DNA of 39,919 nucleotides from Herpetosiphonaceae bacterium (lineage in GTDB: Bacteria; Chloroflexota; Chloroflexia; Chloroflexales; Kallotenuaceae), in the NCBI GenBank assembly GCA_013821605.1, contig JACDGP010000044.1, positions 1 to 39,919 on the forward strand, read 5' to 3'. Shown piece after piece: positions 1 to 39,919 of this stretch. Under the pieces are notes generated by a model, which was not told where the DNA came from, ran no database searches, and worked only from the letters and a program-made list of their open reading frames with translations. How positions within the stretch are numbered: position 1 is the stretch's first letter; every line of letters begins with the position of its first letter. The position numbers were made by a program, and so were the translations under genes.

Positions 1-2
1 GT

Positions 3-437
3 CCAGGACTGACCGCAGAAGGAGTACAGCAAGCGGCCGCCTTGGTCCCACTGCTACGCGGCACCAATATCCAGCACCTGGTTGTTTCACCCTTGTTGCG
101 CTGCCGTTTGACCGCCGAGCCGTTGGCCCAGGCGCTTAATCTCGACATGGAAACCGACGAGGATGTGATCGACCAGCAGCCGGAGGAAAAGCCGGCCGAT
201 GTGAATGTGCGTATGCTACGTGCCGTGCTCAACCGCAGTAACTCACAAGTGATTGCCCTGGTCTCGCATGCTGCGCCGCTCGAGAATTTACTCAAAACCT
301 TGACGCGGAACGCTGTCCAGCTTCCCGAGCGCGATCGGCGCGGCTGCTACCTACGTGAAGGCAGCGTTTGGCGCGCAGTACTACACGAGGGTCAATGGGA
401 GGCCAAGCTTCTGCCGGTCGATGGCTACAGCGCTTGA
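3..437 (+). CDS. Histidine phosphatase (phosphoglycerate mutase-like) family protein, 3' part
   Basis: This is the C-terminal 144 residues of a gene whose start lies left of the window; the frame is open from base 3. The first visible residues, PGLTAEGVQQA, match the 'LT..G..QA' segment that follows the catalytic RHG motif in the histidine phosphatase superfamily. VSPLLRCRLTAEPLA carries the conserved phosphate-binding Arg, and VSHAAPLENLL carries the second catalytic His with Ala where many members have Gly. The family removes phosphate from sugars, nucleotides or cofactor precursors, and the substrate cannot be told from this fragment. The RHG motif itself is outside the window. Its stop codon overlaps a possible downstream TTG start. 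Confidence 0.8.
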   Translation, partial: PGLTAEGVQQAAALVPLLRGTNIQHLVVSPLLRCRLTAEPLAQALNLDMETDEDVIDQQPEEKPADVNVRMLRAVLNRSNSQVIALVSHAAPLENLLKTLTRNAVQLPERDRRGCYLREGSVWRAVLHEGQWEAKLLPVDGYSA

Positions 438-636
438 GTATCTGCGTGATCGCTCGTCGCTCTGCAGCATCGCTCCTCTGCTTGTTGCTCGCCGCCTGCA
501 ACACGAGCGCGCCAGCCAGATAGACGACAACACGCCGACACCTCGCTTCCGGATCGTTCTCACCGCCGCTAACCAAGAGTTCGACTACCATAGCAACATG
601 CAGCGTGTCCGCTGGTGCGACAAGGGCTGTTTCTGA
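434..636 (+). pseudogene. Possible broken small lipoprotein gene
   Basis: A TTG codon overlapping the stop of the phosphatase gene opens a 29-codon reading frame that looks like a lipoprotein signal peptide: basic residues, a hydrophobic run and a lipobox, LLAAC, followed by NTSAPAR. It stops at 521-523. The neighbouring frame continues to 636 with DDNTPTPRFRIVL and ends in CDKGCF. A lipobox followed by a Pro/Thr-rich tether is a common layout for surface lipoproteins, so a frameshift near 515-525 could have split one small gene. The pieces are short and no family is recognised, so this may be chance. Confidence 0.25.
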
Positions 637-700
637 GCCGCGTACCGGCTGTCCGGAACATTGACACTGCCCCAGTACGCGGGTACCTTAGAGAGGATGC

Positions 701-2491
701 GTGCTTAGGGAGTGGAGCGCTTTCGTTATGTCATCACAACCACGCGAGACGAGTGTTATCCCACGGCTTTACGGGCTGATCCTGCCCTACCGCCGCAACG
801 TCAGTTTTGGTCTCTTTTGTTTGTTGCTTTCAGTTGTCGCAGAACTGTACCCGCCACTGGTGTGGCAACGCGTTGTCGATGTGGGTATCGTGCACCGGGA
901 TTGGGCCTTTATTGTGGGCCAACTCGTCCTACTGGTGGTGGTCTTTGGTGCAGGGCAAGTATGCTCGGCTGTGCGCGGCGTGTTGCTGGAAAAGGCCGGA
1001 CAGCAGCTCACACTGGACCTGCGCCTGCAGATCTCCCGTAAGCTCCAAGCGCAGTCGGCAGCCTACTTCAGCCAGCACCGCACCGGCGACCTCCTAGCAC
1101 GCCTCACCTCGGATGTAGATAGTGTTCAGGATGTGTTGATTCGTGGGACGGATTCGGTGGTCGCCAACACGCTGCGCGTAGGTGGCGTGGCCATCATCTT
1201 TGTTGCACTCCAGCCTGTGCTCGGCTTGCTGGTGCTGGTACCGATGCTGCTGGTGGGATTGCTGCTGTACCGCTATAACCGGCGCGTTCGGCCAGTCTAC
1301 CGCTCGGCCCGCAAGCAGCTCGGCGGGTTGACGGCACGGCTATCCGACAATCTCAATGGCGTGCGCGTGATTCAGGCCTTTGCCCAGGAACGCCGCGAAG
1401 CGAGTGCCTTAGAGCGGTTAGGACGCCAGCTGTATGACCAGCAAGTACAGGCGGTCGCGCTACGCAATCGCGTTTTTCCCATTATTCGTTGGGTGGCGAA
1501 CCTAGGCAACGTGGTCATGCTGGGCGGCGGCGTCTTCTTTATTCTACGCGGACGCTTCACACTCGGTGGCCTGCTGGCCTACCGCGGTTACGGGCGCTAT
1601 TTTTACGGTCCGATTGACGACCTTGTGAGTATCAACGATCTGCTCCAACAAGCCGGTGCAGCCGGTCGGCGCATCTTTGAGGTGCTGGATGCGCCGGAGA
1701 CGATTATGGACGCGCCCGGCAGCATTGCCCTCCCAAGACCCTTCCGAGGGGAGATTCATTTCCAGGATGTGACCTTTGGCTATACCTCGGCCCACCCGGT
1801 GCTACACAACGTGTCATTACATATTCGGCCCGGTGAACGTGTGGCGGTGCTTGGTCCTTCGGGGGTCGGCAAGTCGACCTTGTTGGCGCTGGTTGCTCGC
1901 CTATATGATCCTGATAGCGGTCGTGTGTTGATCGACGGCTATGACATCCGTGATGTCACCCTGGAGTCCTTGCGCTCTCAGACCGCCCAGGTGCAACAGG
2001 AAACCTTTTTATTCAATGCCTCAGCCCTCGAAAACCTACGCTATGGCCGTCCTGATGCTACCCTCGCGCAGGTTGAGGCAGCGGCACACGCCGCAAATGC
2101 CCATACGTTTCTTGCTGCCTTGCCAGAAGGCTATGAAACAATTGTGGGTGAGCGTGGCGTTAAGCTTTCAGGCGGACAAAAGCAGCGGCTGGCAGTTGCC
2201 CGCGCCCTCCTGCTCGATCCGCCGCTCTTGTTGTTGGACGAGCCGACCAGCGCGGTTGAGCCGGAATCAGAAGCATTGATCATCGAGGCTCTCCAACGCC
2301 TGATGCAGGGCCGCACCACACTGATCGTCTCGCATCGCTTATCCTTGGCCCGGACCGCCGATCGTGTCGTCGTCGTGGCCGGTGGTCAAATCATCGAGCA
2401 AGGCACACCGGGCGAACTCTTGGCCCGTCCCGATAGTCACTTCGCCGGGATGGTCCAAGCCGAGATCGAGCTGGCACCGGTCTGCGGCTAA
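701..2491 (+). CDS. ABC exporter, fused permease and ATPase (MsbA/MdlB-like)
   Basis: A full-length half-transporter of 596 residues: an N-terminal six-helix exporter domain (about residues 15-310) and a C-terminal nucleotide-binding domain. Walker A is GPSGVGKST near residue 385, the Q-loop lies in QVQQETFLFN, the signature is LSGGQKQRLAVARAL near 488, Walker B is LLLLDEPTS and the H-switch is in VSHRLS. Such proteins dimerise in the cytoplasmic membrane and export lipids, drugs or peptides; the substrate is unknown. The D-loop reads SAVEPE, whereas most relatives have SALDxx. The start is uncertain: GTG at 701 follows GAGAGG with a short 4-base gap, and ATG at 728 is an alternative. Confidence 0.9.
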   Translation: MLREWSAFVMSSQPRETSVIPRLYGLILPYRRNVSFGLFCLLLSVVAELYPPLVWQRVVDVGIVHRDWAFIVGQLVLLVVVFGAGQVCSAVRGVLLEKAGQQLTLDLRLQISRKLQAQSAAYFSQHRTGDLLARLTSDVDSVQDVLIRGTDSVVANTLRVGGVAIIFVALQPVLGLLVLVPMLLVGLLLYRYNRRVRPVYRSARKQLGGLTARLSDNLNGVRVIQAFAQERREASALERLGRQLYDQQVQAVALRNRVFPIIRWVANLGNVVMLGGGVFFILRGRFTLGGLLAYRGYGRYFYGPIDDLVSINDLLQQAGAAGRRIFEVLDAPETIMDAPGSIALPRPFRGEIHFQDVTFGYTSAHPVLHNVSLHIRPGERVAVLGPSGVGKSTLLALVARLYDPDSGRVLIDGYDIRDVTLESLRSQTAQVQQETFLFNASALENLRYGRPDATLAQVEAAAHAANAHTFLAALPEGYETIVGERGVKLSGGQKQRLAVARALLLDPPLLLLDEPTSAVEPESEALIIEALQRLMQGRTTLIVSHRLSLARTADRVVVVAGGQIIEQGTPGELLARPDSHFAGMVQAEIELAPVCG

Positions 2492-2549
2492 GCCCAACGC
2501 TGCCTTCATCTTCATGAGCGGCCTCGTCAAAGTCAATGACGTCCTTACC

Positions 2550-3683
2550 CTACGCATGAGCGCCACGCGGTGACGGCTCCCGACCTATACCAGCCTCGTC
2601 CACCGGTCCGGGCACGGCTCGTTGCGCTTCGCCTCCCCGGATGGCCAGCGCTCCTTCGCGCAAACCTTTCAGCCACAAACTCACGTTTGCCTGTCCCGGT
2701 TCCCACAGCAGTAGGACTGCCATCGCACCATAGATCGGCAGATGACCAACCAATTCTGTCCAGTTAAAGAGCGTCAGCGTAAGATTGATCGGAACCAATG
2801 CCAGGAGCACAATTTCGCGCGGAAAGATCCCGAATACCAACCATAAGCCGATCACGAGTTCCACCGATCCGGCACACAAAATGAAAATTTCATTCGACAG
2901 CGGAACGCCCACAGCACGCGTAAAGTTGAGCGGATAGTGCTGCAGAAATGCTAGGGCCAGTGGCAGATTAGCGAATTTTTCGGTAAAGGCCACGATCGTC
3001 AAACTGAGTCCTAGGCCAATACGTAATGCCGGCACTGCATATCGCATGAGGTGGGCTGGTGGCTCAAAGCGTGGCAACACCAGGCGATCAATTGATATTG
3101 GTCCCCGTCCTGCGAGAAAGAAAAACGCGGCGAAGCCCAGATAGAAGATATTTTCCAACATAGGCTGCAGTCCGGCCACGAAGATGCCGATCAACCACAG
3201 GAGTGCTAGCGCAGCTGCCGCCAAACGGGTAAAGGCACCGTAAAATAGTGCGAGGGCAATAAAGGTTTCGGCCAATCCCAGAAAGTTACCCCATCCGGGT
3301 GCGAGCAGATTATCGGGCGAAAACAACTTGCCCTGCACTCCATTCACCAGCAATGGCACGGCGAGGTGAATGCCGAGTATCAAAGGAACGAGCCCATACA
3401 GTGTGCTCCGCCGCGCATCCGTCGCGCCAAACGCTGGCGGACCCGGTACGAAGCCCCGTCCGCGTGCCCGCCACCACACGGCCACTCCGGCGGTTACCAC
3501 CAAGACCGCTGTCACAAACCCTAATGGCAGCGGCTGAAAGAGCAAGTCGAACCGTAGCGGATAGGCTCGCGCGTCACTAAACCATTTCTCATGTGCCTCG
3601 GCTCGCTGCACCATCTCAGCGCACAGCGCCACCAATGCGACGAGGCTGGCCTTCCACTTCCAGGATCGAATCATGTGAATCAT
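2550..3683 (-). CDS. DoxX-like polytopic membrane protein
   Basis: A 377-residue hydrophobic protein with an N-terminal membrane segment that may act as a signal anchor (KASLVALVALCAEMV), then AHEKWF, then about eight further predicted membrane helices. The C-terminal half (RIGLGLSLTIVAFTEKFANLPLALAFL onward, read from about residue 245) resembles the DoxX/SURF4-like four-helix fold, whose roles are poorly defined and linked to redox or quinone chemistry in some members. The ATG at 3683 is preferred over upstream in-frame starts because GAGGAG stands about six bases before it. It converges with the ABC exporter, with only 58 bases between the stops and no clear terminator there. Confidence 0.7.
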   Translation of the reverse strand: MIHMIRSWKWKASLVALVALCAEMVQRAEAHEKWFSDARAYPLRFDLLFQPLPLGFVTAVLVVTAGVAVWWRARGRGFVPGPPAFGATDARRSTLYGLVPLILGIHLAVPLLVNGVQGKLFSPDNLLAPGWGNFLGLAETFIALALFYGAFTRLAAAALALLWLIGIFVAGLQPMLENIFYLGFAAFFFLAGRGPISIDRLVLPRFEPPAHLMRYAVPALRIGLGLSLTIVAFTEKFANLPLALAFLQHYPLNFTRAVGVPLSNEIFILCAGSVELVIGLWLVFGIFPREIVLLALVPINLTLTLFNWTELVGHLPIYGAMAVLLLWEPGQANVSLWLKGLREGALAIRGGEAQRAVPGPVDEAGIGREPSPRGAHA

Positions 3684-3783
3684 TGTCTGCTCCTCTTCCC
3701 CTCGAGCCAGCGATATGCTCTGGTACCACAATGTTAATACGCTGTGTAAGGGCTGTGGGTGTTGAGCCGGTAGCACTGCAGGA

Positions 3784-3827
3784 CACTAGGAGACCGGATA
3801 GCATCTAGACTATCCGGTCTCCTAGTG
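3784..3827. repeat. Perfect 18-bp inverted repeat with 8-base loop
   Basis: CACTAGGAGACCGGATAG (3784-3801) and its exact reverse complement (3810-3827) flank the loop CATCTAGA. The element lies between two minus-strand genes, 72 bases past the stop of the 74-residue protein. It would fold into a very stable hairpin in RNA of either strand. Neither side is followed by a run of T, so it is not a textbook intrinsic terminator. It could be a factor-assisted terminator, an mRNA 3'-end stabiliser or a dispersed palindromic repeat. Confidence 0.85.
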
Positions 3828-3899
3828 CATCAACGTTAGGATTTGTGCTCTGTGACTCCTGGCGGGGAACAGGATCAGATGGGGGGTTCAGCTAATCGA

Positions 3900-4124
3900 T
3901 CAAAGCACCTTCTCGTTGCCCGGACGGACAAGCTTGTGGTACAGGCCGACGGCTAAGAACGTTGGCGGCCACTGGCCAATGAACAATGCCCAGTCGCGCT
4001 TGTCGGTGAACTGGCAATACGCCGATGCCAGCACTGAAACGATGGCAGCAGTGTACCAGACTTGCGCTGGTACAGCATCCAGTGCCTGAAAAATCACGTT
4101 TTGTGGATTGTTGGAGTCGTCCAT
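3900..4124 (-). CDS. Small hypothetical membrane protein
   Basis: A 74-residue protein. Residues 20-37 (AQVWYTAAIVSVLASAYC) and about 46-63 (LFIGQWPPTFLAVGLYHKL) look like two membrane helices joined by a short charged loop (QFTDKRD). I do not recognise the family. The sequence before the ATG (GAAGAAGGGGACAGGAAAA) offers a purine-rich ribosome site. The layout resembles small two-helix proteins often found beside membrane oxidoreductases, but no function can be assigned. It is divergent from the EamA transporter across a short spacer. Confidence 0.65.
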   Translation of the reverse strand: MDDSNNPQNVIFQALDAVPAQVWYTAAIVSVLASAYCQFTDKRDWALFIGQWPPTFLAVGLYHKLVRPGNEKVL

Positions 4125-4256
4125 TTTTCCTGTCCCCTTCTTCCTAAATTGAACCTATAGAGGTGTTGTATGCAAGATGCTGACCACGAATACCCTATAA
4201 TGGAACCTGTAGTTGGACGAGCCGAACATTCAAACGACTCATCAAAAGGGCATATC

Positions 4257-5216
4257 ATGCGGCGAGGAATAGCGGTGCGGCGTGGCGTCCTGTTCACGCT
4301 GGGCGCAACTGCCTTCTGGTCAACGACCGGTCTCTTCATCGATCCGCTGGTAAGTGCATACGCCCTCACCCCAGTTCAGGTGAGCTTTTGGCGCGCCCTA
4401 CTTGTTGCCCCAGCGCTTGGGCTATTTATCGCTTGGCGACAGCCGGACGCCTTTCGGCTTAGCCGCCGTGAAATACCGTACTACATGGTGTATGGTCTGG
4501 TCGGGATTGCGATCTTCAATGTCGTCTGGAGTGCCTCCGTCCAGATCAACAAGGCCGCAGTTGCCACCGCGCTGATCTATAGTTCGCCGGTCTTCGTCAC
4601 CCTGGGAGCGCGTGCCTTCTTCCGCGAGCAACTACGACTGATCCAGTGCCTGGCAATTGGGGTAAATGTGGTCGGCTGTGCGCTCGTCGCGGGGGTGACC
4701 ACGCCGGGGGCGTTGCTGCATAACCCCGCTGGGCTGGGCTTGGGGCTGGCCAGCGGGGTAGCCTTTGCCGCCTATACGCTCTTCGGTAAAGGGGCCACGC
4801 GTATGGGATCACGTAGTGCTCTAAGCATCCTCTTCTACATTTTCACCATCTCGGCGCTTGGTTTGCTAGGTTGGGGTCTCCTAACCGAGGGTCTGGCACT
4901 TGTGCAGCCACATCTCGATAAGTGGGGCTGGTGTTTGTTGCTCGGCCTGAGCTTCGGTCCTACACTCGGTGGCTATGCTTGCTTTACGGCAAGCCTGCGC
5001 ACGCTGCCCGCTGGGACGGTCAGCCTGTTAACGACCCTTGAGCCGCCAATCACGGCCGTGCTGGCCTTCCTGCTCTTAGGACGAGCTATGACCGTGGTTC
5101 AGTGGCTTGGCACCGCGCTCATCATGGCGGGCGTCATCCTTATACAAGCAGGCGGAGTGCAGGCGCGATGGGCGAGCCAGAGTACTGTCATCACAGCGGC
5201 GGCCACCGACCTGTAA
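4257..5216 (+). CDS. EamA/DMT-superfamily transporter (RhaT/YdcZ-like permease)
   Basis: A 319-residue protein with ten predicted membrane helices in two EamA repeats: residues about 7-140 (GATAFWSTTGLFI, WSASVQINKAAVATALIYSSPVFVTL) and 155-300 (GVAFAAYTLFGKGA, TLPAGTVSLLTTLEPPITAVLAFLLLG). The motif ending each repeat, 'L.Y.SPVFV' and 'LEPP.TA..A', is typical of drug/metabolite exporters that move amino acids or metabolites. An in-frame ATG at 4170 would add 29 hydrophilic residues, but ATG 4257 has AAAAGGG about seven bases upstream and begins just before the first helix, so I prefer it. Substrate unknown. Confidence 0.85.
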   Translation: MRRGIAVRRGVLFTLGATAFWSTTGLFIDPLVSAYALTPVQVSFWRALLVAPALGLFIAWRQPDAFRLSRREIPYYMVYGLVGIAIFNVVWSASVQINKAAVATALIYSSPVFVTLGARAFFREQLRLIQCLAIGVNVVGCALVAGVTTPGALLHNPAGLGLGLASGVAFAAYTLFGKGATRMGSRSALSILFYIFTISALGLLGWGLLTEGLALVQPHLDKWGWCLLLGLSFGPTLGGYACFTASLRTLPAGTVSLLTTLEPPITAVLAFLLLGRAMTVVQWLGTALIMAGVILIQAGGVQARWASQSTVITAAATDL

Positions 5217-5235
5217 GCTTCCGGCAAACGGTACA

Positions 5236-5760
5236 TCAAGCATGGTCTGTCCTTAGGTCGGCAAGGCTGGCTGTCTCCCGCTGTCCAACGCGCCACAGTA
5301 GCCATCCGCCGACTAGCATTGCTGCACCCCATGCCAGGAAGCCAAGATCCCAATAGATCCATTGGCTCCGTGGCACCCGCTCATTAACGTGGTGTATCCC
5401 GAGTATCTGATGATTAATGGTGCCCTCAACGAGATTGAACGTGCCGAAGCCCATAAGTAGCGTGCCGGCCAGCATCTTGCCTGACCAGCTCAGATGCGTC
5501 CGGCTCGCTGAGTGCCACAAGATCGCGAGGCCGATCCCCACAAAGATATAGGTCATCACATGGAACAAGCCATCCGCCAACGTGTTCACCTGTAAGTTAT
5601 GAACACTATTTGGTGGATAGCCGGCACTACTAAGCATGTGGTGCCACTGCAACACCTGGTGCAGGACGATTCCGTCAAAGAAGCCACCAACACCCAATCC
5701 CAGCCATATACCGGCAGTCGTCGGAAATCCCGATCCCCTGCGTTCGACTGTCTCGCTCAT
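5236..5760 (-). CDS. DUF2243 family membrane protein
   Basis: A 174-residue, four-helix membrane protein. The motifs GGFFDGIVLHQVLQWHHM near residue 25 and GTFNLVEGTINHQILGIHHV near 105 are the hallmark His-rich segments of DUF2243. The conserved histidines sit at helix ends and could bind metal or haem, but the family has no established function. GGGAGG stands upstream of the ATG. It is convergent with the EamA gene (19 bases between stops) and divergent from the cytochrome c maturation operon. Confidence 0.9.
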   Translation of the reverse strand: MSETVERRGSGFPTTAGIWLGLGVGGFFDGIVLHQVLQWHHMLSSAGYPPNSVHNLQVNTLADGLFHVMTYIFVGIGLAILWHSASRTHLSWSGKMLAGTLLMGFGTFNLVEGTINHQILGIHHVNERVPRSQWIYWDLGFLAWGAAMLVGGWLLWRVGQRETASLADLRTDHA

Positions 5761-5892
5761 CAGATCCTCCCTTGTGAGAGGAGGTTGACAAGCAGCTTGT
5801 GGACCAACGTATAGTGCCGAAAACAGTATGCTTCCCGCTCTTTGTGCGTATCAGCGTCTTCCCCAATTTCCGAGATAACGCGGCAACTGCTA

Positions 5893-5901
5893 TGCTATAC
5901 T
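5893..5901 (+). promoter_or_regulatory. Candidate extended -10 promoter for the ccm operon, leaderless start
   Basis: TGCTATACT is an extended -10 element (TGn plus TATACT at 5896-5901). A start point seven or eight bases on falls at or next to the GTG of ccmA at 5909, and no Shine-Dalgarno sequence is visible before that GTG, which fits a leaderless mRNA. A second candidate farther up is TTGACA at 5785-5790 with TATAGT at 5810-5815, but its 19-base spacer is long. Confidence 0.45.
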
Positions 5902-5908
5902 TGCTCTA

Positions 5909-6547
5909 GTGACCACACCGCAGATTCGACTAGAGCTTGATCGGATCAGCAAGAGCTATGGACAGCGCAGCGTGCTCCATAACATCGCTGCTGAAGTGGA
6001 GACCGGTGAGGCACTGCTCGTCACCGGTCACAATGGGAGTGGCAAATCAACATTGCTACGCTTATTGGCTGGCTTACAACGACCAACCGGTGGGACGATC
6101 CGCTATATCGCCGCAGGCATAACGTACTCACCCCTACGGGCTCAGGGACTGGTCGGTCTGGTTGGTGCAGATGTTCAACTATATCGCGAGCTAACGGCAG
6201 ATGAGCATATCGATTTTGTCGCGCGGTTACGAGGACTGAGTTTAACGCCGCAACTCCGGAACGGCGAGCTTGAACGGGTGGGGCTGGGAGGCCGCGGAAC
6301 GGAACAGGTAGGGGGGTTTTCATCAGGTATGGTCCAACGCATGCGCTACGTGCTGGCACTGCTCCACCGGCCACCCGTGTTGCTGCTGGACGAGCCCACA
6401 ACAAATCTGGATCAGGAAGGGATTGCGATGGTAGACGAGATTGTGGCGGAGCAACGCCAACAAGGTCTGTTGGTCATCGCCACCAATGACCGGCGCGATT
6501 TGCACTACGGCGATCTGGTTCTCACGCTCGATGCACACACCAACTGA
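5909..6547 (+). CDS. ccmA: Cytochrome c maturation ABC ATPase CcmA
   Basis: The ATPase of the CcmAB complex, which uses ATP to release haem-loaded CcmE from CcmC/D during c-type cytochrome assembly. The 212 residues hold Walker A GHNGSGKSTLLRLLAGL near residue 36, signature FSSGMVQRMRYVLALL, Walker B VLLLDEPTTNLD, and the H-loop position is ATNDRRD rather than the usual SHD/TH. The signature 'SSGMVQR' is close to the 'SAGQ.RR' of classical CcmA but is itself more like general exporter ATPases; identity rests on the CcmB-F genes behind it. The GTG at 5909 is the only suitable start. It overlaps ccmB by 17 bases. Confidence 0.85.
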   Translation: MTTPQIRLELDRISKSYGQRSVLHNIAAEVETGEALLVTGHNGSGKSTLLRLLAGLQRPTGGTIRYIAAGITYSPLRAQGLVGLVGADVQLYRELTADEHIDFVARLRGLSLTPQLRNGELERVGLGGRGTEQVGGFSSGMVQRMRYVLALLHRPPVLLLDEPTTNLDQEGIAMVDEIVAEQRQQGLLVIATNDRRDLHYGDLVLTLDAHTN

Positions 6548-7241
6548 GCGTCCGCAGCCCACACTCGCACGCGCCTCCTGGGCCGTGTTTCAGAAGGATC
6601 TACGCGCCGAGCTGCGAACGCGCTACGCCCTCAACGCGCTCGTAATGTTCGCCCTGGCTACGGTGCTCATGGTCAGTATTAATCTCGGGAGCCAGTTGCT
6701 CGGCAGCGAGCCACTCACACCGCTGGTCAATGCCGTCTTGCTGTGGATCGTGCTGTTCTTCGCAGCCTTGACGGGCATGGCCAGAGCCTTTGTACAAGAA
6801 GAAACAGCCCAGACAGCTGCACTGCTCCGCCTCCACGCACCGCCATTGGCAGTGCTGATCGGCAAGTGGTTATTCAACACGCTCTTATTAGCGGGCTTGA
6901 CCATCCTTACGACGCTCACCTTTGGATTGCTCATGAGTTTGCACGTGGGTAACCTACCGTTATTACTAGTAGTGCTCGGTTTAAGCAGCCTTGGTTTGGC
7001 GACGACTACGACCTTAATTGCGGCCATCATCGCCCAAGCCAACGTACGATCGGCCTTGTTCGCACCATTGGCCTTCCCGGTGCTCCTACCGCTGCTGGTT
7101 ATCGCAGTCCAGACCACGGATCTAGCTTTTAGTGGCGCGGCCTGGAATCAAGCACTCGCCAACGTCCAACTTCTGGTAGCATACGTACTGTTAACTGCGG
7201 CTAGCACAATGTTATTGTTTCCATTGGTGTGGGAGGCGTAG
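6531..7241 (+). CDS. ccmB: Cytochrome c maturation permease CcmB
   Basis: A 236-residue integral membrane protein with six predicted helices. The N-terminal WAVFQKDLRAELRTRYALNAL is the characteristic CcmB opening ('..KDL..E.R.'). It partners CcmA in the membrane. The ATG at 6531 lies inside the end of ccmA and gives the expected N-terminus (220 residues is usual in proteobacteria); the frame remains open farther up but that sequence is ccmA in another frame. The overlap implies coupled translation. Confidence 0.9.
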   Translation: MHTPTERPQPTLARASWAVFQKDLRAELRTRYALNALVMFALATVLMVSINLGSQLLGSEPLTPLVNAVLLWIVLFFAALTGMARAFVQEETAQTAALLRLHAPPLAVLIGKWLFNTLLLAGLTILTTLTFGLLMSLHVGNLPLLLVVLGLSSLGLATTTTLIAAIIAQANVRSALFAPLAFPVLLPLLVIAVQTTDLAFSGAAWNQALANVQLLVAYVLLTAASTMLLFPLVWEA

Positions 7242-7275
7242 TCCCCGCTGCGTTCCACAACGAAACTATCGAGAT

Positions 7276-8235
7276 ATGCTTCGCACACGCATCGCTATGA
7301 CAGCTAAGGTAGCCATCACACTATGGATGATCGGGGTGACAGCTGCCATGTTTTTGTTGGTTCCGGCCCAGCAGGGACTGGGCAATACCGGGCGGATCAT
7401 CATCTTTCACGTGCCAACAGCTTGGCTCTCTGAGCTGGCGTTTTTGGTGAGCGCCGTGTGGAGCGCGCTCTATTTGTGGAAACGGCGGCCCGTCGACGAC
7501 GACCGGGCATTGGCGGCGGTCGAGCAGGGCTTTTTGTTTACGATCCTGGCGACGGTTACCGGTGCGATCTTTGCCAAGGTGGTATGGGGCTCGTTCTGGA
7601 ATTGGGACCCGCGTGAGACGGCGATCCTTGTGCTTTTGCTGGTCTACGGTGCCTATTTCGCTCTGCGTTCGGCGATTGATGATCTGGAGAGGCGACGACA
7701 ACTTGCAGCGGCGTATGCACTGTTTGCCTTTGCGATGGCGCCCTTGCTCACCTTTGTCGTGCCCCGCTTATCAGACTCGACCCTCCATCCGAATTGTGCC
7801 TTTCTCCAAACCGCCACGTGCAAGGGCATTACCTTAAGTGCTAACGGTGTTGGAGCGCTGGGCGAAACCATTCTTGAGCTACGTGGGATTCGGCACGAGG
7901 GCGATCTGGTGACGGCTGATGTGGCAGCGCGACGCGGTGGTGGCGATGCGACGCTGCTCCAACCAAGTTATAATACACATACTGGTCAACAAGTCGTTCA
8001 ACCGAAGCTGGCGGGCACAAACTTTATGTTAGTAATCAAGCAAGTGAACGGGGACGGTAGCATTTTCCTTAACCAACAAGCGGCCGGCAATCAGAGCCAA
8101 CTCGGTAACCTGCGAACGTTGGGGACGTTTCTGGCATCGTTGCTGGGCTTTACCGGTTTGTTCTGGTGGATCTGGAAGCTGCGCGTTAACGTCATGGGGC
8201 TCCGGCGCGAACTGACGCTGGACGGCCTGAGATGA
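7276..8235 (+). CDS. ccmC: Haem handling protein CcmC with an enlarged extracytoplasmic loop
   Basis: CcmC presents haem in its extracytoplasmic tryptophan-rich motif and loads it onto CcmE. The WWD motif WGSFWNWDPRE is at residues 104-114, and the two candidate haem-ligand histidines are H45 (FHVPTAW) and H171 (STLHPN). Five helices precede residue 165 and a sixth spans about 283-301. The protein is 319 residues against about 245 in E. coli because roughly 105 residues (172-280) are inserted between the last two helices. That insert contains C174 and C182 and beta-rich stretches. Its stop overlaps ccmD by ATGA. An alternative start is ATG 7297. Confidence 0.92.
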   Translation: MLRTRIAMTAKVAITLWMIGVTAAMFLLVPAQQGLGNTGRIIIFHVPTAWLSELAFLVSAVWSALYLWKRRPVDDDRALAAVEQGFLFTILATVTGAIFAKVVWGSFWNWDPRETAILVLLLVYGAYFALRSAIDDLERRRQLAAAYALFAFAMAPLLTFVVPRLSDSTLHPNCAFLQTATCKGITLSANGVGALGETILELRGIRHEGDLVTADVAARRGGGDATLLQPSYNTHTGQQVVQPKLAGTNFMLVIKQVNGDGSIFLNQQAAGNQSQLGNLRTLGTFLASLLGFTGLFWWIWKLRVNVMGLRRELTLDGLR

Positions 8236-8465
8236 CGGTACTGACAGATAATCCAACGCTGGGTATGTATGTGGCGGCAGCGGTCGCGCTGGTCGTTGTC
8301 GTCGGGTTGTTTGCCTACTTATGGGCAGTTGACCGCCGTGTGAGTGAGATTCGGCGTGCCCTGGCCGAGCGACCGGCTACCCCTAACGCACCCACGCTGG
8401 CCGAACCATTGCGGCCGCAACGCCGTCTTAAAGAGGAGCAGAGTGATGGCAACCTACGCCGCTGA
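8232..8465 (+). CDS. ccmD: CcmD-like small membrane protein
   Basis: A 77-residue protein with one membrane helix (about residues 12-30, YVAAAVALVVVVGLFAYLW) followed by a charged cytoplasmic tail (DRRVSEIRR). Size, topology and place between ccmC and ccmE match CcmD, which stabilises the CcmC-CcmE complex and helps release of holo-CcmE. The tail is longer than usual. The start overlaps the ccmC stop (ATGA) and the end overlaps ccmE by 20 bases, so all three are likely translated in a coupled way. Confidence 0.8.
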   Translation: MTVLTDNPTLGMYVAAAVALVVVVGLFAYLWAVDRRVSEIRRALAERPATPNAPTLAEPLRPQRRLKEEQSDGNLRR

Positions 8466-8886
8466 TATCCAACCCCGCCGCTTGATGGGGTTGAGCCCCA
8501 TGCACTGGCTGATGCTGGCGATTATTGCCGTAGCACTGGTCTACGGTGGTCTTTCGCTACGCAAAGGCACGGTCGTCTCGTACGCCAGCGTACCCGAAGC
8601 GAAACAAACGGCTCGTAGTGTCCAGGTGTTTGGTTTTCTCCATAACAAAGGCAGCTATGATGCTGCTGGCAATTGGGTCTTCGATATTCAGGGCAATAAT
8701 GGCGACCTGATGACGGTCGTCTATACCAAAGCCAAGCCGGCGAACTTCGAAGAGGCGCAAAGCATCGTGGCGACCGGCAAGTATGACTCCGCAACCAAGC
8801 ACTTCCAGGCGGACGCACTGTTAGTCAAGTGTCCATCGAAATACCAGGAACAGGCTAAAGTAGCGATCGGGAATGCCACGCCCTAG
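8446..8886 (+). CDS. ccmE: Haem chaperone CcmE, CxxxY variant
   Basis: CcmE carries haem from CcmC to CcmF. The 146-residue protein has an N-terminal membrane anchor (residues 19-37) and an OB-fold domain (VQVFGFLHNKG, VVYTKAKPANFEEAQSIVATGKYD, FQADALLVKCPSKY). The classical haem-binding site is HxxxY; here it is C129-P-S-K-Y133. Cys-type CcmE is known from Desulfovibrio and archaea and defines the System I* variant, which lacks CcmH. The ATG at 8446 is chosen because AGAGGAG stands about eight bases upstream; the upstream in-frame extension is ccmD in another frame. Confidence 0.93.
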   Translation: MATYAADIQPRRLMGLSPMHWLMLAIIAVALVYGGLSLRKGTVVSYASVPEAKQTARSVQVFGFLHNKGSYDAAGNWVFDIQGNNGDLMTVVYTKAKPANFEEAQSIVATGKYDSATKHFQADALLVKCPSKYQEQAKVAIGNATP

Positions 8887-8918
8887 CTACCCGCTCCTTT
8901 CGCGAGGTCAAGACGCTT

Positions 8919-11492
8919 ATGCAGATGTATTATCTTGGGATCGCTTTGCTGCTCATCGCGGTCGGTGCTGGGGCGCTGAGCGCGCTCCTATTTGTTTATA
9001 GTGTGCGCGGGCGTACGCCGGTCACACCCATCGTGGGGAGTGGCATGGAGATCGCCGGCGTCGTAGCATTTGTGCTGCTGATGTTGAGTCTCGCTGCTTT
9101 GTGGCCCGAGGCCGCCCATCTGGTCGGCCCGGGTCTGGTGATTGGCGCGATCCTGGCGGCGGTCAGCAGTGCTGTAATGTACATACGTGTGACCTGCGGA
9201 CATACCTTGTCCTTGCCATGGGCGCGCCGGGGTGTTTACCTCGCGACCACGCTGGCCTGCACATCGGCGGTGCTGCTGCTCACGCTCTTCTTGCTCCATC
9301 GCTACGATATCCGGTACGTCTACGACTATAGCTCGGAAGACCTTGAGTTACGCTTCCGCATCGCGGCGATCTGGGCCGGTCAACCCGGTTCACTAGTGGT
9401 CTGGGCGCTAGTCGGGCTCCTGGTTGCTCCAAGTTTGATTCGTCGCACCCGCGCCTTCGAGCCATATGTCCTCACGCTGCTGATGAGCTTGCAGGCGGTG
9501 TTACTCGTCTTTATGTTGATCCGTAACCCCTTCGCGGCAACGTTGGGGCCTACCAACCTCCCAATCACGCCCGCCGATGGGCGTGGCTTGAATGAGCAAC
9601 TGCACAACGTATGGATGGTCATCCACCCACCCACTTTATTCACTTCGTATGGCTTGCTGGGTGTAGCCTTCTGCTTCGCGGTCGCCGGGCTTTGGCGCCG
9701 CGACTACGATGGGTGGGTCCGGCTTGCACTACCCTGGATGCTCGCCGGTTGGGCTATCCTTGGGCTGGCCCTCACTATGGGTGGCTATTGGGCATATGAG
9801 TCGTTGGGCTGGGGTGGCTATTGGGGCTGGGATCCGGTCGAGAACTCATCGCTGGTGCCGTGGCTAACGGGAGCAGCACTGGTGCATGGTCTGGTGCTCC
9901 AGAAAGCGCACGGCGGCATGCGCCGGACCAACTTCTTCCTAGCGATCCTGACCTACGGGCTGGTCTTTTATGCCTCGTTCCTGACACGCTCAGGGGTGTT
10001 GGCCAACTTTTCGGTCCATTCCTTTGTAGAAGAGGGGCTGAAAGGCACAATGCTGACCTCGCTCACCATTATCTTGCTGGGTAGTACCGCCCTGTTCATC
10101 TGGCGCTGGCGGGACGTCCCACGCAAGCCGTTGAGCGAGTCGTTGTTATCGCGCGATGCTGCCTTTATTCTATTGATCATGGCCTTTGTAAGCCTGGCGG
10201 TGGTGATTGGTCTGGGTACGTCGATGCCCTGGATCTCGTCGCTCAAAGGCCTCGGTTATGGGCTGCAACACTTCTTTGGGCAGGCCTTTACCCTGGATGA
10301 TGGTACGGCGCTCAATCCCACCAACAAGCCCTTCTCGGATGGTCGTTTCTCCTTTACCGCCGACTTTTTCAAGCGTACCACGCCGCCACTGGCGGTTATC
10401 CTGGTGATGCTCATATCGGTCGGGCCTTTGTTTGGGTGGCGTGACTCGAATCGCCAAAAGCTGGTGCAAACCATCCGCTGGCCCGGCTTCGTCGCCATCG
10501 GTCTAACCGCCGGTGCAGTGGTGCTGGGTGTGCGTAGTCTGATGGCGCTAACCTATATCTTGTTTGCAATTTTTGCCATTGGCACGAACGGGATCATTAT
10601 TGTGCGCACCTTGCGGAGCGGCTGGTTACGGATCGGCGGCTATCTGGCGCACGTTGGTATGGGCTTGCTGTTGCTGGGCGTGATCGGCTCCTATGCGTAT
10701 AGCTCCGACGATCTCAAAATGACGATTGCCCAAGGCACCACCCAGAACGCCTTCGGCCATAGCTTTACCTATTGGGGCGAAGAAAAGCTGCCCAGTGGCA
10801 AAACTGCGCTACGCTTTGAGGTCGATCAAGGTCAGGCAGGACACTTTGTGGCGCGTCCCGAGCTGTATTTCAACCAGCGGATGGGGGCTACGATGCAAAC
10901 TCCGGCCATCAAACGCTCGGCCTGGCAAGATCTGTATATCTCGCCCGCTGGGTCGTTAGCGGCCGACGATCCGAATGCCGCGACCCTAGGCAAAGGTCAG
11001 GCCGGTGTAGTCGGCCCCTACCAGATCAAGTTCAAAGACTTCCAGATTGATAACCACGCCGACACGACGGGAATTGCCGAAGTGGGGGCTGCCGTGGTAA
11101 TCACAGATACGCGGACCAGCACCGTGCGTACTCTAGTGCCCAAGATGCGGGTCGATGCGAACCAGAAGACGGTTGTCGCGATGCCGCTTGAGCTAGGCAA
11201 CGGGTATAAGCTGACCCTCGCTAACTTCAGCCCCAATCCGCAGGATGCGCAAGCAATCCTACGCATCGAAGGACTTAATTTACCACTGGTACCGGCGCGG
11301 GCGATCATTGAAGTCAGTACCAAACCTGCGATTGGCCTGGTATGGACTGGCTCACTCATGATGTTCTTCGGCGCACTGTTGGCGTGGCTAAGGCGACGTC
11401 AGGAACTGGCAGCGGTGGAGGTGGCGGCCAGAGATGGCGCGCGACGACGTGTTGGCGGTGTACTTCCTGGCTGGCTAGGAAGCTTGCGGTGA
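8919..11492 (+). CDS. ccmF: Cytochrome c haem lyase CcmF
   Basis: CcmF receives haem from CcmE and joins it to apocytochrome. The protein has 857 residues, longer than the 640-660 usual in E. coli. It contains the WWD motif (WGGYWGWDPVENSSLVPWL) from residue 298, periplasmic histidines H236 (in VWMVIHPPTLF) and the one in LANFSVHSFVEEG, and a large soluble C-terminal region (about 600-800) before a last helix near 825. The extra length lies mainly in a loop after about residue 440 and in this C-terminal domain. GAGGT stands before the ATG. Its stop overlaps the next GTG. Confidence 0.93.
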   Translation: MQMYYLGIALLLIAVGAGALSALLFVYSVRGRTPVTPIVGSGMEIAGVVAFVLLMLSLAALWPEAAHLVGPGLVIGAILAAVSSAVMYIRVTCGHTLSLPWARRGVYLATTLACTSAVLLLTLFLLHRYDIRYVYDYSSEDLELRFRIAAIWAGQPGSLVVWALVGLLVAPSLIRRTRAFEPYVLTLLMSLQAVLLVFMLIRNPFAATLGPTNLPITPADGRGLNEQLHNVWMVIHPPTLFTSYGLLGVAFCFAVAGLWRRDYDGWVRLALPWMLAGWAILGLALTMGGYWAYESLGWGGYWGWDPVENSSLVPWLTGAALVHGLVLQKAHGGMRRTNFFLAILTYGLVFYASFLTRSGVLANFSVHSFVEEGLKGTMLTSLTIILLGSTALFIWRWRDVPRKPLSESLLSRDAAFILLIMAFVSLAVVIGLGTSMPWISSLKGLGYGLQHFFGQAFTLDDGTALNPTNKPFSDGRFSFTADFFKRTTPPLAVILVMLISVGPLFGWRDSNRQKLVQTIRWPGFVAIGLTAGAVVLGVRSLMALTYILFAIFAIGTNGIIIVRTLRSGWLRIGGYLAHVGMGLLLLGVIGSYAYSSDDLKMTIAQGTTQNAFGHSFTYWGEEKLPSGKTALRFEVDQGQAGHFVARPELYFNQRMGATMQTPAIKRSAWQDLYISPAGSLAADDPNAATLGKGQAGVVGPYQIKFKDFQIDNHADTTGIAEVGAAVVITDTRTSTVRTLVPKMRVDANQKTVVAMPLELGNGYKLTLANFSPNPQDAQAILRIEGLNLPLVPARAIIEVSTKPAIGLVWTGSLMMFFGALLAWLRRRQELAAVEVAARDGARRRVGGVLPGWLGSLR

Positions 11493-12457
11493 CGACCATG
11501 CCCCAGCTCGATCCACATACTGTCTTACAAGTTAAGCCAGGCGCGACCGAGGAGGAAGTTGCAGCTGCCTATGCGCGGCTGCAGGCCTTGTATAGTGCCG
11601 AACGGTATGTTGATGGGCCGGTGGAATTCGTTGTCCAGGCAGCGACCAAACGTGATGAACTCGCCACGGCCTATCAAGCGCTGACGCAGACACGCGGAGA
11701 GCCGAAGGCGGAAGCTGCGCAAGAGGTCCCCGATTTTCGTCCGTTGCCGCCAGCTCGCGGTCAGGAACGAGCTGTGCCGCCTGTCCAAGCTAATCCGGCG
11801 GTCCCACGCCTGCGTAAACCAACCTCTCATCAACGCCGCCCACTCCTATCGTTGGGACTGCTGTTGGGAACCGCCGGGATCGTTTTTGCTCTGGTCAGCT
11901 TACCGGGCGTCCGGACGGCATCGAGTCCGGCTGCTCTGGCGACACCGGTGATCAGCGGCCTTGATTTACCGTACAGTTCAGCGCAAATTGTCACACTGCG
12001 ACAAGCAGCCCAGCAGACACCCTCGGCGGCGAATTGGTCCAAACTTGGTGACGCAATCTTCGATAATCTCGAAACGTTGCGCGAGGGGGCGCCGCTTTCA
12101 GCGCAATATCAGAGTGCGGCTAGTGGTTGGAGCGAAGCAACGGCAGCCTACCGTTCCTCCCTCACCCTCCAAGATGATCCAGGCGTGCGTACCGACCTTG
12201 CCCTCACACTGGTGTATGATGGCCAAGCACGTAGTGACCAAGTGACGACCGAGCAGGGTCAAGCGGAAGGGCAACGCGCCTTTGAGGCTGCACCGGATAA
12301 TGCACGGGTTGCGTTGAATTACGGTCTGGTCCTGGTAGCACTCAATCCACCTCAGACCGCGACTGCACTTCAGGTATGGCAAACGCTGGTACAGCATGCG
12401 CCGCAAAGCACTGAAGCACAGCGTGCTAAACAACTGCTCGACAGTTATAAGCAATAG
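11489..12457 (+). CDS. J-like domain, membrane helix and TPR-like protein (CcmI/NrfG-like position)
   Basis: A 322-residue protein in three parts. Residues 8-66 (LDPHTVLQVKPGATEEEVAAAY, then DELATAYQALTQ) have the helix pattern of a J domain but lack the HPD tripeptide. A Pro-rich linker (80-115) follows, then a membrane helix at 119-137. The outer part (about 155-322) has TPR-like helices (NWSKLGDAIFDNL, WSEATAAYRSSL, ARVALNYGLVLVAL) ending like the TPR domain of CcmI/NrfG. In this operon it may hold apocytochrome for CcmF. GTG 11489 overlaps the ccmF stop and has AGGAAG six bases before it, so it is preferred to ATG 11498. Confidence 0.75.
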   Translation: MTTMPQLDPHTVLQVKPGATEEEVAAAYARLQALYSAERYVDGPVEFVVQAATKRDELATAYQALTQTRGEPKAEAAQEVPDFRPLPPARGQERAVPPVQANPAVPRLRKPTSHQRRPLLSLGLLLGTAGIVFALVSLPGVRTASSPAALATPVISGLDLPYSSAQIVTLRQAAQQTPSAANWSKLGDAIFDNLETLREGAPLSAQYQSAASGWSEATAAYRSSLTLQDDPGVRTDLALTLVYDGQARSDQVTTEQGQAEGQRAFEAAPDNARVALNYGLVLVALNPPQTATALQVWQTLVQHAPQSTEAQRAKQLLDSYKQ

Positions 12458-12465
12458 ACAGCATT

Positions 12466-13329
12466 ATGACAACACCCATTTCTTCGTCAACCTTCGCAGT
12501 GCAGAATGCACCCAATTATTATGAACTCCTCGGCATCGAGTCGTATGCCAGTGCCGCCGATATTCGTGTAGCCTATGAGCGCCAGGGTGCATTATATGAC
12601 CCCACGCACGGAGCGACGATGGGCGATGATTTTGCTCGGGAGGCAGCCGAACGGCGTGCTCAGCTTGAACAAGCGTACGCAACACTTAGCGATCCCCAGC
12701 GCCGTTTTGCCTATGACCAGCAACAAGGGCTGGTGGGTACCGAGGCGACCGACCGGCGGGGGATTTCGAACCGCGAAGTCATCTGGACGATCATGGGGGT
12801 GCTCGTAGGGTTATTGGTGCTCAGCCTGGTCTACAATCTGACAGCCAAGCGCACGAGTCAAAGCACGATCTCGGACCGCTTTACAGTTGTTAACTTCCCG
12901 GCCAAGCCCGTCGTGCTCCGTACATTAGGTGGTTCCTCCTTTGATCTCAAGGCACAGCACGGCAAAGTCGTCGTCGTCAACTTCTGGGGCACGTGGTGCG
13001 AACCCTGTAAAGAAGAAACGCCTGCCTTGGAGGCCGCCTATACGAAGCTGCATGATCAGGGACTGGTCGTCGTCGGCGTTGATATGTTCTCAGACGAGCG
13101 TAATCAATACCAGCATAACGAAGGGCATGTGCAAGCCTTCACGCAACAGTATGGAGTTAGCTATCCAATTGCATTGGATGATGCCGGTTCGGTCACACGC
13201 GACTACCAACTCTACAATATTCCGGTCTCCTTCATCGTTGACCCAGATGGCAACGTGCGTTATATTCGTACCGGACCCATGACCGTTGATGATGTCGAGC
13301 AAATGTTTCGGCTGCTGAAACGGTCATAA
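12466..13329 (+). CDS. J-like domain fused through a membrane helix to a TlpA/ResA/CcmG-type thioredoxin
   Basis: A 287-residue protein. Residues 17-86 (NYYELLGIESYASAADIRVAYE to LSDPQRRFAYDQ) are a clear J-domain fold, but the HPD motif is replaced by D45-P46-T47, so Hsp70 stimulation is not expected. A helix at 105-124 crosses the membrane. Residues 140-287 form a thioredoxin-like domain with the active site W177-C-E-P-C181, the cis-Pro in NIPVSF (P253) and the GxV segment. By family and position it should reduce apocytochrome cysteines like CcmG/ResA. I know of no standard cytochrome maturation protein with this domain order. The weak ribosome site suggests coupling to the preceding gene, nine bases away. 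Confidence 0.88.
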   Translation: MTTPISSSTFAVQNAPNYYELLGIESYASAADIRVAYERQGALYDPTHGATMGDDFAREAAERRAQLEQAYATLSDPQRRFAYDQQQGLVGTEATDRRGISNREVIWTIMGVLVGLLVLSLVYNLTAKRTSQSTISDRFTVVNFPAKPVVLRTLGGSSFDLKAQHGKVVVVNFWGTWCEPCKEETPALEAAYTKLHDQGLVVVGVDMFSDERNQYQHNEGHVQAFTQQYGVSYPIALDDAGSVTRDYQLYNIPVSFIVDPDGNVRYIRTGPMTVDDVEQMFRLLKRS

Positions 13330-13359
13330 CACTTAACCGTATAGGGAAGGACGAGGTGT

Positions 13360-14040
13360 ATGGCCGGACGGCGGGTGCTGCTCATCGACGACGATGCGAA
13401 CCTTCGCGATATGGTCGGACTTGTGCTGCGCAACGAGCAGTACGAGGTCCACAGCGTAGCTACCGGTCGCCAAGGATTGGATAACCTCGCACAAACACCC
13501 CCCGATTTGGTCATCCTCGATATCAACTTGCCCGACATGCTGGGCTTCGACGTCATCAAGGAGCTTCGCCGATCCTCCCAGGTGTGCGTGCTCATGTTGA
13601 CCGGACGCTCCGATGTTACCGATGTGGTCCAGGGGCTCGATGGCGGCGCAGATGATTATTTGCTCAAGCCCTTCCGCTCCGAAGAATTGCTGGCACGCGT
13701 GCGGGCACTGTTGCGGCGTGTACCCTCAGTCGACGAGCCGCTGGCAGTAGGTGGGGGCCAGGTGATCATCGACACCAAGAGCCGTACAGTGCATGTTCGT
13801 GGGGAACAGGTGGAGTTCACTCCCACCGAATATCAATTGCTGCTGCTCATGGCGCAAAACCCCGGCAGCGTCTTCGAGCACCAGACGCTGTTGCGCAAGG
13901 TCTGGGGTGACGAATACGTCAACGACACAGCCTATCTCAAGGTCTATATCTGGCACCTTCGCCGCAAAGTCGAACAAGACCCGCACGAGCCCAAGATCGT
14001 GATGACCGAATGGGGCGTCGGCTATCGCCTCGCGTCCTAA
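13360..14040 (+). CDS. OmpR/PhoB-family response regulator
   Basis: A 226-residue two-domain regulator: receiver (residues 4-118) with acidic D10-D12, phosphorylation site D54 (VILDINLPD), T/S in MLTGRS and K in LLKPF; then a winged-helix DNA-binding domain (about 128-224) with EFTPTEYQLLLLM and DTAYLKVYIWHLRRKVE. It is a transcription factor activated by a histidine kinase, but no kinase gene is next to it; the nearest is the minus-strand kinase at about 23 kb. AAGGACGAGGT precedes the ATG, and the gene closes the ccm run before a hairpin terminator. Confidence 0.93.
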   Translation: MAGRRVLLIDDDANLRDMVGLVLRNEQYEVHSVATGRQGLDNLAQTPPDLVILDINLPDMLGFDVIKELRRSSQVCVLMLTGRSDVTDVVQGLDGGADDYLLKPFRSEELLARVRALLRRVPSVDEPLAVGGGQVIIDTKSRTVHVRGEQVEFTPTEYQLLLLMAQNPGSVFEHQTLLRKVWGDEYVNDTAYLKVYIWHLRRKVEQDPHEPKIVMTEWGVGYRLAS

Positions 14041-14058
14041 CGGAAGTGGTCACGGCAT

Positions 14059-14082
14059 AGAGGCACGGGCAGCCGTGCCTCT
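14059..14082 (+). terminator. Hairpin terminator after the ccm/response regulator operon
   Basis: AGAGGCACGG (14059-14068), loop GCAG, CCGTGCCTCT (14073-14082): a perfect 10-bp GC-rich stem 19 bases past the response regulator stop, followed by the pyrimidine-rich CCTTCCC. The T tract is poor, so termination strength is uncertain. Confidence 0.65.
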
Positions 14083-14118
14083 CCTTCCCACTGTAGTCCT
14101 GCTCACGATGGAGTGATG

Positions 14119-16368
14119 ATGAACGACGTCGAGCACGTTCGCGAAATTTACTGGAACATTTCGGACCATATCCCATTCATTCAAACCTTGCTTTACCTGT
14201 TGGCCATCGCCGCACTCGGTGCCATGAGCTATGGCATCTGGCGGGATGTACGGCGCTGGCGCTTGGGGCGACCGCTCCGCCGTAATCAGCAACTCGGCAG
14301 GCGCCTCAGCGACTTTCTGCAACAGATTTTTGGCCAGAAACGCGTGCTGCGCGATCGCACTCCCGGCATCATGCACACTATGATCTTTTACGGCTTTCTG
14401 GCGCTCTTTATTGGAACCGATATTATCGCCGCCGAAGAAGATTTCACGATCCCGACCTTTGGCCCGCTCCAAGGGCATATCATCACCGGCAGCTTTTATA
14501 CCTTCTACGAATTCACGCTCGATCTCCTCGGGTTGTTGTTCATCATCGGTCTAGTCTGGGCCACCTACCGGCGCTATGTCCACAAACCCGACCGCCTCGA
14601 TAATCGCAACACCGATTGGTGGGTGCTGGGCACACTCTTGTTCATTGGCATCGGCGGCTACTTGATCGAAGGGCTGCGCATTCTGAACCAGACTATGGGA
14701 CCGGCCAATGCCAGGGTTATGGAGCAAGGCTGGGCGCGTTGGAATGTTGTCGGCTATCCCTTGGCCCTCTTCTTTCGCGGTATCGGGCTGGAAGGAACAC
14801 CCGGTCTCGTGTTTCACCGCATCTTATGGGTCCCGCACATGATCGCGACCTTCGCGTTCATTGGCTCGATCCCCTTCACGAAGTTTCGTCATATCTTCTA
14901 TACACCGCTCAACGGCTTTTTTCGTGATCTCGAGCCGAAGGGTGCGCTCAAGCCCATCGAGGACATCGAGAACCGAGCAGAGCACGAGCTTGGCCTTAAC
15001 ACTATCGGTGAGATGAATTGGAAGCAGCGCGCCAGCCTCGACGCTTGCATGCGCTGTGGCCGCTGCCAATCAAAGTGCCCGGCCTATGCCTCGGGCTCCG
15101 ATTTATCGCCGAAGTGGCTGATCACCAAGCTTGACGATCTAATGCGGGGTGCGCCCGTGCTGTTGCGCGATGGCACGATAGTCCATCTGACCGAGAATGA
15201 AGATCTGCTGGCTGCAGCCGATAACGCGCCTACCGGGCAAGTACACGAAGGCGGTCAGGGCGAACTCCGCGGCATGAATCGTATGAAGGGCGGTGGTAGT
15301 AAGTTCGTTAAAGGGCTCCCCGAAACGCTGCCCTTGTATGGTAGCCTCATTAGTGAAAACGAGCTATGGAGTTGTACCACCTGCCGAGCGTGTGTGGAAG
15401 AATGCCCGGCGATGATCGAGCATGTCGACGACATCGTTGATCTGCGCCGCAAGCTGGCACTGGTCGAAGGCGAAGTACCGTCGGGTGTATCGAACGTACT
15501 GCAGGGGATCGAGCGCAACGGCAATCCATGGAAGCTACCGCAGCGTGAGCGTGCCGCCTGGAGCGAGGGACTTGAAGTTCCGACGCTGGCCGAAGTCGAA
15601 AGCGTGGAAGTGCTGTATTGGGTCGGTTGCGCGCCCTCCTATGATGCGCGTTCACGCAAGACCGCACGCGCGCTGGTACAACTCATGCGCGCTGCCGGTG
15701 TCGACTTCGCGATCCTGGGCGAAGAAGAAACCTGCACTGGTGATCCCGCGCGCCGCATGGGCGAAGAGTTTTTGTATCAGGAGCAGGCCAAAACCAACAT
15801 CGAGACGCTCGGACAGTACAAGTTCAAGCGCGTCGTCACAACTTGCGCCCATTGCTTTAATACCATCCGTAATGAGTATCCCCAATTCGGCGGCAACTAC
15901 GAAGTCATCCACCATACGCAATTTCTGGCGGGGCTCGTCAAGGCCGGCAAGCTCACGCCGGTGGATCGCGTTGAGGAGCGCGTGGTCTATCACGATCCGT
16001 GCTATGTCGGTCGTTATAACGACATCTATGATGATCCCCGCGAACTCCTGCGCTCAATACCCGGCCTTGATCTCGTCGAAGCTCCAGAATGGAATCGCGA
16101 AAAGGCAATGTGCTGTGGCGGCGGCGGTGGCAACGTATGGATGGAAGGCTGGGGCAAGAAGGGCATCAACGTGATCCGCCTGGAACAGATCCAGAAAGCT
16201 GAGCCGACCACTCTGGCAATGGGCTGCCCATTTTGCATGGTGATGTTCAACGATGCTGCCACCAACACCGGCGTCGGCGATACCTTAGGCCGCAAAGACG
16301 TTGCCGAACTGCTGTTACAGTCGGTCAATCCGGGCAAGGATGCAAGCGCGTCGAACCCGCCAACCTAG
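14119..16368 (+). CDS. Membrane-bound HdrD/EtfD-like iron-sulfur oxidoreductase
   Basis: About 749 residues. The N-terminal 270 residues contain NarI-like membrane helices for quinone contact. Then come two 4Fe-4S ferredoxin-type motifs, CMRCGRCQSKCP near residue 310 and CTTCRACVEECP near 420, and two CCG cysteine-rich domains (VGCAPSYDA, CAHCF; HDPCYVGR, CCGGGGG, CPFCM) as in heterodisulfide reductase HdrD. This architecture matches the EtfD / ETF:menaquinone oxidoreductase group (for example mycobacterial Rv0338c), which passes electrons from acyl-CoA oxidation to menaquinone. No etfAB genes lie in the window, so the electron donor is inferred. GTG 14113 and ATG 14116 are alternative starts; ATG 14119 is five bases after GGAG. 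Confidence 0.85.
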   Translation: MNDVEHVREIYWNISDHIPFIQTLLYLLAIAALGAMSYGIWRDVRRWRLGRPLRRNQQLGRRLSDFLQQIFGQKRVLRDRTPGIMHTMIFYGFLALFIGTDIIAAEEDFTIPTFGPLQGHIITGSFYTFYEFTLDLLGLLFIIGLVWATYRRYVHKPDRLDNRNTDWWVLGTLLFIGIGGYLIEGLRILNQTMGPANARVMEQGWARWNVVGYPLALFFRGIGLEGTPGLVFHRILWVPHMIATFAFIGSIPFTKFRHIFYTPLNGFFRDLEPKGALKPIEDIENRAEHELGLNTIGEMNWKQRASLDACMRCGRCQSKCPAYASGSDLSPKWLITKLDDLMRGAPVLLRDGTIVHLTENEDLLAAADNAPTGQVHEGGQGELRGMNRMKGGGSKFVKGLPETLPLYGSLISENELWSCTTCRACVEECPAMIEHVDDIVDLRRKLALVEGEVPSGVSNVLQGIERNGNPWKLPQRERAAWSEGLEVPTLAEVESVEVLYWVGCAPSYDARSRKTARALVQLMRAAGVDFAILGEEETCTGDPARRMGEEFLYQEQAKTNIETLGQYKFKRVVTTCAHCFNTIRNEYPQFGGNYEVIHHTQFLAGLVKAGKLTPVDRVEERVVYHDPCYVGRYNDIYDDPRELLRSIPGLDLVEAPEWNREKAMCCGGGGGNVWMEGWGKKGINVIRLEQIQKAEPTTLAMGCPFCMVMFNDAATNTGVGDTLGRKDVAELLLQSVNPGKDASASNPPT

Positions 16369-16387
16369 AGCTGCGGTCGTCCATTTT

Positions 16388-17406
16388 GTGCAGGCCGCGC
16401 TGCGTGACACCCGCGTGGTGTTGCATGAAGCCCGCTGGCCGCTGATCCTCTTCAGCGTTGTCTGGCTGGGCTTCACCTTGATTCTATGGCGCTGGTATCG
16501 TCCAGATGGCACCGTCCCCTCCATCGCAGTGGCAGCATATACTGCGATGGAGCAACTACTCTTCCAGCCCAAACACTGCCTACGGCACCGCCGCTCCAAC
16601 TGCTCTTCTTCATTGCGCCCGCGATTGGGCTGAGTCTGGTGGCCACCGGAGCGCTGAATGCCGCAGTGCTCTTATTCGACAAACGTACTCGTCGGGAGGC
16701 ATGGCAAATGGCGCTCGCATCAACCTATACAAACCACATTATCGTTTGTGGCTTAGGCAAGGTCGGCTACCGTGTCGTTGGCCAGTTGCGCAGTGCCGGT
16801 CAGGAGGTCGTGGTTATCCAGCGCAACCCCCAAAACGAGTTCTTTGATCTCACGCTCGGCCTGGGAGTTCCGGTGATCGTCGGTGATGCGCGCCAAGCTG
16901 ATATGCTGCTCCAAGCCGGCCTGTTGCGTGCCCATTCGGTCAGCATCGTGACCAATGACGACTTAACCAACCTCGACATCGCCTTGACAGCCCGTGAACT
17001 CCGTCCCGATGTCCAGATCGTGATGCGTGTTTTCAATGACGCCCTCGCCCGCAAGCTAGCGAGTGCCTTTAATATTAAAACGGCCTTCTCAACCTCGGCT
17101 TTAGCGGCCCCGACCTTCGCCGCTGCGGCCATCAACCGCGAAGTTCAAAATGCGATCTATGTTGGCGGTCAGTTCCTGGTTACGCAGGAACTAAAAGTCA
17201 CAGCGGGCGGCGTGCTTGATGGCCAAACGGTGGGTGCCATCGAGCAAGACAATGATGTGTCAATTCTGTACCGTCGCAACGCTGGCGGCGAGGATCTTCG
17301 CCCCAAAACCGAAGAGCGGTTGAATGCTGGCGATGTGATCGTCTTGATCGGCGTGCTGGCCACGCTGGAACGGCTGGGGCAGCTTAACAAGGCAACGGGC
17401 AGCTAA
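16388..17406 (+). pseudogene. Two-helix RCK (TrkA-N/TrkA-C) protein, frameshifted near base 16570
   Basis: Two frames together make one protein. The first (GTG 16388, or ATG 16340 inside the previous gene) encodes VQAALRDTRVVLHEARWPL and one helix, up to TAMEQLLFQPK. The second resumes at TLPTAPPLQLLF with another helix, then an RCK-N domain (HIIVCGLGKVGYRV, NAD-type GxGxxG) and an RCK-C domain ending before residue 306 of that frame. The join is at CCCAAACACTG near 16567-16577; one extra A would restore PKTLPT. The family gates potassium channels or transporters, yet no TVGYG filter is present between the helices, so ion conduction is doubtful. It may be a real mutation or a base-calling error. 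Confidence 0.75.
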
Positions 17407-17475
17407 CTGGCGCGTGGACACGTCCCATCAGCTATACTCCTTCTATCTACTGTTCTCTTCCAGTAAGGAGCAAAA

Positions 17476-18231
17476 ATGACCAAATATGATCTCACCAGCA
17501 AAGTTGCCATCATTACAGGAGCCTCGCGCGGCATTGGCGCGGCAATTGCCCAGGCCTTCGCGGAGGCTGGATCCAAGGTCGTCGTCGCCAGTCGTGAACT
17601 CGCGGCAGTCCGGGTGGTCGCCGACGACATTAATGCGGCAGGCGGCTCGGCCCTCGCCGTCGCGACCCATATGGGCGATTGGGATGCTGTAGCCAACCTA
17701 GTTGACGCTGCTGTCTCTACCTATGGCGGGGTCGACATTGCTGTCAATAACGCCGCGACCAACCCCCACTTCGGCCCATTGCTGACCGCTGAGGAAAGCC
17801 ATTGGGACAAGGTGCTGGATGTGAATGTTAAAGGCTATTATCGTCTGGCACAACTCGTTACGCCACATATGATCGAGCGGAGTGGCGGGAGCATCATCAA
17901 TATCGCCTCGATTGCCGGTATCAACCCAGGGCCAGGAATGGGTGTATATAGCGTCTCAAAAGCCGCCGTGCTGATGCTCACGCGCGCCCTCGCCACAGAA
18001 CTGGCCCCCAGCGGCGTGCGGGTGAATGCAATTGCTCCCGGCGTCATTAAAACGAAATTTAGCACTGCCCTATGGACCAATGAGCGAATGGTCAAGCACA
18101 TCGAAGCACGAGCGCGTCGCCTGGGCGAACCCGATGATGTTAGTGGCGCAGCCCTATTCCTGGCATCCGATGCTGCAGCTTACATCTCCGGCACCACGAT
18201 TACCATTGACGGGGGAACCGGCGTCATTTAG
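17476..18231 (+). CDS. Short-chain dehydrogenase/reductase
   Basis: A 251-residue classical SDR that uses NAD(P)H to interconvert a carbonyl and an alcohol. The cofactor motif TGASRGIG is at residues 14-21, NNAAT at 91-95, and the catalytic set S145, Y158 and K162 (YSVSK) is complete. The C-terminal ISGTTITIDGGTG is typical of FabG-like members. The substrate cannot be told. AGTAAGGAG lies just before the ATG. Galactokinase follows 70 bases later, but a shared pathway is not implied. Confidence 0.92.
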   Translation: MTKYDLTSKVAIITGASRGIGAAIAQAFAEAGSKVVVASRELAAVRVVADDINAAGGSALAVATHMGDWDAVANLVDAAVSTYGGVDIAVNNAATNPHFGPLLTAEESHWDKVLDVNVKGYYRLAQLVTPHMIERSGGSIINIASIAGINPGPGMGVYSVSKAAVLMLTRALATELAPSGVRVNAIAPGVIKTKFSTALWTNERMVKHIEARARRLGEPDDVSGAALFLASDAAAYISGTTITIDGGTGVI

Positions 18232-18301
18232 GCATCCTCCCATTGCCTGGACCTCCCGTGATGTGCTACTCTTGCGACTCAAGCATTACGTCGGAGAAGC
18301 T

Positions 18302-19459
18302 ATGATCGCAGCACAAGCTATTATCGATGCGTTCCAACAGCACTACGGCACGCTTCCAGCCCTCATTGGGCGCGCACCTGGTCGCGTTAACTTGATCGGC
18401 GAGCATACCGATTACAACGAAGGCTGGGTGTTGCCCGTCGCAATCGATCTAGATGCGGCGGTCGCAGCTCGTCCCCGGACGGATCGCACCCTCCAGCTCT
18501 ACGCCCATGACCTCGAAACGGAAGCGACGCTCAATCTCGATAGCATCAGCCAGGAGGTAGGTGGCTGGACCAGCTATACACGTGGCATGGCTGCCCTGCT
18601 CCAAGAGGCCGGCTATCAACTCAAGGGTGCCGATCTCGTGGTGATGGGCGACGTACCACGCGCCTCGGGGCTCTCTTCATCGGCAGCCTTGGAAGTTGCG
18701 ATGGGCACGACGCTCACAGCATTAAGTGGGCAGACCGTACCGGGCGTCGAACTTGCCCAGCTATCCCAGCGTACTGAGAACAACTGGGTCGGCGTTAATT
18801 CGGGCATCATGGATCAGATGATCTCGGCCCTGGGCAAGCGTGACCACGCTCTACTGATCGATTGCCGTGACTATAGCACGCAAGCCATCCCCATCCCGAG
18901 CAATGTGCGGATCATGGTGTGCGATAGCAAGAAAAGCCGTGAGTTAGCTCATTCGGCCTATAACGAGCGGCGCGCGCAATGTGAAGAAGCCGTCCGCCTA
19001 CTCCAATCAGTGCTTCCCGGCATTCGCGCCCTACGGGACGTTCGTCCAGACGAGCTCGAAGCCCACGCCGATCTCCTGCCGCCTATCATTCTCCAGCGTG
19101 CTCGCCATATTGTGACCGAGGATGCGCGCGTGCTCGATAGTGTCAAAGCTCTGCGTGCCAGCGACCTCGCCACCTTCGGCCACCTTATGAACGAATCGCA
19201 CCGCAGTCTGCGCGACGACTACGAGGTATCGAGCAAAGAGCTTGATACCTTGGTTGAGGCCGCTCAACAGGTACCTGGCACCTACGGTTCACGCCTTACG
19301 GGAGCTGGTTTCGGCGGCTGTACAGTCAGCCTAGTCGTTCCCGAAGCGGTCGATCGTTTTAAGGAGCGGGTAGCGGCGGCCTACCGACAAGTCGTGGGCT
19401 ATGAGCCAGAGATCTATGTGTGTGTCGCGGCAGACGGTGCGTCAGCCGCGCGTCTCTGA
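18302..19459 (+). CDS. galK: Galactokinase
   Basis: GHMP-family kinase of 385 residues that phosphorylates galactose at C1 in the Leloir pathway. The galactokinase signature GRVNLIGEHTDYNEG is at 27-41, the ATP-binding GLSSSAALEVA near 120, and the third motif GSRLTGAGFGGCTVSLV near 340. Length matches the family. ATG 18302 has GGAGAAG a few bases upstream; the open frame extends left into the SDR gene but only as a shadow. No galT or galE is next to it. Confidence 0.95.
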   Translation: MIAAQAIIDAFQQHYGTLPALIGRAPGRVNLIGEHTDYNEGWVLPVAIDLDAAVAARPRTDRTLQLYAHDLETEATLNLDSISQEVGGWTSYTRGMAALLQEAGYQLKGADLVVMGDVPRASGLSSSAALEVAMGTTLTALSGQTVPGVELAQLSQRTENNWVGVNSGIMDQMISALGKRDHALLIDCRDYSTQAIPIPSNVRIMVCDSKKSRELAHSAYNERRAQCEEAVRLLQSVLPGIRALRDVRPDELEAHADLLPPIILQRARHIVTEDARVLDSVKALRASDLATFGHLMNESHRSLRDDYEVSSKELDTLVEAAQQVPGTYGSRLTGAGFGGCTVSLVVPEAVDRFKERVAAAYRQVVGYEPEIYVCVAADGASAARL

Positions 19460-19480
19460 TATCCACTTGCCATAACTCCT

Positions 19481-20533
19481 TCAACCTTGGATCAGCACCA
19501 ACTCCGCCGAAAAGCCCGGCCCGAAGACGCACAACAAACCATACTCGTCTGGCTTAATGCTGTTCGTCTGGAGAAAGCGCTGGAGCACGAAAAAGATCGT
19601 AGCCGAAGACATGTTGCCATAGTCTCGTAGCACCCTACGGCTATGTTCTAGGGCCTCGCAGGGCAAGTCTAGCGCCTCTGCATAGGCCTGCAACACCTTC
19701 GCTCCCCCAGGATGGTAGATATGATGCCGGACATCAGCCAGCGTCAGGCCATGCAGCCCAAGGAACTCTCTTGCCAACTCGCGGTACTGCTCGGACACAA
19801 CGCGTGGAATACCGGCACCAAAGACCACCCGGAACCCCTCGTCCACGACATCCCAGCCCATCAGGTTAAGCGAATCCGGAAACAGCGTCGAGCGTGTCCC
19901 AAGAATGCGTGCCCCCCGTGCCCCCACCTCGTCGCCTGCCACGATGACCGCCGCCGCTCCATCACCGAACAGCGAAAATGCCACAAGGTTGCGCTTGGAA
20001 TGATCATTGAGCTGTGCTGTAAGCGTACAAAGTTCGACCGTCACGAGCAGCACACGATGGTTGGGAAACGCGCGCACATATTCTTCAGCCCGTTCCAGAC
20101 CACCAAGGCCACCTGCGCAGCCTAAGCCCCAGATAGGAGTGCGGCGCGTGTGTGGATCGAGCCCCAGCAAGGTAATCAGCCGTGCATCAATTGAAGGTGC
20201 CGCCAGTCCGGTCGTTGAGACAAAGATCACATGATTGATATCATGCGGCACTAGCTCAGCCTGTGCCAAACATGTACGGCTAACCGCCTCACCGAGCCGG
20301 GTTGCAGTGTCGAGGAAGAGATCGTTCGCCTCACCGAGCAGGTGCGGTGTTTCATACCAGTTGAGTGGCGCCGACAGGAAGCGTGTATCAATCTCAGCGT
20401 GGTCAAACACCGTTAGGTAGCGATCAGTATGAGGCAAGTCGGCGGCGAACAGTTCGCCTGCGAACTCCTTCGCAAATGCTTGGCTCACCTGGTATGGCGG
20501 AACGGCTGTAGTAACGGCGGCAATGATGGGCAA
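19481..20533 (-). CDS. Type III polyketide synthase (chalcone/stilbene synthase family)
   Basis: A 350-residue thiolase-fold enzyme that condenses malonyl-CoA units on a starter CoA to make alkylpyrones, resorcinols or similar aromatics. The catalytic triad is complete: C139 in GLGCAGGL, H274 in YHPGGAK and N307 in YGNMSSAT. The closing GPGFSAELVLIQG matches the family's GFGPG loop region with GPGFS. The start is a TTG at 20533, with AAGGAG eight bases before it. No methyltransferase or oxidase accompanies it, unlike many alkylresorcinol loci. It lies 110 bases downstream of the ABC-F gene on the same strand. Confidence 0.93.
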   Translation of the reverse strand: MPIIAAVTTAVPPYQVSQAFAKEFAGELFAADLPHTDRYLTVFDHAEIDTRFLSAPLNWYETPHLLGEANDLFLDTATRLGEAVSRTCLAQAELVPHDINHVIFVSTTGLAAPSIDARLITLLGLDPHTRRTPIWGLGCAGGLGGLERAEEYVRAFPNHRVLLVTVELCTLTAQLNDHSKRNLVAFSLFGDGAAAVIVAGDEVGARGARILGTRSTLFPDSLNLMGWDVVDEGFRVVFGAGIPRVVSEQYRELAREFLGLHGLTLADVRHHIYHPGGAKVLQAYAEALDLPCEALEHSRRVLRDYGNMSSATIFFVLQRFLQTNSIKPDEYGLLCVFGPGFSAELVLIQG

Positions 20534-20643
20534 GATGATTTCTCCTTAATGGCTGTACTTTTGGAAGCCTACGATAGTCTTACCACAAATCACGCCCCCA
20601 CTCGATCCGCTGACCCACGCTGCATCTCATCCGTCACCGACTG

Positions 20644-22302
20644 TTAGGTCTTATTACTCTCGCGATATGGCCCTTCTAGCACACGAGCCTGCCCGTCGCG
20701 CACTTCGACCACCCGTTCTGCAAAGGAGCGTAAAAAGGCGCGGTCGTGGGCCACGGCGATCACCGTGCCCTCGAAGGCGTTCAGCGCATCCTCGAAATGC
20801 TCACGACTCTCGATATCAAGATGGTTGAGCGGCTCGTCCAGCAACAGCAGGTTACAGCCGCGCAGCACGAGCACTGCCAGTTGCAAGCGGCTGCGCTCAC
20901 CCAGCGAGCACGCACCAACCTCCAGATGAACACTGTCGCCCGCAAACAAGAAGAAATGAAGAAAGTTACGGGCCTCAGTTTCACTCATCGCACGCTCGTG
21001 GAGCACCGTTGCGAGTACGGTGCGCCGGATATCGAGCGTCTCGTGCTCTTGAGCCAACACGCCAATGCGCACGTTCGTACCCAGCCGGATCTGTCCCGCC
21101 GCCGGTTCTAAACGGCCCTCAATCAGTCGTAGCAAGGTGGTCTTGCCGGCACCATTTGGTCCGACCAAGGCGATCCGTTCCCCGTATTGGACGTCGAGCG
21201 TCAGGTCGTGGAACAGGAGCGGCGCATCGGGATAGCCGAATGCTAGTTCCTCGATCCGCAGGACTGCCCGTCCACTTTGTGGTGGTGGTCCAAAGTCGAG
21301 CTTAAGCTCCCACTGTGAGCGCGGCTTCTCAACCCGCTCCGCCGACTGCAAATAGCGCTCAAGCTTGCGCTCACGAGCCTTAGCCTGTTTAGCCAGCTTA
21401 GACGACACGCCACCATAATAATCGCGACCCCGTTTTGGTCCCGCTTGAACCTTCTGCGCATCACCTTTGATGCGGCCAATGTCGGCTTCGACTGCCGCGA
21501 CATACAACTGCTGGTCTTGCCACGCCGCGCCTTGCCGTTCGCGTTCGGCAGCGCGCGCTGCCGCAAAAGCACTATAGTTACCAGGATAGCTACGGATCGT
21601 GCGTGATTGGAGATCGAGATACAATGTGCGCGTGACCGTCCGATCCAGAAAGGCGCGGTCATGTGAGACCACCAGCACGCCCCCACGATAGCCCTGGACA
21701 AAGCCTTCTAGCCATTCCAAGGCAAGGGTATCAAGGTGGTTCGTTGGCTCGTCCAACACAAGTAGATCCGGCTCCTGCAGCAGCAAGGTCGCCAGCCCCA
21801 GCCGCGTCTTCTGACCACCGCTCAACACTGCGACCGGCAGCCCCGGATCGAGATCGCCCAAGCCCAGACCATTGGCAATCGCTGCCGCACGATGCTCGCG
21901 TTCATAACCACCAAGCGCTTCAAAATGCTCCAGGGCCTCAGCATAGGCGGCGAGTGCCGTATCAAGGTCGTCCGTACTTCCTAGCGCCTCGGTTGTCTGC
22001 TGCAGGGCGGCTTCGGCGGCAAGCAGCGGAGCTTGGGCGGCGGCGAGCGATGCTGCCACAGTCATATCATTCATGGCAGCGGCGGCCTGCGGCAGATAGC
22101 CGATCACCAAATCCTGGGGCGCACGCGTAACCGTGCCAGCATCGGGCTGTTCCTGGTCAACAATGCAACGCAGCAACGTAGTCTTACCCGCACCGTTCGG
22201 GCCAATCAGCCCGACATGTTCGCCGTCGTTGATAACGAATGAGATTCCGGCCAGCACGGTAGCACTGCCGTAGCTTTTATATAGGTTGTGGACCTGTAGC
22301 AT
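20644..22302 (-). CDS. ABC-F ribosome-associated ATPase, likely antibiotic resistance type
   Basis: A soluble 552-residue protein with two ATP-binding domains and no membrane helices. Domain 1 has Walker A GPNGAGKTT (34-42), signature LSGGQKTR (160-167) and DEPTNHLD (184-191). A charged linker (about 245-345) joins it to domain 2 with GPNGAGKTT (381-389), signature SLGERSRLQ (466-474) and DEPLNHLD (489-496), where Leu replaces the usual Thr. ABC-F proteins bind the ribosomal E site; resistance members dislodge peptidyl-transferase antibiotics. The leader with a translational attenuator (separate entries) supports the resistance role. GAGGAGG precedes the ATG. The alternative is a housekeeping EttA/Uup-type role. 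Confidence 0.88.
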   Translation of the reverse strand: MLQVHNLYKSYGSATVLAGISFVINDGEHVGLIGPNGAGKTTLLRCIVDQEQPDAGTVTRAPQDLVIGYLPQAAAAMNDMTVAASLAAAQAPLLAAEAALQQTTEALGSTDDLDTALAAYAEALEHFEALGGYEREHRAAAIANGLGLGDLDPGLPVAVLSGGQKTRLGLATLLLQEPDLLVLDEPTNHLDTLALEWLEGFVQGYRGGVLVVSHDRAFLDRTVTRTLYLDLQSRTIRSYPGNYSAFAAARAAERERQGAAWQDQQLYVAAVEADIGRIKGDAQKVQAGPKRGRDYYGGVSSKLAKQAKARERKLERYLQSAERVEKPRSQWELKLDFGPPPQSGRAVLRIEELAFGYPDAPLLFHDLTLDVQYGERIALVGPNGAGKTTLLRLIEGRLEPAAGQIRLGTNVRIGVLAQEHETLDIRRTVLATVLHERAMSETEARNFLHFFLFAGDSVHLEVGACSLGERSRLQLAVLVLRGCNLLLLDEPLNHLDIESREHFEDALNAFEGTVIAVAHDRAFLRSFAERVVEVRDGQARVLEGPYRESNKT

Positions 22303-22303
22303 G

Positions 22304-22371
22304 GTGCCTCCTCATAGGGGAGACACGCGGTGTGTCTCCCGATTACAACATGGGGTAGATGTTGGAGACAC
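22304..22371 (-). promoter_or_regulatory. erm-type translational attenuator in the ABC-F leader
   Basis: Four mRNA segments: 1 = GTGTCTCC (22371-22364, inside the leader ORF), 2 = GGGAGACAC (22340-22332), 3 = GTGTCTCCC (22326-22318), 4 = GGAGGCAC (22311-22304, containing the ABC-F Shine-Dalgarno). Segment 1 pairs perfectly with 2 (8 bp, plus an inner 5-bp AACAT/ATGTT stem), 3 pairs with 4 (8 bp including one G-U, 7-base loop), and 2 pairs with 3 (9 bp perfect, 5-base loop). The first arrangement hides the ribosome site; the second frees it. A ribosome stalled on segment 1 would switch expression on. Sequence and pairing are seen; the drug response is inferred. Confidence 0.8.
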
Positions 22372-22378
22372 TCGTCAT
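22343..22378 (-). CDS. Leader peptide of the ABC-F attenuator (11 codons)
   Basis: ATG at 22378 is preceded by AAGGAG (22390-22385) with a six-base gap, the best ribosome site in the neighbourhood. It encodes MTSVSNIYPML and stops with TAA at 22345-22343, three bases before segment 2 of the attenuator. Codons 3-5 lie in segment 1. Short leader ORFs of this kind control many erm and ABC-F resistance genes by drug-dependent stalling; I do not recognise this peptide sequence among known ones. Confidence 0.75.
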   Translation of the reverse strand: MTSVSNIYPML

Positions 22379-22432
22379 ACCAAACTCCTTACACAGGCCA
22401 ATCAACCAGCCGCAATCACTTGGGGCGAGGTG

Positions 22433-22449
22433 CTTATATGGTACCATAT
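22433..22449 (-). promoter_or_regulatory. Weak -10 candidate overlapping a 14-bp palindrome, ABC-F promoter region
   Basis: ATATGGTACCATAT (22436-22449) is a perfect palindrome. On the minus strand it runs into TATAAG (22438-22433), a -10-like hexamer that would start a leader of about 125 bases before the ABC-F ATG. No good -35 is visible. The palindrome could be a repressor site or chance. Confidence 0.3.
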
Positions 22450-22510
22450 TTGCGCCCTTTCACCTAACGGCGTAGCAATCCATTGCCATTCAGGGGTCAC
22501 TCCCGTGTGG

Positions 22511-23887
22511 CTAGTCGCGGACAAGAGGCAAGCGTACGCTAATCACGGTACCCGGCCCATCTGTGAACTGCACGCTGCCGCCGTGCGCTTCAACGACCTC
22601 TTTCACCAGCGCTAAGCCGAAGCCCTGTCCGCCATCGCTGCTGTGCACGCCACGCTCCCAAAGCTGGGCACGTAGGGCAGGTGGAATGCCGGGTCCAGAG
22701 TCACTGATCATGAGTATTACCATGCCTGCGTTCTGGCTGCCCCCAATCGTGATTCGTCCACGTGACGGTGTCCATTTCAAGGCATTGTCGAGCAGATTAA
22801 GGATCGCCTGCTTGACGCGGTCTCGGTCACCGCTGATGGGACTGGGGATGGTGAAACTCGAGTGCATGAAGATGCTGCTGCGATCAGCACGTGGGAGCAG
22901 TAGCGTACAACATTCCTCGACCAACGCTTGTAGGTCGAAGACCCGTCGCTGGCGGAGGGGCTGCAGCACCTGATCGCCCGGTTGCAGCAACTCTTCAACC
23001 AGCCGTTGCAGCCGCGCGGTCTCCGCTTGGATCACCTGTAACGCGGCGAGTTGATCCGGCGTTGCATCATCTTCCAGATTTTCGGCCATGCCGCGAATCG
23101 CAGTTAGCGGTGTACGGAGTTCATGCGACACGTTGCGATAAAATTGCTGGCGCGTCGTGGCTAACGTCTCGACCTGCTGGATGCGACTTTGCAGATCGTC
23201 GGCCATAGTGTTGATCTGAGCAGCCAATTGACCAATTTCATCGGAGCTATGATCGGGTGATCGCGTCGCAAGATTGCCGGCAGCAATTGCTCCAGCTACA
23301 TCACGTAGCTGATGAAGTGGGCGTGTTAAAGTCCGGGCCAGCAGTGTCCCGAGCAGCAGTGCGCCCAACGTCGCGACGACCGCCGCCAAGAGCAGGGCGA
23401 TCAGCAGCGTATGCAGCACCTGTCCAATCCGTCCAATGCTCTGCGACACCTCGACGACGCCGATCGTTTGACCGTTCACAATGATCGGCTGCGCCGCATA
23501 GCGCCGATCCTCCTCTTGGCCGACCGGTGGTAGCACGAGCGAATTGACGAGGTAGGGTCGCACGGGACGTGATGGAAACAAGCCCAAAGGCCCTTTAGGG
23601 AGCAAGAGCGAACCGTTCGTGGCGAAGATGCGGACTTCGACATCGGGCGGCGTTGGAAAACGTTCCACAATCGCTGAGGCTTGTGCGCCAAGTGTTGACG
23701 TATCACTCGCGAGCGTCGCAGCATAGGCCGCATATACGGCAGTCTGGCTTTGGAGCGCATCCAGTAACTGTGTTTGCAGACTACGCGCGACGAGGCCTAG
23801 GACGCTGCCACCTAGTAATACGAGACCGACCAGCGTTGCCAGGACATATGACAAAGTCAGACGAGTGGTCAGTGTTCGGCGGCGCAC
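22511..23887 (-). CDS. HAMP-containing sensor histidine kinase
   Basis: A 458-residue membrane sensor kinase: helix at 15-37, an extracytoplasmic domain (about 38-155), helix at 157-184, HAMP (185-240), HisKA with the phosphorylated H255 (NVSHELRTPLTAIRG), and a HATPase domain with DNALKWTP (N box), DSGPGIPP (G1) and GQGFGLALVKEVVEAHGG (G2). It senses an unknown external signal and phosphorylates a response regulator. None is adjacent; the PhoB-like regulator at the end of the ccm operon is also unpartnered. The start is a GTG with a weak ribosome site. It ends 133 bases before the ABC-F leader peptide. Confidence 0.92.
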   Translation of the reverse strand: MRRRTLTTRLTLSYVLATLVGLVLLGGSVLGLVARSLQTQLLDALQSQTAVYAAYAATLASDTSTLGAQASAIVERFPTPPDVEVRIFATNGSLLLPKGPLGLFPSRPVRPYLVNSLVLPPVGQEEDRRYAAQPIIVNGQTIGVVEVSQSIGRIGQVLHTLLIALLLAAVVATLGALLLGTLLARTLTRPLHQLRDVAGAIAAGNLATRSPDHSSDEIGQLAAQINTMADDLQSRIQQVETLATTRQQFYRNVSHELRTPLTAIRGMAENLEDDATPDQLAALQVIQAETARLQRLVEELLQPGDQVLQPLRQRRVFDLQALVEECCTLLLPRADRSSIFMHSSFTIPSPISGDRDRVKQAILNLLDNALKWTPSRGRITIGGSQNAGMVILMISDSGPGIPPALRAQLWERGVHSSDGGQGFGLALVKEVVEAHGGSVQFTDGPGTVISVRLPLVRD

Positions 23888-23912
23888 GCGTTCAACCTAC
23901 AGCTAATAGCTG

Positions 23913-24266
23913 TTATACCGCGGCTTGCATAAGCTGCGGAAGGTGCTTATCCAACACGCCTGCCACTTGCTCATCCGACAGGTTGTAGATTGCGGCATAC
24001 ACCGTCACTTCGGCATGAGGTACCATGGGTAGCATAGCACCTGTCCAGCGCACATCATCCCCCGCCATTGTGATCGAGCCGTAGACGACTGCACCGGCGA
24101 CATCGATCAGAAGTTTGCAATGACCAACCCAGCTCGCGTCCATGCTTTGGAGCTGCCGGTCGACGGCCTGGAGATACTCCTCGATCATCCCGGCAACCTC
24201 CTCACTGGTCTGCGGCGGATCGAAGTGGAGCGACACGCGCCGCGCAGCACTCCCCGCTTTTAGCAT
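23913..24266 (-). CDS. Hypothetical protein coupled to the CobW-type GTPase
   Basis: A 117-residue soluble protein of mixed helix and strand: MLKAGSAARRVSLHFDPP, then SEEVAGMIEEYLQAVDRQLQ (helix), then HCKLLIDVAGAVVYGSITMAG (strands), ending in a helix (SDEQVAGVLDKHLPQLMQ). I do not recognise the family. The ATG at 24266 overlaps the stop of the GTPase gene in the string ATGCTAA, so translation is coupled and the two products probably work together. Longer in-frame reading to the right is only the GTPase gene in another frame. Confidence 0.65.
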   Translation of the reverse strand: MLKAGSAARRVSLHFDPPQTSEEVAGMIEEYLQAVDRQLQSMDASWVGHCKLLIDVAGAVVYGSITMAGDDVRWTGAMLPMVPHAEVTVYAAIYNLSDEQVAGVLDKHLPQLMQAAV

Positions 24267-24868
24267 GCTGCCACCTCTTCCAACGCTGCCAGCACCAGCT
24301 CGCCAGCCTCCGGCGAGCGAGTCAGCGGCACAATTTTGACCTCCGGTCGCACCCCGCTGATCGTTGCTTCGATCAGCGCTTGCTGCTCCGCCGCAACCGC
24401 ATCGGTTTTGGTCAGGAGCACCAGTTCGGCACGCTCGATCTGCCAGCGCAGCAGGTAGCCGAGGCCAGCTTGGTCGGCCCACAGGCGACCGAAGCGGATG
24501 GCGTCGAGCAGGGCAACCAACCGCCACTCCGTGCCGGGCATCGCATCATCCTCGATCGTATTGGCCAACTCGTCAGGATGGGCCACCCCACTTGGCTCTA
24601 GCAATAGCCACTCGGGGTGATACAAGCTATCGATCAAGCGCACCGTGTGGCCCAAGCTCGACTGTAAATCGCAGCAAATACAGGTATCGCTAATCTCGCG
24701 CACACCGAGCCCTTGCGCCTCCAAGTAGGGACCGTCGACGCCGATGGCTCCCCGCTCATTTTCAATGATCGCGACCCGCTGACCGCGCGCCCCTAGTGCT
24801 CGGGCCGTCGCCAGAATCACCGATGTTTTGCCACTGCCTAAAAATCCGGTAAAGGCGATACAGCGCAT
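24260..24868 (-). CDS. CobW/UreG-like G3E GTPase, short form
   Basis: A 202-residue P-loop GTPase: Walker A GFLGSGKTS (8-16), ENERGAIGVDG (37-46), the metal-binding CICC motif (C63, C65, C66) that corresponds to the CxCC of COG0523 proteins, Walker B-like LLLEPSG, and TKTD for guanine. Family members deliver metals such as Zn, Co or Ni, or act as activators of corrinoid enzymes. The usual CobW C-terminal domain is missing, so the protein consists of the G domain alone. The overlapping downstream gene may supply the missing partner domain. Confidence 0.85.
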   Translation of the reverse strand: MRCIAFTGFLGSGKTSVILATARALGARGQRVAIIENERGAIGVDGPYLEAQGLGVREISDTCICCDLQSSLGHTVRLIDSLYHPEWLLLEPSGVAHPDELANTIEDDAMPGTEWRLVALLDAIRFGRLWADQAGLGYLLRWQIERAELVLLTKTDAVAAEQQALIEATISGVRPEVKIVPLTRSPEAGELVLAALEEVAAC

Positions 24869-24986
24869 ACCACGCTCCGGCTAAGGGATGTTTATCGACA
24901 CAACCGTCACTCCACTGCCATGATCATACACTATATTGCTGCTGTTACCGCTGCTTGGAATTGCAAGAACTGCTAAGATACGAGTG

Positions 24987-25066
24987 CTCCAGGACCGGAG
25001 TATAATAGCCGCAGGCTACATCTTCAGCAGCGTCAGTTGGATCGAGTACAGCCCGTGGTCCTGGAG
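24987..25066 (+). promoter_or_regulatory. plsY upstream region: TATAAT box flanked by a 10-bp inverted repeat
   Basis: TATAAT at 25001-25006 is a perfect -10, but no -35 is clear. CTCCAGGACC (24987-24996) and its exact complement GGTCCTGGAG (25057-25066) flank it; the right arm overlaps the GGAGG ribosome site of plsY. If transcripts begin at this -10 the left arm is not transcribed; transcripts from farther up could fold and hide the ribosome site. The 209 bases between the GTPase and plsY hold nothing else that I recognise. Confidence 0.4.
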
Positions 25067-25077
25067 GAACGGAAGCT

Positions 25078-25692
25078 ATGGCAGCAATAACCCTGGCCGC
25101 ATTACTACTGGTTAGCTACCTTGTTGGCTCGATTCCTTTTAGTTTTCTGATTGCCAAAGCACGTGGCATTGATCTGCGTCAGGTCGGTAGCGGCAACACG
25201 GGCGCATCTAATGTGTGGCGGAATTGCGGTTTCCTTCCCTTTCTGGTGGCGCTCGCCCTGGACATGGCCAAAGGGGCGGCGCCGACTTTTGTGGCTTCCT
25301 CCATCGCGCATACGTCACCCATTTGGACGATGATCGTGGGCATGTGTGCTATGTTAGGCCACCTCTTCCCGATCTTCCTGCGCTTCAAAGGCGGCAAGGC
25401 TGTGGCAACTGCGGGCGGCGTTTTGTTTGCCATTCAACCGGGGCTCTTTGTCTTGGCCGCGTTGGTCTGGACTGCCGTTTTCAAGCTAAAAGGTTATCCC
25501 TCGCTGGCTTCGCTGTCGGCAGCAGTGATCGTGGCCGTTGCCGGCACCTGGCTTGCGTATACGGGGCACTTCCCGATGATTTTTGCAGGCTATATTTGGG
25601 TCGCGCTCGTCTTGGTCGTTTATATGCACCGCTCGAACATCCAGCGCCTGTTAGCCGGTCAGGAGATGGGTATTGGCCCGCGGACCAAGTAA
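25078..25692 (+). CDS. plsY: Glycerol-3-phosphate acyltransferase PlsY
   Basis: A 204-residue membrane enzyme that transfers the acyl group of acyl-phosphate to glycerol-3-phosphate, the first step of phospholipid synthesis. It shows the PlsY motifs: GSIPFSFLIAKARGIDLRQVGSGNTGASN near residues 17-43, GHLFPIFLRFKGGKAVATAGG near 99-119, and the C-terminal HRSNIQRLLAGQE near 186. Five membrane helices are predicted. GGAGG precedes the ATG with a ten-base gap. Confidence 0.96.
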   Translation: MAAITLAALLLVSYLVGSIPFSFLIAKARGIDLRQVGSGNTGASNVWRNCGFLPFLVALALDMAKGAAPTFVASSIAHTSPIWTMIVGMCAMLGHLFPIFLRFKGGKAVATAGGVLFAIQPGLFVLAALVWTAVFKLKGYPSLASLSAAVIVAVAGTWLAYTGHFPMIFAGYIWVALVLVVYMHRSNIQRLLAGQEMGIGPRTK

Positions 25693-25711
25693 TGGTTAAC
25701 TCCGGTTCCAA

Positions 25712-25738
25712 CCCCTGCCGCTTTTAATGGGGCAGGGG
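25712..25738 (+). terminator. Intrinsic terminator after plsY
   Basis: CCCCTGCC (25712-25719) and GGCAGGGG (25731-25738) form a perfect 8-bp stem with an 11-base loop, 20 bases past the plsY stop and followed by CTTGTTGTG. The T content after the stem is moderate. Confidence 0.75.
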
Positions 25739-25862
25739 CTTGTTGTGAGCTGATATACGGATATAGTGCAAGACATCGTGTACTACATCGGCCATAGATG
25801 ATGGGTTGTTAGGCTCTGGGATGCGATAACTGTCTGGGTGAGCGTAGGGATGGAGTACAGCT

Positions 25863-26840
25863 ATGAGCAACGGCGCGATCACCGAACTACCTACTATAGC
25901 AGCCTTTGCTGAGGCGGTACGAGTAAATGTAGCAAATGTAATTATCGGCAAAGATGGTGTGGTTGAACAGCTGCTGGTAGCGTTGCTGGCCGGTGGGCAT
26001 GTGCTGCTCCAGGATGTACCAGGTACCGGCAAGACAATACTGGCACGGGCACTGGCAGTTTCGCTCGGCGTTGAATTTCGTCGCATTCAATGCACACCTG
26101 ATTTGTTGCCCAATGATATCGCGGGTGTATCGGTGTACAACCAAGGGTCGGGGGAGTTTCAGTTCCGGCCCGGTCCTTTGTTTGCGAATGTGTTGTTGGC
26201 CGATGAGATCAACCGGGCTACGCCACGCACCCAGTCGGCGTTGCTGGAAGCGATGGCCGAGCGCCAGGTGACGGTCGATGGAGCAACGTATCCGTTAGTT
26301 GAGCCTTTTTTGGTGCTGGCGACCGAGAACCCGATTGAGTTTGAAGGAACATTCCCCTTGCCCGAAGCCCAGCTTGATCGCTTCCTGATGCAGCTTAGTG
26401 TTGGTTATCCCGCGCTTAGCGATGAGGCACGCATGATCCGACTGATTGGCGGGGAGCATCCGATTACACAACTGCGACCGGTCATTAGCCCCGGCGTGTT
26501 GCCCGTTTTACAACAACAGCTCGACACCGTTCATTTGAGCGATGCTTTGGTCGGCTATATTCTGCGGTTGATCACGGCGACCCGCCAGCATTTCGATCTA
26601 CTGCTTGGCGGTAGTCCACGTGCTACGCTGGCATTATGTCGTGCTGCACAGGCAGCGGCTGCGCTCAAAGGCCGCGCCTTCGTGGTTCCGGATGATGTCA
26701 AGGCGCTGGCCGAGGTGATCTTGACCCACCGCTTGGTGCTCAAGCCCGAGTCGGCGCTACGTGGCCGTACTGCTGCCGCCGTGATGCGTGAAATCGTCGG
26801 CGCGACGCCGGTCGATGTACCTGATGAAGTCACGACCTGA
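25863..26840 (+). CDS. MoxR-family AAA+ ATPase
   Basis: A 325-residue AAA+ ATPase with Walker A DVPGTGKT (51-58), Walker B LLADEINRA (111-119), sensor 1 ATEN and the 'GTFPLPEAQLDRFLM' segment that marks MoxR proteins. The C-terminal lid domain has SPRATLALCRAAQAAA. MoxR ATPases are chaperones that assemble metal-containing or secreted protein complexes with DUF58/VWA partners. DUF58 and DUF4129 genes follow at once, five bases away and then overlapping. Confidence 0.93.
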   Translation: MSNGAITELPTIAAFAEAVRVNVANVIIGKDGVVEQLLVALLAGGHVLLQDVPGTGKTILARALAVSLGVEFRRIQCTPDLLPNDIAGVSVYNQGSGEFQFRPGPLFANVLLADEINRATPRTQSALLEAMAERQVTVDGATYPLVEPFLVLATENPIEFEGTFPLPEAQLDRFLMQLSVGYPALSDEARMIRLIGGEHPITQLRPVISPGVLPVLQQQLDTVHLSDALVGYILRLITATRQHFDLLLGGSPRATLALCRAAQAAAALKGRAFVVPDDVKALAEVILTHRLVLKPESALRGRTAAAVMREIVGATPVDVPDEVTT

Positions 26841-26845
26841 GCACA

Positions 26846-28012
26846 ATGATGACCAGATTGCAGCTGCTCGCACTGGGCATATTTCTCGCCGCAGTCGCCC
26901 TACGCTCGACGCTATTAGGCGCCGTCGGAGTGCTGCTCGGCGTGGCGACCGTCGTGGCCATCCAGTGGAACCGGCGGGTCAGCCGCAGCCTGCGGATCGA
27001 GCGCAAAATAGCGACAACGCTGCCCTGGAACGAGGCCGCCGAACTTGAAGTGCGCATCACTAATACCTCGCTGTTGCCGGTACCATGGCTGGCAGTCGAA
27101 GAAAGTATCCCGCCAGGAATTCGTACAGGTGGCGTGGCCACGCAGGTGTTGAGCCTACCCGCTGGCGGAGCTCGCTCGCTGCGTTATCCACTCCACAGCA
27201 GCCAGCGCGGCTACTACCGCATTGGTCCGATGCGACTGGCGACCGGTGATGTGCTCGGCTGGCAAACGCAGCGTATGGTGATTGCGCCCACCGCCTTAAC
27301 GGTGTTGCCCCGGCTCGTACCAATCATGGAATTGGGCTTGCCGGCGGCTCTGCCATTTGGACCACTGGCAAGTACGCGCCAGCGCGGTGAAGACCCGGCA
27401 CGCCCTGCCGGTGTCCGGGCCTATCAAGCCAGCGATGGCGTTCGGCGTATCGATTGGAAGGCGACTGCTCATCGTAACACGCTGATGGTCCGCCGCGCCG
27501 ATCCGGCGATCAGCCCTGAAACCACCTTTGCGCTGGCATTCGGCACCGCCGACTATCCAGCACGCGTGTTGCATGATGCGCTGGAGCGTGCGGCGACAGT
27601 TGTCGCTTCGTTGGCCGTTGCGCTGTTAGGGCGCAAACTGCCGGTCGGACTGGTCGCCAGCGGCTTTGATCCGCTGCATGAACGAACGGGGCTGGTTCTA
27701 CCGCAAGGCAAAGGCGATGCGCAACGCCGTATGCTTTTGGAAGCATTAGGTCGACTACAAATGGCGCACGAGGGCAGCTTGTGGACCCTACTGGCACAGC
27801 AGCCATTACCCTGGGGTGGGACGCTCGTGGTGGTGATGAGTGACCTCGGTACAGATGAATTGCCGCATGTTCTGCAGTTACTCCGACGCGGACAACAGGT
27901 AGCCTTGCTTTTGCTGGAGCCCACACCAGGCGGCCTAGCCCTCGCACAGCAACGCCGGTTGGCACACTGGAGTGTTGACGGACGCGGAAGTCCGAAGGCA
28001 AATCATGCGTAA
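26846..28012 (+). CDS. DUF58 domain protein
   Basis: A 388-residue protein with two N-terminal membrane helices (about 7-45), an extracytoplasmic-like beta region (VRITNTSLLPVPWLAVEESIPPG) and the DUF58 core GVRAYQASDGVRRIDWKATAHRNTLMVRR near residue 190-220. The C-terminal half resembles a VWA-like fold (GTLVVVMSDLG). DUF58 proteins are the usual MoxR partners. The start lies five bases after the moxR stop and the end overlaps the next gene by eight bases. Confidence 0.9.
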   Translation: MMTRLQLLALGIFLAAVALRSTLLGAVGVLLGVATVVAIQWNRRVSRSLRIERKIATTLPWNEAAELEVRITNTSLLPVPWLAVEESIPPGIRTGGVATQVLSLPAGGARSLRYPLHSSQRGYYRIGPMRLATGDVLGWQTQRMVIAPTALTVLPRLVPIMELGLPAALPFGPLASTRQRGEDPARPAGVRAYQASDGVRRIDWKATAHRNTLMVRRADPAISPETTFALAFGTADYPARVLHDALERAATVVASLAVALLGRKLPVGLVASGFDPLHERTGLVLPQGKGDAQRRMLLEALGRLQMAHEGSLWTLLAQQPLPWGGTLVVVMSDLGTDELPHVLQLLRRGQQVALLLLEPTPGGLALAQQRRLAHWSVDGRGSPKANHA

Positions 28013-29603
28013 ACTTTTCCTCAATGGTTGGAATTTGCTCTTGGTGGTCATCCTACTGGGTGGCCTCCTGGTCAGTCTGTCCGCCGCTCTAGCTTCAGTG
28101 CCTAGCTTTGCTGTGCCGGGACTCGTTCCGGTCGGCCTCGTGATCGTGATTGAGGTGCTTGTTACGCAGCGGATCGTGGTTGCATCACGGCTTAGCTGGG
28201 GCGATCAGGGGCGCCTGCGGGGACTCGAGTGGGCTTTGATCCTGGCCATAGTCCGCATTTGGGTGCTCTTGACCGATGGACGAGGCGTGATCGAACAGGT
28301 CACGCCCTGGCTACGTGATCCGGTCGCCTTTTTCACGCAACGCTATATGGTGCATGTGGCCCTGGTCTTTATCATATGGGTGATCGCCACAGGGCTGGGT
28401 CATCAGGTCTTGCTATGGAGCGCCGAAATAGCCCGGATACCTCAGCTTAGTCGTCACACGATCGAGCGCAGTCATGTTGACGCCGAGCAGGCCGAAGCGG
28501 TGCGCCGCTTCGATAGTCAACTCATCGGCTTGGTGACGCTAGCGCTACTGCTGGCAGTCTTTGCCCTCCGCGGCGAGAGCACACAGTTCCAACTCCTGCA
28601 ACCCAATATCGCTCGCGTCGGTGGGGGAGCGTTCGCCGCTGCACTGGTTGCTTTGCTCCTGCATAGTGCCGCCCACTTGCGCCAAATTACCGATAGCTGG
28701 AGTTTAGATGGCGCACAGGTTGAAGCCGGTGTCATCCAAAATTGGCAGCGTATGGGTCTCCTCGTTATGGCCGTGGCCCTCATCGTCGGACCGCTGCTCG
28801 CTCCACTCGCCCTGCTCGTACCACCACTGCCGCTGATACCCTTGATCAACATCCTGCTCGTTACGGGGACGCTGCTTGGCACATTGCTGCTTTTCGTCGT
28901 CGCCCTGCTTTTGACACCATTCGTCTGGCTGCTGAGTCTGCTCCATGGGAAGTCTGACTTCAAGCCACCGACGATTACGCCTTTCGTGCCACCGCAGATC
29001 CCGGTCGCTCCTGCGGCGGGTGAACGACCGCTTGCGCCCGGTCTGATCTTTTGGAGTTGCCTGCTTGTGCTGCTCGCCATTGCTCTGCTCCGTTACCTGC
29101 AGCAGCATGCTGACATCTTGCGTTGGCTACGGCGCTGGCGCGTCGGGCGGTGGTTGCTCCAATCATGGAGTCGTCTCTGGCGTGACGTGGGTGAATGGGT
29201 TGCGCTCGTCACGGATACCGTCCGCCGCCGCCTGCGCCACAACCCCGCTACGCCACACCGTCCTCCCCGTCCCCGTAGCCCACAGGGCCACCTACGTGCG
29301 CTGTACCAGGAATTAGTGCGGGCCGGTGAGGCGAAAGGCATCGCGCATCCACCTTCGGCGACGCCCTTTGAGTACAGCAGCGCATTGGGGTCGGCAGTTC
29401 CACCGGTTGAACCTGATGTCACAGCCTTGACCGACCTGTATGTACAAGCTGAATACGGCCCATTGCTGCCTGATGATGAAGATCTGCGGCGCGGCCGGCA
29501 ACGCTGGCGCCGGATCCAGCACTGGCTAGGCGGCACCGGTCAAGTGGTCGGTGCCGCTGTACAAAAAGGACGTCTACGCGTTCGCCAAAAGCCCAAATCA
29601 TGA
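28005..29603 (+). CDS. Polytopic membrane protein with C-terminal DUF4129 domain
   Basis: A 532-residue protein. The N-terminal 370 residues contain about nine membrane helices; a hydrophilic region (295-320, with PPTITPFVPPQIPVAP) splits them. The C-terminal 90 residues (HLRALYQELVRAGEAKGIAHPPSATPFEYSSAL..) match DUF4129, which in other bacteria is the tail of transglutaminase-like membrane proteins in MoxR/DUF58 loci. The transglutaminase domain itself is absent here. ATG 28005 overlaps the DUF58 stop (ATGCGTAA) and starts just before the first helix; the ORF extending to 27972 is less likely. Confidence 0.85.
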   Translation: MRKLFLNGWNLLLVVILLGGLLVSLSAALASVPSFAVPGLVPVGLVIVIEVLVTQRIVVASRLSWGDQGRLRGLEWALILAIVRIWVLLTDGRGVIEQVTPWLRDPVAFFTQRYMVHVALVFIIWVIATGLGHQVLLWSAEIARIPQLSRHTIERSHVDAEQAEAVRRFDSQLIGLVTLALLLAVFALRGESTQFQLLQPNIARVGGGAFAAALVALLLHSAAHLRQITDSWSLDGAQVEAGVIQNWQRMGLLVMAVALIVGPLLAPLALLVPPLPLIPLINILLVTGTLLGTLLLFVVALLLTPFVWLLSLLHGKSDFKPPTITPFVPPQIPVAPAAGERPLAPGLIFWSCLLVLLAIALLRYLQQHADILRWLRRWRVGRWLLQSWSRLWRDVGEWVALVTDTVRRRLRHNPATPHRPPRPRSPQGHLRALYQELVRAGEAKGIAHPPSATPFEYSSALGSAVPPVEPDVTALTDLYVQAEYGPLLPDDEDLRRGRQRWRRIQHWLGGTGQVVGAAVQKGRLRVRQKPKS

Positions 29604-30361
29604 ATGGCCGGGCGAACTGGCATGTGCCGGGCTATGCCGTGGCCTATAGCTGGCTGGCGCGCGATTACCTGTCTAACCTAGAAATGATCCTGGTGTTGCT
29701 CCATGAATCGCTGGCGACCCTGCTGGTCGTGGGTACGGCACCTGCAATTCGTGGCGTGCTCATGAAGTGTGCCCACCCTTTCCGTAGTGGTGACTGCTAC
29801 CGCATTGATGCACTTGACAGTGAGGTGCTCAACGAACTCATGCAACACCCCGCTGTCGAACCTTCAGCTCGGTGGCTGGTCCACCGTCCCTGGATGCAGC
29901 CGATTCTCCAGCAGCGCTACGGTATCGTCCCGTCAGGGTTTGGTATCCGAGGCTTCGCCACGACCACAGCCAGTACCATCCCGCGCGATGGTCGTCCACT
30001 TGGTGGCGCTGACCGAGCGCTGGTCGAATGGAGTGATTGTGGCTGGAGTGCCGCTGATTTCGACCAACTGCTCCAGGGCCGCCGCCCGTGGGCCATCGTC
30101 CACGATGATCTGATCATTTGCCGTGCATCTGCCGGCTATGACACGCCCTGGACGGCGGAAGTGCTCGGGCTCTGGACGCACCCAGCGTACCGTAAACGGG
30201 GTCTGGCGCGCAGTCTCGTCGCTGCCATTTGTGATGATATTCTGGCGCGGAAACCAATCGCCGCCTACAGCACAACCTTCGAGAATCTAGCGAGCCAACA
30301 TGTCGCTCGCGCTGTGGGCTTGAAGCATGTCACAACGATTACTGAATGCACGCCGGGATAG
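29600..30361 (+). CDS. GNAT-family N-acetyltransferase
   Basis: A 253-residue protein whose C-terminal 130 residues contain the acetyl-CoA site of the GNAT fold: AEVLGLWTHPAYRKRGLARSLVAAICDDIL (about 195-224), followed by AAYSTTFENLASQHVARAVGLK. The N-terminal half (residues 1-110) is not recognised and may choose the substrate. The start overlaps the DUF4129 stop by four bases (ATGA), so it belongs to the same transcript, though a functional link with MoxR is not established. Confidence 0.8.
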   Translation: MNGRANWHVPGYAVAYSWLARDYLSNLEMILVLLHESLATLLVVGTAPAIRGVLMKCAHPFRSGDCYRIDALDSEVLNELMQHPAVEPSARWLVHRPWMQPILQQRYGIVPSGFGIRGFATTTASTIPRDGRPLGGADRALVEWSDCGWSAADFDQLLQGRRPWAIVHDDLIICRASAGYDTPWTAEVLGLWTHPAYRKRGLARSLVAAICDDILARKPIAAYSTTFENLASQHVARAVGLKHVTTITECTPG

Positions 30362-30369
30362 TGCCACCG

Positions 30370-32166
30370 CTACAACCACTCAGGCTCCTTGTAGCTTGGT
30401 TGGTGAGCATAGCGGTGTAGGCCGAGCCGTAGGTCGAGCGAGCGACCAGGCGGCAGCAGCACCCGCAGGTGGCGATCCTGCACATCAACGGTTGTTCCCA
30501 CCGTTTCGTCGGTTGCTGAGGTAAAGCTGTGCTCGCCGAAGGCACCGGCCTGGATGAGGAGGCGCCGGGCGTGTAAGGGGCTGGTGTTAACCAGCGTAAT
30601 GGCGACGTGATCGGCGGCAAGAGCGTGGACCAGTGCACTAACGTCCGGCGGTAAACCAGGGCGGCGCGTCTCTGCGTCGAAGTAGCGGAGCGGGACATGT
30701 AACAAACCACCGTGGTAAATGATCTGAGGTCCGCCACAGGTTAATTGCAACAGTGCTTCGGTATGGACGGGATTGATATCTTGCCAGTGATGCACGTCCC
30801 ACTGCTCAGGGTCGCCGTCGTCGGCGCGCATCACATCCATACGACGCGCCATTTCAGACCACTGGGCAGCCAGGATGTGCGCAGGATAGTCGGGATTCCG
30901 GCCCTGGAGATAGCAATACCAAGGCGCGCTATGAATGTCGTCACCTTTGCCACGGCCGGGTAACACCGCTGGCCAGGTCGTCAGGCGTTCGGGAAACTGT
31001 GCGAGGCGGTCTGCATCCTGCGCCGCCTGTGAGAGCGCCCAAAGTTGGAGGGTATGCTCGGGAGCCAGCGGACGAAAAGCCGTCCAGCCCTGATCGGTAT
31101 GACGGTGGGGGACCAGCAGTTGACCATTCTCCACATGGCCCAAGGCGACCATGCGATCCACCTGGCTACGGGGAATATCCAGGTAACGCATATCGCCGGT
31201 CAGCAAAACGGCGTTCATCGCCGCAATCGTCAGGGGTTGTATGATCGTCATCAGACCGTGCGGCCAACGCCAGCCATAATAGCCACCCCACCACTTGCCG
31301 CCCATGAGTTCGCCGATCTGACCGCTTGGCCCGACATTGTCAGGACTTAGACCATCGTTGGCTTTGATACGCTCGGCCCATGCTTCAATGTAATCCAAGA
31401 CCCAGCTGCGATAGCGTTCATCGCCCGTCCACGCGTAGGCATGCGTGACGAGGCTGGTCGCCGTGAGATTTAGTGGAACGTCACCCTGCATCTGGCGGGC
31501 ATTCAGCAGTTTAAGGATCTCGCCATAGATGCGGCCGTCGTTCCAATCGGCGATGGGACCGTTCACCCCAGGAATATCCTCGAAGGGCGCGGGATAGGCC
31601 GCCAGCACCGCACGGTGGGTCGACCAATCATCCCATTCGTTGACGAGGCGTGGTCCTTTGCTGCCGTTGATCGGCGAGCGTAGTATGCGGTGCTCGGCAT
31701 CCCAATTAGCTGCTTCGGGGTCAAGCCCCATATACATATGGGCGAAGCGTTGAGCGCGGGCACGATGCAGCTGTAGCGCTGGATCAGCTAGGCCAAAGCT
31801 ATAGAAGAGACCCGAGCTTTCGCCATGGTGCATCCAGTCATAGAAGGCGTCGAACTCGCGCCAGATCTGGCCGTAGGTGGCGAACTGGAGTGTTATCGCT
31901 TCCCATAAGAAGCGGCTGCGCTCGTAGACATCTCGGCTGCCGCCTAGCGCTGAGAAAAGTGCCCAGTTACCAAAACTTTCGTAGCCGTCGTCGGAGCCAT
32001 CCATACCCGGCCATGTTTGGCGCCAGATCAAGCTCCCGTCGGGACGCGTGTAGCGCTCCTGAAAGAGCGGTACGGCAGCATTCATCGTGTCAATTAACAG
32101 GCGCTGCATCGTCGCCCAAGGTGGAGGTGGTAAGCGGCGCATCGCTGTGAGGGTCGGCAGGGTCAT
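30370..32166 (-). CDS. Large soluble protein of unknown function, probable alpha/alpha-barrel
   Basis: A 598-residue protein with no signal peptide or membrane segment. The central 450 residues are helix-rich with conserved-looking aromatic motifs: GMDGSDDGYESFGNW, FYDWMHHGESSGLFYSFGLAD, MYMGLDPEAANWD, LMGGKWWGGYYGWRWPHG. These resemble (alpha/alpha)-toroid carbohydrate enzymes. The last 120 residues (LVNTSPLHARRLLIQAGAFGEH) look like a beta-sandwich. I recall no assigned function for this family. It is divergent from the aldolase/FAH pair, which suggests sugar-derivative breakdown. ATG 32166 has GGGAGC close upstream; the open frame to the right of it is not coding. Confidence 0.7.
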   Translation of the reverse strand: MTLPTLTAMRRLPPPPWATMQRLLIDTMNAAVPLFQERYTRPDGSLIWRQTWPGMDGSDDGYESFGNWALFSALGGSRDVYERSRFLWEAITLQFATYGQIWREFDAFYDWMHHGESSGLFYSFGLADPALQLHRARAQRFAHMYMGLDPEAANWDAEHRILRSPINGSKGPRLVNEWDDWSTHRAVLAAYPAPFEDIPGVNGPIADWNDGRIYGEILKLLNARQMQGDVPLNLTATSLVTHAYAWTGDERYRSWVLDYIEAWAERIKANDGLSPDNVGPSGQIGELMGGKWWGGYYGWRWPHGLMTIIQPLTIAAMNAVLLTGDMRYLDIPRSQVDRMVALGHVENGQLLVPHRHTDQGWTAFRPLAPEHTLQLWALSQAAQDADRLAQFPERLTTWPAVLPGRGKGDDIHSAPWYCYLQGRNPDYPAHILAAQWSEMARRMDVMRADDGDPEQWDVHHWQDINPVHTEALLQLTCGGPQIIYHGGLLHVPLRYFDAETRRPGLPPDVSALVHALAADHVAITLVNTSPLHARRLLIQAGAFGEHSFTSATDETVGTTVDVQDRHLRVLLPPGRSLDLRLGLHRYAHQPSYKEPEWL

Positions 32167-32176
32167 AGTTGCTCCC

Positions 32177-32182
32177 AGTATA
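32177..32182 (-). promoter_or_regulatory. Candidate -10 box for the minus-strand unknown gene
   Basis: TATACT on the minus strand lies ten bases before ATG 32166, so a start point at about 32170 leaves a leader of only a few bases. No convincing -35 is visible. The 106 bases between the divergent starts (32167-32272) hold a TAGAAT (32224-32229) that could serve the plus-strand aldolase. Confidence 0.25.
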
Positions 32183-32272
32183 TAACGACGCAGCGTATCA
32201 TAGAATGATCGTCGGGATTGCGCTAGAATAGCCCAAGAGCAGCTACGTTGCATGAACGGCGAAAGAGGGATG

Positions 32273-33076
32273 ATGATCGAGAATGTTGTGAAGAGCCGGC
32301 TCCAGCGCGGCGAGCTGGCCCTGGGTGCCTGGCTCAATCTCCCGAGCCTTGCTGTCGCACGGCTCATGGCCCGGCAAGGTTTTCACTGGCTAACGGTCGA
32401 TGCGGAGCATGGTGCGCAACATCCGGGGTTGATCGCAGAGATGGTGGCAACGATTGCCGATTCCGGCGTTTGCGCACCATTGGTCCGCCTGCCCACCAAC
32501 AGTGTCGAATGGTACAAATGGGCGCTGGACGCAGGTGCCTTTGGGGTGGTGGTCCCGATGGTTAACAACCGCGAGGATGCCGAGCGTGCCGTCAGTTGGT
32601 CGCGCTATCCACCCGAGGGGATGCGTAGCATCGGTGGGGCGTTCGCGCATTATGCCTGGGGCGCCGCCAATCGGGCTGATTATGCTGCGGCAGTGAACCG
32701 GGAGTTGCTGGTGATCGTTCAGATCGAAAGTGCGCAGGCGCTTGCCAACCTAGACGAGATCCTGAGTGTTCCAGGGATTGATGTGGCTTTCGTTGGTCCG
32801 AACGATTTGCACGCGCAGCTTGGCCTGGCACCACGCAGTGAGAGCGATGAGCCAGCTTTTGTTGCCGCCCTTGAGCGAATCAAAGCTGCTGCGCGACGCT
32901 ATAACCTGGCGCTCGGCATCTATAGCAGCGATGGGGTGGCTGCGGCCCAGCGGGTACGGGAGGGTTTTCAGATGGTCTCGATCACGTCAGACGTTGCTTC
33001 CCTGACAGCGGGAGCCCTGCACAACCTGACCGACGCAGGACAAGTGCCAGGGACAGCACATGGGACGGGAGAATAA
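32273..33076 (+). CDS. HpcH/HpaI-family class II aldolase
   Basis: About 267 residues, a TIM-barrel aldolase that cleaves 2-keto-3-deoxy or 4-hydroxy-2-oxo acids to pyruvate plus an aldehyde using a divalent metal. Family marks are LGAWLNLPS, the catalytic DAEHG, the glycine-rich GAFGVVVPMVNNREDAERAV, YPPEGMRSIGG, metal ligand E in VQIESAQAL and DVAFVGPNDL. The start is uncertain: ATG at 32252, 32270 and 32273 are in frame, and GAGGG lies four bases before 32273. It ends two bases before the FAH-family gene, so the two likely form an operon for an acidic sugar. Confidence 0.9.
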   Translation: MIENVVKSRLQRGELALGAWLNLPSLAVARLMARQGFHWLTVDAEHGAQHPGLIAEMVATIADSGVCAPLVRLPTNSVEWYKWALDAGAFGVVVPMVNNREDAERAVSWSRYPPEGMRSIGGAFAHYAWGAANRADYAAAVNRELLVIVQIESAQALANLDEILSVPGIDVAFVGPNDLHAQLGLAPRSESDEPAFVAALERIKAAARRYNLALGIYSSDGVAAAQRVREGFQMVSITSDVASLTAGALHNLTDAGQVPGTAHGTGE

Positions 33077-33078
33077 GT

Positions 33079-33957
33079 GTGTCAGTTAACGATGGTGTAG
33101 CGATGAATGAGCGAGTCTTTCTGGCGCTGTATGATGACCAATGGTGTATTGAGCTCGACGGGGTAACCCATGTGTTAAGCGAGGAGATTCCTTCGCTGGA
33201 CTGGGTGCTGGCTAACTTGCCTGCTTCGGAGGTTATGGACCGGCTTCTCGCCGCCCGGGGAGCGCTGTTGACCCCGCAACCTGCGACATGTCGAGCACCT
33301 GTTGGCAAGCAGGAGGTTTGGGCTTCCGGTGTGACCTACAAGCGTAGCGAGGAGGCGCGTGAGCGCGAGTCGCAGAATAGTACGATCTACACACGAGTGT
33401 ATCACGCAGAACGACCCGAGCTGTTTTTTAAGGCATTCGGTCCGGAAGTAGTGAGCAGTGGCGAGGCGGCAGGTATCCGTTTTGATGCGACATGGTCGGT
33501 CCCCGAGCCGGAGCTAGTGGTCGTGTTCAACAAATGCATGGAGGTGATCGGTTTCACCGTCGGGAACGACTTGAGCTCGCGCGACATCGAAGGCGAGAAT
33601 CCACTGTATTTGCCGCAGGCCAAAGTCTATGAACGCGCCTGTGTGCTTGGCCCGCGTATCTGGCTACAGCCCGGGGCGGAGCAGTGGCCGGAGGTCGATA
33701 TCCGGATCGTCATTAGCCGCGCGGGAGAGACGGTCTTCAGCGGCGAAACCGCGACGAGCCAGATTAAACGGTCGCTTGCTGAGCTAGGGAGTTACCTGGG
33801 CCGCTGCAGGCGTTTCCCCGCCGGCGTCTTCCTGTTTTCCGGCACGGGGATTGTGCCGCCGGACGCGTTCTCTCTGGCTGTGGGTGATGAAGTTCGTATC
33901 ACCATCGATGCGATTGGCGAACTCATCAATCCGATCATGATTGTGGGAACGCCCTAG
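33079..33957 (+). CDS. Fumarylacetoacetate hydrolase-family protein, AraD1-like
   Basis: A 292-residue protein of the FAH fold. WASGVTYKRSEEARERE, FFKA, WSVPEPELVVVFN (metal ligand EPE), TVGNDLSSRDIEGENPLYLPQAK and a closing FSGTGIVPP are the motifs of the AraD1-like subgroup, which dehydrates or hydrolyses 2-keto-3-deoxy sugar acids. With the aldolase in front it fits sugar acid degradation. GTG 33079 has GGGAG about eight bases before it; ATG 33103 is an alternative start. Confidence 0.88.
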   Translation: MSVNDGVAMNERVFLALYDDQWCIELDGVTHVLSEEIPSLDWVLANLPASEVMDRLLAARGALLTPQPATCRAPVGKQEVWASGVTYKRSEEARERESQNSTIYTRVYHAERPELFFKAFGPEVVSSGEAAGIRFDATWSVPEPELVVVFNKCMEVIGFTVGNDLSSRDIEGENPLYLPQAKVYERACVLGPRIWLQPGAEQWPEVDIRIVISRAGETVFSGETATSQIKRSLAELGSYLGRCRRFPAGVFLFSGTGIVPPDAFSLAVGDEVRITIDAIGELINPIMIVGTP

Positions 33958-33990
33958 GGAGGAGCAGCCACTGGAACTGCTCCTCTCATC

Positions 33991-34318
33991 AAGCAGACCG
34001 ATGATCGTCGGGTTGCGGAGCGGCTACACGCCATCTTGCTGCTTGATGCCGAGGTCCGCAGCACGACAGAGGCAATCGCCTAGGTCGAGGAGCAGTTTGG
34101 CGTCTCCTATACCGACAGCGGGATGGTCAAACTCCTCAAGCGTCTTGACTATCGCTTCAAGCAACCCGACGTTCTGCCCTCCAAAGCCGACCCAGAGAAA
34201 CAAGCGGCGTGGGTGGTTCCTCGCCGCCGTCCAGAAGGTCTTGAACAACCTCCCGGCCTATCGCGTTGAACTTGCCAGCCTGCTGACCGAACGCTTCGAA
34301 CTCTTTACGACGCCCTGA
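33991..34318 (+). pseudogene. Internally deleted IS630-family transposase remnant
   Basis: From 33991 one frame encodes the DNA-binding part (TDDRRVAERLHAILLLDAEVRS, then EEQFGVSYTDSGMVKLLKRLDY and PSKADPEKQAAW) with a TAG at 34081-34083. From about 34217 another frame gives FLAAVQKVLNNLPAYRVELASLL and stops at 34316-34318, the tail of IS630-type transposases. The DDE catalytic core between them is missing. This inactive fossil fills most of the 448-base stretch between the FAH gene and the MFS gene. Confidence 0.75.
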
Positions 34319-34344
34319 CCAAACCTAATTTCCGGTCACTCTAC
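34318..34344 (+). repeat. IS-tail sequence, copy 1
   Basis: ACCAAACCTAATTTCCGGTC and the following ACTCTAC directly follow the transposase tail. A close copy (ACCAAACCCATTTCCGATC, then ACTAT) occurs at 36027-36050, differing by a few bases and one indel. The pair flanks the MFS transporter and the 97-residue gene. Confidence 0.6.
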
Positions 34345-34405
34345 AAAAAACCAAGATGATTACCCTATCCAGCTGTGACCGTTTGAGGGCCACGAAAGGA
34401 AAAAC

Positions 34406-35671
34406 GTGAAACCTGCTATTCTTGCGCCATTACGTCACCGGACTTTTCGCCTGCTTTTCGGGGGCCAGGTCGTCTCGGATCTGGGAGATTGGCTGGACTT
34501 CCTGGCGTTAATTGCACTCATTGTCTCTCGATGGGACCTGGGCCCGAGCGCTCTTGCCGCGCTTGCGGTAGCAGTTGCATTGCCGTTTGCGGTTATCGCG
34601 CCGCTGTCAGGAGTCTGGGCCGACCGTCTGCCGCGCAAGACTCTGATGATCGCCGCGGATCTCGGCCGAGCACTGGTCGTGTTCGGCCTTGTCTTTGCGC
34701 CGAATCTCTATACCGTCCTCGCGCTTGTCTTTGTCAGGGGCGTTTTCAGCACATTCTTCGGGCCTGCGCGACAGGCGACGATTGCCTTGGCGGTACCTCA
34801 AGACGATCTCCTTGCTGCAAACTCGCTGAGCCAGCTTTCCTATCAGCTGACCAAGATCCTTGGACCGGTGCTGGGCGGGCTCCTGGTTGCCGCGGTCGGT
34901 CCTCGTTTCGCGTTTATGGTCGACGCCGTGACCTTCCTCGTCTCGGCAGCCTTCATCGTCCAGCTGCCCAACATTGCACCGGCGGCCCAGACGAAAGAGG
35001 AAACTGAGGAGCAGGCACCGAGTTTCTGGCGCGAGTTTCGGGAGGGGCTATCCTATCTGATCCACCGGCGCTCGCTCTTTATGGCCGTCGCCAGCAATTC
35101 GGCAGCATGGTTTATCATCTTTACTTTCGATAGCCTCGGAGTGCTGGCGCTCAGGGAACTGGGCATCGGCGAGGCACTCTTTGGGCTCACCGTCGGCAGC
35201 ATCGGGCTGGGGACTGCCGCCGGCGCGATCGCCATCGGGCAGTGGGGTAAGCGCATCCACCCGTTTGTGACGATGGGGGCCGGGCAGATCGGGGGAGGGC
35301 TCGTCGTCGCGCTCCTCGGCGTCGCGGTGACGCTGCATGCGCGTGGCACGGGAGCCTGGGTGATTGTGTATATGCTGATCGGCCTCTCGGCCGCCGCCGT
35401 CTTTGTGCCGTACGGCTACGTCGTCCAGGTGGAGACACCTCCGGAATTACTGGGGCGCGTCTTCGCTACGGCCGGTGGGATCCAGAATGCCTTTCTTTTG
35501 ATGGGGCCGCCATTGGGCGCGGTGCTGGCCGAGCTTTGGGGCGTTGGCTTCGTCTTTACCGCCGCGGGCATAGCGCTCGCACTGCTCGGACTGGTGGTGT
35601 TCTTCCTTCGGCCGACCGTTGCAACGCAGGCTGCAACTGAGAATGCCGCGTTGCAGACCAGTGCTGCCTAG
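34406..35671 (+). CDS. MFS transporter (MFS_3 / EntS-like efflux)
   Basis: A 421-residue permease with 12 predicted helices. It opens with LRHRTFRLLFGGQVVSDLGDWLDF, shows the loop 2-3 motif GVWADRLPRKTLMIAADLGRA, and has TKILGPVLGGLLVAAVGPRFAF in helix 5, as in the EntS-like MFS_3 family of drug and siderophore exporters. Start is GTG 34406 with AAAGGA about five bases before. A short charged cytoplasmic loop (QTKEETEEQAPSFWREFREG) divides the halves. IS630-type debris lies on both sides, so horizontal gain is plausible. Confidence 0.9.
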   Translation: MKPAILAPLRHRTFRLLFGGQVVSDLGDWLDFLALIALIVSRWDLGPSALAALAVAVALPFAVIAPLSGVWADRLPRKTLMIAADLGRALVVFGLVFAPNLYTVLALVFVRGVFSTFFGPARQATIALAVPQDDLLAANSLSQLSYQLTKILGPVLGGLLVAAVGPRFAFMVDAVTFLVSAAFIVQLPNIAPAAQTKEETEEQAPSFWREFREGLSYLIHRRSLFMAVASNSAAWFIIFTFDSLGVLALRELGIGEALFGLTVGSIGLGTAAGAIAIGQWGKRIHPFVTMGAGQIGGGLVVALLGVAVTLHARGTGAWVIVYMLIGLSAAAVFVPYGYVVQVETPPELLGRVFATAGGIQNAFLLMGPPLGAVLAELWGVGFVFTAAGIALALLGLVVFFLRPTVATQAATENAALQTSAA

Positions 35672-35961
35672 ATCTCCCGGCCATCCAGCAGCGCAAGCCA
35701 GCGCCCCACCCACCACAGCGGCTGCCGGGCAAGCGCCAGTGGCAGGGCCGCCCGTTCGACGCTCCTGAGCGGCGTGTTCAGATCGCGATCATAGGCATCG
35801 ACCAGCCTGCGCAGCCGACCGATGCGCTGCTCGGATAGCGGATCCTCCGCGAACGTTGAGTTCGTGTAGTAGAGGGTCAGCGCCAGATCATCGGTCTGCT
35901 TGAAGCGTCGCCACATCTCCTCACGTTGCGAGCGGCTCAACGTGAACAGTTTCTCGCGCAT
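35668..35961 (-). CDS. Hypothetical protein, 97 residues
   Basis: A small basic protein opening with REKLFTLSRSQREEMWRRFK, with Thr/Tyr-rich LALTLYYTNSTFAEDPLSE and an Arg-rich helix (RIGRLRRLVDAYDRDLN); the C-terminus is Trp- and Leu-rich (WWVGRWLALL). No family is recognised. GAGGAAAGG stands about seven bases before the ATG, which supports expression. Its stop overlaps the MFS stop by four bases on the opposite strand. Confidence 0.6.
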   Translation of the reverse strand: MREKLFTLSRSQREEMWRRFKQTDDLALTLYYTNSTFAEDPLSEQRIGRLRRLVDAYDRDLNTPLRSVERAALPLALARQPLWWVGRWLALLDGREI

Positions 35962-36026
35962 CGTCTCGGCCTTTCCTCACCAGCGTCGCTTCTGCATAAC
36001 ACCTGACACCCGTCCTGCCAACGTTC

Positions 36027-36050
36027 ACCAAACCCATTTCCGATCACTAT
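36027..36050 (+). repeat. IS-tail sequence, copy 2
   Basis: Close copy of the sequence at 34318-34344 (see there), in the same orientation. It lies in the 236-base gap between the 97-residue gene and the ArsR-SRPBCC promoter; apart from this copy and that promoter the gap shows nothing else. Confidence 0.55.
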
Positions 36051-36161
36051 AATAATTCTTACGCCCCTCCCTACTTCTGCGAGAGGCAGCCTTTCATCTT
36101 GGTGCGGTAGTTAGCCAGCTGTGAGGATCTTGCAACAAGCCTGCGTTGGATGATATGGCCC

Positions 36162-36191
36162 TTGACATGTGACCATTAAGTCACGTATAAT
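36162..36191 (+). promoter_or_regulatory. Consensus promoter with an internal operator-like repeat
   Basis: TTGACA (36162-36167), an 18-base spacer and TATAAT (36186-36191). Within the spacer GTGAC (36169-36173) and GTCAC (36180-36184) form a perfect inverted repeat around CATTAA, the right place for an ArsR-type repressor to block RNA polymerase. A start seven bases past the -10 falls on the ATG at 36198, so the mRNA would be leaderless. Confidence 0.8.
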
Positions 36192-36197
36192 ACTGGC

Positions 36198-36971
36198 ATG
36201 GAAGACGAATCTGCCTTTCGCGCGCTCGCCGATCCAAGCCGTCGGCGGCTGCTTGACCTCCTCTTTGAGCGCGACGGCCGCACGCTCACCGAGCTGGAGT
36301 CGGAGCTGCCGATGACGCGGTTCGGGGTGATGAAGCACCTGCGCGTGCTGCAAGAGGCCGGACTGATCGCCACGCGCAAAGTGGGCCGCGAGAGACTGCA
36401 CTACCTGAACCCGGTGCCAATTCAGCTCATCTCGGACCGCTGGATCAACAAATACTCGGCAGCGCGTGCGAGCGTGCTCGCCGATCTCAAAACAGCGCTT
36501 GAAGGAGGGAATATTATGACCACAGATTCAAAGCCCCGGCTCGTTTATCAGATCATCATCAAGGCCCCGCAGGAGCGGGTGTGGGAGGCGATCACCAAGT
36601 CGGAGTTCACCTCCCGCTACTACTATGGCAGTACGCTTAAGACCGATCTCGTCGTCGGCTCGCCCTTTACCTACCACATGCCGAATGGCTCCCCCATAGT
36701 TGAGGGGGAGGTGGTTGCGTCCGAGCCACCCAACCGGTTGGTACACACCTATCACTCACTCTGGTCCCCGATGAACGAAGACGGGCCTACCCAAGTAACG
36801 TGGGAGCTGGAATCGATGCCCGGCGGCGTGACCAAGGTGACCGTGCTCCACGAGGACTTCCAGAGCGAGACTGCGACCTACAACGGCTTGCAGGGTGGCG
36901 GCTGGACGTGGATCCTCAGCAACATGAAGACGCTGCTGGAGACCGGCGAGCCAATGCCTCAGGGGTACTAA
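36198..36971 (+). CDS. ArsR-type winged helix fused to an SRPBCC (AHSA1-like) domain
   Basis: A 257-residue fusion. Residues 1-95 form an ArsR-family winged helix (FRALADPSRRRLLDLLFERDGRTLTELE, MTRFGVMKHLRVLQEAGLIATRKVGRERLHYLNP) with no Cys pair for metal. Residues 107-250 are an AHSA1-like SRPBCC domain (IIIKAPQERVWEAITKSEFTSRYYYGS). SRPBCC domains bind hydrophobic ligands, so the protein may be a ligand-sensing autorepressor. An ATG at 36516 (residue 107), exactly at the domain join, has AAGGAGG seven bases upstream and could also give a free SRPBCC protein. Similar ArsR/SRPBCC gene pairs are common; here they share one frame. Confidence 0.88.
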   Translation: MEDESAFRALADPSRRRLLDLLFERDGRTLTELESELPMTRFGVMKHLRVLQEAGLIATRKVGRERLHYLNPVPIQLISDRWINKYSAARASVLADLKTALEGGNIMTTDSKPRLVYQIIIKAPQERVWEAITKSEFTSRYYYGSTLKTDLVVGSPFTYHMPNGSPIVEGEVVASEPPNRLVHTYHSLWSPMNEDGPTQVTWELESMPGGVTKVTVLHEDFQSETATYNGLQGGGWTWILSNMKTLLETGEPMPQGY

Positions 36972-37009
36972 TTCTGAGTAGGGATAACTGAATAAATAAG
37001 GAGGTTTCT

Positions 37010-37495
37010 ATGAGCCAGCCTGAAAAGAAGGGCACGCAGGAGTCCGCTAAGAGCACGGCCGCGATCAACAAGAAGGCCAAGGGATTCACAGACGAGGAAC
37101 GAGCCGCGATGAAGGAGCGCGCCAAAGAGTTGAAGGCGGAAGAGCGTGCGAACAAGGACAAGGCGGAAGGGGAAAGTGACGTGCTCGCGAAGATCGCCGA
37201 GATGCCGGAACCAGAGCGCGCCATGGCCAAGCGGCTCCATGAGATCATCACAGCCAGCGCGCCAGTCCTCTCGCCGAAACTCTGGTACGGGATGCCCGCG
37301 TATGCCAGGGACGGCAAGATCGTCTGCTTCTTCCAAAGCGCGCAGAAGTTCAACACGAGGTACGCGACGCTCGGCTTCAACGACACGGCGAACCTCGACG
37401 AAGGCGCCATGTGGCCGACCGCCTTCGCGCTGAAGGAGTTGACTGCCACCGAAGAGTCGAGGATCGGCGCACTCATGAAGAAAGCGGTGAGCTGA
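37010..37495 (+). CDS. DUF1801 / YdhG-like protein
   Basis: A 161-residue protein. Residues 62-160 ([45 protein letters not shown]) carry the DUF1801 fold, related to frataxin-like YdhG; role unresolved in most bacteria. Residues 1-55 are an unusual Lys/Glu/Ala-rich charged stretch likely to be helical. AAGGAGG lies five bases before the ATG. It follows the ArsR-SRPBCC gene by 38 bases in the same direction and is probably cotranscribed. Confidence 0.85.
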
Positions 37496-37613
37496 GGACT
37501 GAGCTCGCCACCGGGCACTGTCCTAGCGCATAATCAAGCAGCCTTTTGGGGCTGCACAAGGTGCGGTTCAATTGAGCGGAATGAAGACTCAGCCGTCAGT
37601 GAGGAGGTTCCAC

Positions 37614-37949
37614 ATGAATCAAGGTATCAAAGTTGTCATCTATCCTGTCACGGACTTGGCCCGAGCCAAGGCGACATTCCAAAAATTCTTGGGCGTCGAA
37701 CCGTATACGGATTCGCCGTATTATGTTGGCTTCAGGGTTGGATACCTGGATATAGGCTTGGATCCCAACGGCCACAAGGTGGGCATGACAGCCTATTACG
37801 CCGTTGACGATATCAAGCAGAGTCTCCAATCCCTCCTGGACGCCGGGGCACAAATCGAGCAGGAGATCAAAGACATTGGGGGCGGAGGGCTGATTGCATC
37901 GGTGAGGGACGCCGACGGCAACATCATCGGCCTTCGTCAGAGTTCATAA
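37614..37949 (+). CDS. VOC-family (glyoxalase-like) protein
   Basis: A 111-residue single VOC domain: IKVVIYPVTDLARAKATFQKFLGVEPY at the start, a strand-rich middle (FRVGYLDIGLDPNG) and the closing IASVRDADGNIIGLRQ. Metal-binding positions cannot be fixed with certainty, though the DADGN..GL end is typical. Proteins of this family bind or modify small molecules, including antibiotics such as bleomycin or fosfomycin. GAGGAGG lies six bases before ATG 37614, which rules out the longer reading from 37572. Confidence 0.88.
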   Translation: MNQGIKVVIYPVTDLARAKATFQKFLGVEPYTDSPYYVGFRVGYLDIGLDPNGHKVGMTAYYAVDDIKQSLQSLLDAGAQIEQEIKDIGGGGLIASVRDADGNIIGLRQSS

Positions 37950-37997
37950 ATTTCTCGCCGCCCGACACCTACTCCTTTTACAGCAGGGGTGAACACG

Positions 37998-38444
37998 ATG
38001 AGCTGGAACACACTGGAAACCGCCGATCCCGAACTGGCTGCATTCGGTGCCGAACGCTTTGTGAGCACCGGTGTCGCCTATCTTGCGACTGTTCGCGGGG
38101 ATGGCGCGCCGCGCGTCTACCCGGTCACGCCGATTATAGGGGAAGGGCGCCTGTTCCTGTTCATGGAACCAACCTCGCCCAAAAGTCATGATCTCCAGCG
38201 CGATGACCGCTATGCCATGCATTGTTCAGTGGAGAATTCGAGCGGTGGCGGCGGCGAGTTCTTCATCGCCGGGCGCGCACGGCTGGTGGAAGACCCAGCG
38301 TTGCGTCAGATCGCGACGAAAGCATCAAGTTTCACCCCTGCCGATCGCTATATTCTCTTCGAGTTGAACCTTGAACACGCCAGTTCGACGATCTACGACG
38401 GCAGCAAGCCGGTTCGCAAGCGCTGGCGCGCAGATCGTGGGTGA
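37998..38444 (+). CDS. Pyridoxamine 5'-phosphate oxidase-like flavin-binding protein
   Basis: About 148 residues, a split-barrel FMN-binding fold: RFVSTGVAYLATVRGDGAPRVYPVTPI and RLFLFMEPTSPKSHDLQRDDRYAMH, then GEFFIAGRARLVEDPALRQ. The family includes F420- and FMN-dependent oxidoreductases and haem-binding relatives; the substrate is unknown. ATG 37998 follows AGGGGTGAA by a suitable gap, and GTG 37989 is an alternative adding three residues. Confidence 0.85.
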   Translation: MSWNTLETADPELAAFGAERFVSTGVAYLATVRGDGAPRVYPVTPIIGEGRLFLFMEPTSPKSHDLQRDDRYAMHCSVENSSGGGGEFFIAGRARLVEDPALRQIATKASSFTPADRYILFELNLEHASSTIYDGSKPVRKRWRADRG

Positions 38445-38485
38445 GCAATATGGTCAATTATGATAGAACAGCCAAGGAGTGAATT

Positions 38486-39919
38486 GTGCCCCAGGAATAC
38501 ATCGAGATACGCGGCGCCCGGGAGAACAACCTCAAGAATGTATCGTTGCGCATTCCGAAGCGCAAAATCACTATCTTTACCGGTGTGTCCGGGTCGGGTA
38601 AATCGTCCATCGTCTTTGATACCATTGCCGCCGAAGCGCGTCGCCAGTTAAACGAAACCTTTAGCACGTTCGTCCGCAACTTCCTGCCACGCTATGGGCA
38701 ACCAGAAGCAGACGCCATCGAAAACCTGAGCATGGCGATTGTCGTCGACCAGAAACATCTCGGCGGCGGATCACACTCGACCGTGGGAACGATTACCGAT
38801 ATCTATTCAGTCTTACGGTTGCTGTACTCGCGCGTCGGGCAGCCGTTCGTGGGCTATTCCAATGCCTTTTCGTTCAACGACCCGCAAGGCATGTGCCCGG
38901 AGTGCAATGGCATTGGCCGCAAGATAGGTGTCGATCTCGACAAGTTTCTTGACAAATCCAAATCTCTCAACGATGGGGCTATCTTGTTCCCAGACTATGC
39001 TGTCGGGAGCTGGTGGGGGTGGGGTGTCCTAACCCAGTCGGGACTGTTCGATAACGACAAAAAGCTGGACGACTACAGCGAAGAAGAGATGAATCTGCTC
39101 CTCCACAGCAAACCCTACAAAGCCAAGATGCAGGTGGACAGCAAACCTGTCAACATGACCTTTGAAGGCATTGTCGATAAGTTCAGCCGCAAGTACATCA
39201 CGGGCGACGTAAAAACCAAGTCCGAGCGCACGCAGAAAGCAGTAGAACCCTACATGACGTACGGGCCATGTACCCTCTGTAAAGGCGCGCGACTCAGCCA
39301 GGCAGCGCTCGGTTGCAAGATCAATGGTTACAACATTGCTCAACTGGCGGCGATGGAAGTTGAGGAACTGCTCCACGTCATCAGGGCAATCAAAGACCCC
39401 GTCGCCGCGCCAATGGTCGACTCTTTGATCGAGCGGCTCCAGCATATGATCGATATTGGCCTGGAATACCTTAGCCTGAACCGAGAAACCGATACGCTGT
39501 CGGGCGGCGAGTCGCAGCGCATTAAGATGGTCAAACACCTGGGCAGCAGCCTTGTGGATGTACTGTATGTCTTTGACGAACCCAGCATCGGAATGCACCC
39601 GCGCGACGTACACCGCCTGAACGAACTCCTGCAAAAGCTGCGTGATAAAGGCAACACCGTGATCGTGGTTGAACATGATCCCGACGTCATCAAAGTCGCC
39701 GATCACGTGGTTGATGTCGGGCCATTCGCTGGAACTCGTGGCGGGACAATCGTCTTCGAGGGCAGTTTCGCGGACCTGGTGAACGCCGATACCCTGACGG
39801 GCCGCCATATGAAACAATCTATGCCCATCAAATCCAGTTGTCGCGCGGCAAAGGGCAAACTGTCCATTACCAACGCCAGGGCCAATAACCTGCAGAACGT
39901 CAGCGTCGATCTACCGACA
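38486..39919 (+). CDS. UvrA-like ABC ATPase lacking the UvrB-binding region (DrrC type), 5' part
   Basis: The 5' 478 codons of a gene that continues past the window. Walker A is GVSGSGKSS (33-41), the signature LSGGESQRIKM (338-348) and Walker B VFDEPSIGMHPRD (362-374); a second domain begins with NARANNLQNVSVDLP. Zinc-type cysteines occur in CPECNG (137-142) and CTLCKGARL (262-270). In normal UvrA the 'FSFN.P.G.C..C' motif follows Walker A by roughly 220 residues; here it follows by about 90, so the UvrB-binding insertion is missing. Such short UvrA paralogues include the drug-resistance protein DrrC. GTG 38486 has AAGGAG six bases before it. Confidence 0.9.
   Translation, partial: MPQEYIEIRGARENNLKNVSLRIPKRKITIFTGVSGSGKSSIVFDTIAAEARRQLNETFSTFVRNFLPRYGQPEADAIENLSMAIVVDQKHLGGGSHSTVGTITDIYSVLRLLYSRVGQPFVGYSNAFSFNDPQGMCPECNGIGRKIGVDLDKFLDKSKSLNDGAILFPDYAVGSWWGWGVLTQSGLFDNDKKLDDYSEEEMNLLLHSKPYKAKMQVDSKPVNMTFEGIVDKFSRKYITGDVKTKSERTQKAVEPYMTYGPCTLCKGARLSQAALGCKINGYNIAQLAAMEVEELLHVIRAIKDPVAAPMVDSLIERLQHMIDIGLEYLSLNRETDTLSGGESQRIKMVKHLGSSLVDVLYVFDEPSIGMHPRDVHRLNELLQKLRDKGNTVIVVEHDPDVIKVADHVVDVGPFAGTRGGTIVFEGSFADLVNADTLTGRHMKQSMPIKSSCRAAKGKLSITNARANNLQNVSVDLPT

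Follow-up and report, generated by a model that had tools for sequence, protein, structure and literature searches.

A leader open reading frame as predicted translational attenuator of an ABC-F gene in a Chloroflexota bacterium

The DNA analyzed here (the window, 39,919 nucleotides) is a whole contig from the 5.9-Mb genome of a Herpetosiphonaceae bacterium. Its minus strand carries an ABC-F gene, ahead of which lies a leader with a short open reading frame (ORF) and four segments that can pair with one another. The upstream neighbor is a histidine kinase gene whose end lies ~210 bases from the ABC-F gene. On the other side, 110 bases downstream, the minus strand carries a gene of type III polyketide synthase-like character (chalcone synthase fold; 19481-20533), which may be co-transcribed with the ABC-F gene. 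Following the direction of transcription, the features are:

22438-22443, minus strand: inferred promoter −10 element, TACCAT
22405-22431, minus strand: conserved 5′-UTR element, ACCTCGCCCC...GCGGCTGGT, a possible hairpin at the mRNA 5′ end
22385-22390, minus strand: Shine–Dalgarno (SD) sequence of the leader ORF, AAGGAG, kept in most close orthologues
22343-22378, minus strand: leader ORF of 11 codons, MTSVSNIYPML plus TAA stop (ATG at 22378, TAA at 22345-22343)
22364-22371, minus strand: segment 1, GTGTCTCC, leader codons 3-5, an anti-SD sequence
22332-22340, minus strand: segment 2, GGGAGACAC
22318-22326, minus strand: segment 3, GTGTCTCCC
22304-22311, minus strand: segment 4, GGAGGCAC, inside GAGGAGGCACC and overlapping the ABC-F SD sequence AGGAGG (22307-22312)
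20644-22302, minus strand: the regulated gene, an ABC-F ATPase of 552 aa with two ABC_tran domains and an ABC_tran_Xtn linker

The linker that joins the two ABC domains contains a long helical hairpin (helices 243-287 and 293-319), and the protein has no membrane part, which is the architecture of ARE ABC-F proteins. The linker is ~19 residues longer than that of YheS and ~11 shorter than that of VmlR2. The nearest solved folds to the predicted structure (mean pLDDT 85) are PoxtA, EttA, and VmlR2, and the protein is also close to EttA, YheS, and Uup. It matches NF000355 at 418.9 bits (cut-off 380), a cut-off that is exceeded in 8 of 14 control genomes, so this model is not specific to resistance proteins. 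Within the order, 13 of 82 genomes have the gene; the figures are 18 of 158 for the class and 12 of 400 sampled for the phylum. The gene is therefore patchy among related species, unlike housekeeping ABC-Fs. Since patchiness is expected of resistance ABC-Fs (PMC6723617), this distribution favors a resistance role, and the protein is predicted to give resistance.

Read on the minus strand, the 5′ part of the leader is AAGGAG-TTTGGT-ATG ACG AGT GTC TCC AAC ATC TAC CCC ATG TTG TAA, and the remainder is TC-GGGAGACAC-ACCGC-GTGTCTCCC-CTATGA-GGAGGCAC-C-ATG. The leader ORF, its AAGGAG, and the four segments had all been located correctly by the initial annotation. It had also held that the ORF stops right before segment 2, from which TAA is separated by two bases, and that segment 4 is the ABC-F SD; the overlap with AGGAGG agrees with this, and GAGGAGGCACC directly precedes the ABC-F ATG at 22302.

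The leader appears to be served by a promoter of its own, judged by an alignment (A1, consensus TAnAAT) that sets TACCAT against TATAAT-like hexamers of the orthologues; a promoter consensus scan gave no hit on the leader's strand, this −10 element included. Just past it, the 5′-UTR element (ACCWCGCCCC...GCGGCWGGT) is strongly conserved between the window and loci L002-L007, L032, and L033. Its W-W pair is U-A instead of A-U in L005 and L006, which suggests a 5′-terminal hairpin; the corresponding alignment (A4) is ragged, and individual pairs are not scorable from it. No terminator-like site was found within the leader on the minus strand. Control of the ABC-F gene is thus probably purely translational, and transcriptional attenuation was rejected on this ground. 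Control of the tRNA or T-box type was rejected as well, there being no tRNA gene and no match in an Rfam scan.

The segments can form the three helices that had been proposed, in a 1:2 plus 3:4 versus 2:3 pattern. Helix 1:2 has eight pairs, all Watson–Crick; helix 2:3 has nine and reaches −15.8 kcal/mol as a lone hairpin; helix 3:4 has eight, including one G-U. Such matched alternatives are indeed rare by chance: when the leader was dinucleotide-shuffled with the SD kept, only 2 of 3,000 versions held 1:2, 2:3, and 3:4 as linked helices with eight or more pairs each. The overall folding energy of the leader is unremarkable taken alone (z −1.5). A further pairing, not weighed in the initial annotation, joins segment 1 directly to segment 4 over eight pairs. 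With helix 2:3 nested inside, it gives a hidden state of −42.5 kcal/mol, against −38.1 for 1:2 plus 3:4, a gap of 4.4 kcal/mol. The favored hidden state therefore has segment 1 on the SD, with 2:3 nested inside. The anatomy of the leader and the mutual exclusivity of its alternative pairings are shown by these results.

The computed effect of a ribosome on the leader depends on where it stands. With the P-site at any of codons 1-8, the cost of opening the ABC-F SD falls from 5.8 to 1.4-4.1 kcal/mol. With the P-site at codons 10-12, the SD is closed more tightly, at 8-10 kcal/mol, because the ribosome then covers segment 2. The predicted rule is thus that early stalls induce and late stalls repress. 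For the window alone, a stall at leader codon 2 compares with shuffles at p 0.09, which is suggestive only. Within the control set that includes it, the window gene comes first at 5.1, with the next at 2.7.

Orthologues of ~46-69% identity, gathered from the family, order, class, and phylum, provide a broader comparison. Leader ORFs were called by an automatic rule: an SD-like motif, a start codon, no more than 16 codons, and an end at least 15 bases before the gene. By this rule, 19 of 23 ABC-F orthologues have an SD-led leader ORF (3-14 codons) versus 14 of 184 control genes (8%), an enrichment with a Fisher p of 1.5e-14 when relatedness is ignored. The control genes came from 20 stretches (~400 kb) of three genomes, with the window gene removed. 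Among the four exceptions, the ORF of L085 overlaps the gene, and L086, L088, and L090 have no leader ORF. In 17 less related ABC-F genes of the same order (40-46% identity), three chance ORFs occur and the SD is little affected. L031 (the ABC-F locus of G072, same order) and L037 have an identical leader.

The encoded peptides are unrelated between orthologues. Besides MTSVSNIYPML of the window, they are MFTTPFFHAAY, MTRVSH, MERVSFNRSIY, MKGA, MERVFFDPNLI, MTTSPIFHATY, MVDRLLH, MTGRFLIFKAH, MACISSR, MEATARSSDTRF, MEIAPIGRDGDTRF, MRQ (twice), MIN, MTETR, MRRTLSI, MKIALLRVTRF, and MVCSI, the shortest (MRQ, MIN) having three residues. Macrolide-arrest motifs (+X+ or IFVI-type) were sought in these peptides and none was found, and no enrichment of any one amino acid was seen. 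The expectation that relatives would conserve the leader ORF is thus borne out for the ORF, and not for the peptide it encodes.

Several individual loci deserve mention. The leader ORF of L082 (upstream of position 850; TTG ATC AAT TAG) encodes MIN; the vmlR uORF of Bacillus subtilis has this tripeptide too, which may be coincidence. The orthologue at L034 (G062:C119) carries one in-frame TAG and may be a pseudogene, a sequencing error, or a case of readthrough. L008-L013, from one family of the same order, have an ABC-F gene of 41% identity and, ~80 bases upstream, a leader ORF that overlaps this gene by 70 bases in another frame. A leader-to-start-region duplex of 12 pairs, TGTTTGATGATC:GATCATCGAACA, is found in L008 and L009, and this long duplex is nearly intact across all six species. 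The arrangement appears to be a second form of attenuator, one with an overlapping ORF.

At their lowest energy, the leaders of most orthologues fold with the first leader codons on the ABC-F SD and a separate hairpin nested between them. L002 and L032 fold instead as 1:2 plus 3:4, the leader's own SD acting as segment 1. With a ribosome footprint placed at leader codon 2, opening the SD becomes cheaper by a median of 3.8 kcal/mol, versus 0.07 in shuffles. This stall effect is individually significant (p < 0.05) in 11 of 19 orthologues, with a combined p of 8e-12; L002, L007, and L032 show little of it in the footprint model. A simpler shuffle test of the leader:SD duplex gives a weaker result, with 6 of 19 below 0.05 and a combined p of 1e-5.

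Covariation in the orthologue leaders had been put forward as a check. Scored by column in a MAFFT alignment of the eight most alignable leaders, it goes in the right direction and is weak (2:3 88.9% paired, 3:4 96.9%, with one register slip in L035), because registers shift between distant leaders. A swap test was used in its place. Each leader paired with its own SD gives a mean of −18.1 kcal/mol, versus −12.6 for swapped partners, and 0 of 100,000 permutations were as good. Examples of such own pairs are GTGTCTCTCAC:GTGAGAGGCAC (L003), ACTCTTTC:GAAAGAGT (L084), GCTCTCCTGC:GCAGGAGAGC (L087), and TTAGCCACCTTC:GAAGGATGGCTAA (L082). By this measure of sequence, leader and SD co-vary across relatives. 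The recurrence of one design, in almost wholly different letters, in distant relatives indicates that selection maintains it. At the level of sequence comparison, selection is thus shown for leader ORFs that open with codons complementary to the ABC-F SD. This combination of fast sequence turnover and constant architecture offers a clean example of compensatory evolution.

These comparisons make a ribosome-dependent attenuator of the ABC-F gene a well-supported reading. We consider it very probable that the leader at 22300-22390 acts as a translational attenuator responsive to stalled ribosomes; the ABC-F protein would be made when a drug stalls them and would protect the ribosome. In a transcript without a stall, the first part of the leader ORF (segment 1) would mask the ABC-F SD. 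The masking could be direct, by 1:4 around the nested 2:3 hairpin, or indirect, by 1:2 plus 3:4. A drug-bound ribosome stopped within about the first eight leader codons would cover segment 1. The 2:3 hairpin would then hold segment 3 off the SD, and the ABC-F protein would be translated and would shield the ribosome. The computed release of the SD by a stall on the uORF is what this class of attenuator predicts, and the leader:SD co-variation supports it. That the stall is induced by drugs is the most likely function, by analogy with the vmlR, cplR, lmrC, and msrD leaders.

The character of the leaders also bears on which drugs these may be. Peptides that are not conserved and lack macrolide-arrest motifs point to drugs that stall ribosomes at initiation or right after it. 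Obana and colleagues argued that, on uORFs that are very short and variable, the likely stalling agents are pleuromutilins, lincosamides, streptogramin A, and nucleoside drugs, whose action after initiation depends little on context (PMC10201436). Early-stalling drugs therefore fit leaders of three to fourteen codons, without a conserved peptide or +X+ motif, better than macrolide arrest does. We infer that drugs of the pleuromutilin, lincosamide, and streptogramin A type, stalling at or soon after initiation, are favored over macrolides.

The initial annotation described a complete erm-style attenuator. Such a switch would have 1:2 plus 3:4 as its hidden state, and a peptide-specific, macrolide-type arrest at a particular codon would trigger 2:3. 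Its four segments, with the SD in segment 4, and all three of its helices are present in the window, 1:2 could form first during transcription, and the close relatives L002 and L032 do fold this way. However, 1:4 plus 2:3 is the more stable state in the window, direct leader–SD pairing prevails in most relatives, and the peptides are wholly different, down to three residues, and lack +X+. The gene controlled is moreover an ABC-F gene and not a 23S rRNA methyltransferase gene. What stands of that description, on the strength of the relatives, is ribosome-dependent attenuation of the ABC-F gene; the classical erm-type switch itself is unlikely.

It is less probable still that the leader responds to amino acid shortage or general translation stress, with starvation or slow-codon stalls rather than antibiotics inducing a housekeeping-type ABC-F factor. 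Any stall on codons 1-8 would open the SD, and the protein's proximity to EttA, YheS, and Uup is compatible with such a role. Yet the leaders show no bias toward one amino acid, the gene is patchy where housekeeping ABC-Fs are not, and the leader is absent from the 17 other ABC-F genes. The 2:3 hairpin, being stable alone, might also suggest that the hairpins are static and do no more than set a low level of translation or the stability of the mRNA, with an incidental leader ORF. Both the frequency of leader ORFs among orthologues relative to control genes and the leader–SD co-variation make this very improbable. A drug-responsive attenuator is the preferred reading.

We give roughly even weight to a broader proposal: that Chloroflexota have a phylum-wide class of purely translational ABC-F attenuators, with the leader ORF itself serving as the anti-SD element. 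If so, the switch would be set by position and complementarity, independent of peptide sequence, and would respond to whatever drug arrests ribosomes at initiation or immediately afterward, whereas a stall late in the leader or at the stop codon would repress. The orthologue leaders offer a natural set for asking which ribosome drugs need no peptide context. The findings suggest that environmental bacteria of the Chloroflexota type meet ribosome-targeting natural antibiotics, and that these lineages evolved or share the same ribosome-sensing logic.

Ribosome-sensing control of resistance ABC-Fs is known in Bacillota and Actinomycetota. Searches of open-access papers gave no earlier report of such attenuators for Chloroflexota ABC-F genes, in agreement with the initial annotation, and a uORF survey has included Chloroflexota erm homologues (PMC11264731). 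Translational sequestration of an SD under uORF control is known from erm genes (PMC5118997, PMC8274638) and is one of two layers in cplR (PMC10201436) and vmlR (PMC9226507). The ermC and ermB leaders share with the window a leader ORF, alternative hairpins, and translational control by SD sequestration (PMC5118997, PMC8274638). They differ in controlling an rRNA methyltransferase through peptide-specific macrolide arrest, whereas the window has an ABC-F gene, no arrest motif, and a dominant 1:4 pairing.

The closest parallels are leaders of other ABC-F genes. A short uORF with its own SD precedes the ABC-F gene in the window, as in that class; an intrinsic terminator, present in most described cases and not strictly defining, was not found in the leader. 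In Clostridioides difficile, cplR has a very short uORF (MRI) with an anti-SD, and its SD, hidden in a stem, is freed by a stalled ribosome (PMC10201436). That leader belongs to another phylum, is unrelated in sequence, and also has an intrinsic terminator, although translational attenuation alone is enough for repression (PMC10201436). The vmlR leader of B. subtilis likewise has its uORF, MIN, near the leader start and a hidden SD, and lincosamides and pleuromutilins stall the ribosome there at initiation (PMC9226507). It depends heavily on antitermination and RNA polymerase pausing (PMC9226507), whereas the leader described here hides the SD and has no terminator. Ribosome-mediated attenuation of an ABC-F gene outside Bacillota has a precedent in lmrC of Streptomyces lincolnensis, where attenuation is transcriptional and uses a terminator (PMC8546547). 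The device in the window joins the known ABC-F attenuators, such as those of VmlR and CplR; it may be a distinct form, given the missing terminator and the lack of peptide conservation.
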